Origin: a virus
Virus record (IMG/VR): IMGVR_UViG_3300032246_001342
Span: 1-50,316 of that record
Length of the DNA stretch: 50,316 nucleotides
Reading direction: 5' to 3' (one strand)
Made by a program: the position numbers and the translations under genes. Shown piece after piece: positions 1 through 50,316 of this stretch; position 1 is the first letter of the stretch; the number at the start of each line of letters is the position of its first letter. The notes beneath the pieces were generated by a model. The model did no database searches. It saw only the letters and a list, made by a program, of their open reading frames with translations, and was not told the DNA's origin.

Positions 1-114
1 AATGGCGGCGTATTCCTCGTCTTGGAGTAGCGGGCGCGCGGCGTCGGTGTCCCCCACGTAAAACCGCGCTTGATCCCGTGTGGTCGCTTGCGTTGGGTCG
101 TACGTGAAGGACAT
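1..114 (-). CDS. Head-tail connector protein, N-terminal part (duplicate of the gene at the right end)
   Basis: These 38 codons, starting at the ATG at 114-112 and read toward position 1, repeat the beginning of the full connector gene at 49903-50307. It is truncated only because the circular genome was opened here. The start lies 3 bases after the TAA of the upstream gene (118-120), placing it in the capsid operon. Confidence 0.9.
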   Translation of the reverse strand, partial: MSFTYDPTQATTRDQARFYVGDTDAARPLLQDEEYAAI

Positions 115-123
115 GGATTATTG
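1..123. repeat. Terminal direct repeat, left copy
   Basis: The first 123 bases are identical to bases 50194-50316. An exact overlap of this size at both ends is the usual sign of a circular contig left untrimmed, although a short packaged direct terminal repeat would look the same. It cuts through the 5' part of the head-tail connector gene. Confidence 0.95.
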
Positions 124-582
124 ACCTCCGCCGTTTGCGACGCCCTGAACGGGTTCGTCGTCTTCGGTTTCATTGGCGGCGACCTTGGCGTCGATCAACG
201 CTTGAATTTCCGCTTTGGTTGCGCGCGTGGGAACGTCGATTCCCATACCTTCGGCGGCGGCGCGAAGATCGGCGGCAGACATGGACGCGACGCCCTGTTT
301 GGACGATCCGCCCGTCGCTTCGGCGACGCGCTGTTCGTTGCTCATGGGCGCGGATTCGACGACCGGGTTCCCGTTTGCATTCGGAACCGAAAGGATGTTT
401 TCCGGCTGATTTTGGTTTGCCGCTGGCGCGATTGCGCCGAGTTCAACAAGGCGCGGGATGAATTCTTCGATCCGATGGCCCAAGATCAAGGAACCGGCGT
501 AAAGGGCGTCGGGATTACCCGCGCCGAGGTGTCCCGTCGGCAACCCGACGGCGTCTTTGACTTCGTACAAAATGGTGTTCAT
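118..582 (-). CDS. Small head protein with HeH/LEM-like C-terminal motif
   Basis: A 154-residue protein between the major capsid gene and the head-tail connector, a place that often holds a small head or head-completion protein. The C-terminal part (SAADLRAAAEGMGI followed by an acidic tail) resembles the short helix-extended-helix (HeH/LEM, Rho-N-like) motif found in many phage proteins beside the capsid gene. The middle is low in complexity. The ATG at 582 was chosen because GGAG lies about 12 bases upstream; an upstream in-frame TTG at 612 would sit at the edge of the capsid terminator. Its exact role is unknown; position and motif are the only clues. Confidence 0.75.
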   Translation of the reverse strand: MNTILYEVKDAVGLPTGHLGAGNPDALYAGSLILGHRIEEFIPRLVELGAIAPAANQNQPENILSVPNANGNPVVESAPMSNEQRVAEATGGSSKQGVASMSAADLRAAAEGMGIDVPTRATKAEIQALIDAKVAANETEDDEPVQGVANGGGQ

Positions 583-612
583 TCGTTTGCTTTGCTCCGT
601 TGGACCGCCCAA

Positions 613-645
613 TAAAAAAGGGCGGCGGGATTGCTCCCGTCGCCC
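613..645 (-). terminator. Rho-independent terminator after the major capsid gene
   Basis: On the minus strand an 11-bp stem (GGGCGACGGGA pairing with TCCCGCCGCCC, one mismatch) with a 4-base loop is followed by TTTTTT. It stands directly behind the major capsid stop and before the connector genes, so it should cut transcription after the capsid gene, or attenuate it, lowering expression of the connectors. Confidence 0.85.
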
Positions 646-667
646 AATCTTACCGAACGCCGCGTGT

Positions 668-1696
668 TTAGACGCGCATCACGACGACCGCGCCGGGATA
701 GTACAACACTGGCCCGCCGTTGTGTCCGTCGTGAACCTTGATTTCACGAGGCACGTCGTCCATCTTGTCCACGACCTTCGTGTACGCGCCGGGTGCTTCG
801 CCCGAATTGTTCACGTTGCGGGTCATGAGGTATTCGCCGATTGGCTGATTGCCCGGTCGCGTTCCGATCACCACAACGTAACCGTCCGGGATGAACAATT
901 GGAACGTGCTCGTGTCGTCGAGATACCCTTCGTCGTAAATCACGATTTGCGGCAAATCTTCGCCAAGGAACACACGGTTCAATTCGTCCCGGTTGAGAGC
1001 GATGAGGCTGTTGAGGCCCGTCGTTCGCCGACCCGCGATGTCGTTCGCGTTGGTGCTCGAAATCATGTTGTTGAACGTGCCTTGGTTCATGTAGGCGCGA
1101 GCCTGAGAACCGAAGGACGTCGAACGACCACGACCGAGCAATTTCACGCCTCGGAAGTTTCCGAGCGGCGTCGATGTGGCGACCGTGCTCCACGGAACCG
1201 CAACCACGAACCGTTGGATCGGGAAAGCGTCCATGTGCATGATTGCGCCCATTTCGTTCGCAATGGCGAACACGCCTTGGGTGAGCAATGCCCAACCAAT
1301 TTGGCGAATTCGGTCGATGCGACGATTGAGCAAATGGTCTTGTGCTTCCGTCACAAGGTCCGTGATGTCGATAACCGTGTTCTCGGTTCCCCATTGGCGG
1401 CGGATGGTCATTTCCTGCTCGTCGATGAGTTTGAATTCACCGTAGACGCCGGGTTCCATCGTGTACCGCTTGCCACCTACCGGACGAACACGGGACGGCT
1501 GACCGTTAAGGCCGCGAACCGCTTGAAGTCCAGTGAAATTGTCGCGTTGTTCCCACGAAAGGACGTGGGCGTCCTTGTTCTGAATCGGAAGGATTTCGAA
1601 CAAAGGGTCGTTCATGGTGAGGACCGCGAGTTTTTCCGGTTCGATGACCTTCAATTCTTCGGCGGTCGGATACGTGTAAATGGTTGGTGTGGGCAT
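668..1696 (-). CDS. Major capsid protein (E-type, HK97 fold)
   Basis: A 342-residue protein that should form the icosahedral shell. It resembles the phage lambda E-type capsid family: an early region with RVRPVGGKRYTMEPGVYGEF, then the conserved GEF.LIDEQEMT..R stretch leading into a long helix (TDLVTEAQDHLLNRRID), and a C-terminal part with an IPDGYVVVIGTRPG strand close to the end. The length is normal for the family. GGGAG lies 11 bases before the ATG. Next to it are the decoration protein (upstream) and a strong terminator (downstream), the usual capsid layout. Seen: motifs and order. Inferred: fold and family. Confidence 0.88.
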   Translation of the reverse strand: MPTPTIYTYPTAEELKVIEPEKLAVLTMNDPLFEILPIQNKDAHVLSWEQRDNFTGLQAVRGLNGQPSRVRPVGGKRYTMEPGVYGEFKLIDEQEMTIRRQWGTENTVIDITDLVTEAQDHLLNRRIDRIRQIGWALLTQGVFAIANEMGAIMHMDAFPIQRFVVAVPWSTVATSTPLGNFRGVKLLGRGRSTSFGSQARAYMNQGTFNNMISSTNANDIAGRRTTGLNSLIALNRDELNRVFLGEDLPQIVIYDEGYLDDTSTFQLFIPDGYVVVIGTRPGNQPIGEYLMTRNVNNSGEAPGAYTKVVDKMDDVPREIKVHDGHNGGPVLYYPGAVVVMRV

Positions 1697-1718
1697 GGTG
1701 TGTTGATCTCCCGACTCG

Positions 1719-2837
1719 TTAGAAGGTCAGAACGCCGGTACCTCCAATAGCTCCGGCAATAATGCGACCGCCAATGTCCGTTCGGGCTTTGGCGTCGAAA
1801 CCGACGAGGTCAGCCAGCGAGAACGTCCCGGAATAAAACGCCGAAACCGTTTCTTGCTGTTCGCCATGCTCCATCGTCACCGCCGCGTTTTGCCCGATGA
1901 TCACATAACCATCGGAATCGGTTCGGGCGTCGTATTCGAGGATCATGATCGCAACGTTTGCGCTGGACGAATACGCCGTGTTGACGAGCGGCGGATATTT
2001 GAACGACGCAACCGCCGCCGGAGCAGTGAAGTCCGTTTGCGCCGTGGTCGTACCGGTGACGGCGATGGTTCCAAGGAACGTCGGCGCGCCGGTACCAAGA
2101 TTCGGACCGATGTAAACGTCGAGGTTCGTGAAACCCGACGGGAGGCCGGTCATGGCGGCAATTCGAACGGTGTTCGAACCACCGGAAAGGGTGACCGCGC
2201 CGACTTGCGCCGACACCGTCGTTTCACCTTGCGCGTTTCGTCCGGTGTACCAAATTCGGTACGTACCATCGGGAACGGTTCCACCGGCGATTGCCGACGG
2301 GACGATTGCGGTCGATGGCACGGCAACCACGGCGGACGAATACGAATCGTACGTCATGGCAGAAATGCCGATGGTCGTGTGAGCGATGACGGCGGCGGAG
2401 ACGGCGGCACCGGTGAGCGGGTTCGAGGCTACGGACGAAATCGTCACGAGCGGAACCGGCGTGTTTGCGAGGGCACCTTGGAAGGTGATCACAATCGGAG
2501 TCACGGTGTTGAGCGGACCGCCCGACACGGCAACGTTCGCAATCGAACCAATCGCGGGAATCGCGGCAAGCGCGGTTCGAATGGTCGCGGCGACGGCGTT
2601 GTGAGCCAAAACGTCAGACGCCATACCGAACACGTTGATTTGGTATTGACCGCCGGTGTAACCGGTCGTACCCGTGATCGACTGGACTGCCGAAGTGACC
2701 GCCACAAGCGCGAGGATTTGCCCGCGCGTGAACGTCTTGTTCGGAGCCAATCGGACCGCCGTCCGGTTGTAATTTGCGTCGTCGAAAAACGGCTTGATTG
2801 CCGCGTTGGAAAAGATGGATGTTGCTTGAATCGCCAT
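1719..2837 (-). CDS. Head decoration protein with inserted Ig-like domains
   Basis: A 372-residue protein directly upstream of the major capsid gene. Residues 1-48 (ending RGQILALVAV) and 284-372 (starting near ANVAIMILEYDA and ending with a TDIGGRIIAGAIG segment) look like the two halves of a lambda gpD-like capsid-stabilising protein. Residues about 49-275 interrupt it with two beta-rich modules. The first (GGPLNTVTPIVITFQGALAN) and second (GTYRIWYTGRNAQGETTVSA) both match the style of Ig-like domains displayed on phage heads. The protein probably trims the capsid surface and exposes the Ig-like part outward, perhaps for weak binding to surfaces. Start codon overlaps the stop of the protease gene (TAATG). 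Confidence 0.8.
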   Translation of the reverse strand: MAIQATSIFSNAAIKPFFDDANYNRTAVRLAPNKTFTRGQILALVAVTSAVQSITGTTGYTGGQYQINVFGMASDVLAHNAVAATIRTALAAIPAIGSIANVAVSGGPLNTVTPIVITFQGALANTPVPLVTISSVASNPLTGAAVSAAVIAHTTIGISAMTYDSYSSAVVAVPSTAIVPSAIAGGTVPDGTYRIWYTGRNAQGETTVSAQVGAVTLSGGSNTVRIAAMTGLPSGFTNLDVYIGPNLGTGAPTFLGTIAVTGTTTAQTDFTAPAAVASFKYPPLVNTAYSSSANVAIMILEYDARTDSDGYVIIGQNAAVTMEHGEQQETVSAFYSGTFSLADLVGFDAKARTDIGGRIIAGAIGGTGVLTF

Positions 2838-3880
2838 TAGCAGTTCGCTCCTTTGTCAGCAACCTTCATGGCTTGGCGACCGAGCGCAGATTTGCCCATG
2901 AGGGCCTTTTTGCGGTCAGCCGACATACCGGAGTCGGTCGCATTGTCGCCGTTCACGGTTTTGAATTGGGCTTGGCCCATCATGTCCGCCGTGAAACGAT
3001 GTTGAGGGTTGGTGTCGAGCATTTTTCGGAGGCTCGTCACGGCGTCGCCTTCGACGATCTTCCCGTCGGACGCAAACGCGGATTTTCCGCCCGCATCGGC
3101 TCGAACTGCCGTGGCGTATTGAGCGGCGACGGCTTCGACCTGCGCCGGAAGGATGCGTCGGTCGCCCACGTAATGAGCGGCGAACTCCTTCGATGCGGCG
3201 AGGATTTTTTCGCCCTCGGCGGTTGCGGCGTCGGCTTCGGATTTGGCCCGAAGTTCGTCGCGCTCCTTTTCGGCCTTCTCGCGGGCTTCGTTCGCTTCCT
3301 TCAATTTAGCTTCGAGGGCGGGATCGGTGACCGGTTCCGTTTTGACGGTTGGTTTCGTATCGACGCCGAGTTGATCGTCCGGGATTTCATCCACCGCCTT
3401 GGAAAAGGCGGATTTGAGCAGTCCTTTTAAGTCCATTTGTTTTCCTTTCCGCTTGTCGGGCGGTTGTTCCATTCCGAACGCCGCGAAAACCGCCGCATCC
3501 GTCACACGAGGGTTTTTGGCAAATGCCAAACCGATGATCACCCAATCGTTATGGCGAAGCTCGATTGACACCGGAACGGGATCATCGCCGAGCAAATCCG
3601 CCAACGCTTTCGGGATCGACGTCGTACCGTAAACGCTCCCGTCGTCCATCACTTCGATGGAGACGAGTTCGCCGAGCTTGCCGTCGAGTACCGAATGCCA
3701 ATGTTCGATGTTGATCGGGCAAGGCGTGAATTTTGCCGCGCCTTGACGCAATTGCTCGACGGTGACCGTGACGTTTTTGTCCGGGTATTCGCCCGCTTGG
3801 AAAACCTTCCCGCGCTTGTACACCCGGTCGCCAACAGTGGACACCGTCGAAAACACCGAATTCATGGACCAAACGTTCAT
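2837..3880 (-). CDS. Capsid maturation protease with fused scaffold
   Basis: A 347-residue protein in the protease position between MuF and decoration genes. Residues 1-135 resemble phage Mu protein I-like proteases: a beta-rich domain with PINIEHWHS (candidate catalytic His) and a later SIELRHNDWVIIG strand. After a short linker, residues 175-240 are charged and helical (KLKEANEAREKAEKERDELR), a typical scaffold coiled coil. Such fusions guide capsid assembly and then cleave themselves out. The ATG at 3880 has only a weak ribosome site; MNSVFS at 3865 is an alternative start. Confidence 0.78.
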   Translation of the reverse strand: MNVWSMNSVFSTVSTVGDRVYKRGKVFQAGEYPDKNVTVTVEQLRQGAAKFTPCPINIEHWHSVLDGKLGELVSIEVMDDGSVYGTTSIPKALADLLGDDPVPVSIELRHNDWVIIGLAFAKNPRVTDAAVFAAFGMEQPPDKRKGKQMDLKGLLKSAFSKAVDEIPDDQLGVDTKPTVKTEPVTDPALEAKLKEANEAREKAEKERDELRAKSEADAATAEGEKILAASKEFAAHYVGDRRILPAQVEAVAAQYATAVRADAGGKSAFASDGKIVEGDAVTSLRKMLDTNPQHRFTADMMGQAQFKTVNGDNATDSGMSADRKKALMGKSALGRQAMKVADKGANC

Positions 3881-3910
3881 GAGCGGTTCGATGTTACTCT
3901 ATCGCAGATT

Positions 3911-5887
3911 TCACCGGGTCCGGCGGGTTCGTGCCAAACGGTCGAGGATGGCGTCGAGCATCGCCGATTCTCGTCGGGTGAGCCGTGGCGGGTGTTCCCA
4001 TTCGTCGAGCTTCGAGCGGTCAAAAAGGCTCCAAATCCACGCCGCAAACGTGCCTCTTGTTTGCCGTTCGGCGACGTACGATTCGAGAACGTTCATGGAA
4101 TACGACCCGTCCCGGAGGTCGAATTCGAGTTCCACCGTCTCGCCGTGTTCCTTCCACCACGCCCGGCCTTCCGGCGTCGTCATGAGGTCCGAAACACGTT
4201 GGACGTTTGTCAACCCGGCGTCGCCTAGTTTGCGCCGCCAAAACATGCCGGTGAGGTCCCCATCGAAACCAAACCGCGCCCATGTGTAGTATCCGTTGTA
4301 AATTCCATCGTCGCGCGCGGCGAGCGTTTTGATTTTCTTGTAACCGGCCCGGCGGTAACTTTGAACCTGCGAAGCGAAGGCGCGCGCGCCCGTTCCCTTT
4401 CCTTCGTTCGTGATCTTCATGTAATCATGCGACACGATGCCTTGGTCCGGGAAGAACGTCCGATTCGCTCGGACATTGTCAGTTTCCACGAGGATTTGAA
4501 CTCGACGGTCGAATTGTTGGCCCGCAACATGACCGCCGACGTTTGCGTTGTCGCTTGATTGAACAATGCCCGTTGCCCATTCCATGACGTCAAACCCGAC
4601 GGCGTCTTCAACATCAGCCCCCAAATGTTGCGGTGTGTTGTTGCGGATCGGAGCACGGCGCGGCAAATTGTCCACGGTGACCGGGTCCGGCCTTGGCGCG
4701 GGCTTGGGGTCCGGTTCCGTCTTCGGTTTTGGTTGCACCGTTGGCGTCGGCGGCGCGGGAACCGTGACCGAAACCGGGTCGTTGTTTGGGTTCCAAATGG
4801 TGTTCGGTCGGCTTGGGATTTCACCGGAAGCGACGCGCTTCAAATCCCGGATCGGCGTCACGGTAACGTTTGTTCCCCAAACGGGATGGCGGGTTTCTTT
4901 GACACAATCGGCGAGGGTGATTTCACCCGCTTTCCACATGCGGAGCCGTTCGGGTGAACCCATGATTCGGGCTTGGACGTCCGCCGGTTGCGTTTTGAGC
5001 CAATCGTCGCCGAACGGAAGGTCCGGTTTTTCATCATCGACAAAAGGCATCGCCGTACATCGACAAGCCGGGTGACTGTGCATATCCTCGGTCACCGGGT
5101 GTTGGGACATGTGTTTCGCAAGACACGCCGGGCATGTGAACATGTTCAACGACGCAACCCACACCCAACCTTTGACGACGTCGTCATTGTTGCGATAATT
5201 GGCGGTCTGCGCGCCGCGATACATTCGCATCGACTCTGTCCGGGCGATGAGTTCCGCGCGCCGGTACGTGACGCCATCGACGTTGTTTTTGACCTTCGCG
5301 TAAATGGACCGCGCAACATCACGCGGGTTTCGACCGACGGCGACGCCGTTGGTCAATTCGTCGCGCATGGCTCGGTACATCGCGCCTTGGAGTTCGTTCC
5401 GGGCTGTTTGGGCGATTCCGTTCAACAATGCGCCAGCGGGCGCGCGGGCGCGGAGGTTGGCGACCATCATGTCCAAAGCTTCGCGAGGAAGCATTTGGAA
5501 CGACACACCGGGCGAAGCCACCGAAAGGCGCGTCGCCGCATGTTCGCCGCCCATGACCGCCGCCGTTGTTCCAAGCCGGTCGATGGTGTCCCGCGCCGAT
5601 CCGCCAAACCGCTCGATTTCTTCGCCCATTTGGACAAGGAGAGCGGTCCATCGTTGTTGTCGCCACAACCAATTCGGATGGACCGGCTCGCCGTTTTCGA
5701 GAGCGGTTTCGATCTGACGGAGCACCCTTTCGAGTTCACGGAACGCCTTTTTCGTTGCCGTTTCGTATGCCGACGATAACGATTTGAGCGCGTCGTCGTC
5801 GAGGCGCAACAATTCGAGGCGTTGGGTTTCGATGAAATCCCACGGCGTTTTCGGGTTCCGTGTGTTGACCGGCGCGGGCGTTGGCAC
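3911..5887 (-). CDS. MuF-like head morphogenesis protein with C-terminal GNAT-like domain
   Basis: A 658-residue minor capsid protein. Residues 190-285 form the Mu gpF-like domain: YRRAELIARTESMRMYRGAQ, then a candidate metal knuckle with C252, C255, H272, C275 and C277. A proline-rich linker (about 371-403) leads to a C-terminal module with EGKGTGAR (495-502) and YNGYYTWARFGFD (530-542), the spacing and look of the acetyl-CoA loop and final strand of GNAT acyltransferases. MuF proteins sit at the portal vertex and can carry effector domains delivered with DNA. The start is GTG, with GGGAG 9 bases upstream inside the end of the portal gene. MuF call is firm; the GNAT-like assignment is inference from motifs. 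Confidence 0.85.
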   Translation of the reverse strand: MPTPAPVNTRNPKTPWDFIETQRLELLRLDDDALKSLSSAYETATKKAFRELERVLRQIETALENGEPVHPNWLWRQQRWTALLVQMGEEIERFGGSARDTIDRLGTTAAVMGGEHAATRLSVASPGVSFQMLPREALDMMVANLRARAPAGALLNGIAQTARNELQGAMYRAMRDELTNGVAVGRNPRDVARSIYAKVKNNVDGVTYRRAELIARTESMRMYRGAQTANYRNNDDVVKGWVWVASLNMFTCPACLAKHMSQHPVTEDMHSHPACRCTAMPFVDDEKPDLPFGDDWLKTQPADVQARIMGSPERLRMWKAGEITLADCVKETRHPVWGTNVTVTPIRDLKRVASGEIPSRPNTIWNPNNDPVSVTVPAPPTPTVQPKPKTEPDPKPAPRPDPVTVDNLPRRAPIRNNTPQHLGADVEDAVGFDVMEWATGIVQSSDNANVGGHVAGQQFDRRVQILVETDNVRANRTFFPDQGIVSHDYMKITNEGKGTGARAFASQVQSYRRAGYKKIKTLAARDDGIYNGYYTWARFGFDGDLTGMFWRRKLGDAGLTNVQRVSDLMTTPEGRAWWKEHGETVELEFDLRDGSYSMNVLESYVAERQTRGTFAAWIWSLFDRSKLDEWEHPPRLTRRESAMLDAILDRLARTRRTR

Positions 5888-5890
5888 GGA

Positions 5891-7378
5891 TTACGCTCCC
5901 GCGCCGCCGCCGCTTCCGCCTTGGTAGCCTTGCAACGGGTCACCCACACGGGCGAGTGATCGTTGGGTTTCGATTGCGGCGTCCTCTTCGGCTTGGACCT
6001 CTTCGAGCCACGCTTCCATGTCGCGTTCAGGCGCGCCGATCAACCGGTCGAGGCCCGCGACTTGCGATTTGTGGAAATATTTCTCGCGCCAAAGCGACGC
6101 GACCGCCGACATGATCTTCGCCCGGTCTTCCTTGTCCGCCGCTTTGAGCGTGACGGTCGGCGTCAATCGCTCGGCGATTTCGTCGCCCCAATTGAGCGCG
6201 ATAAGTTGCGCCACAACGTCACGGGTGAGCATTTCTTCGATGTGACCGGTCAACCATTCGGCCTTGCGGCTGAGGGTGTCTTGTCCACCTTCGGAATCGG
6301 CCTTCGACCCGTGCTTCGCCTCCATGTTCGCGCGGGCGTTGCCGAGTATCGCGAGGAATAATTCGCGATTGAATGCGTCGATGGTTTCGACGAACGCTTC
6401 GCCGTTGCCGGACGATTGGATCGGTTCGACTTTCGACCCGCCTTTGAGGGCAATCGCCGAACCCGCTTGGAACGACACAAGCGCGGTGAGCATAGCTTGT
6501 TCGCGCGTGATTTTTTTGGTCGATCCGTCGGAATTGTAAAGAGGGCGACCGTTCGAATCTTTAAGTTCGATGAGGTCGTCGTCGCCTTCCGGCGTGTATC
6601 CGATGAGCGACGGCGTCGAAAACTGTTGGAGGTACTTCAACCATCGCGGATACGTTTGGAGTTTGAACCACCAAGCGTTGTAAGCCGACCGAATTTGGGA
6701 TCGACCACGCGGGTCGCCCGCCGTGACTCCAAACGCGAGGATCGCGAATTTTTCCCGTTCGATCACGAGCGACGGATCGACGTACCCTTGCGGTGACGAT
6801 TGACCGGGAAGGCGCGCCATGAAGCCTTGGACGTTTCCCCAATCGTCCACAACAAACGAATAATTCTTCCGCGCAAGCGGCCTGATGCCCTTCAAATGAA
6901 GCCGGAGGCCGTATTTGCGGGTGATCCGCATTTCATAGATTTTCTCGGCAACACACGCGCCATAAACAAAGGCGTTGAGCATTTCGGTCAACACTTCGGT
7001 CAATGGTCGGGCGAGTTTTTTGAGGTTGTACGAAACGAAATCGGTCAATTCACGGGCGAGCGCATAATCCGGGTCTTCCTCGTTTGTCACCGCCGTTTCG
7101 ACACGGACGCCGTTCATGAGGACGATTTCGGTCAATGTTTGAACCGCCGTGAAAATCGCCGGGTCCTTCATCATCCGGTCGTAAACCGCGTCGCCTTGCT
7201 CGCGTTGAAGGTCGTCGGAATATTGCGGAAGCGAAACGATGACTTGCGACAGGCCAATGTCGAGGCCGGACGCGACATATTCCCGCGACGGGTCCATCGA
7301 CGGAATTCGCGAAACCAATTCGTCGCGACGTTGTTCCATCGCGCCCGGCAGGGTCGCTGTGTCGGTCGCTTGTGCCAT
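5891..7378 (-). CDS. Portal protein (Mu gp29-like)
   Basis: A 495-residue protein that should form the dodecameric ring through which DNA enters and leaves. The run TEMLNAFVYGACVAEKIYE, the strand with NYSFVVDDWGNVQGF, and a later RSAYNAWWFKLQTYPRWLKY helix match the DUF935/Mu gp29 portal group. The C-terminus is a glycine-rich tail. The reading frame stays open further upstream, but the ATG at 7378 is preferred because GAGG precedes it (in CGAGGAT) and family similarity begins after it. MuF follows with only 3 bases between. Position after the terminase genes and before MuF supports the call. Confidence 0.88.
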   Translation of the reverse strand: MAQATDTATLPGAMEQRRDELVSRIPSMDPSREYVASGLDIGLSQVIVSLPQYSDDLQREQGDAVYDRMMKDPAIFTAVQTLTEIVLMNGVRVETAVTNEEDPDYALARELTDFVSYNLKKLARPLTEVLTEMLNAFVYGACVAEKIYEMRITRKYGLRLHLKGIRPLARKNYSFVVDDWGNVQGFMARLPGQSSPQGYVDPSLVIEREKFAILAFGVTAGDPRGRSQIRSAYNAWWFKLQTYPRWLKYLQQFSTPSLIGYTPEGDDDLIELKDSNGRPLYNSDGSTKKITREQAMLTALVSFQAGSAIALKGGSKVEPIQSSGNGEAFVETIDAFNRELFLAILGNARANMEAKHGSKADSEGGQDTLSRKAEWLTGHIEEMLTRDVVAQLIALNWGDEIAERLTPTVTLKAADKEDRAKIMSAVASLWREKYFHKSQVAGLDRLIGAPERDMEAWLEEVQAEEDAAIETQRSLARVGDPLQGYQGGSGGGAGA

Positions 7379-7414
7379 ATCCTCGATAATACTCCCGGAG
7401 GTAGAGTTCCGATC

Positions 7415-7696
7415 ATGAAACGAGCGCGCCGGAAAACATCCATGTCGGTCGCAACGGGTCGAAAACGACGCCTCCATTTCATCGTGCTCGGCGAACGGTT
7501 CACCATCGACGTTCACGAGCGGGTCGAAATGATCGACCTCACGACACGGAAGCGGATCGACCCGCAACGTTGGCACATGGGAAACGGCAACGTCCGAACG
7601 CCGCTTGGATGCACTCCACGGTATTTCGAATTGCGCGACGACACGCGCGAGCGGGTCCGCTCATATTCCGGCGTCACAAAAGCCGAACCGCGTTGA
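7415..7696 (+). CDS. Small basic protein of unknown function, opposite to the late operon
   Basis: A 93-residue reading frame on the plus strand between the portal start and the TGT-like gene stop, both on the minus strand. It starts at ATG 7415, with CGGAGG about 12 bases upstream and a GATAAT box at 7385-7390. The protein begins with basic residues (MKRARRKT), then a plausible beta strand (LHFIVLGERFTIDVHE). Without it this would be a 322-base gap. No family recognised. Its orientation suggests a separately expressed accessory (moron-like) gene. Confidence 0.5.
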   Translation: MKRARRKTSMSVATGRKRRLHFIVLGERFTIDVHERVEMIDLTTRKRIDPQRWHMGNGNVRTPLGCTPRYFELRDDTRERVRSYSGVTKAEPR

Positions 7697-7700
7697 TCGC

Positions 7701-8303
7701 TCAAAATTCGAACGGTTGTTGCCAATGGGCATGGTGAACCGCGCGCGCTCCCCACGGTAAATGTTTGAGGAACCGCACGAACCCGGAGCCGTCCACCGAA
7801 TCACAACCGACGTCGCTCGCGTATTGGATGCGCCGCCGACTGTTCACCCTTCCCATGTGAACCCATTTGTCGCGTCGCTTGGCTTCGGCGATGATCGACC
7901 GGGCAACCGATCCCATTTTGAACGCCGTCGTTCCGCCCACAAACACGGCGTCGCATTCGTCCCACGGGATCGCCTCGACCGTTGCGCCGTCTTGGACGAC
8001 AAACGCCGCCGGGAGGCCATGTGAGCGAATCACGGGCAACCACAAGGGCCAAAAGGCGAGCGTCGCGGCATGGTTGCCGACAACGTCCGGCGCGGTGATG
8101 AACCGAACCGGACGACCGGCGAGGCGTTTGAGGTAACGCCGGAACCTTCGTTCGTCGAACGTCCCGAAACAACCATTGTCGGCGGCTTCGTCGAGGCCAC
8201 CAACGTCGGCGGAAAAATGGCGCGGCGTGTGAAGGACGCCAACCGAATATAGGCGGGCGACCTCCACGACGTCGGCGTTGTATCGGGACACGAAAAGGAT
8301 CAT
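7701..8303 (-). CDS. Short TGT/DpdA-like protein (second deazaguanine transferase paralogue)
   Basis: A 200-residue protein that aligns by eye along its length with the larger DpdA at 20299-21120. Shared landmarks in order: DNGCFG (42-47) against DSGAFS; APDVVGNHAAT (71-81) against QLDVVGDRAAT; FVGGTT (121-126) against VGGLGG; HMGRVNS (149-155) against LLGHVSP; and CDSVDGS (167-173) against SCDSTNW. In TGT enzymes the first Asp binds the base and the last is the nucleophile; both are present. The protein is shorter than usual TGTs (about 370 residues) and lacks their zinc site. Its start overlaps the upstream gene (ATGA). It may exchange guanine in DNA or act as partner of the other DpdA; activity is inferred. 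Confidence 0.7.
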   Translation of the reverse strand: MILFVSRYNADVVEVARLYSVGVLHTPRHFSADVGGLDEAADNGCFGTFDERRFRRYLKRLAGRPVRFITAPDVVGNHAATLAFWPLWLPVIRSHGLPAAFVVQDGATVEAIPWDECDAVFVGGTTAFKMGSVARSIIAEAKRRDKWVHMGRVNSRRRIQYASDVGCDSVDGSGFVRFLKHLPWGARAVHHAHWQQPFEF

Positions 8304-8758
8304 TCCGACGCGATTTTCACGAATTCCGCCATGAGCCGTTCTTGTTCCAACATGTTCACGACCCGTTCGACGACTTCGCCTTCCATGACCACGAACACAC
8401 CATTGAGCGGCTTCCCGTCGGCGGTTTTGAGGACGACCGACATTTGCCCGGCTCCGGCTTCGCGCGCCGATTCGATCAACATCCCGACGGCACCTTCAAC
8501 CCGTCCCGGTTGCGATGGCGACATTTCCGAACCGTGTTGTTCAACGAGTTCGAGCAAATCCGCCGCGAGGTGTTCGTTGTCTTTGGCAACCGATGCGGCG
8601 TATGCAACGAGCGCGACGCGGGCGTGTGGGTCGTATGGGCGGAGGACGAACGCCGGGCTTTCAATGACCTCGCCGACCGTCCCGTCGTCGTTGCGTCGAT
8701 GGATGACGTATTTCGAAACCAAACCGCGCGGGTCCGGCGTGTATGTGGGTTTGCTCAT
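8300..8758 (-). CDS. Conserved-looking phage protein of unknown function
   Basis: A 152-residue soluble protein. The N-terminal part (KYVIHRRNDDGTVGEV, then FVLRPYDPHARVAL) resembles a small family often seen in actinophage and related genomes without known function; the rest is helical with an acidic C-terminus. The start overlaps the stop of the upstream gene (ATGA) and its stop overlaps the TGT-like start, so translation is coupled. GGAAC lies about 11 bases upstream. Confidence 0.7.
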   Translation of the reverse strand: MSKPTYTPDPRGLVSKYVIHRRNDDGTVGEVIESPAFVLRPYDPHARVALVAYAASVAKDNEHLAADLLELVEQHGSEMSPSQPGRVEGAVGMLIESAREAGAGQMSVVLKTADGKPLNGVFVVMEGEVVERVVNMLEQERLMAEFVKIASE

Positions 8759-8964
8759 GGTGTGTTGTTCCTTACGATCCGGCGCAAATGCGCGCGGAAT
8801 TTGACGTCCGACCGATGATCGGATGGTGTGAGCGGCGACGTGATCGTGTGGACCGCGCCGCCGACGTTGATTTCGAACACGGCGGATTTCGCGTACCGCA
8901 CGAGCCGAGGCGCGAGGCCCATCGACTTCATGAGGTCCATCCGTTCGCGAACGATTTTGGTCAT
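8755..8964 (-). CDS. Small basic protein of unknown function
   Basis: A 69-residue protein starting MTKIVRERMDLMKSMG, overlapping both neighbours by ATGA junctions. It is basic, with a predicted N-terminal helix and a beta pair (KSAVFEINVGGAVHTITSPL). The tight coupling shows it is read as part of the operon; nothing indicates a specific function. Confidence 0.65.
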   Translation of the reverse strand: MTKIVRERMDLMKSMGLAPRLVRYAKSAVFEINVGGAVHTITSPLTPSDHRSDVKFRAHLRRIVRNNTP

Positions 8965-9167
8965 GTCGCTTCCTTGCGCGCGGCCTCGATCACGGCGTTG
9001 ATCCGCGCCCGCAAATCGGCGTCGAACACGAACACGAGCGAACACGGCGTCCCGTCCGGGAGGTCGATATTTGCGGCGTGGACGCGGCAACCGGGCGCGG
9101 CGGCGCGGAGGATGTTCGCGGCGGTCACGATGCAACCCGCCACGATTTGTTGGTCTTGTTCGCTCAT
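8961..9167 (-). CDS. Small protein of unknown function
   Basis: A 68-residue protein starting MSEQDQQIVAGC with a helix, two strands (LPDGTPCSLVFVFD) and a final helix. Coupled by ATGA overlaps to genes on both sides in the minus-strand operon. No family recognised. Confidence 0.65.
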   Translation of the reverse strand: MSEQDQQIVAGCIVTAANILRAAAPGCRVHAANIDLPDGTPCSLVFVFDADLRARINAVIEAARKEAT

Positions 9168-9478
9168 CGTCGGATCACCAATTTGATTTCGAATTGGTCA
9201 CGGACCATTCGATTCGCTGATATTGTGCGATTGAACGGGCCTTGCGACAATTCAATCCGGGCTGGAATCAATTCGAACGTCGCTTCCGGTCGAGCACCCG
9301 GTCGAACGTTGCAATTCATCGCCTTCAACACCGGATCGGCGATGAAGACCGTCGCATCGGGTCCGCAAGCGATCATCACGCCTTGGATCGAAGCGAGTTC
9401 GCGATTTGCTTTTCGCAATTGAGCGTTTTCGCGCCGCAACGCGCCGATCATGCGTTTTTGGGTTTTGGTTTGGCTCAT
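9164..9478 (-). CDS. Small coiled-coil protein of unknown function
   Basis: A 104-residue protein. The N-terminus is a short coiled coil (GALRRENAQLRKANREL), the remainder is mixed and ends with a strand (FEIKLVIRR). The ATG at 9478 was chosen because it overlaps the stop of the ASCH gene (ATGA); the longer open frame upstream is out of phase with the operon. Function unknown. Confidence 0.65.
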   Translation of the reverse strand: MSQTKTQKRMIGALRRENAQLRKANRELASIQGVMIACGPDATVFIADPVLKAMNCNVRPGARPEATFELIPARIELSQGPFNRTISANRMVRDQFEIKLVIRR

Positions 9479-10023
9479 GATCGCGCGGCCCTCCGACACA
9501 TGAGCGGGTCGCATCCGGGATGACACACGAGGCCCGACAATTCGCAAAGGTCGATGATGGCTTGCAATCGGACGGCGCGCTCGACCGGTTGTTCCAACGT
9601 CCAAAAACCTTGGTGTCCCATGCATGGGATCGGTTTGAGTCGAACAACGTCGCCGAGTTTCCATGCGAACCGTCCGGGTCCGTGGTTACCGAGCATGTAT
9701 TCTTCCCATGCGCGGCGGTCCGTGATGGTCGGATCGTCGGCGTTTGGCCCATACAACGCCTCGGTCGGAAGACATTCGACGAACCGCCCGACGGCAACGA
9801 GCGCGCCGAGCGGCGGTTGGCTTTCATATCCGAGGTCGATCCCGTGGCCTTTGAGTTCGTCGGCGAATCGCCGTTCGGCACGTTGCCACCGGCGCGACGC
9901 ATGGATCGCGACAAATTGCCCGGCGTACGCCTTCGGGAACCGCCATGATCGCGTCTCGTACGTCTTCGACCCGGCGGCGATGGCGGACGCCCACGGTTGC
10001 CAAAGCGAAATGGCTCTAAGCAT
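9475..10023 (-). CDS. ASCH-domain protein
   Basis: A 182-residue protein opening with MLRAISLWQPWASAIAAGSK, followed by TYETRSWRFP and a VAIHASRRW segment. This is the characteristic start of ASCH domains, small beta-barrels related to PUA that are predicted to bind RNA; some hydrolyse N4-acetylcytidine. In phages they are often scattered single genes and may act on modified nucleosides or host RNA. Start at 10023 lies within the overlap with the upstream gene stop (10016-10018). Substrate cannot be told from sequence. Confidence 0.82.
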   Translation of the reverse strand: MLRAISLWQPWASAIAAGSKTYETRSWRFPKAYAGQFVAIHASRRWQRAERRFADELKGHGIDLGYESQPPLGALVAVGRFVECLPTEALYGPNADDPTITDRRAWEEYMLGNHGPGRFAWKLGDVVRLKPIPCMGHQGFWTLEQPVERAVRLQAIIDLCELSGLVCHPGCDPLMCRRAARS

Positions 10024-10405
10024 CGCCGCCCTTCGGTCGTTGGGACAACCCGCGCCATCCGCTCGCGTCGATTTCCCGCGTGAGTGCGTCGAGCGTTTCC
10101 ATCGCAAGACGACGACGACCGAATTCGTTCCGATCCATCATGCGGGACGCGCCGTTCATCGACCAAACACGGTCGTTGTACACGAACGCATTCACTTCGT
10201 CAATGGTTTTCCCGTCCTTGCCGTCGAGGACGCATACGCGGGCGAACGCGGCGTCGAGGCCGACCGTTGTGTAAACGATCCGCCATTCGAGGCGGACCCA
10301 TGAGAAGCGAGGATGAACCGCCGATCCTTTGACGTCCGTCGGCCCTTCCGGGCTGGCGTAGTTAGGGAGCGGTTCGAGGTTCGTGAGTTTGGTTACTTGC
10401 TCCAT
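10016..10405 (-). CDS. Unknown protein, first gene behind an operator-type promoter
   Basis: A 129-residue protein of unknown function with beta-rich middle (FSWVRLEWRIVYTTVG) and helical C-terminus. The ATG at 10405 stands 9 bases after the TACAAT box of the promoter at 10415-10443, so its mRNA is probably leaderless or nearly so; the first codons read ATGGAGCAAG. It heads the group of small genes that leads through the ASCH protein to the TGT-like protein. Confidence 0.7.
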   Translation of the reverse strand: MEQVTKLTNLEPLPNYASPEGPTDVKGSAVHPRFSWVRLEWRIVYTTVGLDAAFARVCVLDGKDGKTIDEVNAFVYNDRVWSMNGASRMMDRNEFGRRRLAMETLDALTREIDASGWRGLSQRPKGGDA

Positions 10406-10414
10406 ATCGGGCAC

Positions 10415-10443
10415 ATTGTACACGGGTTCGGACCACAAGGCAA
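10415..10443 (-). promoter_or_regulatory. Sigma70-type promoter with half operator
   Basis: On the minus strand TTGCCT (10443-10438), a 17-base spacer, and TACAAT (10420-10415). The -10 box is embedded in GTGTACAATGTGCCC, matching the left half of the recurrent palindrome GTGTACAATGTACAC. The start codon follows 9 bases later. Confidence 0.8.
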
Positions 10444-10466
10444 CTTCAACAAATCGCCCGCATCGT

Positions 10467-10507
10467 TTACGGTAGGCTTACCGTAAGAACGCCGATTTTT
10501 ACGGTAA
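10467..10507. repeat. TTACGGTAA-type inverted repeat cluster, copy 1
   Basis: Three related 8-9-base boxes: TTACGGTA (10467-10474), TTACCGTAA (10478-10486) and TTACGGTAA (10499-10507). The last two pair as an 11-bp inverted repeat (GCTTACCGTAA with TTACGGTAAGC). The cluster lies between the terminase stop and the promoter at 10415-10443. The same arrangement occurs at 17075-17118 and, as doubled units, inside the initiator gene. Likely binding sites for one protein. Confidence 0.85.
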
Positions 10508-10512
10508 GCGCA

Positions 10513-12366
10513 TCAATCGACCCGCCGATCCCGTGGTCCGCTTTGGTTGGTCACGGCGACGCCGGAACCGTGGAAATTCACCGATCCGACGGGCGACGCC
10601 GATTGTGGCGCGCCATCGCCGCCCGCGACCACATCGAACGTCGTCACTTTCGCTTCGGTCAACATGAGCGATTCGGCAAAGTCCGGCGACGAGACGCCGC
10701 GCGATTTGAGTTCCTTTTTCGATTCGATTCGGACCTTGCCCGTTTCGGTTTCGAAATGTTGGACGACCGACAATTGAGCGATCAATTCGGCGTGGTTCGG
10801 GATGCTGATCATTTCGTCGGTTGGGTGTTGAATGCCCATTTCGACGTATTCGTACGCCTTCTCGAACCGCCGCCGGAGCTTCCACCATAGTTCGGCTTTG
10901 AGGTTCGAAAATTTGTCCTTTGCTTGCTTGCCGTCGTCCCAACGGTCCGTGGTCGGCGGGTTGCCAACGTTGACGCCTTTCACGTTGACACGGATCGGTC
11001 GGTCGGCGGATTGTGTCGCGCCCTTGATGCCCGAACCGTAACCGCCCGCCGAGTCATAAACGAACTCGGTCGCGCCGTGTTGTTCGAGTAGGTTGATGGC
11101 TTTCCATGCCGTCCGGGTCGTGTTGCCTTTGGTCCAATGGTAAACGGCGACCACGAACGGGCCTTGGCGGATCGTGAGGACGTTTTTCGAACCTCCTTCG
11201 TCGGCGACGTCGAGCGCGCCGCGAATCGAACCTCGTTTCGGAATCCGAAGTTCGACCGCCGCCCGAACCCATGCCGCCGGGATCGTGATGCCTTCTTGCG
11301 AGGCCGAATAGTCGATGTCTACTTCTTGGGCAAGGATCACCGGGTCGTGTTCGTATTTCCGGCGCATGGCCTCATACCACGGGTATTCGAGCACCGAACC
11401 TTCGGCATATTCGGGAACCGCCGCGCCGTGGCCCTCGGCGAAGACCGTCCCGTCGGGATTGCGAAGGACCCAACGATTTTTGCGCGGGTCGTCCTTCCAA
11501 CGGAACGTGAACACCGAAAACGCGCCCGAAAATCGCTTCTTGTAAAACACGTTCCCGATCCCGTTCGGCGTCGAGACGTAGATTTTGACGTCGGACGTAA
11601 GCGACAACGCGGCTTCGACCTTTTGAGGCCGCGCGATGAACGCCGCCTCGTCGATGACGTAAATCGACGCGCGACCGCCGCGACCGATGTTGTCGCCCGC
11701 TTCGCCCGTGATCGTGCTCCCGATTTCCGGGTTGATCAATTTCAAATAAGCGTAATGGAGTTTCGGTTTCAACCCGCGCGGGAGCATCCATTCGGGAATC
11801 ATGCGAAGAGCAAGGCGCAATTTTTCGAAAATGCTGTCCGGGTCGCCGGTTTTATCGACGAGGTCCTCTTTGCGTGATCCGACCGCGCCTTTGAATCCGG
11901 GCATGAACAACCAATGGTGAAGGAGGAACATCGCGGTGAGCCACGTCGCGCCAGCGTCGCGCGATTTTTCGACGACGCCGTCCTCTTTGCCTTGTTCACG
12001 GGCCTCAAACCATTTGATGAATTCGCGTTGTTGGCTCCACATCACGAGAGGCACGAACGGTTGCGTGATGCGCGGGTCGTACGTCCAAGCGTACGTGTCG
12101 AACCAATACGTGACGTCGTTCCGGCAACGCTCGCGCTCGTCGTGTTTGAGCGCGTCCGATGCTTCAACCCGTTCGAGGTGTTCGAGGCGTCGGCGCATTT
12201 CCGCCGCGATGGTTTCGTCGCGTGTCCGCTCCAATGCGTCGCGAATGAGTTTGATCGAACCGGACATGCCGAGCGGCGTCGCCATCCGGTCGCGCATCCG
12301 TTGATGGACGGGCGAACGCGATTGGTGTCGCTTGATCCGCTCTTTAGCTTTGGCTTTCAGACTCAT
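10513..12366 (-). CDS. terL: Terminase large subunit
   Basis: A 617-residue packaging motor. The ATPase part has a Walker A-like segment EKSRDAGATW (133-142) and Walker B IYVIDEAAF (235-243, D239/E240). The coupling motif is VSTPNG (264-269). The nuclease part carries the three expected acidic positions: D386 in ALDVADEGG, D438 in FVYDSAGGYG and D562 in SPDFAESL. Length is normal for phage terminases. It cuts concatemeric DNA and pumps it into the prohead through the portal. Start overlaps the small subunit gene by 23 bases. Confidence 0.93.
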   Translation of the reverse strand: MSLKAKAKERIKRHQSRSPVHQRMRDRMATPLGMSGSIKLIRDALERTRDETIAAEMRRRLEHLERVEASDALKHDERERCRNDVTYWFDTYAWTYDPRITQPFVPLVMWSQQREFIKWFEAREQGKEDGVVEKSRDAGATWLTAMFLLHHWLFMPGFKGAVGSRKEDLVDKTGDPDSIFEKLRLALRMIPEWMLPRGLKPKLHYAYLKLINPEIGSTITGEAGDNIGRGGRASIYVIDEAAFIARPQKVEAALSLTSDVKIYVSTPNGIGNVFYKKRFSGAFSVFTFRWKDDPRKNRWVLRNPDGTVFAEGHGAAVPEYAEGSVLEYPWYEAMRRKYEHDPVILAQEVDIDYSASQEGITIPAAWVRAAVELRIPKRGSIRGALDVADEGGSKNVLTIRQGPFVVAVYHWTKGNTTRTAWKAINLLEQHGATEFVYDSAGGYGSGIKGATQSADRPIRVNVKGVNVGNPPTTDRWDDGKQAKDKFSNLKAELWWKLRRRFEKAYEYVEMGIQHPTDEMISIPNHAELIAQLSVVQHFETETGKVRIESKKELKSRGVSSPDFAESLMLTEAKVTTFDVVAGGDGAPQSASPVGSVNFHGSGVAVTNQSGPRDRRVD

Positions 12367-12922
12367 TCAACAACCCGATCAATTCGTCCACACCAAGGGC
12401 GGACGCCTCGGCCTCGCTTCCCCATTGTGCCAGCCATGCCGCCGTGCGGACGTATCCGGCGAGTTTCGTGGGCGGCAACGTGTGTTGTCCGGGTTCTTGT
12501 TGCGGGTTGGTTCGTTGCAATTCCTTTTGGGCGACTTGAAGCATTCGGAGCGCGACGTTTTGGACGGCGACCGAGATTTGCCGTTGGCGGTCGAGGTGTG
12601 CTTCGACCTTTTCTTTGTGGGCGGATTCACGGAGCCGCCGCGAATTGAGTTCGAGGAATGCGTCGTATTTCTCCGCTCGATCTTTCCAATCGAACCGCCG
12701 ATACCATTCCCACCATGACGACGCACATCGCCGATGCTCCGGGACGACCCGCCGGTGCTCCCTTTCGTAGCTTCGCCAAACCTTGTCCATCTTGCGCGAA
12801 GGTCCGGCGTCACGAAACACGCAAAAGGCTTCGTAGGCTCGGGACGACTCACCGGGAACCCGATCCCAAGGATGGAGCGAATCGGTCGGGTCTTCGATTT
12901 GATCATGGTCACGGCGTGGCAT
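12344..12922 (-). CDS. terS: Probable terminase small subunit
   Basis: A 192-residue helical, highly charged protein directly upstream of and overlapping the large terminase, where the DNA-recognition subunit belongs. The first part (AYEAFCVFRDAGPSRKMDKV and WWEWYRRFDWKDRAEKYD) resembles the N-terminal helix-turn-helix region of a terminase small subunit family in which a tryptophan-rich stretch is followed by a long helix. The ATG at 12922 is the best start; MRQPSEQ at 12979 in the same frame is possible. Assigned mainly by position and general pattern. Confidence 0.72.
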   Translation of the reverse strand: MPRRDHDQIEDPTDSLHPWDRVPGESSRAYEAFCVFRDAGPSRKMDKVWRSYEREHRRVVPEHRRCASSWWEWYRRFDWKDRAEKYDAFLELNSRRLRESAHKEKVEAHLDRQRQISVAVQNVALRMLQVAQKELQRTNPQQEPGQHTLPPTKLAGYVRTAAWLAQWGSEAEASALGVDELIGLLNESESQS

Positions 12923-12970
12923 GGGTGCTCTGATTTTGCTCCATATTCGAGCGAAAGTTTGCTCCGAAGG

Positions 12971-12999
12971 TTGCCTCATGCTCGAAGACCGTGTACAAT
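12971..12999 (+). promoter_or_regulatory. Promoter with full palindromic operator, amidoligase gene
   Basis: TTGCCT (12971-12976), 17 bases, TACAAT (12994-12999). The -10 box is part of the perfect 14-base palindrome ACAATGTACATTGT. This is the promoter of the amidoligase gene, and the minus-strand terminase operon begins just on the other side. Confidence 0.85.
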
Positions 13000-13030
13000 G
13001 TACATTGTAATCGACGGAGCAAGCACGGAC

Positions 13031-13879
13031 ATGACCACTTTTGGAATCGAAATCGAAATCGTAAACGACGGCAACGTCACCCAATCCCAAATCGCCGCCG
13101 CCATCACCGCGAACGGCGTTCAATGCAACGTGGAGAACTACACCCACAACACGCCGCGCAACTGGAAGGTCGTCACCGACGCATCATGTGGGTTCGAGGT
13201 CGTCTCGCCGGTTCTCGACCCGCGCAACGGCGACGGTTGTTGGACCGAAATCATGGCGGTTTGCAACGCGCTCAACGCGCTCGGTGTGAAGGTCAACAAG
13301 AATTGCGGCCTCCACGTTCATTTGCACGTCGCAAACATGAACCCGCGCAACGTCGCCGCGTTCGTTGCCAAATACGTTCGAAACGAGCATTTCATCGACC
13401 TCGCGATGCCGAAATCGCGCCGATTGTCGAACAATCGGTTTTGCCGATCCAACCTTGGTTATTCGGTCGCGACCGATCCGACGGCGTACATGGCGCAAGT
13501 GAACGAATGCCTCGCCCGCCTTCGAACGGTCCGAACGTTCGATGATCTGCGCCGCCAAACCCACAACGGACAAGACCGATACGTCAAGGTGAACATGATG
13601 GCGTTCAGCCGACAAGGGACCATCGAAATCCGCCAATCCGCCGGAACGACCAACGCCGAGAAAATTTGCATGTGGGTCCGATTCCTTCAATCCATGCTCA
13701 GGGAAGCGAACCAATCGGCATACTTCCGATCCATGACGCATTACCTGTTGACCGCCGACCGCGCTTGGGGTTCTTTGTGGCGGCTCGACGACCGACCGGC
13801 GACCATGTGGTTCCTCAAGCGAATGAGGAAATTCATGACCCTCGAAGGGATCGACGCCGAGGACGCCGTGATCGCGTAA
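13031..13879 (+). CDS. Predicted amidoligase (COOH-NH2 ligase, Amidoligase_2 type)
   Basis: A 282-residue enzyme of the glutamine-synthetase-like fold. Landmarks: FGIEIEIV at the N-terminus (residues 4-11), GFEVVSPVL (54-62), CGLHVHLHV (92-100) and TIEIRQSAGT (197-206). These match the metal- and ATP-binding order described for amidoligases, which join a carboxylate to an amine using ATP, probably making or cross-linking peptide-like bonds. The ATG at 13031 is chosen because GGAG lies 11 bases before it; the in-frame ATG at 12998 overlaps the -10 box. All ten glutamine codons visible in it are CAA. A cyclotransferase-like gene downstream may handle the related gamma-glutamyl linkage. Substrate unknown. 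Confidence 0.85.
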   Translation: MTTFGIEIEIVNDGNVTQSQIAAAITANGVQCNVENYTHNTPRNWKVVTDASCGFEVVSPVLDPRNGDGCWTEIMAVCNALNALGVKVNKNCGLHVHLHVANMNPRNVAAFVAKYVRNEHFIDLAMPKSRRLSNNRFCRSNLGYSVATDPTAYMAQVNECLARLRTVRTFDDLRRQTHNGQDRYVKVNMMAFSRQGTIEIRQSAGTTNAEKICMWVRFLQSMLREANQSAYFRSMTHYLLTADRAWGSLWRLDDRPATMWFLKRMRKFMTLEGIDAEDAVIA

Positions 13880-13906
13880 GCGGTCCGGCTCCGTTGATTG
13901 CCCAAA

Positions 13907-13935
13907 ACGCCCGGTTTTTGCCGGGCGTTTTTGTT
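13907..13935 (+). terminator. Rho-independent terminator after the amidoligase gene
   Basis: ACGCCCGG (13907-13914), a 6-base loop, CCGGGCGT (13921-13928) and a run of T to 13935. It separates the amidoligase from the next promoter. Confidence 0.9.
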
Positions 13936-13944
13936 TGTGGTTCA

Positions 13945-13973
13945 TGCACAATGAACACGAGGCCGTGTACAAT
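13945..13973 (+). promoter_or_regulatory. Promoter with half operator and an extra operator-like box
   Basis: TACAAT at 13968-13973 inside GTGTACAATGTGCCC; the position expected for -35 (13945-13950) reads TGCACA, a weak match. The stretch ATGCACAATGAACAC at 13944-13958 resembles a second, degenerate copy of the operator. A start codon follows the -10 box after 9 bases. Confidence 0.65.
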
Positions 13974-13982
13974 GTGCCCGTC

Positions 13983-14102
13983 ATGGGAGCAAGCCAAACA
14001 CAACCCAAACCATCGTCATTCGCCTTCCGGCTCAAGATCGACCGCAAGGGAGAGGAAACGTTGCGCCGTGAACGACGACGCGATTCCGGGAGCCGCTGGT
14101 AA
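13983..14102 (+). CDS. Small basic protein from a probable leaderless start
   Basis: A 39-residue frame starting MGASQTQPK, nine bases after the -10 box, ending in TAA that overlaps the ATG of the next gene (TAATG). Its first codons, ATGGGAGCAAGCCAA, are nearly identical to those of the cyclotransferase-like gene at 15747. Basic C-terminus (RRERRRDSGSRW). May be a real small protein or simply the translated leader that delivers ribosomes to the next gene. Confidence 0.55.
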   Translation: MGASQTQPKPSSFAFRLKIDRKGEETLRRERRRDSGSRW

Positions 14103-14530
14103 TGAAGGCCCACAAATGCGGTTTTTGCGGATCGACGTCGGTCGTGTCGATGTGCCTCGAATGCGAGAAAACCAACGTCGTTGGCGCGACGCCGTTCAAC
14201 GGATGGCCCTCGTTTGGGTCGTGGGCGTTCATATCCCGCCTCGACGACGCGGCGACGTCTTCCGAATGGGCGGAGGCCGCGCGGACGGTGTGGGCGCGTC
14301 ACAACCTCAACACGCGGCAAACGCGCAAAGCGTCCACGGATGCGCGCGCGGCACTTGCGACCATGATCCGCGACGACATGGACAACGAACGTCCGCTCGA
14401 CGGCCTCGCCGCCGACATATTCGACCATGAGGTCGCCCGAATGGATTTCGACGGCCTCGCCGACGCATTACTCGGCTTGCATGTTGCCGAATACCGACCA
14501 ATCAACCCGAACATAAGGATCGACCAATGA
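14102..14530 (+). CDS. Zinc-ribbon-like protein of unknown function
   Basis: A 142-residue protein with an N-terminal CGFC(9)CLEC arrangement (residues 6-21), probably a zinc knuckle, followed by a helical acidic body. Overlaps its neighbours (TAATG upstream, ATGA downstream), so it is one member of a coupled plus-strand operon. Function unknown. Confidence 0.72.
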   Translation: MKAHKCGFCGSTSVVSMCLECEKTNVVGATPFNGWPSFGSWAFISRLDDAATSSEWAEAARTVWARHNLNTRQTRKASTDARAALATMIRDDMDNERPLDGLAADIFDHEVARMDFDGLADALLGLHVAEYRPINPNIRIDQ

Positions 14531-14778
14531 CACGACTCCAAACCATCGCCGAATTCATCATCGCGAACGACAAAGGCAGTTCGCAAACGACAATGGAACG
14601 GGCGGACGCGACGTTTCTCGTTTCCATCGCTCGCCAAACCGAATTGGTCCGGGACCTCCAACGCCGATTCTATGCGGGCGAAAAAACGATCCTCGGCGAA
14701 TGCAAAGCCGCCGAACGCGCCCTCGACGACATGTTGAACGGCGACCAACCGACATTGACGTTCGGAGGCGGATCATGA
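14527..14778 (+). CDS. Small helical protein of unknown function
   Basis: An 83-residue acidic helical protein (LVSIARQTELVRDLQRRFYA) coupled by ATGA overlaps on both sides. No family recognised. Confidence 0.68.
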   Translation: MTRLQTIAEFIIANDKGSSQTTMERADATFLVSIARQTELVRDLQRRFYAGEKTILGECKAAERALDDMLNGDQPTLTFGGGS

Positions 14779-15191
14779 ATGAACAAGGCGATTTGTTCGC
14801 GCAACCGCCAATCGTTCGCAAAAAACCCGGCGGCGTGATCGGTGAACACGCTCGGATGAACCGCCAACGCCAGATCGAAAAACGCAACGCGCGGATCGGC
14901 GAGCCGACTGGCAAATTGTCCATCGAACAACGGTTCCGGGAATTCCACGCCGAGAATCCCCAAATCTACCGGCGACTCGTCACCCTCGCGCGGGAAATGC
15001 GCCGGAAGCGGGAACATTGGGGAATTCGACCTTTGATCGAGATCGTTCGGTATGAACACGCCATGACGACCGATTCCGACGACGGGTTCAAGATCAACAA
15101 CGATTATTGCTCGCGATACGCGCGGTTGATCATGGAATCGGAACCGGGACTCGACGGGTTCTTCGAAACGCGGGAATTGAAGGCTTTATGA
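14775..15191 (+). CDS. Conserved phage-type protein of unknown function
   Basis: A 138-residue protein. The C-terminal stretch FKINNDYCSRYARLIMESEP followed by FFETREL is typical of an uncharacterised family common near replication or early regions of diverse phages. The ATG at 14775 overlaps the previous stop; the ATG at 14779 is out of frame. Charged N-terminal half. No activity known to me. Confidence 0.72.
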   Translation: MNEQGDLFAQPPIVRKKPGGVIGEHARMNRQRQIEKRNARIGEPTGKLSIEQRFREFHAENPQIYRRLVTLAREMRRKREHWGIRPLIEIVRYEHAMTTDSDDGFKINNDYCSRYARLIMESEPGLDGFFETRELKAL

Positions 15192-15484
15192 CGGTCCTCG
15201 AAATCCGCAACGTCGCCAAAACGCGCAAGGCGTGGCGATGCGATGGATGCCACCGCCGGTTTCCCGCCGGAAGCCCGAAGGAACGGCAACGGATCGTCGG
15301 CGACGACGGACCGTATTCCATCCAATGGTGTCCGACGTGCCAAGGCATTTCGGACGGGCTTTTCGCTCTTGGCGCAGAGCGTGACAATTGGCACGAGGAT
15401 GTCCTCGAATCCATGCAATCCGAATTCGGAACATGGGAATCGGCAGACGCCAAATTTGGGACGGTGACGCCATCAAACGAGTGA
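15188..15484 (+). CDS. Small zinc-finger-like protein
   Basis: A 98-residue protein with CDGCHRRF and, about 27 residues on, CPTCQG, a two-knuckle zinc-binding pattern. Start overlaps the preceding stop (ATGA). Similar small phage proteins are thought to bind nucleic acid or a host protein, but nothing here says which. Confidence 0.7.
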   Translation: MTVLEIRNVAKTRKAWRCDGCHRRFPAGSPKERQRIVGDDGPYSIQWCPTCQGISDGLFALGAERDNWHEDVLESMQSEFGTWESADAKFGTVTPSNE

Positions 15485-15486
15485 TC

Positions 15487-15693
15487 ATGATCAAAACGCC
15501 CGAACGAACGTTGGCGGTTCATCCGGGCGATGATTTCGATTGCTTTTTCGGAACGTGGTCATATAACGACCTCGAACGGTTGATCGCTTCCGGCTCCGTC
15601 CGCGTGTCGAACGAAACGACGTGGTTCGAACCATCGCTCGGCGACCCTTTGCCATACCATCGCGACCACAAACGCGCGCATTCCAAACCATGA
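15487..15693 (+). CDS. Small protein of unknown function
   Basis: A 68-residue protein starting MIKTPERTLAVHPGD two bases after the previous stop. Acidic first half (DDFDCFFGTWSYNDLERL), basic end. Last gene before the promoter of the cyclotransferase-like gene. No family recognised. Confidence 0.6.
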   Translation: MIKTPERTLAVHPGDDFDCFFGTWSYNDLERLIASGSVRVSNETTWFEPSLGDPLPYHRDHKRAHSKP

Positions 15694-15707
15694 AGAAACA
15701 ACCACGT

Positions 15708-15737
15708 TTGACAAAACCAACCCGAACGGTGTACAAT
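15708..15737 (+). promoter_or_regulatory. Promoter with full palindromic operator, cyclotransferase-like gene
   Basis: TTGACA (15708-15713), 18 bases, TACAAT (15732-15737). The -10 lies inside the complete GTGTACAATGTACAC palindrome. The best -35 match in the group. ATG follows after 9 bases. Confidence 0.88.
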
Positions 15738-15746
15738 GTACACGAT

Positions 15747-16475
15747 ATGGGAGCAAGCCAATCCAAAACCGGCGGGATCGTCCGCGCGACCACGTACCGG
15801 ATCACCGACAACAAAAGCAAACGCGGCCTCTATTTCGCGTACGGATCGAACCTTTGCCTTTCGCAAATGCTCGGTCACCGATGCCCGAAGGCGCAACCGC
15901 TGTTCAAAGCGCGGCTCAACAATTGGCGGCTCGCGTTTCGCGGATGCGCCGACGTGGAACGCGCGCCGGGCGAATCCGTGACGGGCGGCGTGTTCGAAAT
16001 CACGCCGGAATGTGAAGCGGCCCTCGACCGATACGAGGGATACCCGAACCTCTACACCAAAGCAACGGCGAAAATCAAACTCGCCGACGGGACGCCGCGA
16101 ACGATGATGTTCTATGTCATGACGCGCCAAGCGTACGAATCGGGTCCGAACGAATCGTATTTCGACACGATCCTCAAAGGTTACGCCGACTTCCAAATGT
16201 CGGACGCCGAATTCGACGCATTGCTCGCCGCCGCCGAACGCGCCGATTCATCGGAACAACGGTTTCGATTGGAAAATCCCCACATGGTCCGCAACAAGCG
16301 CGGTCGATATGAATCGCGTCCGTTCCTGACGGCGCGCGACCTCCAACGCGAAACCGTGAGGCCGTACACCGACAATCAACTCGAATTGTTCCTCACCGAG
16401 CACGGGATCGAACCGCGCGATTTCGAGGACGATCAATACCTTTCCGACCTTATTGGAACACTCGCCGATGAATAA
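15747..16475 (+). CDS. Gamma-glutamylcyclotransferase-like (AIG2/GGCT fold) protein
   Basis: A 242-residue protein. YFAYGSNL (29-36) is the substrate-binding loop of the GGCT/AIG2 fold, and DRYEGYP (94-100) holds the catalytic glutamate (E97). The first 120 residues after an N-terminal extension make the domain; a helical tail of about 100 residues is extra. These enzymes split gamma-glutamyl-amine bonds with formation of pyroglutamate. In phage genomes they recur beside amidoligases, as here (13031). The ATG at 15747 is 9 bases after the -10 box; an in-frame ATG at 15690 lies upstream of the promoter core and is unlikely. Confidence 0.85.
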   Translation: MGASQSKTGGIVRATTYRITDNKSKRGLYFAYGSNLCLSQMLGHRCPKAQPLFKARLNNWRLAFRGCADVERAPGESVTGGVFEITPECEAALDRYEGYPNLYTKATAKIKLADGTPRTMMFYVMTRQAYESGPNESYFDTILKGYADFQMSDAEFDALLAAAERADSSEQRFRLENPHMVRNKRGRYESRPFLTARDLQRETVRPYTDNQLELFLTEHGIEPRDFEDDQYLSDLIGTLADE

Positions 16476-16662
16476 TAACTCGAACCTCCGCCGCATCATG
16501 CGGGATCACCGATTGCGACGGCAGGACGTCGCCACGCTTACGGGTCGGTCGTTGAACGCCGTCGCGTCGTGGCTCCGGTCGCCGACGACGTCGGGATTCC
16601 GCAACATGCCCAAACACGCCCTCGAATTGCTGGAATCCAAAATCAAAGGAGGAACGGCATGA
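16468..16662 (+). CDS. Small helix-turn-helix (XRE-like) DNA-binding protein
   Basis: A 64-residue protein made almost wholly of an HTH unit: LRRIMRDHRLRRQDVATLTG then SLNAVASWLRS (residues about 6-37). The pattern fits Cro/CI-type DNA binders of minimal size. It overlaps the end of the cyclotransferase-like gene by 8 bases. A plausible candidate for the protein that binds one of the two operator families in this genome; that link is inference. Confidence 0.75.
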   Translation: MNNNSNLRRIMRDHRLRRQDVATLTGRSLNAVASWLRSPTTSGFRNMPKHALELLESKIKGGTA

Positions 16663-16862
16663 TCGGATCGACGATTTTGGTCCAACACCACGACGGGCGC
16701 ATCCTTTGCGGTCATTTCAACGACCGCGCCGTCCGCACGTCGCCACCATTGGACGACCGATATGTTGAACGGTTCCGACCGCTTGACGGGTTGGATTTGG
16801 ACAAATATCCGTTCCGGTCGGTCCTTTCCGACATTCGCCGACGGGAGGACAACGCCACATGA
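16659..16862 (+). CDS. Small protein of unknown function
   Basis: A 67-residue protein starting MIGSTILVQHHDGRILCG, with an N-terminal beta hairpin and charged C-terminus. ATGA overlaps on both sides place it in the same operon as the HTH protein. Function unknown. Confidence 0.65.
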   Translation: MIGSTILVQHHDGRILCGHFNDRAVRTSPPLDDRYVERFRPLDGLDLDKYPFRSVLSDIRRREDNAT

Positions 16863-17083
16863 TCACAGGCGAAGCCGTCGCCGAGTCGATCCGCCGGTTG
16901 CGGGATGAAACGTATCGGCTCACATGCGAGCAAGGCGTCGAAATCCATTTGCCGGACAATGCGTTCGACCAATTGGCCTTGTACGCCCGCGAATTCGGCG
17001 TCCATGTCACCGGGCGCGATGATCCTCGAATGACCTTCGAGGGTGTCGCCGTGTGGCGCAAGGGATCGTACGGTTTACGATAG
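16859..17083 (+). CDS. Small protein of unknown function
   Basis: A 74-residue protein, helix first (GEAVAESIRRLRDETYRL), then strands (FGVHVTGRDDPRMTF). Its last codons run into the TTAC repeat cluster, whose first box forms part of the coding end. No family recognised. Confidence 0.65.
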   Translation: MITGEAVAESIRRLRDETYRLTCEQGVEIHLPDNAFDQLALYAREFGVHVTGRDDPRMTFEGVAVWRKGSYGLR

Positions 17084-17118
17084 GCTTACCGTAAGAAATC
17101 CCGATCTTACGGTAAGCC
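17075..17118. repeat. TTACGGTAA-type inverted repeat cluster, copy 2
   Basis: Boxes TTACGATA (17075-17082), TTACCGTAA (17086-17094) and TTACGGTAA (17107-17115). The last two extend to a perfect 13-bp inverted repeat (17083-17095 with 17106-17118) around a 10-base loop. Same layout as 10467-10507, again just upstream of an operator-type promoter (17125-17153). Confidence 0.85.
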
Positions 17119-17124
17119 GGGAGG

Positions 17125-17153
17125 TTGCCTTTCGATTGGCGACCATGTACAAT
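17125..17153 (+). promoter_or_regulatory. Promoter with full palindromic operator
   Basis: TTGCCT (17125-17130), 17 bases, TACAAT (17148-17153) inside CATGTACAATGTACACATG. The next ATG comes only 6 bases after the -10 box, so the transcript must be leaderless. Confidence 0.85.
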
Positions 17154-17159
17154 GTACAC

Positions 17160-17348
17160 ATGCAACGAATCGCGACGTTTGAAATCATCAACACCAAGCC
17201 GGGCAAGGAATCGTTTTACGAGCGGTTCACCATCCGATACGACACGATGTTTCCGCCGCTTTCCGTTGCCCGATCCGAAGCCGAACGGATCATGTGCAAC
17301 ACCGGGCGACGGTTTACCAAAACCATGATCGTTCGCGTGTGTGAATGA
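17160..17348 (+). CDS. Small protein of unknown function from a leaderless start
   Basis: A 62-residue basic protein starting MQRIATFEIINTKPGKES, 6 bases behind the -10 box. A beta strand opening then helix (SVARSEAERIMCNTG). No room for a ribosome-binding site. Function unknown. Confidence 0.68.
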   Translation: MQRIATFEIINTKPGKESFYERFTIRYDTMFPPLSVARSEAERIMCNTGRRFTKTMIVRVCE

Positions 17349-17371
17349 ATTCGGCGCAAGGAAGACCAACC

Positions 17372-17674
17372 ATGAATGGAATCAAACCAACCACCGCCAA
17401 GCGCGGATTTTTCGCCAACCTCGTCGCCCTCGTCGAACGACGCCGGTATCTCGACTCCGTCCGCGAATTGCGGCAGAACGTCCGGCCCGGCGACCGGGTG
17501 ACGTACATTTCCGAAGACGGTCGCCAATGCGACGGGATGATCCTCGATGCCCGGTATTACGGAAGCGGATCGGTTGAAGGAATGTTCCTTGCCGATGATT
17601 CGAGCACAATGGGTTGGAAACCATCGTCGTCGTTTTTGCCGATCCGTGATATGATCAACGCAACCGCGCGATAA
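17372..17674 (+). CDS. Small SH3/KOW-like protein of unknown function
   Basis: A 100-residue protein. After a basic N-terminal helix, the segment VRPGDRVTYISEDGRQCDGM looks like the opening strands of a small SH3-like barrel. The ATG at 17372 has AGGA about 9 bases upstream; an in-frame ATG at 17345 overlapping the previous stop is an alternative (109 residues). A terminator follows. Confidence 0.65.
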   Translation: MNGIKPTTAKRGFFANLVALVERRRYLDSVRELRQNVRPGDRVTYISEDGRQCDGMILDARYYGSGSVEGMFLADDSSTMGWKPSSSFLPIRDMINATAR

Positions 17675-17705
17675 GACGCGGGCGACGGAATTCCTCCCTC
17701 TCCTT

Positions 17706-17736
17706 GCCGGGCGCGCCAAGACGCCCGGCCTTTTTT
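17706..17736 (+). terminator. Rho-independent terminator of the plus-strand operon
   Basis: GCCGGGCG (17706-17713), 8-base loop, CGCCCGGC (17722-17729), then CTTTTTT. It lies between convergent genes; the minus side lacks a T run, so it acts mainly on the plus strand. Confidence 0.9.
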
Positions 17737-18409
17737 ATGCCCGCACGAGATGGAAGAATTCTTCACGGGCGGCGGGTTCATCACGAAACGCGCCGCGAAG
17801 GTCCGATGTGACCATCACGGAATTTTGCTTCCCGACGCCGCGCATCCGAATACAAAAATGCTCGGCTTCGATCATCACGGCGACGCCACGCGGTTCGAGG
17901 TGCGTTTCGATGGCGTCGGCAATTTGAGCGGTCAACCGCTCTTGGACTTGGAGCCGCCGGGCGAACACTTCGACCACGCGAGCGAGTTTCGAAATGCCGA
18001 CGACGCGGTTCCCGTTTGGGATGTATGCCACATGGACGCGCCCGACGAACGGCAACATGTGATGTTCGCAAAGCGAATAAAGCTCGATGTCTCGAAGGAG
18101 CACGATCCCGTCGTATGCCGTGGCGTCTTCGCCATCCGAATCGAATTGGCGAGCAAGGTGAACCGCCGGGTCGTCGTTGTAACCGGCGAGCAAATCCCGG
18201 TATGCCTTCGCGACCCGCATCGGCGTCTCGTGCGTTCCTGAATGACGGAACAAACCGAGCCGTTCCATAACGAGATCGACGGCGTCGGCGATTCCGCTCG
18301 TGTCGGCGGCGATTTTGGCCTCCGTGCCCTTTTGCGCGGGTTTCGGGTGTTCCGAGTCGTATTCGCTGGGAAACGCCGGGCGGAGGTCCTTGGAGGCGTC
18401 AAAATCCAC
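17735..18409 (-). CDS. folE: GTP cyclohydrolase I (first step to preQ0)
   Basis: A 224-residue enzyme converting GTP to dihydroneopterin triphosphate, the precursor used by QueD. Diagnostic residues: [11 protein letters not shown] (60-70), the zinc ligands C114 and H117 in [13 protein letters not shown]186 in [12 protein letters not shown], and [11 protein letters not shown] (137-147). No ATG exists in the right place; GTG at 18409 has GGGAGGTGA 8 bases upstream and overlaps the QueE stop by 11 bases. The N-terminal 40 residues are a phage-specific extension. Last gene of the deazaguanine operon. Confidence 0.95.
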
Positions 18410-19133
18410 GGCTCGCGTCACCTCCCAATGGAATCCGCCGAAGGTCGGCGTTTGGGTCCATCCGATCAACGCCGTACAATTTATGAAGTTGCCAACCCGC
18501 GCGAACTTCTTGGAGAAGCGGCGGCGATTGAACCGCCTCGCAAATTGCGCGCAACACTTCCGGGTCGTCCCGCTTGGACCATTCGGGATGGAGCCACACA
18601 ACCGAATCGGGACGGCGCGGTCGATTCATCAAACACGCCGCCGAAGCGACAAGCGATTCGCGCGATTCGACTATGAATTTGAATTCGTCGGCGAGGGCGA
18701 TGGATTGGTCGAGCGGATGCGCCGCGAACGGTTTGGGCGACAACGTGATCCAATCCCAATCGCCCGTGATCGGTCGGTGTCCGGCGGTTTCGAGGTGCGT
18801 GGCAAACCCACGCGCGCGAAGCGCGGTCGTCAATTCGCCAAGGTCGTACATGGTTGGCTCGCCGCCAGTCACAACGACAAACGGCAACGGTGATTCAATC
18901 GGGAGGTTTCTCCGAGCGTCGCCGACGTTCAACCAAACCAAATCGGCGATTTGTTCGCCGGTCACGCGCGGGTGTTGCGTTTTGAATTTTGGATGCCATG
19001 TACCCGCCGAATCACACCACGGACATGATTGGTCGCATCCGTGAAGCCGGACAAAATACGCCGCCCGTCCCATGTGGACGCCTTCGCCTTGAAACGCCCG
19101 GAAATGCTCATTCAGGACATATTGCCCGTTCAT
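18399..19133 (-). CDS. queE: 7-carboxy-7-deazaguanine synthase (radical SAM)
   Basis: A 244-residue radical SAM enzyme that contracts carboxytetrahydropterin to CDG. The iron-sulfur motif is C33-x3-C37-x2-C40 ([10 protein letters not shown]), preceded by [12 protein letters not shown], the family hallmark. TGGEP (SAM binding) follows at about residue 97. The ATG at 19133 overlaps the QueD stop (ATGA); the longer upstream frame lacks family features. Confidence 0.95.
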
Positions 19134-19585
19134 GCTCGGAGTTCCACCCACGACGTTTCGGTTTCGACCACACGGAGCCGCACGAGTGACACATGAGCCG
19201 GGAGCCGTGGTTCGATGTCCGCCCACAAAATCGCCGCGATGTTCTCGGTTGTTGGTCGAACACCAAGGACCACGACCCGCGATTCGTTTCGGATTTCATC
19301 CCGAACCGGAATGTTCATGTCGTCCCGGTGAAGGTATGCCATCGTTTCGTGCTCGACAATGAACGCATGGTCGAACCGGTCGATGACGGGTTGGACGCAT
19401 GTTTTCAATCGGGTGAGGTCCATCACCATCCCGGCTTCTTGCCCATTGGCGACGAGCGCGCCAGCGGCGACCGAAACTTCGACCTTGTACGAATGCCCGT
19501 GAACATGTCCACAAAGGCCGTCGTACCCTTCGAGATAATGAGCGGCCTCGAAAGTGAACCGCTTGGTGATTTCAAGATTTGGCAT
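19130..19585 (-). CDS. queD: 6-carboxytetrahydropterin synthase
   Basis: A 151-residue protein of the PTPS/QueD family. FEAAH (12-16) supplies the first zinc histidine, and CGHVHGHSY (25-33) the other two plus the catalytic Cys25. A DHAF segment and a PTTENIA helix lie further on, as expected. It turns dihydroneopterin triphosphate into CPH4, the QueE substrate. Starts 15 bases after the QueC stop, the only real gap inside this operon. Confidence 0.94.
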   Translation of the reverse strand: MPNLEITKRFTFEAAHYLEGYDGLCGHVHGHSYKVEVSVAAGALVANGQEAGMVMDLTRLKTCVQPVIDRFDHAFIVEHETMAYLHRDDMNIPVRDEIRNESRVVVLGVRPTTENIAAILWADIEPRLPAHVSLVRLRVVETETSWVELRA

Positions 19586-19600
19586 GGTTGATTGTTAGGT

Positions 19601-20302
19601 TTACGAACGAATGGTCGCGAGGACGGTGTCGAGGTCGGGCGCGGTTGGCGCATATTCCGTTGGGTCGTCGATTTCGGCGTCTCGAAAAGCTTCACGCCGT
19701 TCGATGCACGTCCCACACGCGCCACAATGAACGTCGCCGCCGAGGTAACAAGACCATGTCATTTCAAGCGGCGCGCCGTTCCATGCGCCCATTTTGACGA
19801 TCTGCGCTTTCGTTAGGGAAACGAACGGTCGTTCGAGGTTGATCGGTCGGTCGTCCGCGCGCCGCAACGCTTGGTCGAGTGCGATGGAAAAATCTTCCCG
19901 ACAATCGGGATAAATGGCTCGGTCGCCCGAATGCGCGCCGTAAATGACCGAACCGCCGCCGTGGGCGAGGCAGATCGCCGCCGCCGCCGAAATCATGAGC
20001 ATGTTCCGGTTTGGGACGATGGTCGCTTTCATGGACGGATCGGCGTAATGCCCGAACGGAACATCGACGTCCGGGTCGGTTTGCGATGATCCCGGAAGGT
20101 GCGACGCCATTCCCGACATGTCGATCACGTCATGAGGAACGCCAGCGATCCGGGCGATTTCGCTCGCGGCTTCAAGTTCCCGGCGACCGTGTCGTTGCCC
20201 GTAATTGATCGACACGGCGCGGAGCGGTCGTTCACGCTCCAAAAGCCGATAAAGTAGGACGGTCGAATCGAGTCCGCCCGAAAAAATACAAACGTTGATC
20301 AT
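19601..20302 (-). CDS. queC: 7-cyano-7-deazaguanine (preQ0) synthase
   Basis: A 233-residue ATP-dependent enzyme converting CDG to preQ0. The PP-loop SGGLDS (8-13) and the C-terminal zinc site C185, C193, C196, C199 (in CYLGGDVHCGACGTC) are complete. No amidotransferase (Gat) domain is fused to it, so there is no sign of the archaeosine-type G+ product. The ATG at 20302 overlaps the DpdA stop (ATGA). Confidence 0.95.
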   Translation of the reverse strand: MINVCIFSGGLDSTVLLYRLLERERPLRAVSINYGQRHGRRELEAASEIARIAGVPHDVIDMSGMASHLPGSSQTDPDVDVPFGHYADPSMKATIVPNRNMLMISAAAAICLAHGGGSVIYGAHSGDRAIYPDCREDFSIALDQALRRADDRPINLERPFVSLTKAQIVKMGAWNGAPLEMTWSCYLGGDVHCGACGTCIERREAFRDAEIDDPTEYAPTAPDLDTVLATIRS

Positions 20303-21120
20303 CGTCGTTTTGTTCCTTCCAATTGCCACGCCTGTTCGACCCAATCAAGGTCGTTCATCGAACCACACGCGGCGTAAACGTGCGAACCGAATGTCCGTTC
20401 GGCGTCGGTCGAAAATCGAATAATGGAACGCGCGCCGAGGACGCCCATGTCGCGCCGCCAAAAATCTTCGGTCCGCATTTTGGCGCGGGTGACGCCGTAC
20501 GATTCGAGCGTTTTCCATGTGTCGGCGTTGATTTTGCCCGCCTTCCACATGCCTTTGTGAATGCCGTTTCGACGTCCACGCCCGGCGTACAACATCACTT
20601 GAAGGCCGCGTGTCCCAAACATCCAATTCGTCGAATCGCACGAATACGGCTTGGTCGCCGCGATGGTCGGCGGCGACACATGTCCGAGTAAATGCGCTTT
20701 TCTCCCGTGGACCTTGCCCATGAACCATTTGCAAAATCCGGCCTTGTCTTGTGATCCGCCGAGGCCACCAACCGCGACAACGTCGGCGAGGCCGAACAAA
20801 TCGTCGATGTCGGTTTCTGGCATTCCGCGTTGGAACACCGCAATCGGTTTGAGGCCCGAATCGACCATCGCGCGAAGGTTGTCGATGGTTGCGGCGCGGT
20901 CGCCGACCACGTCCAATTGGAAATAACCGGTCGGCTCGAATGGCAACGCGCGAAGGAACGCGATGTATTCGTCGAGGCGGATCGGTTTCCCAGCGTTCCA
21001 CGCGCTGAACGCGCCGGAGTCGATGTAAACGTTCGCGCCGCGCTCGCGCATGTCGGCGAGTTTCGCGACGATGGTCGCCGAGGCGTACGGGAAGGCGACG
21101 AGGACGTTTACGCCGATCAT
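20299..21120 (-). CDS. dpdA: DpdA-like DNA guanine transglycosylase
   Basis: A 273-residue TIM-barrel protein related to tRNA-guanine transglycosylase. IDSGAFSAW (33-41) corresponds to the base-binding DSGGFQ of TGT, VGGLGG (117-122) to the phosphate/substrate glycine loop, and D162 in SCDSTNW to the catalytic nucleophile. The TGT zinc site and tRNA-binding C-terminus are missing, as in phage DpdA proteins that act on DNA. Directly upstream of queC-D-E-folE with ATGA overlaps, it should exchange guanine in phage DNA for preQ0 or a relative, masking DNA from host restriction. A shorter paralogue is at 7701-8303. Confidence 0.87.
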   Translation of the reverse strand: MIGVNVLVAFPYASATIVAKLADMRERGANVYIDSGAFSAWNAGKPIRLDEYIAFLRALPFEPTGYFQLDVVGDRAATIDNLRAMVDSGLKPIAVFQRGMPETDIDDLFGLADVVAVGGLGGSQDKAGFCKWFMGKVHGRKAHLLGHVSPPTIAATKPYSCDSTNWMFGTRGLQVMLYAGRGRRNGIHKGMWKAGKINADTWKTLESYGVTRAKMRTEDFWRRDMGVLGARSIIRFSTDAERTFGSHVYAACGSMNDLDWVEQAWQLEGTKRR

Positions 21121-21689
21121 TCGATGGTCACTCCGTCGAACGATTCCACGGCGGCGGCGATGGCGGTTTTCACGTCCCCAATGATGGACCTCGGAGCATG
21201 GACGACAACCCGTTCGATTGCATCCGAACCGTTTTCGCGTTTTTGGTGTCCACGGTTCACGACGTCTTCGTCCCATTCACCGGCAAGCGACGCGAGGATT
21301 TCATCGGCTTCGGTCGATCCGTACCCGGTACCGGTGAGGCCGAGTTCCGTTTGAACCAATTCCGCGAGGATTGCGCCGAGCGATTGTTCGTCGTAATCGG
21401 CAAGGTCCGACGTTTTGTTGTCGGCGAGGATGATCCGTTTGGCCTCTTCGTCGGACACATCGACCCAAAGGACCGGGATTTCGTCCGCTTGCTCTTGGAT
21501 CGCCGCCAAATACCGATGGTTGCCCGCGAGAATGTAGTTGGTCGATTGTTGAACAACAACCGCGCCGTAAAACCCGTTTGTTTTGACTGATTCGGCGATG
21601 ACGGCAACATTTCCGCGCCGTGGGTTGAGCGGGTGCGTGTGGAGCGTCGCCACTGGCACCATTTCAAATGCTTGGTTAATCACGCGCAT
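21117..21689 (-). CDS. ParB-like nuclease-domain protein, first clear gene of the deazaguanine operon
   Basis: A 190-residue protein. VATLHTHPLNPRRG (about 12-25) and YILAGNHRYLAAIQ (about 52-65, the GxHR signature) define a ParB N-terminal domain; VLWVDVSDEEAKRIILADNK follows as usual. Such domains bind or hydrolyse CTP and can bind or nick DNA. ParB-fold proteins (DpdB, DndB) also occur in bacterial DNA-modification islands, so a role in choosing or marking sites for DpdA is possible but inferred. Confidence 0.83.
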   Translation of the reverse strand: MRVINQAFEMVPVATLHTHPLNPRRGNVAVIAESVKTNGFYGAVVVQQSTNYILAGNHRYLAAIQEQADEIPVLWVDVSDEEAKRIILADNKTSDLADYDEQSLGAILAELVQTELGLTGTGYGSTEADEILASLAGEWDEDVVNRGHQKRENGSDAIERVVVHAPRSIIGDVKTAIAAAVESFDGVTIE

Positions 21690-21754
21690 TTGGCGCGTCC
21701 TACCGGAGCGATACGGTTTTTGGTGCTCCGGGTTTGCGGGTGTTTGCGGTTCAT
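21680..21754 (-). CDS. Possible leader peptide before the ParB-like gene
   Basis: A 24-residue basic frame (starting MNRKHPQTRSTKN) that begins just after the 21756-21787 hairpin and ends in a TGA lying inside the first codons of the ParB-like gene. It lacks a clear ribosome-binding site. It may be a translated leader that couples translation or chance; low confidence. Confidence 0.3.
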   Translation of the reverse strand: MNRKHPQTRSTKNRIAPVGRAKCA

Positions 21755-21755
21755 G

Positions 21756-21787
21756 TCCGGGAGCAAGTGTACACGGATGCTCCCGGA
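21756..21787. promoter_or_regulatory. Stem-loop with GTGTACAC loop upstream of the deazaguanine operon
   Basis: A perfect 10-bp inverted repeat (TCCGGGAGCA with TGCTCCCGGA) encloses a 12-base loop that contains the palindrome GTGTACAC (21767-21774), the flank of the phage-wide operator. It could be an operator, an mRNA leader structure or an attenuator. No T run follows, so a simple terminator is unlikely. Confidence 0.6.
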
Positions 21788-21806
21788 TGTTGTGATCAAC
21801 CCGGCG

Positions 21807-22070
21807 TCAATCCTTGACGCGGAGGAACAAATTCCCGTCGATCTTGACGTCCGTTTTGACGAACAAAAAGCGGATCGGGAGTTTTGCTTTGACCGGGATG
21901 TCGGCTTCGCCGTCGCCGGGTTTGGCGTCGTTCATGTCGAAGTATGCGGAAAGGACCCGCGCGGCGTCTGCCACGTTGTCGGGAACCTCGACGTCTACCG
22001 GAGTGACTCGGATTTCGGGCGTGGGATCGCCGCCCGTGTTGATTTCGATCCCGATTTGGAGTTTTGCCAT
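21807..22070 (-). CDS. Small acidic protein of unknown function
   Basis: An 87-residue protein starting MAKLQIGIEINTGGDP, mostly beta with an acidic centre, ending LFLRVKD. It precedes the leader and ParB-like genes on the same strand. CACAAT lies 8 bases before the ATG and might be a -10 box. Function unknown. Confidence 0.62.
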   Translation of the reverse strand: MAKLQIGIEINTGGDPTPEIRVTPVDVEVPDNVADAARVLSAYFDMNDAKPGDGEADIPVKAKLPIRFLFVKTDVKIDGNLFLRVKD

Positions 22071-22107
22071 ATCGTCCAATTGTGGCCCGCAACCACGCCC
22101 GGACCCG

Positions 22108-22136
22108 TTGTCTTTGGTTGCCAATCGGTGTACAAT
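22108..22136 (+). promoter_or_regulatory. Promoter with full palindromic operator
   Basis: TTGTCT (22108-22113), 17 bases, TACAAT (22131-22136) in the complete GTGTACAATGTACAC palindrome; ATG after 9 bases. Confidence 0.87.
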
Positions 22137-22145
22137 GTACACGAC

Positions 22146-22397
22146 ATGAACGCAACCATCGACCTTCGCGCCATCCGGTCGGCGACCGACCTCGCGGCGG
22201 CTTTACATCCGGCAAACCCAAAAGTTCGGTTTGCCCGCAACCAAAACGACAACGCTCTCGCCCAATGGGACAACGGAGCATGGCGCGGCCTTTTTGCCAA
22301 ATTGATCGGCGACCTTGGTTGGTCCGCATATCCCGACGTCGCCGTGAACGGTCAACCAATGGTCGCCGAATGGATCGAAATCGAGGTGCAACCATGA
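22146..22397 (+). CDS. Small protein of unknown function from a leaderless start
   Basis: An 83-residue protein starting MNATIDLRAIRSATDL. The ATG is 9 bases downstream of the operator promoter. Mixed helix and strand with a tryptophan-rich middle (ALAQWDNGAWRGLF). Stop overlaps the next ATG. No family recognised. Confidence 0.68.
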   Translation: MNATIDLRAIRSATDLAAALHPANPKVRFARNQNDNALAQWDNGAWRGLFAKLIGDLGWSAYPDVAVNGQPMVAEWIEIEVQP

Positions 22398-22687
22398 ACA
22401 AATCAACATCACGCGGGATCGTCGGTTTGTTCCGGGCGTCGTGCGATGCCCTCGAAGCCGCTTTGCGCGGTGTCGATGGCGGGATTGCATTCAACGGGTA
22501 TTCGTGGGTCGGCGGTTCGATGCCCGAAGTTCAAGACGTGGACGTATGCGTCGTTCGATTGGTGAAGACGGGCGACGGGCGCATCACCGGAACCATTTCC
22601 GATGTTTTGTCGCATGATGAAGCGACCGAAATCCGCCAACAATTGAACGGTCACGCCGGAACCCACGGTGTCGATTTGTCCTTCTGA
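22394..22687 (+). CDS. Small protein of unknown function
   Basis: A 97-residue protein with an early helix (LFRASCDALEAALRG) and acidic middle. Coupled to the preceding gene by ATGA. It ends just before a stem-loop separating it from the convergent holin gene. Function unknown. Confidence 0.65.
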   Translation: MNKSTSRGIVGLFRASCDALEAALRGVDGGIAFNGYSWVGGSMPEVQDVDVCVVRLVKTGDGRITGTISDVLSHDEATEIRQQLNGHAGTHGVDLSF

Positions 22688-22694
22688 CGCAACA

Positions 22695-22727
22695 ACGCCC
22701 GGCGTACCATCCAAGGTTGCCGGGCGT
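22695..22727. terminator. Candidate terminator between convergent genes
   Basis: ACGCCCGGC (22695-22703) pairs with GCCGGGCGT (22719-22727) around 15 bases. Neither side has a strong T run (GATCTGTC on plus, TGTTGC on minus), so it is a weak terminator at best, but its stem is the same as in other terminators of this genome. Confidence 0.55.
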
Positions 22728-22735
22728 CGATCTGT

Positions 22736-23248
22736 CTATTGGTGATCGTTTTCGCGCCGATTGGTTATCGGGTTTGAATTTTCAACCACGACCACACGTT
22801 GCGGCGGGTTGTCTTCGCTGATTGAGACTTGCAACGGCGCGGTCGTTCCGATCACTTTCACCCGCTGGGCGGCGGAATCTTCCGCATCATCGCCGAGTTT
22901 GACCAAGGCTTCACGCATGAACGCCGGAATCGGAATACCGAGTTTGCCCGCATTTTCGAAGATGCTCAAACCTTCCGGGACGATGTAAAACAAACTCACG
23001 AACAACGCGAGCGGAACCGTCGGGATGAACGGATCGACGACCGCCGCGAACGCGACAATCAACAACACACCCATTTTTTTTGTGACGCCACGCCATGACG
23101 CCGACGAACTCATTTGCTTTGTCCCGAAAGCGATCAATAAACCCATGATGGTATCGAGCACCATCGACGCCATCAACACGTAAAGAGCGGGCGCGGCAGA
23201 TTGGAAATCTTGCCGAGCCATTGTCATGAATTGGTTCATGGCTTCCAA
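22736..23248 (-). CDS. Holin (phi29-like/toxin-secretion holin family)
   Basis: A 170-residue membrane protein. Hydrophobic segments lie at about 19-43 (ALYVLMASMVLDTIMGLLIA) and 55-95 (GVLLIVAFAAVVDPFIP, ALFVSLFYIVPEG), with the family-typical EGLSIFENAGKLGIPIP after the last. It should make holes in the inner membrane to release the endolysin encoded directly upstream. TTG at 23248 has AAGGA 9 bases before it; ATG at 23239 is an alternative start. A long charged C-terminal tail may control timing. Confidence 0.83.
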   Translation of the reverse strand: MEAMNQFMTMARQDFQSAAPALYVLMASMVLDTIMGLLIAFGTKQMSSSASWRGVTKKMGVLLIVAFAAVVDPFIPTVPLALFVSLFYIVPEGLSIFENAGKLGIPIPAFMREALVKLGDDAEDSAAQRVKVIGTTAPLQVSISEDNPPQRVVVVENSNPITNRRENDHQ

Positions 23249-23803
23249 TTAAAGGCGTCCTTCCTTGGCCCATTTGCGAATCGTTTCGTCGGCGATTTCA
23301 AAATGCATCCCGTCTTCGGTCGGAAATTCCGCGCCCCACCACCAACCGGCTTTGTGAAAAAACGGATACAACCGCATCAACCCGACTTGGACAAAGCCAT
23401 CGCCACGGGTGTCGAGTTTGCCGCCGACCGTCAAATCGACCGCAAAGCCCCACGAATGGTTGCTCCACGATTCGCCGCCTCGCACTTTTCGCGCGCATAA
23501 CATCCCGGCGGTTCCAAGGATGCCATAAAGGTCGGGATCGGCGGCCTTTACGTCGGCAAGAACACCGGCGAGTGATTCGACGGCGGCTTTGTGGCCTGTC
23601 ACCCGAAACGGTCCGACGGATTGGGTCACGATTTTTGCTTTGAGTCGCGGATTGGTGACCGGCCCGCAATCTTCGGCCTTTCGATCCGATGGCGCGCCGA
23701 ACAATTCCATGACGGTAGCTTGTCGGAGGTTAGTTAAACCGGTATTGATTGAGTCCGGCGTTGGCTCCGGGATCGTCTTCGTGAAACGTTCGGCGTTCGG
23801 CAT
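23249..23803 (-). CDS. Endolysin, M15 family L-Ala-D-Glu/VanY-type peptidase
   Basis: A 184-residue peptidase that should cut peptidoglycan stem peptides. Zinc and catalytic residues are visible in SNHSWGFAVD (H116, D123) and MHFEI (H167, E169); WWWGAEFPTEDG is also typical. No signal peptide; export depends on the holin. The ATG at 23803 follows GAGGTGG; an upstream in-frame ATG at 23893 would add 30 residues unlike the family. The 132 bases before it (23804-23935) hold no clear gene, promoter or terminator. Confidence 0.88.
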   Translation of the reverse strand: MPNAERFTKTIPEPTPDSINTGLTNLRQATVMELFGAPSDRKAEDCGPVTNPRLKAKIVTQSVGPFRVTGHKAAVESLAGVLADVKAADPDLYGILGTAGMLCARKVRGGESWSNHSWGFAVDLTVGGKLDTRGDGFVQVGLMRLYPFFHKAGWWWGAEFPTEDGMHFEIADETIRKWAKEGRL

Positions 23804-23935
23804 AGTTTCCCACCTCAACGACGCCTCGACCAATCCGAGCGGGGCTTCCGGCTCCGGTTTCGCGGAGCAAGCGCGGACATGAAGGGGAACCATCCACCCC
23901 GCTCGAATTGTCGTTGGTCGCCGTCGGTCGAAAGT

Positions 23936-24550
23936 CTACTCGGTACCTTCCGATTCGATTGTGTCGAAGACCGCGCCCGCCGCAAAATCGCGCATCGACC
24001 GGAACCCGTCAACACGGACACGCCGGTTTTCGGCGGTTGGGCTGACCTGTGACGCCCTCGTTGACGGTTGCGCGGGTTTTGGCGCGTCGTCGTCCGCCAA
24101 GTGGCGGAAACGGGCGCGAATTGCGTCGATTTGCGCCCGCCGTTCGGCGCGCTCGGCTTCTTGCTCTTCCGGCGTGAGTGATTCCCACCGTTCGCGTTCG
24201 GCTTCCTCTTCGAGCCGTTTCATTTCCGCCTCTTCACGGAGTTTTGCGAGGCGCGCTTTGTTGATCCGTTTTTCACGGATCATCCGAGCATGTTCGATGA
24301 TTTGGCACGGAGCCGGAAACCATTCGTTCGACTTCATGTACGACAACAAAGCGGGCATGATGTCGTCGGCTTCGACGCCCGCATCCGAAAGGACGAATGA
24401 CCAAATCGCGGTGTCGTCGGATTGAAGCGATTCCGGCCCTTTCCGCAACGTCCGCCGAGCGACGACGAGCATTTTCCCGGTTTCGATTTCCGGGATGCCA
24501 GTCGAAACTAAAACCGACCCGCCGGTTTTTTCGGGTGTGTTATCCGCCAT
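23936..24550 (-). CDS. Helicase-loader-like replication protein
   Basis: A 204-residue protein. Residues about 50-95 (DDIMPALLSYMKSNEWFPAP then EHARMIRE) resemble the G39P-like helicase-loader domain, in which a tryptophan/phenylalanine-proline pair closes a helical bundle. The rest is a long charged helix and a variable tail. It overlaps the initiator gene by 11 bases, as in phage initiator-loader pairs such as lambda O-P. No phage replicative helicase is seen, so it would load the host one. Family is inferred. Confidence 0.6.
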   Translation of the reverse strand: MADNTPEKTGGSVLVSTGIPEIETGKMLVVARRTLRKGPESLQSDDTAIWSFVLSDAGVEADDIMPALLSYMKSNEWFPAPCQIIEHARMIREKRINKARLAKLREEAEMKRLEEEAERERWESLTPEEQEAERAERRAQIDAIRARFRHLADDDAPKPAQPSTRASQVSPTAENRRVRVDGFRSMRDFAAGAVFDTIESEGTE

Positions 24551-25553
24551 TGGTCAAACCTTCCGTGATCCGTGCGAGTTCGTCGATTGCCGATTCATTC
24601 CGCCGAGGTTGATTTCCACGGGCGTCGATTTGGGATTGTGTCACGGCAACACGGGCGAGTTTGGATTTTGTGACTGTCCAACGTGGTTCGTAATGCCCGA
24701 TTTGTTGACGGATCGACGCGACCGGGTCACCGCTTCCATATTTGGCCTTTTTGTCGGCGGCGTGGAATTCTTGCCAATTGGTGACCATGTCGCGAATCGC
24801 GTCGTCGTGCGGAGCGATTTCCCGGAGCCGGGCGATGAGTCCTGTCACACGGTCGAGTGTCGCGGGTCGGCTGGCGCGGTTGTATTTCGGGATCGAAGCA
24901 ATGGCGCGCCCAATGAACGGGACGAGTTCGTCGGTCGCGTTTTCCCAATAATCCGGGACCGGTTCCTTTGATGGTTCATCATCGCGCGGGTCGGTATTAC
25001 TACTATCATAAGTAGTATATAGAGCCGGGCCTTTTACCGTAAGATCGGCGGGTTTTACGGTAACGGACGCCGGACCATTCTCGTTTACCGTAAGATCGGC
25101 GGGTTTTACGGTAATTCCATTTGGTTTGAATTCGGGTGTTTTTGGGCGTTTCGGCGCGCGTTTCCGAAGGCCATACCGGTCGCGGGCGAATTTCCACAAC
25201 ATCGACGGTTCACGTTCGCCGGATTCCGGGTTCGGATAAATGGCGCGCATCATGTGCAATTCTTGGAACGATTGCGTGTCGAACCAATCCCGGATGCGAA
25301 CGAATCGTTCGTCGTCGATTTCGTACGATTCCAACACGCCACACCGCACGAGCGACGCGAGGGCGATTTCGACGTCGGCGACCGACGCGCGGCCCGGTAC
25401 GACGTTCATCGCCCACCAACCCGGCGTGGCCTTCAATCGACCGTAATCGTCACAAGCGGTATGCGCCCATGTGTACATCAAACAAGCGAGGGCGGAAGCG
25501 TCGGCGAGCCGGTCGTCGATCCGCATGGCGGCTTTGATCACCGCGCTATTCAT
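24540..25553 (-). CDS. Replication initiator-like protein with internal origin
   Basis: A 337-residue protein. The N-terminal part (DDRLADASALACLMYTWAHT, later ALASLVRCGVLESYEI) looks like the winged-helix domain of phage replication initiators. In the middle the peptide VKPADLTV occurs twice 17 residues apart, because the DNA there carries two identical 31-base units of the TTAC inverted repeat; next to it is an AT-rich tract. This mirrors lambda O, whose gene holds ori. The C-terminal half has a helical segment (RVTGLIARLREIAPHDDAIR). Helicase-loader-like gene follows. Confidence 0.68.
   Translation of the reverse strand: MNSAVIKAAMRIDDRLADASALACLMYTWAHTACDDYGRLKATPGWWAMNVVPGRASVADVEIALASLVRCGVLESYEIDDERFVRIRDWFDTQSFQELHMMRAIYPNPESGEREPSMLWKFARDRYGLRKRAPKRPKTPEFKPNGITVKPADLTVNENGPASVTVKPADLTVKGPALYTTYDSSNTDPRDDEPSKEPVPDYWENATDELVPFIGRAIASIPKYNRASRPATLDRVTGLIARLREIAPHDDAIRDMVTNWQEFHAADKKAKYGSGDPVASIRQQIGHYEPRWTVTKSKLARVAVTQSQIDARGNQPRRNESAIDELARITEGLTNGG
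24994..25114. repeat. Candidate replication origin: doubled TTAC inverted repeats beside an AT-rich tract
   Basis: Two identical 31-base units (25033-25063 and 25084-25114) 51 bases apart, each containing TTACCGTAA and TTACGGTAA as an inverted repeat. To their left lies an AT-rich, partly palindromic tract, TACTACTATCATAAGTAGTA (24998-25017), the most AT-rich piece of the region and a likely DNA-unwinding element. All lie inside the initiator gene. Confidence 0.72.
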
Positions 25554-25642
25554 TTCGTTTTGGTTCCTTCATGTCGTTTCGTTTTGGTTGTGTCGTCGGC
25601 GACACCCGGCGCGCGTCTTGCCACACGGACCGGATTCGTCAT
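25550..25642 (-). CDS. Possible small basic peptide before the initiator gene
   Basis: A 30-residue frame starting MTNPVRVARRAPG whose stop overlaps the initiator ATG (ATGA). TATAAA stands directly before its ATG, so this may instead be the -10 box for the initiator gene. No ribosome-binding site. Doubtful as a gene, but the coupling pattern matches this genome. Confidence 0.35.
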   Translation of the reverse strand: MTNPVRVARRAPGVADDTTKTKRHEGTKTK

Positions 25643-25667
25643 TTTATAGCGGACCGGACCCGAAAGG

Positions 25668-27437
25668 CTACCGGCGACCATTTCGCGAAGCATTTGTCCG
25701 CTGGCTGATCAATGCGTGAGCTTCGCCCGCCGTCAATGACGGGTGTCGCGAAAGGTCGATCCCCATTCGGCGAAGGACGGCGATTTGTTTCTCGCTCGCC
25801 GTCGCTTGTTTCCAACGAGCGTCGCGAACGGCGAACATCCCCATGTTAGGCCATGAAGACACGAGGACCCGATCCGAATCCCGGAACGCTTGGGTGAGGT
25901 TGTTGGCGACCCGCAATTCAGGCCGAAGCGCATCGACACGGTTTTCGCCGTTCCGGTAATGCGTCACCATTCGCAAAACGTGATGACCGAGCACGTCTTT
26001 TTTGAGGTACGCCGTCCGGCGTCCTTTCCCGTCGTCGGATGGCCCGCAATCGAGCACGAATTCGCCGGGACTCATTTCGAGCCAACCAAACCGCGACGAC
26101 CGTTTGACCTCTTCCGGTACGACTGTTTGCGCCAACAAATCGACTTCGGAAATGAGACGCAAAATGTCTTGGAAATTACGCGGCTTGCGCGTTGCGATGG
26201 CACCGGCGCGCGCGCCCAAATCGTCCATCGCGTCGGCGGTCTCGGTGAGCGTTTTCCCTTGAAGGTCGAGCCGAGGCGGAAGCCCGAGCAACGCGGGAAC
26301 CGATGCGAGTTCGTGTTTTGCCGTGATGTCCACGACGTCGATCACGAAACAATCGGGTTTGCCCGATTCGGCGATTGCCGAGCGGCGAACATCCGGTCCC
26401 GCGTTTTCGAGGTGTTCGATGATGCCCGGAAGGACGCGCGTCCCACGTCCGACCATTTGGCAATAAAGGCCCCATGATTGCGTGGGTCGGAGCATCAACA
26501 CACACCCGACACTCGGTTCGTCGAAACCTTCGGTCAACACTTCCACGTTGCAAAGGACCGTCGTTGTCCCACGCCGGAACCGCTCCATGACGGCGCGCCG
26601 CGCGTCTTTGTCCATTGTTCCATCGACATGCTCGGATCGGATTCCGGCGGCGTTGAACATCGACGCCACATGTTCGGCGTGTTCAACACCGGTACAAAAC
26701 ACGATGGTTTTCCGGCCTTGCGCGATTTCGCGCCACGCGCTGACCGCCAATTCGTTTCGCTCTTCCGTGTCCACGGCTTGTTGCAATTCGGATTGGCTGA
26801 ATTCGCCACCTCGCGTTCGGATTCCCGAAAGGTCGAGCGACGTTTCGACACGGAACCCGCGAATGTCGCAAAGGTAACCATCCATGATGGCGCGACGGAG
26901 TTCGTACCGGTAAACCTCTTCCTCGAACACGGCGTCATGGTCGCCATAGAGCGGCTTGTTGTCGAGCCGTTTGGGTGTTGCCGTGACTCCGACCGTAAAG
27001 CAACGCCCGGAATATGCGCCGAGTGCCTCCATGACAATTTGGTAACTCTCGGCGATGGCGTGATGTGCTTCGTCGATGATCAACAAATCGGCGTTCGCGA
27101 TGGAATCAAGGCGCGCCGATCCTTTGCGCCCGACCGTTTGCACGGATGCGACGACCACGTCGTCCATTGGACCGGATCGGCGCGACGCCGCTTCGATCCC
27201 GACGTTGAGGCCATCGACGACCCGTTCGATTTTGTCTTTGGCTTGGTCGAGCAATTCTTCACGGTGAGCAAGGACGACGGCGCGACCAACGCCGCGCGCA
27301 AATTGTTCTTCGATGATCTTCGCGAACGTGACCGTCTTCCCGGTCCCGGTCGGCATGGTGAGCAACACACGGTCGTTCACACCGCGCGCGTTGTCCACGG
27401 CGTCCACGGCGTCGCGTTGGTATTGGCGAATTCTCAT
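25668..27437 (-). CDS. SF2 DEAH helicase
   Basis: A 589-residue helicase. Motif I MPTGTGKT (28-35), motif II DEAH (122-125), motif III VTATPKR (151-157) and motif VI QMVGRGTR (327-334) are all present, in the arrangement of UvsW/RAD25-like DNA helicases. It probably remodels forks or recombination intermediates together with the Sak4-like and RuvC-like proteins upstream. About 220 residues after motif VI form an uncharacterised C-terminal extension that ends with a helical segment. Confidence 0.9.
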   Translation of the reverse strand: MRIRQYQRDAVDAVDNARGVNDRVLLTMPTGTGKTVTFAKIIEEQFARGVGRAVVLAHREELLDQAKDKIERVVDGLNVGIEAASRRSGPMDDVVVASVQTVGRKGSARLDSIANADLLIIDEAHHAIAESYQIVMEALGAYSGRCFTVGVTATPKRLDNKPLYGDHDAVFEEEVYRYELRRAIMDGYLCDIRGFRVETSLDLSGIRTRGGEFSQSELQQAVDTEERNELAVSAWREIAQGRKTIVFCTGVEHAEHVASMFNAAGIRSEHVDGTMDKDARRAVMERFRRGTTTVLCNVEVLTEGFDEPSVGCVLMLRPTQSWGLYCQMVGRGTRVLPGIIEHLENAGPDVRRSAIAESGKPDCFVIDVVDITAKHELASVPALLGLPPRLDLQGKTLTETADAMDDLGARAGAIATRKPRNFQDILRLISEVDLLAQTVVPEEVKRSSRFGWLEMSPGEFVLDCGPSDDGKGRRTAYLKKDVLGHHVLRMVTHYRNGENRVDALRPELRVANNLTQAFRDSDRVLVSSWPNMGMFAVRDARWKQATASEKQIAVLRRMGIDLSRHPSLTAGEAHALISQRTNASRNGRR

Positions 27438-27703
27438 GATTCGAGTTCCTTTATTTGTTCCGCCAACGTTTCGACCGTTCGTTTCAATTTGGCGACGGAT
27501 TTTGGTCGTTTGGGAGCCGACGTTCGCGATTTCATGTAAGCGCGAAACGCGGTCGATTCGACCCGAATCGCGTTTCGGGCGAGTCGAGTGATACCGATTT
27601 CGTGGGCGATTTCGTAAGCGACCGTGCGGGAAACTTGCGCCAATCGTGCGATATCTTCAACGGTCAAATATTCCGGCGCGGTCGTGTCGATGATGATGTC
27701 CAT
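27434..27703 (-). CDS. Excisionase-like helix-turn-helix protein
   Basis: An 89-residue protein. EYLTVEDIARLAQVSRTVAY (residues 12-31) is a MerR/excisionase-type HTH, followed by a basic tail (RTSAPKRPKSVAKLKR) and a short coiled coil. No integrase accompanies it, so a role as a transcription or replication regulator is more likely than excision. ATGA overlap with the helicase; start 2 bases after the RuvC-like stop. Confidence 0.75.
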   Translation of the reverse strand: MDIIIDTTAPEYLTVEDIARLAQVSRTVAYEIAHEIGITRLARNAIRVESTAFRAYMKSRTSAPKRPKSVAKLKRTVETLAEQIKELES

Positions 27704-27705
27704 GT

Positions 27706-28212
27706 TTATTTGGCCCGCTTGTTCCGGGCGTTTTTGGGCGGCGTGGCAACCCGCAACCGATAGGCGTCGCGGGCGAATCGCATGATGCAAAACGCTTCCG
27801 CTTGGTTGTGGTCGGTGATGTGTGGCGCGGTGATCCGGCAATACCAAAGGGCCTTGGCTTTCCAATCTTCGCCCGGCGCATTGGCGAGGACCATTTTCCG
27901 CCATGCGTCAGGATCGACGAACCCGGTTTTCGATCCGACCAACACGGTCCGGCGAGGGTACGCGCGGCGAATCCGATCCATCCAAAGACGAGACGCCGAC
28001 CGAACAACGTGGTTTGAACCTCGGTACATCCGCGTCGGGCATTCGATGCAAACGACCACTCGGTCGGCGTCCCATTCTTCAAACGGCAACCCGCCCACCT
28101 CGTCGATCCGAGCGGTTCCGAACACCATCCGGTCGCCAAGATCGACGCAATACCCGCCCGCTTGCGCGGACGGGTCGATTCCGATGATTGCGAGCGGGCG
28201 GCGTGGTTTCAT
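27706..28212 (-). CDS. RuvC-like Holliday junction nuclease
   Basis: A 168-residue protein with the RNase H-fold signature of RuvC-type resolvases: IIGIDPSAQ (D13), CIECP (E57) and ITDHNQAEAF (D134, E139). These acidic residues should bind two metal ions. Resolves branched DNA before packaging. Coupled by ATGA to the Sak4-like gene. Confidence 0.82.
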   Translation of the reverse strand: MKPRRPLAIIGIDPSAQAGGYCVDLGDRMVFGTARIDEVGGLPFEEWDADRVVVCIECPTRMYRGSNHVVRSASRLWMDRIRRAYPRRTVLVGSKTGFVDPDAWRKMVLANAPGEDWKAKALWYCRITAPHITDHNQAEAFCIMRFARDAYRLRVATPPKNARNKRAK

Positions 28213-29702
28213 GGGATCAACGTACCTTGTGGGTTCTCGGCTTCGGCGATGGCGAGGTCGATGGAATCATCGTTCGCATCCGTGAGGAATTCAATCACCA
28301 TCGCGGCCCAACCCGAAGTGTTGACCGGGACACCAAACGCCGTTGCAAGGGCGACGCCGAATTTTTCCACGAGTTCGCCTTCGATGCGTCGGCGGTTGAA
28401 TTTGGCGGCGAGCAATTTGGTTTGGCCTTCCGATTGCGGATTGTCGAATTGTCGCGGGATCGGCATTTTGGAAACCTTGAATCCGAACGCCGTGTCCGTC
28501 GGTTCCGATTTGGGCGTTTCGCTTTGATGGCGCGCATACGTCCCGATTTGTTCGGCGACGGCGTCCGATTCGACAACGAGCAACACCGGTTCGGTTGGCG
28601 CGATTGGCGCGGTTGGCGGCGCATCGTCCGCACCTTCGACCGTGCCATCGGCTTTGGTCACGACACCGTTCGCGACGGCGACGTATGTCGGCTCGGCGGG
28701 TTCGGCTCCGGTGTTTTCACCATCGGGCAATTCAGGATCGGCGGGTTCGGCGTTTCCGACGAGCGCGACAACTTCCGCCGGTTTGGTGATCCCGCGCGTT
28801 TTGGCTTCCAAAACCACAAAACACCAATTCAATTCGTGGGCCTTCGATTGCGATTTCAACACCTCGAATTGCTCTTTCGTGAATTCGCATGTGTGCTTCA
28901 AATATGCCGTCGCGTCCTCCTGTTCCGTTTGCGTTGGCATGGTCGGCAATTTCCGGTCGAGGTACGACGTTTGCTTCATCGTGACCGCTGGTTCGGTTTG
29001 GCCCGAATTGAGCCAATCGACGATCTGGCGACCGAGTTTTGCCGTCGGTTTGTGAACAACCGCGCCGCCAAGAAACGCCATTCGCGTTTTCGAAACGATG
29101 AAATTGTTGTCGGCGTCCATGTCGCCAACCAAATCGAATTCGAACTCGATTCCTTCACGTTGAACCGGCGCGAGTCCGAGTTTTTGAACGGACGTTTTAC
29201 CTTTGTCGTCCTTCGTGACCTCGTACGCGGTCTTCGTTCGCATGGTGACGATCAAATGAGCCGGAAGGTCAAGGAGGGCGTTTACCAACCGATTGTGCAT
29301 CGGCGTAACTTCTCGCCATGCGTTGAACGATCCGCCGGATTGGTTGCGTTTCGCGAGTTTGTCGATCTGTTCGAGTGCGCCTTCATGTCCCATCCATGCG
29401 TGAGACAAAGAATCGACGATGACCGCGCCATATCCCTCGGACGCCGCCAATTCCAACGCCTGAACGTACGTGTCCGGGTTGTGATCAGGCAATTTCAAAT
29501 GGTCGATCCGGTCGTCTTGGTTGAAAATGTCCGCGTACCGGTCCGCCGATCCGCGTTCGGAGTCGATCACGAGGATTCGGCCCGGCGTGATTTCGCGGGC
29601 GATGGTCGTCGCCGTGTACGTTTTGCCGGACCCGGTTGGACCGACGAGGGCGATTCGTGCTTTGACCTTGGTTTTGGTCAATTTTTGAATGGTGAGTTTC
29701 AT
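28209..29702 (-). CDS. Sak4-like RecA-fold ATPase (single-strand annealing/recombination)
   Basis: A 497-residue protein. Walker A GPTGSGKT (21-28), Walker B AVIVDSLSH (93-101) and the short RecA core (about 250 residues) match the AAA_24/Sak4 family of phage recombinases. The remaining C-terminal half is an acidic, proline-rich linker and a helical domain specific to this phage. The ATG at 29702 has GGAG 11 bases upstream; the open frame continues upstream without family similarity. Confidence 0.82.
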   Translation of the reverse strand: MKLTIQKLTKTKVKARIALVGPTGSGKTYTATTIAREITPGRILVIDSERGSADRYADIFNQDDRIDHLKLPDHNPDTYVQALELAASEGYGAVIVDSLSHAWMGHEGALEQIDKLAKRNQSGGSFNAWREVTPMHNRLVNALLDLPAHLIVTMRTKTAYEVTKDDKGKTSVQKLGLAPVQREGIEFEFDLVGDMDADNNFIVSKTRMAFLGGAVVHKPTAKLGRQIVDWLNSGQTEPAVTMKQTSYLDRKLPTMPTQTEQEDATAYLKHTCEFTKEQFEVLKSQSKAHELNWCFVVLEAKTRGITKPAEVVALVGNAEPADPELPDGENTGAEPAEPTYVAVANGVVTKADGTVEGADDAPPTAPIAPTEPVLLVVESDAVAEQIGTYARHQSETPKSEPTDTAFGFKVSKMPIPRQFDNPQSEGQTKLLAAKFNRRRIEGELVEKFGVALATAFGVPVNTSGWAAMVIEFLTDANDDSIDLAIAEAENPQGTLIP

Positions 29703-29749
29703 TTGTGGGTTTGCTCCGCAATCCGCCGGACCATGTCCCGACGTCGCAT
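29699..29749 (-). CDS. Possible 16-residue leader before the Sak4-like gene
   Basis: A frame reading MRRRDMVRRIAEQTHK whose TGA overlaps the Sak4 ATG. Its ATG is only 4 bases from the candidate -10 box, perhaps too close for it to be transcribed. Recorded because the same coupling recurs elsewhere; weak. Confidence 0.22.
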   Translation of the reverse strand: MRRRDMVRRIAEQTHK

Positions 29750-29753
29750 CGCC

Positions 29754-29806
29754 ACGATACCACATCGTCCGGCCTGTTGACAAGCAATTCGCGGACGATG
29801 TATGAT
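29754..29806. promoter_or_regulatory. Divergent promoter pair sharing one -35 region
   Basis: Plus strand: TTGACA (29777-29782), 18 bases, TATGAT (29801-29806), ATG 6 bases on. Minus strand: TTGTCA (29783-29778), 18 bases, TATCGT (29759-29754). The two -35 boxes overlap in TTGACAA, so polymerase should serve only one direction at a time. No GTGTACA palindrome here. Confidence 0.7.
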
Positions 29807-29812
29807 GTTCGC

Positions 29813-30127
29813 ATGGCCCACAATGCCGGTTGGAATTTTGTCGATAAGGACGGCGACGAGGTCGTTTTGCAAGGTACCGAAGGTCGTCCGGTGTATTACA
29901 AAGCGAGCGACGCGCGTGGTTGGATGCATTGTTATTCAATTGTCCCGGACCAAAAAGGCCGGTATTGGGTTTGGACGTACAAGCCAGTCGGCAAAGGCGC
30001 ACGGAAGGGCGGATCGCGCGAATACATGATCGTCAAACCGCGATGGTTTCGCATCCGGCGCAAGGCCAAAAATTGCGCCGAACACCGGCTCGGATTGTTG
30101 CGGACGCCATACGAGGATCACCGATGA
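29813..30127 (+). CDS. Small basic protein of unknown function from a leaderless start
   Basis: A 104-residue protein starting MAHNAGWNFVDKDGDEVVL, 6 bases after the -10 box. Beta-rich first half, tryptophan-rich middle (YWVWTYKPVGKG), basic C-terminal half. First gene of a plus-strand operon. No family recognised. Confidence 0.7.
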   Translation: MAHNAGWNFVDKDGDEVVLQGTEGRPVYYKASDARGWMHCYSIVPDQKGRYWVWTYKPVGKGARKGGSREYMIVKPRWFRIRRKAKNCAEHRLGLLRTPYEDHR

Positions 30128-30429
30128 ACGCCATCGCCGCCGCCGCCATCGCTTCCGGCGTGACATTTGTCGCCATGTGGATTCGTTCGGTCGCGTTGCT
30201 TTGCCGCCTTCGCGAATCGGCATTGGAAGCCATGCAAGCCGACGAATACGCCGACCGATGCAATAAGGCCCGACGCGCGTCGAATCGCGAAAACGTGCGG
30301 TTGCATCGGTTGAACGACCACCTCGTGCGGATCGCCGAGGAATCGGTCGGTCGAATCCCGGACCAAATCGTCGCCGCGTCGCTTTACGCCGACATTGAAC
30401 GCGCCACGGCGCGGGAGTTCACCGAATAA
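30124..30429 (+). CDS. Small membrane-anchored protein of unknown function
   Basis: A 101-residue protein with one N-terminal membrane span (AIAAAAIASGVTFVAMWI) and a charged helical tail (RASNRENVRLHRLNDHL). The layout recalls an inner-membrane spanin, but it lies far from the holin and endolysin in the early operon, so exclusion or membrane anchoring is at least as likely. ATGA overlap with the previous gene. Confidence 0.68.
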   Translation: MNAIAAAAIASGVTFVAMWIRSVALLCRLRESALEAMQADEYADRCNKARRASNRENVRLHRLNDHLVRIAEESVGRIPDQIVAASLYADIERATAREFTE

Positions 30430-30768
30430 ATGACACCGCGAGGATTTCGGGATTTGTGCATCGCGCATCACAAGGCGCGCGCCGAAGCGGGCGACGTGAA
30501 TCCGTTGTTCTCGCCGGGTGAATCATTCGCCTTTGACCTCTTTCGGACGGTCCGTGACCAACCGAAATCGCCACTCCGAACGGTCCTCGCGACCGTTCTC
30601 GACCCTGATCAAACGCAAACCGCCCTCGACGTTGTTCGATGTCGGGTTGCCGCCCTTGAACTCGCGGGAACATGCGACCGCGACATTCTCGACGATTGGC
30701 ACGGCGTGGAATCCACGCTCGCCGCTTTGCATGAACTCTTAACCGGATGCCCGGAGCAAACACAATGA
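30430..30768 (+). CDS. Small acidic protein of unknown function
   Basis: A 112-residue helical protein starting MTPRGFRDLCIAHHKARAEA directly after the previous stop. The C-terminal half is acidic (CDRDILDDWHGVESTL). Stop overlaps the next ATG. No family recognised. Confidence 0.66.
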   Translation: MTPRGFRDLCIAHHKARAEAGDVNPLFSPGESFAFDLFRTVRDQPKSPLRTVLATVLDPDQTQTALDVVRCRVAALELAGTCDRDILDDWHGVESTLAALHELLTGCPEQTQ

Positions 30769-31220
30769 GCAACACACAAGACGACAACGGCGCGCCGAAA
30801 GGCCCGACCCAAGAACAAATCGACGAATCCATCGCGCGCCTTGCGATGGCAGGGAACACCGAAGAAGGACCGTCCGCCGAAACCATTTCGTCGGTCGAAG
30901 ACCACATCATCGACGCCGTGAACCTCGTCGGACCGACGATTTTCCTCCAATTGGTCGCGGGAATGCTTGGGACCGCTCTCCAAAGCGCGTACGCCTCCAT
31001 CAACCAACAAGCGGCGGACGCCGATCCGCGTGATGTCCAATTGATGATCGCGAAAGCAAACCAATTTGGACACGCCTCGAACGTGATCGGCGTCGCCGCG
31101 TCGATCCTTGACGGTATGGGTTTGATGCTCCACAAAACGGCAAACCCGACGCCCGAATCGGGATCGGTCAACATCCCGGTCGAAACCGACGAGGACACGA
31201 CGCCGGAGGTTCAAAACTAA
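30765..31220 (+). CDS. Acidic helical protein of unknown function
   Basis: A 151-residue protein starting MSNTQDDNGAPKG. A central hydrophobic helix pair (AVNLVGPTIFLQLVAGMLGT and VIGVAASILDGMGLMLH) may pack against itself or the membrane; both ends are acidic. The ATG at 30765 overlaps the preceding stop and is preferred over 30747. Function unknown. Confidence 0.68.
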   Translation: MSNTQDDNGAPKGPTQEQIDESIARLAMAGNTEEGPSAETISSVEDHIIDAVNLVGPTIFLQLVAGMLGTALQSAYASINQQAADADPRDVQLMIAKANQFGHASNVIGVAASILDGMGLMLHKTANPTPESGSVNIPVETDEDTTPEVQN

Positions 31221-31226
31221 ATCGAC

Positions 31227-31937
31227 ATGGACAACAACGGGACCGAACAAGCACCAATGCCGCCGGACCCGGTGTTCGATGCCGCCGCAGACCAAGCGGC
31301 GGCAACCATCGAAACCGAGGAAGCGCGCGCGACCGTCGAAATCGACGGCGAACTCTATTTCGAAGACACGGGCGAATATGCCGGACCGATCAAAGGTTCC
31401 GGGTTTTTGCCGGAAATCCTCGAATCGCCCGAACATGTCGAATTGTTCATGGAACGCCTTCTCGAAGCCGAAGCCATGACCGCCGCCGAAGAATTGCGGT
31501 TGAAAGCCATCATCGCAAACGCCGACCGAATCCTCAAACGGAAAGCGTCCAAAGTGTCGTGGCTCCGCCGGGTGTTCGGACCGCAAGCCGAAGCCATCAT
31601 CCTCGCGTCGTTGCCACGCAAAAAGGACGGCGAACTCAAAATCAAAACGTGGACATGCCCGTATGGAACCATCGGGTTCACGGCAAAACAAGCCGCGTTG
31701 AAGGTCGATAAAGACGGCGAAACCAAGGCCATCGAATACGCCCAATACAACGGGTTCGATGCTTGCATCAAAACGGAACAATCGTTCCTTATTTCCAACC
31801 TCCCGAAGGACGTCAAAGCGTCGTTCATCGAAGAACCCATCGCCGCCGCCGCCCACGGGTTCGTGGTGACGCCTTCCCATTTGCAACCGAAGATCGCGAC
31901 AGGAATCAAAAATGCCAGTAAATCCGACGACGAATGA
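31227..31937 (+). CDS. Possible Gam-like protein (nuclease inhibitor family)
   Basis: A 236-residue protein. After an acidic N-terminal region, a helix (EELRLKAIIANADRILKRKA) and the strand-rich stretch IKTWTCPYGTIGFTAKQAAL recall Mu Gam, which coats DNA ends against host exonucleases. The order helix, K-rich strand, GTIGF, then KAIEYAQ fits, but the likeness is weak. A recombination-related role would suit the neighbourhood. Its end overlaps the next gene by 26 bases. Confidence 0.5.
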   Translation: MDNNGTEQAPMPPDPVFDAAADQAAATIETEEARATVEIDGELYFEDTGEYAGPIKGSGFLPEILESPEHVELFMERLLEAEAMTAAEELRLKAIIANADRILKRKASKVSWLRRVFGPQAEAIILASLPRKKDGELKIKTWTCPYGTIGFTAKQAALKVDKDGETKAIEYAQYNGFDACIKTEQSFLISNLPKDVKASFIEEPIAAAAHGFVVTPSHLQPKIATGIKNASKSDDE

Positions 31938-33615
31938 AACGCAATTGACGTTGATCCAAGAATTCGACTTGAAGGTCGGGAAATCGCTCGTCGGCGCGCT
32001 CCCGCTTCGCGTGTCGGATGATTGGGTCAGCAACGGCGTATGGGCGGTCAAACGACGGCGCGTGTCCAACCAAACGATCTTTACTTGCCAATGTTGCCTT
32101 CACCGGGACACCGGTCAACATTTCCTCACGCCGTTTGAAGATTACGCGGTCGAAGCCTTGTTCCCGGTCGATGCGGTCATGGAACGTTGGGTCAAAACCG
32201 AACACATCATCGAAACGGCGGGTGTTGACTATGTTCGGTACCTTTCCGACGCCGGACAAGTGATGTACCTCCGGCGCGATTACGCCGAATCGCTTGGCCT
32301 CACGTACGTTTATGGCGACACGCCCGAACGTGGCGTGTGGGATGCCCGCGATTTGGACGACATGAGCATCGTCATTCCGGGACACCGGGAGCCGCAAAAC
32401 ATCCGGCTTCAACTCGCGGAATTACTCGAAGCTTCCACGGTTTCCGACCATGTCGAACCGGCTCCGCCGCGCGAAGAATGGGTCGATCCATTTGGGCCAG
32501 CCGACGAAAATCCTTTCCCAAACGGACTTCCAATTGTCGATGTTTCTTTGTCCCAATCGGAACAACCGGACCCGGAACCGATTCCCGAAACCACGCCGAC
32601 ACCGACACGCCGAAATCGCCGCGCCGCGCCATCCTACCGTGAACTCATGATTGGGCAATTGTCGCCCCAAGCGATGCGGGAATTTGCTCCGCAAGCCATC
32701 CGCACGAATGGTTGGTTCGACCTTCCATCGGAACATGCGGTTTACATTGAAGGGAACCCGGTCGCGCTCACGTCGTCGTCGGCGCGATTCCTCGAAATTC
32801 CGATCACGCCCGGTGTGTCGATCAATTCCGAACGTGTGTTGTCGGTCGAAATCGAAATCGGGCCTCGCATCCCGGCGGCGATGGACCAACCCGCCGTGAT
32901 CACCGGAATTCGAATTCGTTTGACTGGAAACCAATCGTTCACCGCAATAATCGAGCCGGACGGCAATTTCAATTCGGCTACGTTGCGCCCGTATTCATGG
33001 CGGACCGCCGGAGACGTGGAAGACGACGAGGTTTTACCGTTGGCGTCGGACACCGAGCGCGCAAATCAAGACGACATGCCGTTCGCCCGCCCGGTGATCC
33101 CGGATCAATGCGACCCAATCGAATTGTCGGACACCTTGTTCGAAAAACTCCGGGAATCGGCGGAGCGCGCCAACATGTCGGACCCGACAACATGGAAGGT
33201 CCACCGGGTGAACAATGTCCGCCTCGTGCCATTGGCATTGGACGACGCGCGCGGAATCGTGTTGTGTCTTCGGGCAACATCCGAAAACAACGCGCGCATC
33301 ATTGGAGGCGAGATTCGCCCGGTTCAATCAGGCGGATCGACGATGTGGGTTTCGTCGAACGCGGGCGCGTCGTTGTTCACATGCGACGCCGACGCCATCG
33401 CCACGCGCGATTGGACGATCAATGTCGATGGCACCGATTACCGGGCGACGTTCATCCCAAATTGGACCGATTCGACGCATTACGTGGTCGTGTACACCGG
33501 CGGTTCGCAATCGTCCGTTCGACACATCCCGCTCGCCGAACTCCCGGCAAACACAAACCCGGCGATTCAAACGTTGCTCGAGCGGATTGTTCGGGAGGTT
33601 GTGACCGGACAATAA
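31912..33615 (+). CDS. Large protein of unknown function, two-domain
   Basis: A 567-residue protein. Residues 1-170 carry FTCQCCLHRDTGQHFL (a possible zinc site) and look globular. A linker rich in acidic residues, proline and threonine (about 195-240) leads to a beta-rich C-terminal half with repeated FLEIPITPG- and LVPLALDDARGIVL-like strands. AGGA lies 7 bases before ATG 31912. Last large gene before a terminator in the early operon. No family recognised; its size makes it a good target for structure prediction. Confidence 0.7.
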   Translation: MPVNPTTNETQLTLIQEFDLKVGKSLVGALPLRVSDDWVSNGVWAVKRRRVSNQTIFTCQCCLHRDTGQHFLTPFEDYAVEALFPVDAVMERWVKTEHIIETAGVDYVRYLSDAGQVMYLRRDYAESLGLTYVYGDTPERGVWDARDLDDMSIVIPGHREPQNIRLQLAELLEASTVSDHVEPAPPREEWVDPFGPADENPFPNGLPIVDVSLSQSEQPDPEPIPETTPTPTRRNRRAAPSYRELMIGQLSPQAMREFAPQAIRTNGWFDLPSEHAVYIEGNPVALTSSSARFLEIPITPGVSINSERVLSVEIEIGPRIPAAMDQPAVITGIRIRLTGNQSFTAIIEPDGNFNSATLRPYSWRTAGDVEDDEVLPLASDTERANQDDMPFARPVIPDQCDPIELSDTLFEKLRESAERANMSDPTTWKVHRVNNVRLVPLALDDARGIVLCLRATSENNARIIGGEIRPVQSGGSTMWVSSNAGASLFTCDADAIATRDWTINVDGTDYRATFIPNWTDSTHYVVVYTGGSQSSVRHIPLAELPANTNPAIQTLLERIVREVVTGQ

Positions 33616-33641
33616 ACGATCAGCGAATCACGGAATATTGG

Positions 33642-33666
33642 CCCGGTTTGACCGCCGGGTTTTTTT
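33642..33666 (+). terminator. Rho-independent terminator of the early plus-strand operon
   Basis: CCCGG (33642-33646), an 8-base loop, CCGGG (33655-33659), then TTTTTTT. Directly after it lies the next operator promoter. Confidence 0.8.
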
Positions 33667-33676
33667 GCTCGAAAGG

Positions 33677-33705
33677 TTGCCTCATGTTCCCATATCGTGT
33701 ACAAT
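33677..33705 (+). promoter_or_regulatory. Promoter with full palindromic operator
   Basis: TTGCCT (33677-33682), 17 bases, TACAAT (33700-33705) within GTGTACAATGTACAC; ATG after 9 bases. Confidence 0.88.
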
Positions 33706-33714
33706 GTACACGTC

Positions 33715-34278
33715 ATGAACACAAACACGACCCATTTGTTGATCGCCGCCGCCATCGCACCATTGAAGCAATTCGCTATCGACCGCGCCGAAACCATGAT
33801 GCGCGCGCAAATCGAAAGGACCCTCGGCAAGATTGCCGAAGCCGACGACGATTTGAACGCCGTTTATCCGTATCCCGATTCGAAGGTGTCGCGCGAGAAG
33901 TATCGGTCGATGGAAAACGCCCACAATTTCGCGAGCAAGATCACGACGTACCATTCGAGCAAGAACCCGAACGGGTTTTCCCATTATCGCGGCCCAAAAT
34001 TCGTCGAGCGATGCGAAGACGGTATAGCTCGCGTGATTGAAGAGGTTCGCGACATGGCGGCGCAATCGTTCGAGGCGTATGCCGCAAAATTGACCGGCAA
34101 AATCGGCGACGGGATCACGTCCGCCGTGACGCATCAACGAGATTTATGGTACGACTCCGACCTCACGGTTGAACGAACCGACGGATCGGTCGAGGTGTGG
34201 AATACCAAGATCATCACGAATTATTCGAGGTATGGGTTGGCGTTCAACCAATTTCCAACCCGGAAAATGAAGCGGTGA
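33715..34278 (+). CDS. Unknown protein from a leaderless start
   Basis: A 187-residue mostly helical protein starting MNTNTTHLLIAAAIAPLKQF. The region KVSREKYRSMENAHNFASKI is strongly charged; a C-terminal beta strand (GSVEVWNTKIITNYSRYG) ends it. Expressed alone from an operator promoter, convergent to the tail genes. No family recognised. Confidence 0.72.
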   Translation: MNTNTTHLLIAAAIAPLKQFAIDRAETMMRAQIERTLGKIAEADDDLNAVYPYPDSKVSREKYRSMENAHNFASKITTYHSSKNPNGFSHYRGPKFVERCEDGIARVIEEVRDMAAQSFEAYAAKLTGKIGDGITSAVTHQRDLWYDSDLTVERTDGSVEVWNTKIITNYSRYGLAFNQFPTRKMKR

Positions 34279-34287
34279 ACGCCGCTT

Positions 34288-34680
34288 CTACGTCGTTTGG
34301 AACACGCCCTCGGCGACCACGCGAACACCACGACGACCACCGGGCGGCGAATACGGCGCGCCGCCCGTGGGCCAAACTTTGAGCGCGGTGAACAATTTGT
34401 CACCGACCGTAAGGGCCGCCGAATCCAATTCGGAAATCAAGAACCGAAGCACGGGCGAGGTTCCAGTCGGCGACGCAATCACACCGGACGAACTCGCCGC
34501 CGGATAAATCGACTTCGCCACGAGTGCGAGATTATCCGCATCGGAAAGGTTGCGTTTGATCATGAGGACCGCTTTGGACGGGACCGCCGAAGGTCGCCGG
34601 ATTTTGAATTCGATTGTTAACGCCGACCGGCAAGCGATCACGATTTCGGCGGTTTCCGTTCCGGGCGTTGCGGTGCTCAT
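34288..34680 (-). CDS. Unknown late protein, end of the tail operon
   Basis: A 130-residue beta-rich protein starting MSTATPGTETAEIVIACRSA. ATGA overlap with the fibre gene upstream suggests an accessory of that fibre, for instance a trimming or tip protein. The segment LRFLISELDSAALTVGDKL fits a small beta-barrel. No family recognised. Confidence 0.66.
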   Translation of the reverse strand: MSTATPGTETAEIVIACRSALTIEFKIRRPSAVPSKAVLMIKRNLSDADNLALVAKSIYPAASSSGVIASPTGTSPVLRFLISELDSAALTVGDKLFTALKVWPTGGAPYSPPGGRRGVRVVAEGVFQTT

Positions 34681-37160
34681 ATCGTAAACCGTACCGTATC
34701 GCCCGGATCAATTTCGAAGGTGATTTTGCCTGTCACCAAATAGTCGAACGCGGAATCGAGGTTTGTCACGATTCGCATTTGAGCGGAGCCGCCCACACGG
34801 GCGACAATCCGACCGCTTGCCGATGCGCTCATGATCATGTTCGCTTGCGCGTTGGCTTGTTGGGAAGCAAAAAACGCCGAAGCGGTGACCGCCATGTTTG
34901 CCGCGCCCGCGCCGACGAGGGTCGCCCGGCTTCCCGACGCTCCCGTGAACGCCATCAATGCATCGCCCGCGCCCTGTGCGACCCGTACGCCGCCTGAAAG
35001 ACCGGTGACCGCCATATTTGCCGCGCCCGCGCCAAATTGAATCCGTGTGGAATCCGTGGACGCAAACATCGCCATCGTTGCCGCGCCCGCGCCGCGCTGG
35101 ATCAATTGACCGCCAGCCGAAGCGACCATCGCCATGATTGCCGTCCCGCCTTCTTGTTGGTAATCGACACCGTTCGCCGCCGCGACCATCGCCATGATTG
35201 CCGCGCCCGAACCGCCGATGATTTGACCGCCGGACGCCGATCCCGTGAGGGCCATTGTCGCCGCGCCCGCGCCGTTTGCCGTGCGGAGGGAATCGCCCGC
35301 CGTGGTGAGGGCCATTGTCGCCGCTCCACCCACTGCCGACCGCACGATCCCGGACGCCGATCCCGTGAGGACCATCGTCGCCGCCGCGCCTGAAACAAGG
35401 CCCGACGGGACGGCGGACGCCGTGAGTGCCATAAACGCGGGAGCGTTCGCCAATTTGACGACGGAGCCGGTCATAACCGCCGTCACCGCCATGTTTGCAA
35501 CCGCTGGGCTTGATTGGAATTTGACGCCGTTCGCGTTCGTGGTGAGGGCCAAATTTGCGCCCGCCGCGCCGTATTTGAAGGGCGTCCCGACGGCTTGCGC
35601 GGTGAGGGCCATATTTGCCGACCCGGTACCTTGGAGCGGCGACGTGGCGGACGCCGTGAGTGCCATCGCCGCCGCCGCGCCAACCTTCGCCGACCGAAAA
35701 CCGTCCGCCGCCGCCGTTAGAGCAAGGCCCGCGCCGCCGCTTGCCGCAAACGTCACTTTTGCCGACGCCGATCCGGTGAAAGCCATCACGGAATCGCCCG
35801 CGCCGAATTTTTGGACCAACGCGCCCGCTTGCGCGGTCATAACCATGAAGGCTTGGTATGTGGTTCCAACCTGCATGGATGCGACCATCGCCATCGCCGC
35901 CGATGCGCCGATCCGCATGTTGTGTTGGCTTCCCGATTGCGCGGTGAGGGCCATTTGAGCATCGCCGCCCGAGGTCCAATTTGTTCCGCCAGCCGGTACG
36001 GTGAAAGTGATTTCGACCGTGATTTGATCGACGCGACCGTATCCCGCAACCGGAACGCCGGTTCCGGTGAAATTGGCGACCGACAACGCAACGCCGAACC
36101 CGGCGTTTGTGATGTCGGCAACCGCCCACGATGCCGACCAAAGATCGGAGGTGCTTCCGTAAGACGCGACCGCGTCGGTTGTTACAGGCCAGTTCGTACC
36201 GGTTGCCGCCTTGTTCGTCGATTCAATCGTGGAAGCCCGCACAAGGGACAACACGGAATCACGGACGCCCGTCATGAACGACGGGTCGGTCGAACGTTCG
36301 ACGTTCACTTTGATTCCGTTGATGGTCGCGTTCGATGGCGGAAGGTCCGCCCCGGTGAGGCCGACGCCTTGGAGGTATGTCGAATATCCGCCGCCGCCGT
36401 TGTTGCCTTGCATCCCGGACGTAAGCGCGCGCGTGTCGTCCGATACTTGCGCGCTCGATTGACCGGTCCAACCAAACGTGTTCCCGGAGCGCGCAACGAC
36501 GCTCCATGTTGAAAGTTGGTATGTCCGAGTGTAGGTTCCCGGTCCCGGCGTAACGGTTCCGCTTGCCGATCCCGACATGGTCATGACGGCGTTGCCCGAC
36601 CCGGTCCAATTTTGCGGACCGCTCGGCGTGTAATCAATCACGACCTCGACGTAATCAATCGAAACGTATTCGCCGAAATCGTTCCCGTCGTCCGCGTAAA
36701 CCGAGACATCAAACCCAAAGCCGGTCGCGTTGACTTCGGCTTCGGTCCAAGTTGTGCTCCAAAGGTCCGTCGATCCGCCGCGCGAAAGAACCGTGTCTGT
36801 GGTCGGATAATTCGTTCCGGTGTCGGCCTTATCCGCGCCGACTTGCGAACCGGCCTTCACGATGCGGATCGACGAATCGCGCCCAGCGATCAAATTTGAT
36901 CCGCGTTTGGCTTCGAGTTTGAGTGTGATCCCGTTGATGGTCGCGCCGGTTGGGACCTTGCTCGACAATTCGCGAAGGTTCAACCATTGGGAATATCCGA
37001 CGTACCCGGACAAGATCGCCGGGTCACCGCTTCCGGTGCTTGGAAAGGTGCAATACGAATTGTCCGAAACGGCAACATTGGCAACCGCGCCGATCTTGCC
37101 TTGTTGCCCGGAACGGTCCGTTCGGCTTAATGTGACGAATGTTGTGGTGAGTGTTGCCAT
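34677..37160 (-). CDS. Repeat-rich tail fibre/appendage protein
   Basis: An 827-residue protein. Residues about 40-180 and 260-395 are two related beta domains (compare GATINGITLKLEA with NATINGIKVNVER and STDLWSTTWTEAE with TSDLWSASWAVAD). From about 400 to 795 come roughly 17 short units of about 22 residues, each built as G-A-A-x-MALTA-x-A-x-G (for example GAGAATMALTGSASG). Such units suggest a beta-solenoid or stacked beta rod projecting from the particle. The last 30 residues end with EIDPGDTVRFTI. Probably a host-contact or display appendage; inferred. Confidence 0.75.
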   Translation of the reverse strand: MATLTTTFVTLSRTDRSGQQGKIGAVANVAVSDNSYCTFPSTGSGDPAILSGYVGYSQWLNLRELSSKVPTGATINGITLKLEAKRGSNLIAGRDSSIRIVKAGSQVGADKADTGTNYPTTDTVLSRGGSTDLWSTTWTEAEVNATGFGFDVSVYADDGNDFGEYVSIDYVEVVIDYTPSGPQNWTGSGNAVMTMSGSASGTVTPGPGTYTRTYQLSTWSVVARSGNTFGWTGQSSAQVSDDTRALTSGMQGNNGGGGYSTYLQGVGLTGADLPPSNATINGIKVNVERSTDPSFMTGVRDSVLSLVRASTIESTNKAATGTNWPVTTDAVASYGSTSDLWSASWAVADITNAGFGVALSVANFTGTGVPVAGYGRVDQITVEITFTVPAGGTNWTSGGDAQMALTAQSGSQHNMRIGASAAMAMVASMQVGTTYQAFMVMTAQAGALVQKFGAGDSVMAFTGSASAKVTFAASGGAGLALTAAADGFRSAKVGAAAAMALTASATSPLQGTGSANMALTAQAVGTPFKYGAAGANLALTTNANGVKFQSSPAVANMAVTAVMTGSVVKLANAPAFMALTASAVPSGLVSGAAATMVLTGSASGIVRSAVGGAATMALTTAGDSLRTANGAGAATMALTGSASGGQIIGGSGAAIMAMVAAANGVDYQQEGGTAIMAMVASAGGQLIQRGAGAATMAMFASTDSTRIQFGAGAANMAVTGLSGGVRVAQGAGDALMAFTGASGSRATLVGAGAANMAVTASAFFASQQANAQANMIMSASASGRIVARVGGSAQMRIVTNLDSAFDYLVTGKITFEIDPGDTVRFTI
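34778..35963 (-). repeat. Coding tandem repeats in the fibre gene
   Basis: About 17 degenerate units of roughly 60-75 bases, recognisable on the plus strand by recurring ATCGCCATGATTGCCGC-like segments. They encode the MALT-type units of the fibre. The DNA copies have diverged but keep a common core, so expansion or contraction by recombination is likely. Confidence 0.8.
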
Positions 37161-37182
37161 TGTCGGACCGTGTTAAATTGAG

Positions 37183-37219
37183 AACGCCCGGAACCCGGCG
37201 AAACGGGAGTCCGGGCGTT
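37183..37219 (-). terminator. Stem-loop terminator in the tail operon
   Basis: AACGCCCGG and CCGGGCGTT form a 9-bp stem with a structured 19-base loop; minus-strand CTCAATTTA follows. A partial terminator between the 135-residue tail protein and the fibre gene. Confidence 0.6.
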
Positions 37220-37236
37220 GGAGGGAGGCGGTCGCC

Positions 37237-37644
37237 TTACGCTTGGGTGACGGTCAATTGTCCCGCTGGAATCTGGAAAGCGTCGCCGCTGTTCACTGTT
37301 CGCGATGCGGTCAATGCGCCCCAAATCAGCAAGTTACCCGCCGTCGATGCGTCAAAAATTCCGAAATGGGTGATCGTTCCCCAGTTCGCCGACGCGGTTC
37401 CAAAGTCAATCACGGCGACGTTTGACGTTTGACCGTTACCACCGGACGGAGCCGCCCAGTTTGCGTCGAGCGGAGCGCGAGCGACGCGGGCGTAACCGCC
37501 ACCGCTGACCTCGGTACCTCCACCGGCGTCGTTCGGCGCGGCGGTAAACAAAGCGATCCAAAGGCCGGTCGGTTTGGTGAACGACGCGGTTCGGAAAATG
37601 TGGGCGATGATTTGTCCTTCTAAGTAGTCAGATGCGTTTGCCAT
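37237..37644 (-). CDS. Phage tail protein of a widespread small family
   Basis: A 135-residue protein beginning MANASDYLEGQIIAHIFRT, then GLWIALFTAAP, GTEVSGGGYARVA and WGTITHFGIFDA. This series (start SDYLE..I, LWIALFT, GTEV..GGYAR, WGT.T..GIFDA) is typical of a small beta protein found in the tail-fibre region of many siphoviruses. Likely an attachment or adaptor protein. GAGG lies upstream of the ATG. Confidence 0.82.
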   Translation of the reverse strand: MANASDYLEGQIIAHIFRTASFTKPTGLWIALFTAAPNDAGGGTEVSGGGYARVARAPLDANWAAPSGGNGQTSNVAVIDFGTASANWGTITHFGIFDASTAGNLLIWGALTASRTVNSGDAFQIPAGQLTVTQA

Positions 37645-37695
37645 GTGGGTTTGTGCCTCCGTCCAAAATCATACTCGACCGCCAATTGCCGTCGG

Positions 37696-38523
37696 TCAGA
37701 CCGTCGAGGCCACGACGAACCATTCGTTTCGCGTCCGGTCTTTGTATTTTGCGGATTTGCGGGCTTCCGCGTTTGGTGCTTCGTCGATACGTGCTTGCCG
37801 CTCGGCCTTGGTGACCTTGTGGCGCGCTCCGGGCTTGACGGCGACGTCCAAGGCGTGACCGGGCGACAAACGCCCGATTTCGGTGTTTCCGTGGCAAACG
37901 ATCACGTCGCCGTCGTTGGCCTCGCCATTGTTGGCGATTCGAAACCAATTCCCGAAATGTGGTTCGTCGAAAAGGAACACGCGCCGGTCGATTGCGCCGG
38001 GATCGACGATTTGAACGTTTCGGTCGAAAGGTTCAAGGAACAAATCGTCGTCGATGAACCGTTCCGCCACGGGATTATGGAGAGGACCTTTCGGGAGGAT
38101 TTCGGATCGAGTCACGAACGACCGAGGATTGTCCGGGTCCATTCGAGCCGGTTCCATGCGTCCGACGCCGTCACACGACACGACGGCATGACCGTGGCTT
38201 GTGACACGCCCGACACACACAAACAACCCGCCGACCGCGTCCGCCGAATCGGTCACGAGTGTTTTCCCGTCTTCGGAACGCCACACGAACACCGTCGAAT
38301 TTGGCGGAATGGCGATGTCGTCTTCCCATGCGATTTCGCGCGCCGCTTCAACGCAAACGACACCGCCTTCGCAACGGACACGCAAAGATTCACCGACCGG
38401 CGACAACGTGCAACCACGCAACACGCCGCGACCATGTTGGAGTGCGGCCTGTGTTTCGAGGGCGTCCCAAGCGTCGTTCAAATGGGCTTGGGTGAGGTGT
38501 TTACCGAGTCGTCGATGTCCCAT
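37696..38523 (-). CDS. Tail-tip or fibre-associated protein
   Basis: A 275-residue protein starting with a helix (HLTQAHLNDAWDALETQAAL), then a beta-rich body (VFVWRSEDGKTLVTDS, GLFVCVGRVTSH). The pattern of an N-terminal helix and a beta domain fits proteins that join a fibre to the tail. The C-terminus is basic. Assigned by position; no family recognised. Confidence 0.65.
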   Translation of the reverse strand: MGHRRLGKHLTQAHLNDAWDALETQAALQHGRGVLRGCTLSPVGESLRVRCEGGVVCVEAAREIAWEDDIAIPPNSTVFVWRSEDGKTLVTDSADAVGGLFVCVGRVTSHGHAVVSCDGVGRMEPARMDPDNPRSFVTRSEILPKGPLHNPVAERFIDDDLFLEPFDRNVQIVDPGAIDRRVFLFDEPHFGNWFRIANNGEANDGDVIVCHGNTEIGRLSPGHALDVAVKPGARHKVTKAERQARIDEAPNAEARKSAKYKDRTRNEWFVVASTV

Positions 38524-38526
38524 GCT

Positions 38527-38769
38527 TCATATTGTGGCGCGGCGCAACCCGGCGAGTTCTTTTTCGTGTTGCTCGACGATTGCGTCGTTGGTTCTCACGA
38601 GCGATTCGACCACATGCGGCGCGTAATCGCGAGCCTTGAAACGCTCGCCGAGGTCGATAAGCCATTCAATATGTCGTTCGAGCCAACCAATTCGGTTGTC
38701 CGTCTCTCGTCGTCTTTCGGCGGCTTCCGCCTTCGCTTTTTCGGTCTTGGTTAAGTAGTCTCGCGCCAT
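38527..38769 (-). CDS. Small coiled-coil protein in the tail operon
   Basis: An 80-residue, highly charged helical protein (KTEKAKAEAAERRRETDNRI). It overlaps the end of the 1156-residue tail protein by 19 bases. Probably a small structural helper; function unknown. Confidence 0.65.
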   Translation of the reverse strand: MARDYLTKTEKAKAEAAERRRETDNRIGWLERHIEWLIDLGERFKARDYAPHVVESLVRTNDAIVEQHEKELAGLRRATI

Positions 38770-41700
38770 GTTCGCCCCGATGAAGTTGATTCAAACCGTC
38801 GAATTTCGAGCGTGTCGTCGGCCTTTTTGACGGCAGTCAAAACAACCACGGGAGCACCGGCGAACGGCGCAACGGTGACGGCGGTCGTTCCTTCGTCTTC
38901 CGAATCCGCGATGTCGAACGGACCTTGCCACGCTTCGCCTTCGGCGCGCCGGTATTTGATTCGGAATTTGCCATCCTTCCAATACGACACAAATTCGCGA
39001 CCCGCCGAATCGAATTCGTCGTCCGCGCCGTTACCTTCCCACAACATTTCGGGTGTGCTCCATTTCAAACCTTGCGAATCGCTCGCCGTTCGTTTGATGA
39101 TGACCGAGCCGTCGGGTTGAGTGTTGCAATAAACCACGACCAATTGGCGCGAACCTTGCGACCACGCAATCCCGGCGATTTGAGCTTCCTCGTCGGTCAC
39201 GTCACGTTCACGATCAACGCCCTTTGTTTCATCCCACGAACGGAGCTTCACGCCCGGCGACGACGGAATCACCGCATGAACGAACCCGAGGTGTTCGTCG
39301 CGACACATGCGAAAGGCGAACAACGACGCGGCGGAATCGCCGGGAACCCACAAATAACCGTGCCACGGTCGAACACGGGCGAAATCAACATCCTTCCCGT
39401 TCCACGCCAAACGAACGCGCCAGTCGATTTGTTCCGACCCATCGACCACGTCGTGATGGTAACCGCCGAGGTAGCCGGAACACGGCGGAGCGTTTGTGAT
39501 TCGGTTGTTTTCCGGCACGAGCGGCGGTTTTACGAGGCGATTCACCGGGTCGGCAAGATCGCCCGGATGCACGAGCCATTGGCGCGTGGTGATGAGTGAG
39601 TACGCCTTTTGCGAATACCCGCCGACGATTTCGTAATTCAAACCGCGCGTCGGCCCAGGCCACCCGGCGAGCGGCGGAGTTTCGGCGTAAGAATTCACCA
39701 TCGCGCCGACGATTTTATTCCGGCCTTTGAGCACGAACGAATGGGTGACGGGCGTTTGTTGGAACGGATCGGCGGCGAGGTGTTTGACTTGCGTCCATTC
39801 GATGTTGACGTCGTAAAGGGTCGAGATTTCCTCGTACATGAGGTCGAACGCACTTCGTCCGAGCAACGCGACGCGCTTGGTTGCGAGCCAATCGAGCGCG
39901 GTCGGCATACCTTCCGCCACGGACACGGCGGGCGGGTTGAGCAAACCGAGGAACGGATTGTAAAACGTCCAAACGCCGTATCGCCACCAAGGTCCGTCGG
40001 GCGTGAGAATCGACGTGAAATATGCGGCTTCCCGAATGAATTGAAGGTCGCTTACGTTCCAAGCGTTATGGAACACCGGGAACGTGATCGTGAACGGTTG
40101 CGGCGTGGTCGGTTCGATGGTCATCTCGAACCGCAATTTGTCAAACCCGCGCGCCGGAAGCAACCCAAACGAAAAAACCCGTTCGTTGTCCGACATGATG
40201 GCGTCGGACATGGATTTTTTCGCTCGGTCGTACAGATCGACTCCCGTGTCGTCCGTGTATCCGACGCCGTAATCTTGCCGCCATGTTCCGGCGTATTTTT
40301 TTGATCCGCCGAGAACCTTTCGGAACCGTCCGGGCGTGGTCGTAACTTGCGCCGCCGAACCTTCCGCGCCGATCTGTGAAGCTTTTCCGGTGAGCAATTC
40401 CGGCCCGTTCCAACCGACCGACATTTCGGTCGCCGTGTGCGGGATCATGAACGGGAATTCGCCAAATCGCCCGACGTCAAGATCGACGACGATTGTCGAT
40501 TTGCCCGCGTTTGGTGTCACCGTGACGCCGCCCGCGCCAAATGCGAGCGTCGCATCGTCGGAAATCCACGCCGGAGCCGACCGAGCATCAAACGCAACCG
40601 ACGAAATCGGCGTGATCGGATCGGCGATGAACCTCGAAATTCCCCACCACGACGTAAATTGTCCGAACACGTTGGCTTCAATCAGACCCGACAATCCGTT
40701 TTGCCAAAGCGGTTCGGTGATGATGTGGTTTCGAATCTTCAACCGCTCGCCACTCGGCAACGCCGGATGATCGACATGTTGTTGTCGGGCTTGCAACCAA
40801 TATTCTTGGGCGGTCACCGGCGCGCCGTCGATCTTCCATTGGACCGACGCGGGAGCCTCTTCGGGCGCAAACCAAAGCAAATACGACCAATGCGGGTTGG
40901 CCCATGTGTTGAAATATTCCACCCGGTCCACAAAATGCGACAAATACGAAAGTGTCTGTGATCGAACAATTCGATTCGGGAAGGTGTAATAAACGCCGCC
41001 GTTTTTCCGGGTGACCTGCGGGCTTCCCGCCCACGGCGGCATGGGCGGCGAGCCGATCCAAGGCCATTGGGTCGTACCAATCGGGACGACGAGTTCGTTC
41101 CATCGCGTGAAATCGAAATACGACCGACTGATGTTGCATTGGGACAACGTCGGTTGGTTCATCGGTTCTTCGATCAAATGCGTGGCGTTTTGAACCGTCG
41201 AAAGGAATTGGGTGTACGGCTTGTGAATGCGCCGCTCTTCGATGGTGTACCAAGGCGGCGGGCGTCCAATGTATTCCGGTCGAAACACGAGGTCCACGAG
41301 GCGACCTTCGGCGAACGTTTCCGGGAATCCGCCACGGAACACGACGGCGGCGTAATCATCGTTCAATCGTTCGACCGATTTCGGAAGGTCCGGGATGATC
41401 GTCGCCGACGCGCTCGCGCCTTCGCTGATGTTGTCATACCGATAGGTGTCGTACCCTCGGTCTTGCCCGGTGTACGCATAATCCCAAAGCTTGTAATTCC
41501 GGCAACGGATGACGCCATCCCACATGTTCCCGCCGAGCAAAATCCCGTCGAGGCCATACGGCGCGGGAGCCGGGACAAACGGTTCCGGGAATGTGATCGG
41601 CGGCGAATACCACACGCCGTTTTGCATATAACGAAAACCGATGTGACCGGTCGAAACCATTTCGCCTTCGGTATGCGCCGGAAGCGGGATTCCGGTCGGT

Positions 41701-42221
41701 TCTCCAAGGACGCAAGACGCCGACGCCGAAATGCTCATGGCTCCGGGCATGATTGGGATCGCCATCGGAGTCGGGACCATCGTCGAATATCGCGTGATTC
41801 CACCCCATGAACCAAGCAATTCGCCGTTCAACCGCCATTCGATCAAACCGATGTGAAGTTCCCAATTTGCGTTGTGGTTCATGTACAACGCGACGTCGAA
41901 GAAATCGAGAACCGAATCGCAATCATCCGACCAATAGGTTCGCGCAATCGTCGTATCGGTCGCAATCGCCGGGAACGTAAGCGATGCGGATGTTTGCGGG
42001 TCTTCGTTAGGTTGTGTGAACCCGGTCACCGCCCAACGGGACGAACGGACGCTCATGGAGAAGCCGAGGGCGGTCGTCAAATAATCCGGCGTGAAAAATG
42101 TCGCGAGGCTGGCTTGATGCACCAATTGCATTGGGAACATCGGACTCGTCGCATAACCGGACCCATTCGACCGACAACGATATTGGAGCCGCTCGGCTTT
42201 GAACACGCGACCCGCAAACAT
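38751..42221 (-). CDS. Large tail-tip protein with C-terminal beta-propeller-like region
   Basis: A 1156-residue protein, the largest here. The N-terminal 500 residues are beta- and tryptophan-rich (GLIEWRLNGELLGSWGG). Near the C-terminus are two Asp-box-like turns, SDSQGLKWS and STSSGRTW, with intervening strands (RQLVVVYCNTQPDGSVIIKR), as in sialidase-type beta-propellers that bind or cut glycans. It likely forms part of the tail tip and touches the host surface. No catalytic residues can be assigned with confidence. Confidence 0.72.
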   Translation of the reverse strand: MFAGRVFKAERLQYRCRSNGSGYATSPMFPMQLVHQASLATFFTPDYLTTALGFSMSVRSSRWAVTGFTQPNEDPQTSASLTFPAIATDTTIARTYWSDDCDSVLDFFDVALYMNHNANWELHIGLIEWRLNGELLGSWGGITRYSTMVPTPMAIPIMPGAMSISASASCVLGEPTGIPLPAHTEGEMVSTGHIGFRYMQNGVWYSPPITFPEPFVPAPAPYGLDGILLGGNMWDGVIRCRNYKLWDYAYTGQDRGYDTYRYDNISEGASASATIIPDLPKSVERLNDDYAAVVFRGGFPETFAEGRLVDLVFRPEYIGRPPPWYTIEERRIHKPYTQFLSTVQNATHLIEEPMNQPTLSQCNISRSYFDFTRWNELVVPIGTTQWPWIGSPPMPPWAGSPQVTRKNGGVYYTFPNRIVRSQTLSYLSHFVDRVEYFNTWANPHWSYLLWFAPEEAPASVQWKIDGAPVTAQEYWLQARQQHVDHPALPSGERLKIRNHIITEPLWQNGLSGLIEANVFGQFTSWWGISRFIADPITPISSVAFDARSAPAWISDDATLAFGAGGVTVTPNAGKSTIVVDLDVGRFGEFPFMIPHTATEMSVGWNGPELLTGKASQIGAEGSAAQVTTTPGRFRKVLGGSKKYAGTWRQDYGVGYTDDTGVDLYDRAKKSMSDAIMSDNERVFSFGLLPARGFDKLRFEMTIEPTTPQPFTITFPVFHNAWNVSDLQFIREAAYFTSILTPDGPWWRYGVWTFYNPFLGLLNPPAVSVAEGMPTALDWLATKRVALLGRSAFDLMYEEISTLYDVNIEWTQVKHLAADPFQQTPVTHSFVLKGRNKIVGAMVNSYAETPPLAGWPGPTRGLNYEIVGGYSQKAYSLITTRQWLVHPGDLADPVNRLVKPPLVPENNRITNAPPCSGYLGGYHHDVVDGSEQIDWRVRLAWNGKDVDFARVRPWHGYLWVPGDSAASLFAFRMCRDEHLGFVHAVIPSSPGVKLRSWDETKGVDRERDVTDEEAQIAGIAWSQGSRQLVVVYCNTQPDGSVIIKRTASDSQGLKWSTPEMLWEGNGADDEFDSAGREFVSYWKDGKFRIKYRRAEGEAWQGPFDIADSEDEGTTAVTVAPFAGAPVVVLTAVKKADDTLEIRRFESTSSGRTWRETT

Positions 42222-42230
42222 GATTGAATT

Positions 42231-42443
42231 CTACTTCGACATTTTGGGAATCTTGTCGAGCACGGCGTAAGGTCCAAGGTCGTCCGAGAACACGAATTGA
42301 CCGTCCGGCGTTTGTTCCCAACGACCGACAAGGCCGTCGTATGTGGCAGATTTGACGACCACGATGTTGCATGTCTTGCGAATGCCAACGACCAACGAGG
42401 CAACGGCAAGGACGGCGACGGCGAATTTCAATGACGTTTTCAT
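42231..42443 (-). CDS. Small membrane-anchored protein with its own promoter (moron candidate)
   Basis: A 70-residue protein with an N-terminal hydrophobic segment (FAVAVLAVASLVVG) after a lysine, so a signal anchor or signal peptide, and a short outer domain (SATYDGLVGRWEQTPDGQFV). It starts 9 bases after an operator-type -10 box inside the tail operon. Separate control and membrane position suggest a job in the infected cell, such as blocking superinfection, rather than a virion part. That is inference. Confidence 0.72.
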   Translation of the reverse strand: MKTSLKFAVAVLAVASLVVGIRKTCNIVVVKSATYDGLVGRWEQTPDGQFVFSDDLGPYAVLDKIPKMSK

Positions 42444-42452
42444 GTCGAGGAC

Positions 42453-42458
42453 ATTGTA
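42453..42458 (-). promoter_or_regulatory. -10 box with half operator, no good -35
   Basis: Minus-strand TACAAT inside GTGTACAATGTCCTC, 9 bases before the ATG at 42443. The expected -35 position reads CGTCCC, a poor match, so an activator or weak activity is likely. The element lies just beyond the end of the preceding coding region. Confidence 0.6.
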
Positions 42459-42465
42459 CACGGCT

Positions 42466-42729
42466 TCATGACGCCGGGACGATGTCCGGCCCTCCGACTT
42501 CGGAATATCCGACCACAAACCAAAATTTCCCGATGTCCGCCGTGTCCGCGCCGTTGCCCGCCGCAAGGATGCGGAGTTGACGACCGTCGGGCGTGTACAA
42601 CTGTTGAAGGTCCGTGAGGGACATTCGATGTTTGACGGCGACGATTGTCCCAAAACCGAAATCTTGCCGGGCGCGCTTGATCAATTCCCGCATGTCGCGG
42701 CGGAGTTTTTCTTCGGTTGGGTGTCTCAT
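42466..42729 (-). CDS. Small protein in the tail operon
   Basis: An 87-residue protein starting MRHPTEEKLRRDMRELIKRA, a charged helix followed by strands (GKFWFVVGYSEVGG). Coupled by ATGA to the hub gene upstream. Function unknown. Confidence 0.67.
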   Translation of the reverse strand: MRHPTEEKLRRDMRELIKRARQDFGFGTIVAVKHRMSLTDLQQLYTPDGRQLRILAAGNGADTADIGKFWFVVGYSEVGGPDIVPAS

Positions 42730-45272
42730 GGGTGAACCTCGCTGAACATCGGAATTTGCCCGGTTTCATACGGCGACTCCCAAGCCATCGTGTAATCGGC
42801 TTGCCATGTGAATTGGCGGTCGCCAATTTTGCGCGCGACCCACGGACCGGCGTCGGCAACGTCGGGAACGTTGTCGAGGTCGAGGGTGATTTCGGCCTCT
42901 TCGATCCGGTACACGCCGTAAGACATGGGCAACCCGTCCGGCCCAACGCCAACGATCCATGCGAATTGGTCCGGTTCGATTTTTGGATGCCATTCGGCGG
43001 CGTGTGTCCATTGGATCACCGTCCGGTATTCCTCGTCGTATGTTTTGCGCGCGAATCGTTCGATTTCGTTTTGGGTCGAAAGGTGCCCGCATTCGCTCGG
43101 ACCCATCGTTTTTGGACGCGCGCGACCTTCATATCGGACGTATGTCGGGTCGGTCACCGTGGACGGATGCGCCGCGATAAACGCCGCAAGCGCGACCGCA
43201 TTTTCGCCCGGCTCGTCGGTCGTGAAACACCGGAGTTCGTTAAACGACGGGCGTCGAACGTAGATTTCGGGTTGTGCGAGCACCTTCAAATATGGGCCAC
43301 CTTGCGCGGACCATCGAGCGGCGTCCGTGGCTCCATTCGGGAAAAAAATTGAATCGTCGAGCATGAACACGACGTCCGGCGCATCATGCGCGGGATCGAA
43401 CGCCGTGGCGATGTAAACGCGCCACGCGCCACGGCGACGGACACATCGGAGGTTGCCTTTGTTTTGCGTCCCGTACGTCGTGATGATCCGACGGAACAAA
43501 TCGGCGACATTGGTGTCCTCTTGCGGTTGCTTCCAATCGCTCGCACGTTCGAACCCGCCGATTTGCAAATTGTAAACGGCGGCGTCGATCACGATTTCGG
43601 AATCGGCATACCCGGCGCGCTTGAAACCTTCGAAGAAAATGTCGCCGATGTATTTCCGGGTGAGTGACCGGAAATTTGCCGCGTCTGTGTCGCTGAGGCG
43701 TTGCCAATGGTCGTCGGCGACCGGATTGTCCCGAATAGGGATTCCCGCGTTCTCCGAGGCCGGGAGGCCAGCGGAAACACGGTTTCCAAACATGGGCGTG
43801 ACCGGCAACCCGTCAAAATGTGGTCGGTATTGTTCGATGTAGCCTTGAAACCGCTCCACGCCGTCCACGCGAACCGTCACGACGCCGTCGAGTTTGAGAA
43901 GGTTTTCCCAATCCATGTCGCGCCGCATCACGATAGACAATTCGCCCGAATCGTGGTGATTGGATTCGCGCCAATGGAGCGAAGTCCAAAGGTTCGAAAT
44001 GTCGTACGCTTGGGTCGTCGGGACATGGGCGACTGCTGGGACGTCAAATTCCGCGCCCCAAAGTTCCGGCGAATATTTCCCGCCGCCGCCCGACGTCATG
44101 GTGAACCACGGCGAAAACCGAACGTTTGAATTCACGTTCCACGCCGCGCCGTCTTCGTTCACTTTGCCGCCCGTGATGTTCGAGCCGCCGGGATAAAACC
44201 CGATAGGCGTCACGGTGACGTCATTCGGGCCTTTGGGTTCGGTCAATTGCTCCGGGACGCCGTAAAAGGTCGTTGAATCGGCAAACCGAAGCCGGGCAAG
44301 GGCGAAAGCATATTGGAAACCTTGTTTCCTCATGGCGATTCGCACGGGAGCCGGTTCCAATTTCACGTAATGACCATGTGTTTGATCGTATCGCGGCAAA
44401 TCATCAACGCCGAGGGTGACTTTGAACGTGAATGTGTTCGACGACACGCGCCGGTCGGTTGCTCGTGCTTTTTGGTTGGTTTGCGTGGCTTGGCTGAACA
44501 AAATCGAAATGAATTCCATTCCCCACGGAAGGATGGTGATTTGGAACGGTTTCGTGTGATCGACGCCGCCTTGCGAATACTCGAACCGTTCGCGCCGGAC
44601 CCAATCCGAAGCCGATCCCGTGGCGCATGTCGAATATCGGTATTCCCACAATGCCGCCGCGCCGTTCATTCCGAGTTGGATGTAATACCGGTCGCCGATC
44701 ATCAAACCAAACCACGCCGAAGCGCGGTCGATAGCAAGGCCGGACGGTTGAACCGTGATCGTGATCCCTTCATTGATCGACAACGGCCCATTAAACGCCG
44801 CGACAAACACCATCGACGACGAATTGCTCGCCGCATGGACGGCGTTCGCCCATGCCGGAACACCGGAAATCGACGGCAAATCGACCGCCGGGTCGTCGCG
44901 TTGAAGCGCGATGAGTTTCGGTTTTCCGGTCGTCGGATCGGCGGGTTCATCGAACACCGGGACGCCATTCACGGCGGGCGGGATTGTGAGCGACGACAAC
45001 GGAATCCGCGCCGAATAGAAATCGCTTGATTCGGTGAAATCATCCCGAAGCGAACTCGGCCTCAAAAGGATGTATCCGGTATCCGGGTCTTGCCAAACGC
45101 TGTTCGGAAAATCCGCCGGGAGGTATCGGTCGAGACACGTCGAATTGGGACCGGGAACCTTGGTGAGGCGCGCCGCCCGCATGGACGACGCGACGCGCGA
45201 TTTGCTCCAACCTTCCCGCTTCAATTCGAGGCGCGGTTCGTTGATGGTCACTTGGACGTGTGGCGTTGGCAT
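42726..45272 (-). CDS. Tail hub/tip protein
   Basis: An 848-residue protein directly behind the tape measure gene, where the distal tail and hub proteins stand. The region SGELSIVMRRDMDWENLLKL, followed by VRVDGVERFQGYIEQY, is like the barrel of gp27-type hub proteins, in which a measured strand is followed by a FxGYI turn. The N-terminal 350 residues are beta-rich and could be the distal-tail module. GTG/ATG signals: ATG at 45272 overlaps the tape measure stop (TAAATG). Confidence 0.75.
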   Translation of the reverse strand: MPTPHVQVTINEPRLELKREGWSKSRVASSMRAARLTKVPGPNSTCLDRYLPADFPNSVWQDPDTGYILLRPSSLRDDFTESSDFYSARIPLSSLTIPPAVNGVPVFDEPADPTTGKPKLIALQRDDPAVDLPSISGVPAWANAVHAASNSSSMVFVAAFNGPLSINEGITITVQPSGLAIDRASAWFGLMIGDRYYIQLGMNGAAALWEYRYSTCATGSASDWVRRERFEYSQGGVDHTKPFQITILPWGMEFISILFSQATQTNQKARATDRRVSSNTFTFKVTLGVDDLPRYDQTHGHYVKLEPAPVRIAMRKQGFQYAFALARLRFADSTTFYGVPEQLTEPKGPNDVTVTPIGFYPGGSNITGGKVNEDGAAWNVNSNVRFSPWFTMTSGGGGKYSPELWGAEFDVPAVAHVPTTQAYDISNLWTSLHWRESNHHDSGELSIVMRRDMDWENLLKLDGVVTVRVDGVERFQGYIEQYRPHFDGLPVTPMFGNRVSAGLPASENAGIPIRDNPVADDHWQRLSDTDAANFRSLTRKYIGDIFFEGFKRAGYADSEIVIDAAVYNLQIGGFERASDWKQPQEDTNVADLFRRIITTYGTQNKGNLRCVRRRGAWRVYIATAFDPAHDAPDVVFMLDDSIFFPNGATDAARWSAQGGPYLKVLAQPEIYVRRPSFNELRCFTTDEPGENAVALAAFIAAHPSTVTDPTYVRYEGRARPKTMGPSECGHLSTQNEIERFARKTYDEEYRTVIQWTHAAEWHPKIEPDQFAWIVGVGPDGLPMSYGVYRIEEAEITLDLDNVPDVADAGPWVARKIGDRQFTWQADYTMAWESPYETGQIPMFSEVHP

Positions 45273-46904
45273 TTATCGACCGTACCGGACGCCGTTCGCG
45301 CCCGCCTCCGTGATAAGACGTTGCGGATCGGATCGACGCGCGGATTGCGCCGACGGCAAACCTCGCCCGCTTTGTTCCGCGCGCTTCTTTTCGTACAATC
45401 GACCTCCGGGTTGCCATGCGGGATCAGCTTTGGCGGCGTCCTCTTTGGCTTTTGCGCCGCCTCCGAATGTGTCATTCCACCAATTTCCCATGCCTTTTTG
45501 CCAATCTTGAACGGCGGGAATTTGATTGATCAACCAACCAATCGCGAGGCCAATCGCCGCGCCCACGGCGACAACCGCCGCGATGACCGCCGCCGACGCC
45601 GACGCGACCGCCGTCCCAAGAATCGCCAACGCTTCGGCGAGGCCGGTCAATCCAGCCGACAACGCCGCGCCGACCGCCCAATAAATGACCTTGGCGAGTC
45701 CGCTCCGCATCATGCCGAGTAGCATCCCAAGCAATCCGGCAACGAACGCGCCGACCTTTCCGCCCGCCGCGCCCGCGATGCCACCCGCAAGACCGCCCAC
45801 GGCTCCACCAACGACACGAATCGCGGCAAGGGCGACGAGCGTTTTCATGAGTTTTCCGCCGAGCATTTTGTCGAGGCCCATGAACGCATCAGCGAGTTTG
45901 ATCGTGATGTTCGCGAGTCCGTGAATGGCGGACAAAAACGATGGCCCTTCGTTCTCGATGAAATGAATCAAGAATTGAACAAATTCGACGAATTTCCGGG
46001 TGTACCGTTCGATGACTTCCGGCGTCGCTTTTTTGGCGAGCGATTCGAGCCAATTGGCAAGCTCCACGGCGGCGGGCGTGAGCATTTTCCCAAACACCGG
46101 AAGGACGTCGAGCATGATCGTGTCGAACAACCGGTTGAACGACGCCGTCGCCGAATCGCTGTTGATGGCGAGGTATTTGGCGGCGTCCGCCGATTCACCA
46201 AAACGCAAGAGAACCTTTTTGATTTCCTCGAACGTGATCGGTTGCGATTGGGAACCGATCCGATCACCCAAACCCGCGCGTTTGAGCAACCCGCGAAGGT
46301 TGACCATGTTTTCTTGCATGACACGGAGTTCGTCGCCTTGCAATTTTCCTTGGCTGGCGACTTGCGTGAATTGCGTGAATGCCCGGTCGATTTGATCCGG
46401 GAGCGCGCCGTTTTTCTTCGCGAGGGCAGTGAACGCGCGAAGCAACGGAACGATTTCCGTCGGTTTGGCGGATTCCGTCCCGATCAAACCTTGGATGTTC
46501 GGCATGAACGATGTCATTCGCGTTCCGGTTTGCCGAGCAAATGCACGGGCTTGTTTTTCAATCATGCCCGCCGAATCGCCGCCGACCATCGCCGTTAAAC
46601 CTTGCCGAAACGATTTCAAATTCTCGAACGATTGAATCGCTTTGTACATGGTCAAAGCCGACCCGTAAACGGTCCCGAAAGCCGCCGCAAGGCGCGCATA
46701 CGACTTAACAAGGCCCTCGACGCTATTCCGGTGTTCGCGGTTTTGTTGAAACCACGCCATCAAAAACCGACCGCCGCGCTTCATCGCGGAATCGTTCTTT
46801 TTTTGCATGTCGTCCACGCGCTGTTGGATCGACGCGAGCGACCGTTGGGCGTTCGCGACGTTCGTCACCGCGACTTTGATGGCGAGGATGTCGGCTTGCG
46901 TCAT
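45273..46904 (-). CDS. Tape measure protein
   Basis: A 543-residue protein that sets tail length. N-terminal coiled coil (LASIQQRVDDMQKKNDSAMK), the conserved tape-measure core (GLIGTESAKPTEIVPLLRAF and QVASQGKLQGDELRVMQENM), and a long hydrophobic, glycine/alanine-rich stretch (about 350-470) thought to insert in the membrane. It is short for its class, implying a tail well under 100 nm if the usual length rule holds. AAGGA lies before the ATG, right after the frameshift product stop. Confidence 0.9.
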   Translation of the reverse strand: MTQADILAIKVAVTNVANAQRSLASIQQRVDDMQKKNDSAMKRGGRFLMAWFQQNREHRNSVEGLVKSYARLAAAFGTVYGSALTMYKAIQSFENLKSFRQGLTAMVGGDSAGMIEKQARAFARQTGTRMTSFMPNIQGLIGTESAKPTEIVPLLRAFTALAKKNGALPDQIDRAFTQFTQVASQGKLQGDELRVMQENMVNLRGLLKRAGLGDRIGSQSQPITFEEIKKVLLRFGESADAAKYLAINSDSATASFNRLFDTIMLDVLPVFGKMLTPAAVELANWLESLAKKATPEVIERYTRKFVEFVQFLIHFIENEGPSFLSAIHGLANITIKLADAFMGLDKMLGGKLMKTLVALAAIRVVGGAVGGLAGGIAGAAGGKVGAFVAGLLGMLLGMMRSGLAKVIYWAVGAALSAGLTGLAEALAILGTAVASASAAVIAAVVAVGAAIGLAIGWLINQIPAVQDWQKGMGNWWNDTFGGGAKAKEDAAKADPAWQPGGRLYEKKRAEQSGRGLPSAQSARRSDPQRLITEAGANGVRYGR

Positions 46905-46913
46905 GTCGTTTCC

Positions 46914-47530
46914 TTATCTATTCTGGCGCGCCGCTTCGTACGCTTCGCTTTCGAGTTGGTTGTCGAGCCATGCGGTCACGGCGGTTTCGACAACCTCGTC
47001 GGGCGGATAACCTTCACGGATCAACGTCGCCGGGATTTTCCGGGTTGCCCGGAAGGTCCAGACGTGGACCGCGAGGCCGCGCGCGTCGAGGCGGCGGATG
47101 AGTTTCCCGCTTGTTGTTCCATAAACGCCGCGCCGACGTTTTCCAAATTGCCGAGGCGCGAAGATGCTTCAAGCAACATGAAGAACAAATCGCCATGTGT
47201 TTTTGCAAGGTACGCGATGTCGGATTCATCAAATGGGTCTTCGCCGTCAGCGACCGCGATGGAACGATGAACCAATTTGATCAAAGGCACCATGTCGGGC
47301 GCGACCGGTGAATTGACACCTTTCCGCTTCAATGTCGCCGAATACGACATGGCGAAGGCGTTTCGTTTACCATCGTCGAGCATCATCGAATCGAGAACGT
47401 TTTCGGCGTCGTTCTCGGCGGACAACGTGATTTCGTGGGCTTCGCCCGTTTCCGGGTCGGTCCATTTGACGACTTCGACGCGCGCCATTGGCGCGGGTGC
47501 GGCGATGAGTTTTCGAATGATGCTTGACAT
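46914..47530 (-). CDS. Tail assembly chaperone GT, -1 frameshift product
   Basis: Ribosomes that slip back one base at GGGAAAC (47102-47108) continue in a new frame for 62 codons, from CTC ATC CGC to the TAA at 46914, giving a 205-residue protein. The extension is real-looking coding sequence (LIRRLDARGLAVHVWTFRA, then EVVETAVTAWLDNQLE) and has no start of its own. In lambda the GT form binds the tape measure and tube protein while G coats the tape measure; the same is expected here. Zero-frame product listed separately. Confidence 0.88.
47021..47530 (-). CDS. Tail assembly chaperone G
   Basis: The unshifted 169-residue protein. Helical core (VAPDMVPLIKLVHRSIAV and DESDIAYLAKTHGDLFFMLL) after a beta strand; the last 26 residues after the slip site are serine/arginine-rich and unlike the core, as expected for the unshifted tail. 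Position between major tail protein and tape measure is diagnostic. AAGGAGCAAGC precedes the ATG. Confidence 0.85.
   Translation of the reverse strand: MSSIIRKLIAAPAPMARVEVVKWTDPETGEAHEITLSAENDAENVLDSMMLDDGKRNAFAMSYSATLKRKGVNSPVAPDMVPLIKLVHRSIAVADGEDPFDESDIAYLAKTHGDLFFMLLEASSRLGNLENVGAAFMEQQAGNSSAASTRAASRSTSGPSGQPGKSRRR
47102..47108 (-). promoter_or_regulatory. Slippery heptamer for -1 frameshifting
   Basis: G GGA AAC in the zero frame matches X XXY YYZ and differs only in its last base from the lambda G/GT site GGGAAAG. After the slip the next codon is CTC, exactly in the frame of the 62-codon extension. Confidence 0.88.
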
Positions 47531-47547
47531 GCTTGCTCCTTATGGTG

Positions 47548-47592
47548 AAAAGGGCGGACCGTAACGGCGTTCGATGCCGGTCGGTTCCGCCC
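47548..47592 (-). terminator. Terminator or attenuator behind the major tail protein
   Basis: GGGCGGA (47592-47586 on minus) pairs with TCCGCCC (47558-47552) over a long structured loop, followed by TTTT. It would make the major tail protein more abundant than the chaperones. Confidence 0.7.
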
Positions 47593-47615
47593 GCTTGGTG
47601 AACTATGGCCCGACG

Positions 47616-48041
47616 TTATGCGTTGAACGCAAGCGACAACGGTTGTCCGTAAGGCTTCAAAGTGAACCGAATCGTGTTCGGCCCGGCGTAATTGAGTTCG
47701 ATGTTGCCAACGATGCCCGCCGGACATTGAACGTCGATTGCCGTCGATGACGTTTGAATCGCCGTAAAACCGACGAGTTCGTTCAAGCGGAGAACGTTTT
47801 CGAGGCCGGTCGAGCCGGTCCGTGACAATTTAGTTTCGACCGTCACTTCCCAATCAATTTTGGTGATTCGATTGAGCGGCGTTGCCGATTGCGCGGTCGA
47901 ATGGTCTTCGAGGGTGTTGGTCTGGCTGACGCTCACGGTATCGACGAGGATCGTCACCGCGCTTTGGGTGTCGAATTGCCCGTCGTCAGCACCGCCGGGA
48001 ATGATTGAAAAAACGCAATCGCGAAGGACATTTAGAGCCAT
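47616..48041 (-). CDS. Probable major tail (tube) protein
   Basis: A 141-residue beta-rich protein (ALNVLRDCVFSIIPGG, then DWEVTVETKLSRTGSTGLE and TIRFTLKPYGQPLSL) between the completion protein and the chaperone gene, which is the tube protein position. Short for the class but within range. A terminator follows, as is common for a highly expressed structural gene. Assignment rests mainly on order. Confidence 0.75.
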   Translation of the reverse strand: MALNVLRDCVFSIIPGGADDGQFDTQSAVTILVDTVSVSQTNTLEDHSTAQSATPLNRITKIDWEVTVETKLSRTGSTGLENVLRLNELVGFTAIQTSSTAIDVQCPAGIVGNIELNYAGPNTIRFTLKPYGQPLSLAFNA

Positions 48042-48053
48042 AGTTCGTTCACC

Positions 48054-48485
48054 TTATGCGATGCATTGGAGCCGGATTGCATAACGACCACCGGAAAGCC
48101 GGTAATCGCCCGCGTCGTCCGAAATCGGAACACGTCGCATACTGATTCTGTCACACGTCAATTCCCATTCGCTCGAAACACCGCGCCACGTTCCGGTGTA
48201 CCGAACGGCGTCGCCTGTGTTGATCGTGTCGTCGATGGTCGCCGCGTCTTCGTGCGGGAACCGCCGGTCGCCGCGCCTTGAGGCCGCGAAGACATCAAAT
48301 TCAAAATCGACATACTCGCGCGCTTTGCTTTGTGTCAACATGTCGTCGCCCGAAATTTGCTCGAACACGATGGCGGGTTCGTTCACCTCTTTCGGAATTG
48401 CCGAAGCGTAAACGCCGCGCGCCGGGTTGAATGCCGCGTTCAAACGCTCCGTGATCCATTGTTCGACGACTGCTTGTTCGATCAT
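48054..48485 (-). CDS. Tail completion/terminator protein
   Basis: A 143-residue protein starting MIEQAVVEQWITERLNAAF; the pattern VYASAIPKEVNEPAIVFEQI matches tail terminator proteins of the DUF3168/gpU-like group, which close the head-proximal end of the tail. Overlaps the neck gene (ATGA). Confidence 0.75.
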   Translation of the reverse strand: MIEQAVVEQWITERLNAAFNPARGVYASAIPKEVNEPAIVFEQISGDDMLTQSKAREYVDFEFDVFAASRRGDRRFPHEDAATIDDTINTGDAVRYTGTWRGVSSEWELTCDRISMRRVPISDDAGDYRLSGGRYAIRLQCIA

Positions 48486-49027
48486 GACGTTCTCATGCTG
48501 TTGACGAAATCATCGACCATGTTGTCCCAATTGTCCGGGATGACGTCGCCTTGACCGGCGGCGATGATGGCGGCTTTGATTTGGTCTTGGAAATAGCGGG
48601 CGACGTCCGACCGCGCGCCCGCCATGAAGTATGTACCGGGACGCCCACGGGTCGGATATTCGATGTGGACGCCGTACGCCATGCCAACGCCGACCCATGC
48701 TTCGCCTTTTGCGGGTTTGGGCGCGGATGGCGCGACTTGGTCCAACACGCGTTCGGCTCCGTCGCGTTGAGCGCGCAACGACAAAGCTTTGTCGGTCTTG
48801 TCTCGGTAATTGTCCGACCGCCATGTTCGAGTGTAAATTGACGCTCGGAGCGCGCCGGTCGGCGTGGGTTCGTTGTTGTGAGCGTAAACGGTTTTCGTGA
48901 GTCGCTCGACCGCTTTTTGTTGAAGTTTGAACGCCGTCCGCCGAACCGCTCGGTCGATTTCGTCTTCGAGGTTGCGGGTGAGGTTGGTCAATTTGGGAAG
49001 GTTGGTTCGCATTCCAATGATCAACAT
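48482..49027 (-). CDS. HK97 gp10-like neck protein
   Basis: A 181-residue protein. LEDEIDRAVRRTAFKLQQKA then TGALRASIYTRTW and VGVGMAYGVHIEYPTRGRPG are the standard signature of HK97 gp10-like proteins, which join the head connector to the tail. Overlaps both neighbours. Confidence 0.87.
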   Translation of the reverse strand: MLIIGMRTNLPKLTNLTRNLEDEIDRAVRRTAFKLQQKAVERLTKTVYAHNNEPTPTGALRASIYTRTWRSDNYRDKTDKALSLRAQRDGAERVLDQVAPSAPKPAKGEAWVGVGMAYGVHIEYPTRGRPGTYFMAGARSDVARYFQDQIKAAIIAAGQGDVIPDNWDNMVDDFVNSMRTS

Positions 49028-49902
49028 CAGTCGATCACCTCGCCGCGCGGATCGTAAACACGGGCGTCGTAAAGTTGACCGCCCGAAGCGTCGTCGAACA
49101 CGAGCACGGCGACGATGTGGGAATATTCGCGCAACGCGCCCGGTACCGTCACGTTTCGATCACGGAAACCAACGAGCGGGTCGGACCGTTGCCCGGCAAC
49201 CGTTCCGATTTGGACCAATCCCGCCGGGTACGCGCCGCCACTCGGCACCGCATAAAACACCATGTCGTAAAACGTCGAACCACGGAACACGAGCCGCACG
49301 GAGCCGACTTGTTGCGGCCTCGTGAATGCAAACCGAACCGCATATCCCGCGCCGCCGTTGCCGAAATCGTATGATCCGCCGGTCGTTTGATCGCCGGGCG
49401 CGTTGTCGATGGCGAGCGGAATCGCCGAATTCGCCGTCGTTTGCGATGCGCCGCCAAACACACCGGCGAGGTTGGTGTCGGGCGTACCTTCAGGCCAATC
49501 ATCGTCTCGGACGGTGTCGTCTTGCGCGCGCGCCGTCCATTCGGCTTCGGTGATGGAAACATCATATCGGCGTATGACCGCCTCAACGTCGAAATCATGA
49601 GCCTTTTCGACGAGGTACGGGACGTCGTTTACGATTGCCCGCCATCCGATCCCAAGGCGCGGCGCATCACCCGGAAGGGTGAACCCAAACGTCCGTTTTG
49701 TGGTGTCGATCAAATTCGGCGGCGTCGTGCTCGATTCCATCGCATCCATGCGGCATTGGAAAAATCCGACCGACACCCATGTCGTGTTCTCACCGCCGCG
49801 ACCATCGGGCGTGCGCGACGGCGATTGGAGTTCACACGTCAAACCATGCGCCCATTCATCCCGGACGGCGTACACGCCAGCCATGAGGAATTGAGGGAGC
49901 AT
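49027..49902 (-). CDS. Head-closure protein fused to a discoidin-like domain
   Basis: A 291-residue protein. The first 125 residues (TCELQSPSRTPDGRGGENTT, then GWRAIVNDVPYLVEKAHD) look like a head-closure (stopper) protein. The remainder is a separate beta-sandwich: IPLAIDNAPGD, then VGSVRLVFRGSTFYDMVFYA and REYSHIVAVLVFD, resembling discoidin/F5-8-type carbohydrate-binding domains. Start follows the connector stop directly (TAAATG). Confidence 0.7.
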   Translation of the reverse strand: MLPQFLMAGVYAVRDEWAHGLTCELQSPSRTPDGRGGENTTWVSVGFFQCRMDAMESSTTPPNLIDTTKRTFGFTLPGDAPRLGIGWRAIVNDVPYLVEKAHDFDVEAVIRRYDVSITEAEWTARAQDDTVRDDDWPEGTPDTNLAGVFGGASQTTANSAIPLAIDNAPGDQTTGGSYDFGNGGAGYAVRFAFTRPQQVGSVRLVFRGSTFYDMVFYAVPSGGAYPAGLVQIGTVAGQRSDPLVGFRDRNVTVPGALREYSHIVAVLVFDDASGGQLYDARVYDPRGEVID

Positions 49903-50307
49903 TTACCCGCCCCAAGGCGTCCACGACAACGCTCCGTTTTCGTGCGGTCGGTATCCGTCCGTGTTGACGGCGATTTCGCCGATGGCGACGCCGTCACGTT
50001 GCGGCGTGATGATCGTATCATCAACCTGCTCTTCGCGAAGCCGTTTGGCGTTCGCGAGCCACGCTTTGCCGCGCTCCCGCCACGACAATTTGATCCGACC
50101 GGTTTCGTCGTATTCGTCCGGGTACGCCGACACCTTGTTCGCGAGCGATTCGAGGATCGTTGCGAGTCCGATGTTGTACGGGTACCGACTGAGAATGGCG
50201 GCGTATTCCTCGTCTTGGAGTAGCGGGCGCGCGGCGTCGGTGTCCCCCACGTAAAACCGCGCTTGATCCCGTGTGGTCGCTTGCGTTGGGTCGTACGTGA
50301 AGGACAT
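49903..50307 (-). CDS. Head-tail connector protein
   Basis: A 134-residue protein starting MSFTYDPTQATTRDQARFYV with VGDTDAARPLLQDEEYAAIL and a long helix (YNIGLATILESLANKVSAYP). This is the typical opening of HK97 gp6/SPP1 gp15-like adaptors that dock under the portal. Complete copy of the gene whose first codons reappear at 1-114. Confidence 0.87.
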   Translation of the reverse strand: MSFTYDPTQATTRDQARFYVGDTDAARPLLQDEEYAAILSRYPYNIGLATILESLANKVSAYPDEYDETGRIKLSWRERGKAWLANAKRLREEQVDDTIITPQRDGVAIGEIAVNTDGYRPHENGALSWTPWGG

Positions 50308-50316
50308 GGATTATTG
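50194..50316. repeat. Terminal direct repeat, right copy
   Basis: Exact copy of 1-123; see the left copy. It includes the start of the connector gene and the last bases of the small head-protein gene (118-582). Confidence 0.95.

Follow-up and report, generated by a model that had tools for sequence, protein, structure and literature searches.

A short DpdA-related phage protein linked to 7-deazaguanine supply genes: a candidate minimal base-exchange enzyme

Results

The short gene and the preQ0 operon

The window, that is, the whole 50,316-nucleotide stretch of viral DNA analysed here, carries a real gene on the minus strand at positions 7701-8303, where the initial annotation had placed one, with its ATG at 8303, its stop at 7701 and a product of 200 amino acids. 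The gene directly upstream, of unknown function (8300-8758, minus strand), overlaps the start of the short gene with its own stop by four bases (ATGA). Because the short gene sits between the large terminase gene (10513-12366) and a Mu-type portal gene (5891-7576), its earlier assignment to a "late operon" is fair by position. A 210-residue protein matching phrog_3193 (function unknown) is encoded at 9475-10107, between the terminase and the short gene.

The preQ0 operon with whose DpdA the short protein had been compared is genuine as well. It occupies positions 17735-21689 and comprises, all on the minus strand, FolE (GTP cyclohydrolase I; 17735-18601), QueE (18399-19226), QueD (19130-19585), QueC (19601-20344), a long DpdA of 325 residues (20299-21276) and, upstream of the latter, a ParB-like gene (21117-21689).

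The short protein is homologous to phage DpdA

The initial annotation had noticed five sequence landmarks common to the short protein and the long DpdA. These are present and their order is identical, whereas the spacing, said to be the same, is similar but not identical: from the first Asp on, the gaps measure 31, 50, 26 and 19 residues in the short protein and 36, 48, 25 and 19 in the long one. When a profile was made from the short family with no DpdA included, its sole non-family match (E 7e-4) among all open reading frames of the loci fetched by then was the window long DpdA. Profile-profile comparison using hhalign matched the short family to nine long DpdAs at 91% (E 1e-6) and to 90 long DpdAs at 93% (E 2.5e-7), while the TIM-barrel controls ribulose-phosphate epimerase and TrpA (tryptophan synthase alpha) gave 1.4% and 0.1%. 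At the level of sequence profiles a chance resemblance between the short protein and long DpdA is excluded, since the family profile retrieves the long DpdA and hhalign aligns the two families so firmly.

The only PHROGs profile matched by the short protein was phrog_15826 (E 3.1e-52, residues 2-193), to which PHROGs gives no function and which all 53 aligned members match. It did not match the "queuine tRNA-ribosyltransferase" profiles phrog_887 and phrog_7068, the former of which is matched by the window long DpdA. Scans against Pfam, NCBIfam and PADLOC gave nothing useful, a sequence-profile search of the PDB returned chance matches only, for the short family and likewise for the long DpdA, and a single-sequence scan for relatives of the long DpdA found none. 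Direct comparison of the short family with TGT by hhalign failed (0.2%, E 0.33), and the short protein has no match to PF01702, the Pfam family of TGT. We do not claim direct sequence homology between the short protein and TGT; because the direct profile comparison fails, the link to TGT rests on DpdA, on the fold and on the motifs.

A bare eight-stranded barrel is predicted

AlphaFold2, supplied with 53 relatives, predicted the short protein as an eight-stranded minimal TIM barrel (pLDDT 92.1, pTM 0.89). The model ends after barrel helix 8 and lacks both a C-terminal extension and the zinc-binding subdomain of TGT; no nucleic-acid-binding domain or extension is apparent in its 200 residues. 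Together with the hhalign match and its negative controls, this fold supports the earlier proposal of a second DpdA-related protein beside the long DpdA and the preQ0 pathway; neither outcome that the initial annotation had named as refuting it, a fold other than a TIM barrel or the lack of a profile match, was observed.

In fold searches of the PDB the best matches were TIM barrels generally, and TGT (4gh3) tied with others near the top (Z 15.8, 194 residues, 2.9 Å); Foldseek ranks pyruvate kinase (Z 16.4), epimerase and TrpA as high. Among predicted models of viral proteins, 28 matches had E<=0.001; seven of these bear the name queuine tRNA-ribosyltransferase or TGT, and no other enzyme name recurs. 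The top viral match was an unnamed marine virus protein of 499 residues that contains the same domain (BFVD A0A0F7L9Z1, TM 0.85), the remainder of which could name a partner. The model of the window long DpdA consists of the barrel, a hairpin (226-240) and C-terminal helices, and its Foldseek search gave no TGT in the top 50, perhaps due to its disordered N-terminus and extra helices.

Conserved residues point to D171 as the second catalytic Asp

In E. coli TGT, residues D89, D143, Q187, G213/G214, G245 and D264 are catalytic or bind the base, and the second Asp of its GIDMFDCV motif is the nucleophile. Eight residues of the short protein, D42, D73, Q104, G123, G124, H149, G151 and D171, are invariant in all 53 aligned members, as are K129, R152 and R158, and D42 is Asp in 86 of the 89 members of a larger set. 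All codons given here are on the minus strand. By motif, D42 (codon 8178-8180) in ADNGCFG is the counterpart of TGT D89 and of DSGAFS in DpdA; D73 (8085-8087) in APDVVG corresponds to D143; and Q104 (7992-7994) in QDG corresponds to Q187 (IIQGS), with which it is paired in the weak short-TGT hhalign alignment too. The G123-G124 pair (7932-7937) in VGG is the counterpart of the GG of TGT and DpdA, G213/G214 in TGT, and H149-M150-G151 (7851-7859) in HMGRVNS lie at the end of strand beta-7 (147-150), with G151 matching TGT G245.

The initial annotation had both catalytic Asp residues present, naming D42 and D168. The first of these stands, while D168 (7800-7802) is variable, being Asp in only 37 of 53 members and otherwise His, Asn, Gln, Ala or Thr. 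We propose D171 (7791-7793) as the likelier second catalytic Asp, because this residue never varies. It lies at the end of strand beta-8 (169-171), and by motif it corresponds to TGT D264, with identical D-x-x-D spacing in the GCDSVDGT of the short protein and the GIDMFDCV of TGT. Alignment of the beta-8 strands (169-171 in the short protein, 212-215 in the long DpdA) pairs D171 with the invariant D214 of long DpdA; an ungapped count from the conserved His pairs D214 with D168 instead. Judged by conservation, a D168 mutation would probably hit the wrong residue.

The family mostly travels with a putative importer or with preQ0 genes

Relatives of the short protein occur in actinophages (ReqiPine5, the Zilizebeth group, Sonali and Aoka), in some Queuovirinae, in Synechococcus and Erythrobacter phages, in more than 80 viral contigs and in nine actinobacterial genome contigs. 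A divergent member in Erythrobacter phage ZS04 (L095, 7896-8537) is named "DarB-like antirestriction protein", a name that nothing here supports.

We assessed gene linkage in 50 records carrying the short gene, a sample that includes near relatives so that the counts are not independent. Vut_1 (PF02592), to which the preQ0 transporter YhhQ belongs, was present in 33 of the 50; in every case it shares the strand of the short gene and lies no more than 841 bp from it, as compared with about 3.7 expected at random positions. This is a family-level match, and the transporter role here is putative. Mycobacterium phage Zilizebeth, for one, has the short gene and Vut_1 but no annotated preQ0 genes. 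An E. coli YhhQ query gives weak matches to many of these transporters. Fourteen records contain QueC, two of them together with Vut_1, so that one or the other accompanies the short gene in 45 of 50. One of the five remaining records (L064) has QueE directly downstream of the short gene, and the other four (L045, L085, L086 and L087) have no recognised partner. Neither a short gene nor a Vut_1 above the cut-off occurred in 50 control records chosen by the Zilizebeth and Aoka terminases. In two Nocardia genomes (L193, L194), tgt adjoins a Vut_1 gene, an arrangement resembling the phage cassette.

Several records (L013, L016/L017, L021, L028, L038, L047 and L054) hold an operon of the order SHORT-QueC-QueE-QueD or QueC-QueE-QueD-SHORT, and L049 has the same type with QueD and QueE exchanged; the short gene is the only DpdA-like gene inside these operons. 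One of them (L021, 40-3963) combines three short DpdA genes and two QueC genes in a single operon. The QueC matches of L016 and L017 (G005 7374-7943 and G006 26263-26832) read through one TGA, which may reflect a frameshift, an error or recoding.

Mapped on an 89-member tree, the operon label requires 11 changes, and supported branches force at least six of these. The window protein falls in a group with R29Z, Ssp-JY42 and L001, the last of which has a transporter partner. Such repeated partner switching is as expected if importer and pathway feed the same enzyme, and one enzyme fed by either base source is the simplest reading.

Short and long forms mostly occur apart

The initial annotation had raised the possibility of a two-part transglycosylase or of two enzymes with different targets or timing. 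A long-DpdA profile matched three of the 50 short-gene records (the window, Sonali and contig G024), and a fourth, weak match in G045 falls by coordinates inside the short gene of that record. Long DpdA was thus undetected in 47 of 50 records, some of which may be fragments, and none of the 50 contained a TGT. Conversely, 80 long-DpdA loci showed no short gene within flanks of about 5 kb. Both forms are present in the window phage, Arthrobacter phage Sonali, some Queuovirinae (R29Z and phiG7) and contig G024. Since the great majority of short-gene records have no detectable long DpdA and the short gene is the sole DpdA-like gene in the QueC/QueE/QueD operons, the short form generally needs no long form, and the two-part proposal is not supported. 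Two enzymes differing in target or timing are possible for the few genomes that hold both.

In phiG7 the short gene (L093, 8824-9470) is annotated as two overlapping open reading frames, possibly a frameshifted copy, and this phage also has a Vut_1-like gene at 3985-4554 in addition to its long DpdA. Elsewhere, a single 7-deazaguanine gene cluster holds two long DpdA genes that are adjacent or close together (L110, L111, L116, L121, L126, L142, L144 and L176), and such loci are more promising than the short/long pair in a search for an enzyme with two parts or two targets. The long DpdA of L110-L113 is accompanied by Vut_1, QueD, QueE and FolE with no QueC found nearby, an arrangement that would be consistent with insertion of the substrate of QueC or with preQ0 being imported.

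Discussion

We think it likely that the short protein is a compact and self-sufficient enzyme of the DpdA/TGT superfamily that exchanges guanine for a 7-deazaguanine base, with DNA as the presumed acceptor. The predicted bare eight-stranded barrel appears to retain the base-binding and catalytic positions D42, D73, Q104, G123/G124, G151 and D171, and the short enzyme would carry out the exchange alone. By correspondence with TGT, D171 would attack, D42 may serve as general acid/base, and D73, Q104 and the GG pair would hold the base. This base would be preQ0 in the window phage, because this phage makes preQ0; in phages whose short gene is paired with a transporter, it would be imported. Kinship with DpdA and the place of the gene in preQ0 operons suggest phage DNA as the acceptor. 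In the window phage the short protein, encoded between terminase and portal, would add a second exchange enzyme to the long DpdA; that a long DpdA is already there counts against this reading.

The same chemistry might be directed at another acceptor, a free nucleotide or nucleoside or tRNA rather than DNA, which we regard as rather unlikely. The 200-residue model shows no nucleic-acid-binding extension, and the invariant K129, R152 and R158 could bind phosphate. Moreover, since tgt itself has a Vut_1 neighbour in the two Nocardia genomes, pairing with an importer alone does not say that the acceptor is DNA. However, the closest profile relatives of the family are phage DpdAs, some of which insert preQ0 into DNA (PMC6884629), and the short gene fills the DpdA slot of preQ0 operons. 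It is barely conceivable that the protein is an unrelated TIM-barrel enzyme with DpdA-like motifs by chance: other TIM barrels do equal TGT in PDB fold searches, but the match to the DpdA profile stands against negative TIM-barrel controls, and 7-deazaguanine genes are linked to the short gene in nine-tenths of the records (45 of 50).

By analogy with eukaryotic TGT, the short protein could instead be one subunit of a two-part enzyme with long DpdA, as the coexistence of both forms in five genomes might suggest. This appears very unlikely given how rarely the two are found together in either set of loci, and the catalytic set is intact in the short form, which sets it apart from a non-catalytic partner. 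A similarly small probability attaches to a non-enzymatic or regulatory barrel that binds 7-deazaguanine and senses or sequesters it. Linkage to base supply genes speaks for such a barrel, but both catalytic-type Asp residues are invariant along with the base-binding residues, and the short gene replaces DpdA in operons that otherwise lack one.

Among known systems, the short family is close to the DpdAs, or 7-deazaguanine DNA inserting enzymes, of phages such as Rosebush, CAjan and 9g (PMC6884629), with which it shares profile homology, motif order, the barrel and operons with QueC, QueD and QueE. It differs from them in size (about 200 residues as compared with about 240-360), in lacking the hairpin and C-terminal helices, and in having Gln at a position that is His in most long DpdAs (29 of 40); it usually accompanies Vut_1 and rarely the ParB-like gene frequently situated ahead of long DpdA. 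DpdA2 of Vibrio phage nt-1, by its description, is likewise a divergent DpdA subfamily without the conserved His (PMC6884629). With bacterial TGT (PF01702) the short protein has in common the TIM barrel, the catalytic and base-binding positions by motif and, in Nocardia, the Vut_1 neighbour, whereas it lacks the PF01702 match, direct profile detection and the zinc subdomain. Salvage by bacterial YhhQ/VUT together with TGT also places an importer beside a base-exchange enzyme; in contrast, the system described here is phage-borne and a miniature DpdA-related enzyme takes the place of TGT.

The name "DpdA-like tRNA-guanine transglycosylase" is already known for small actinophage members (Zilizebeth gp54, Sonali gp81 and Aoka gp40), which together with phrog_15826 form the same family at about 40-45% identity; we saw no structural difference from these proteins, and the linkage to importer or operon is absent from the records that we read. 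The open-access papers searched gave no account of the importer pairing or of the small form as an operon-resident enzyme, and with the subscription literature mostly outside our reading priority is not certain. Hutinet et al. (2019) left open the source of the base for DpdA phages without preQ0 genes (PMC6884629). In the same study no 7-deazaguanine was found in Orion, which has DpdA only and was grown on M. smegmatis, YhhQ was noted in some phages without correlation to any phage group, and the possibility was raised that singleton phage DpdAs have diverged (PMC6884629).

It is plausible, although we put it forward tentatively, that a two-gene cassette of a YhhQ-type importer and a one-domain transglycosylase of 200 residues enables phages to label their DNA with a base taken up from outside the cell, and to do so even where the host, as in the case of Mycobacterium, has no queuosine pathway. 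In other phages the same enzyme may stand in the preQ0 operon in place of long DpdA, while the window phage may use it as a supplement to long DpdA. The tight link of the short family to YhhQ-like importers makes the salvage idea directly testable. The protein would define a very small scaffold for base-exchange chemistry and would point to a function for a family, present in more than 80 viral contigs, to which none has been assigned.
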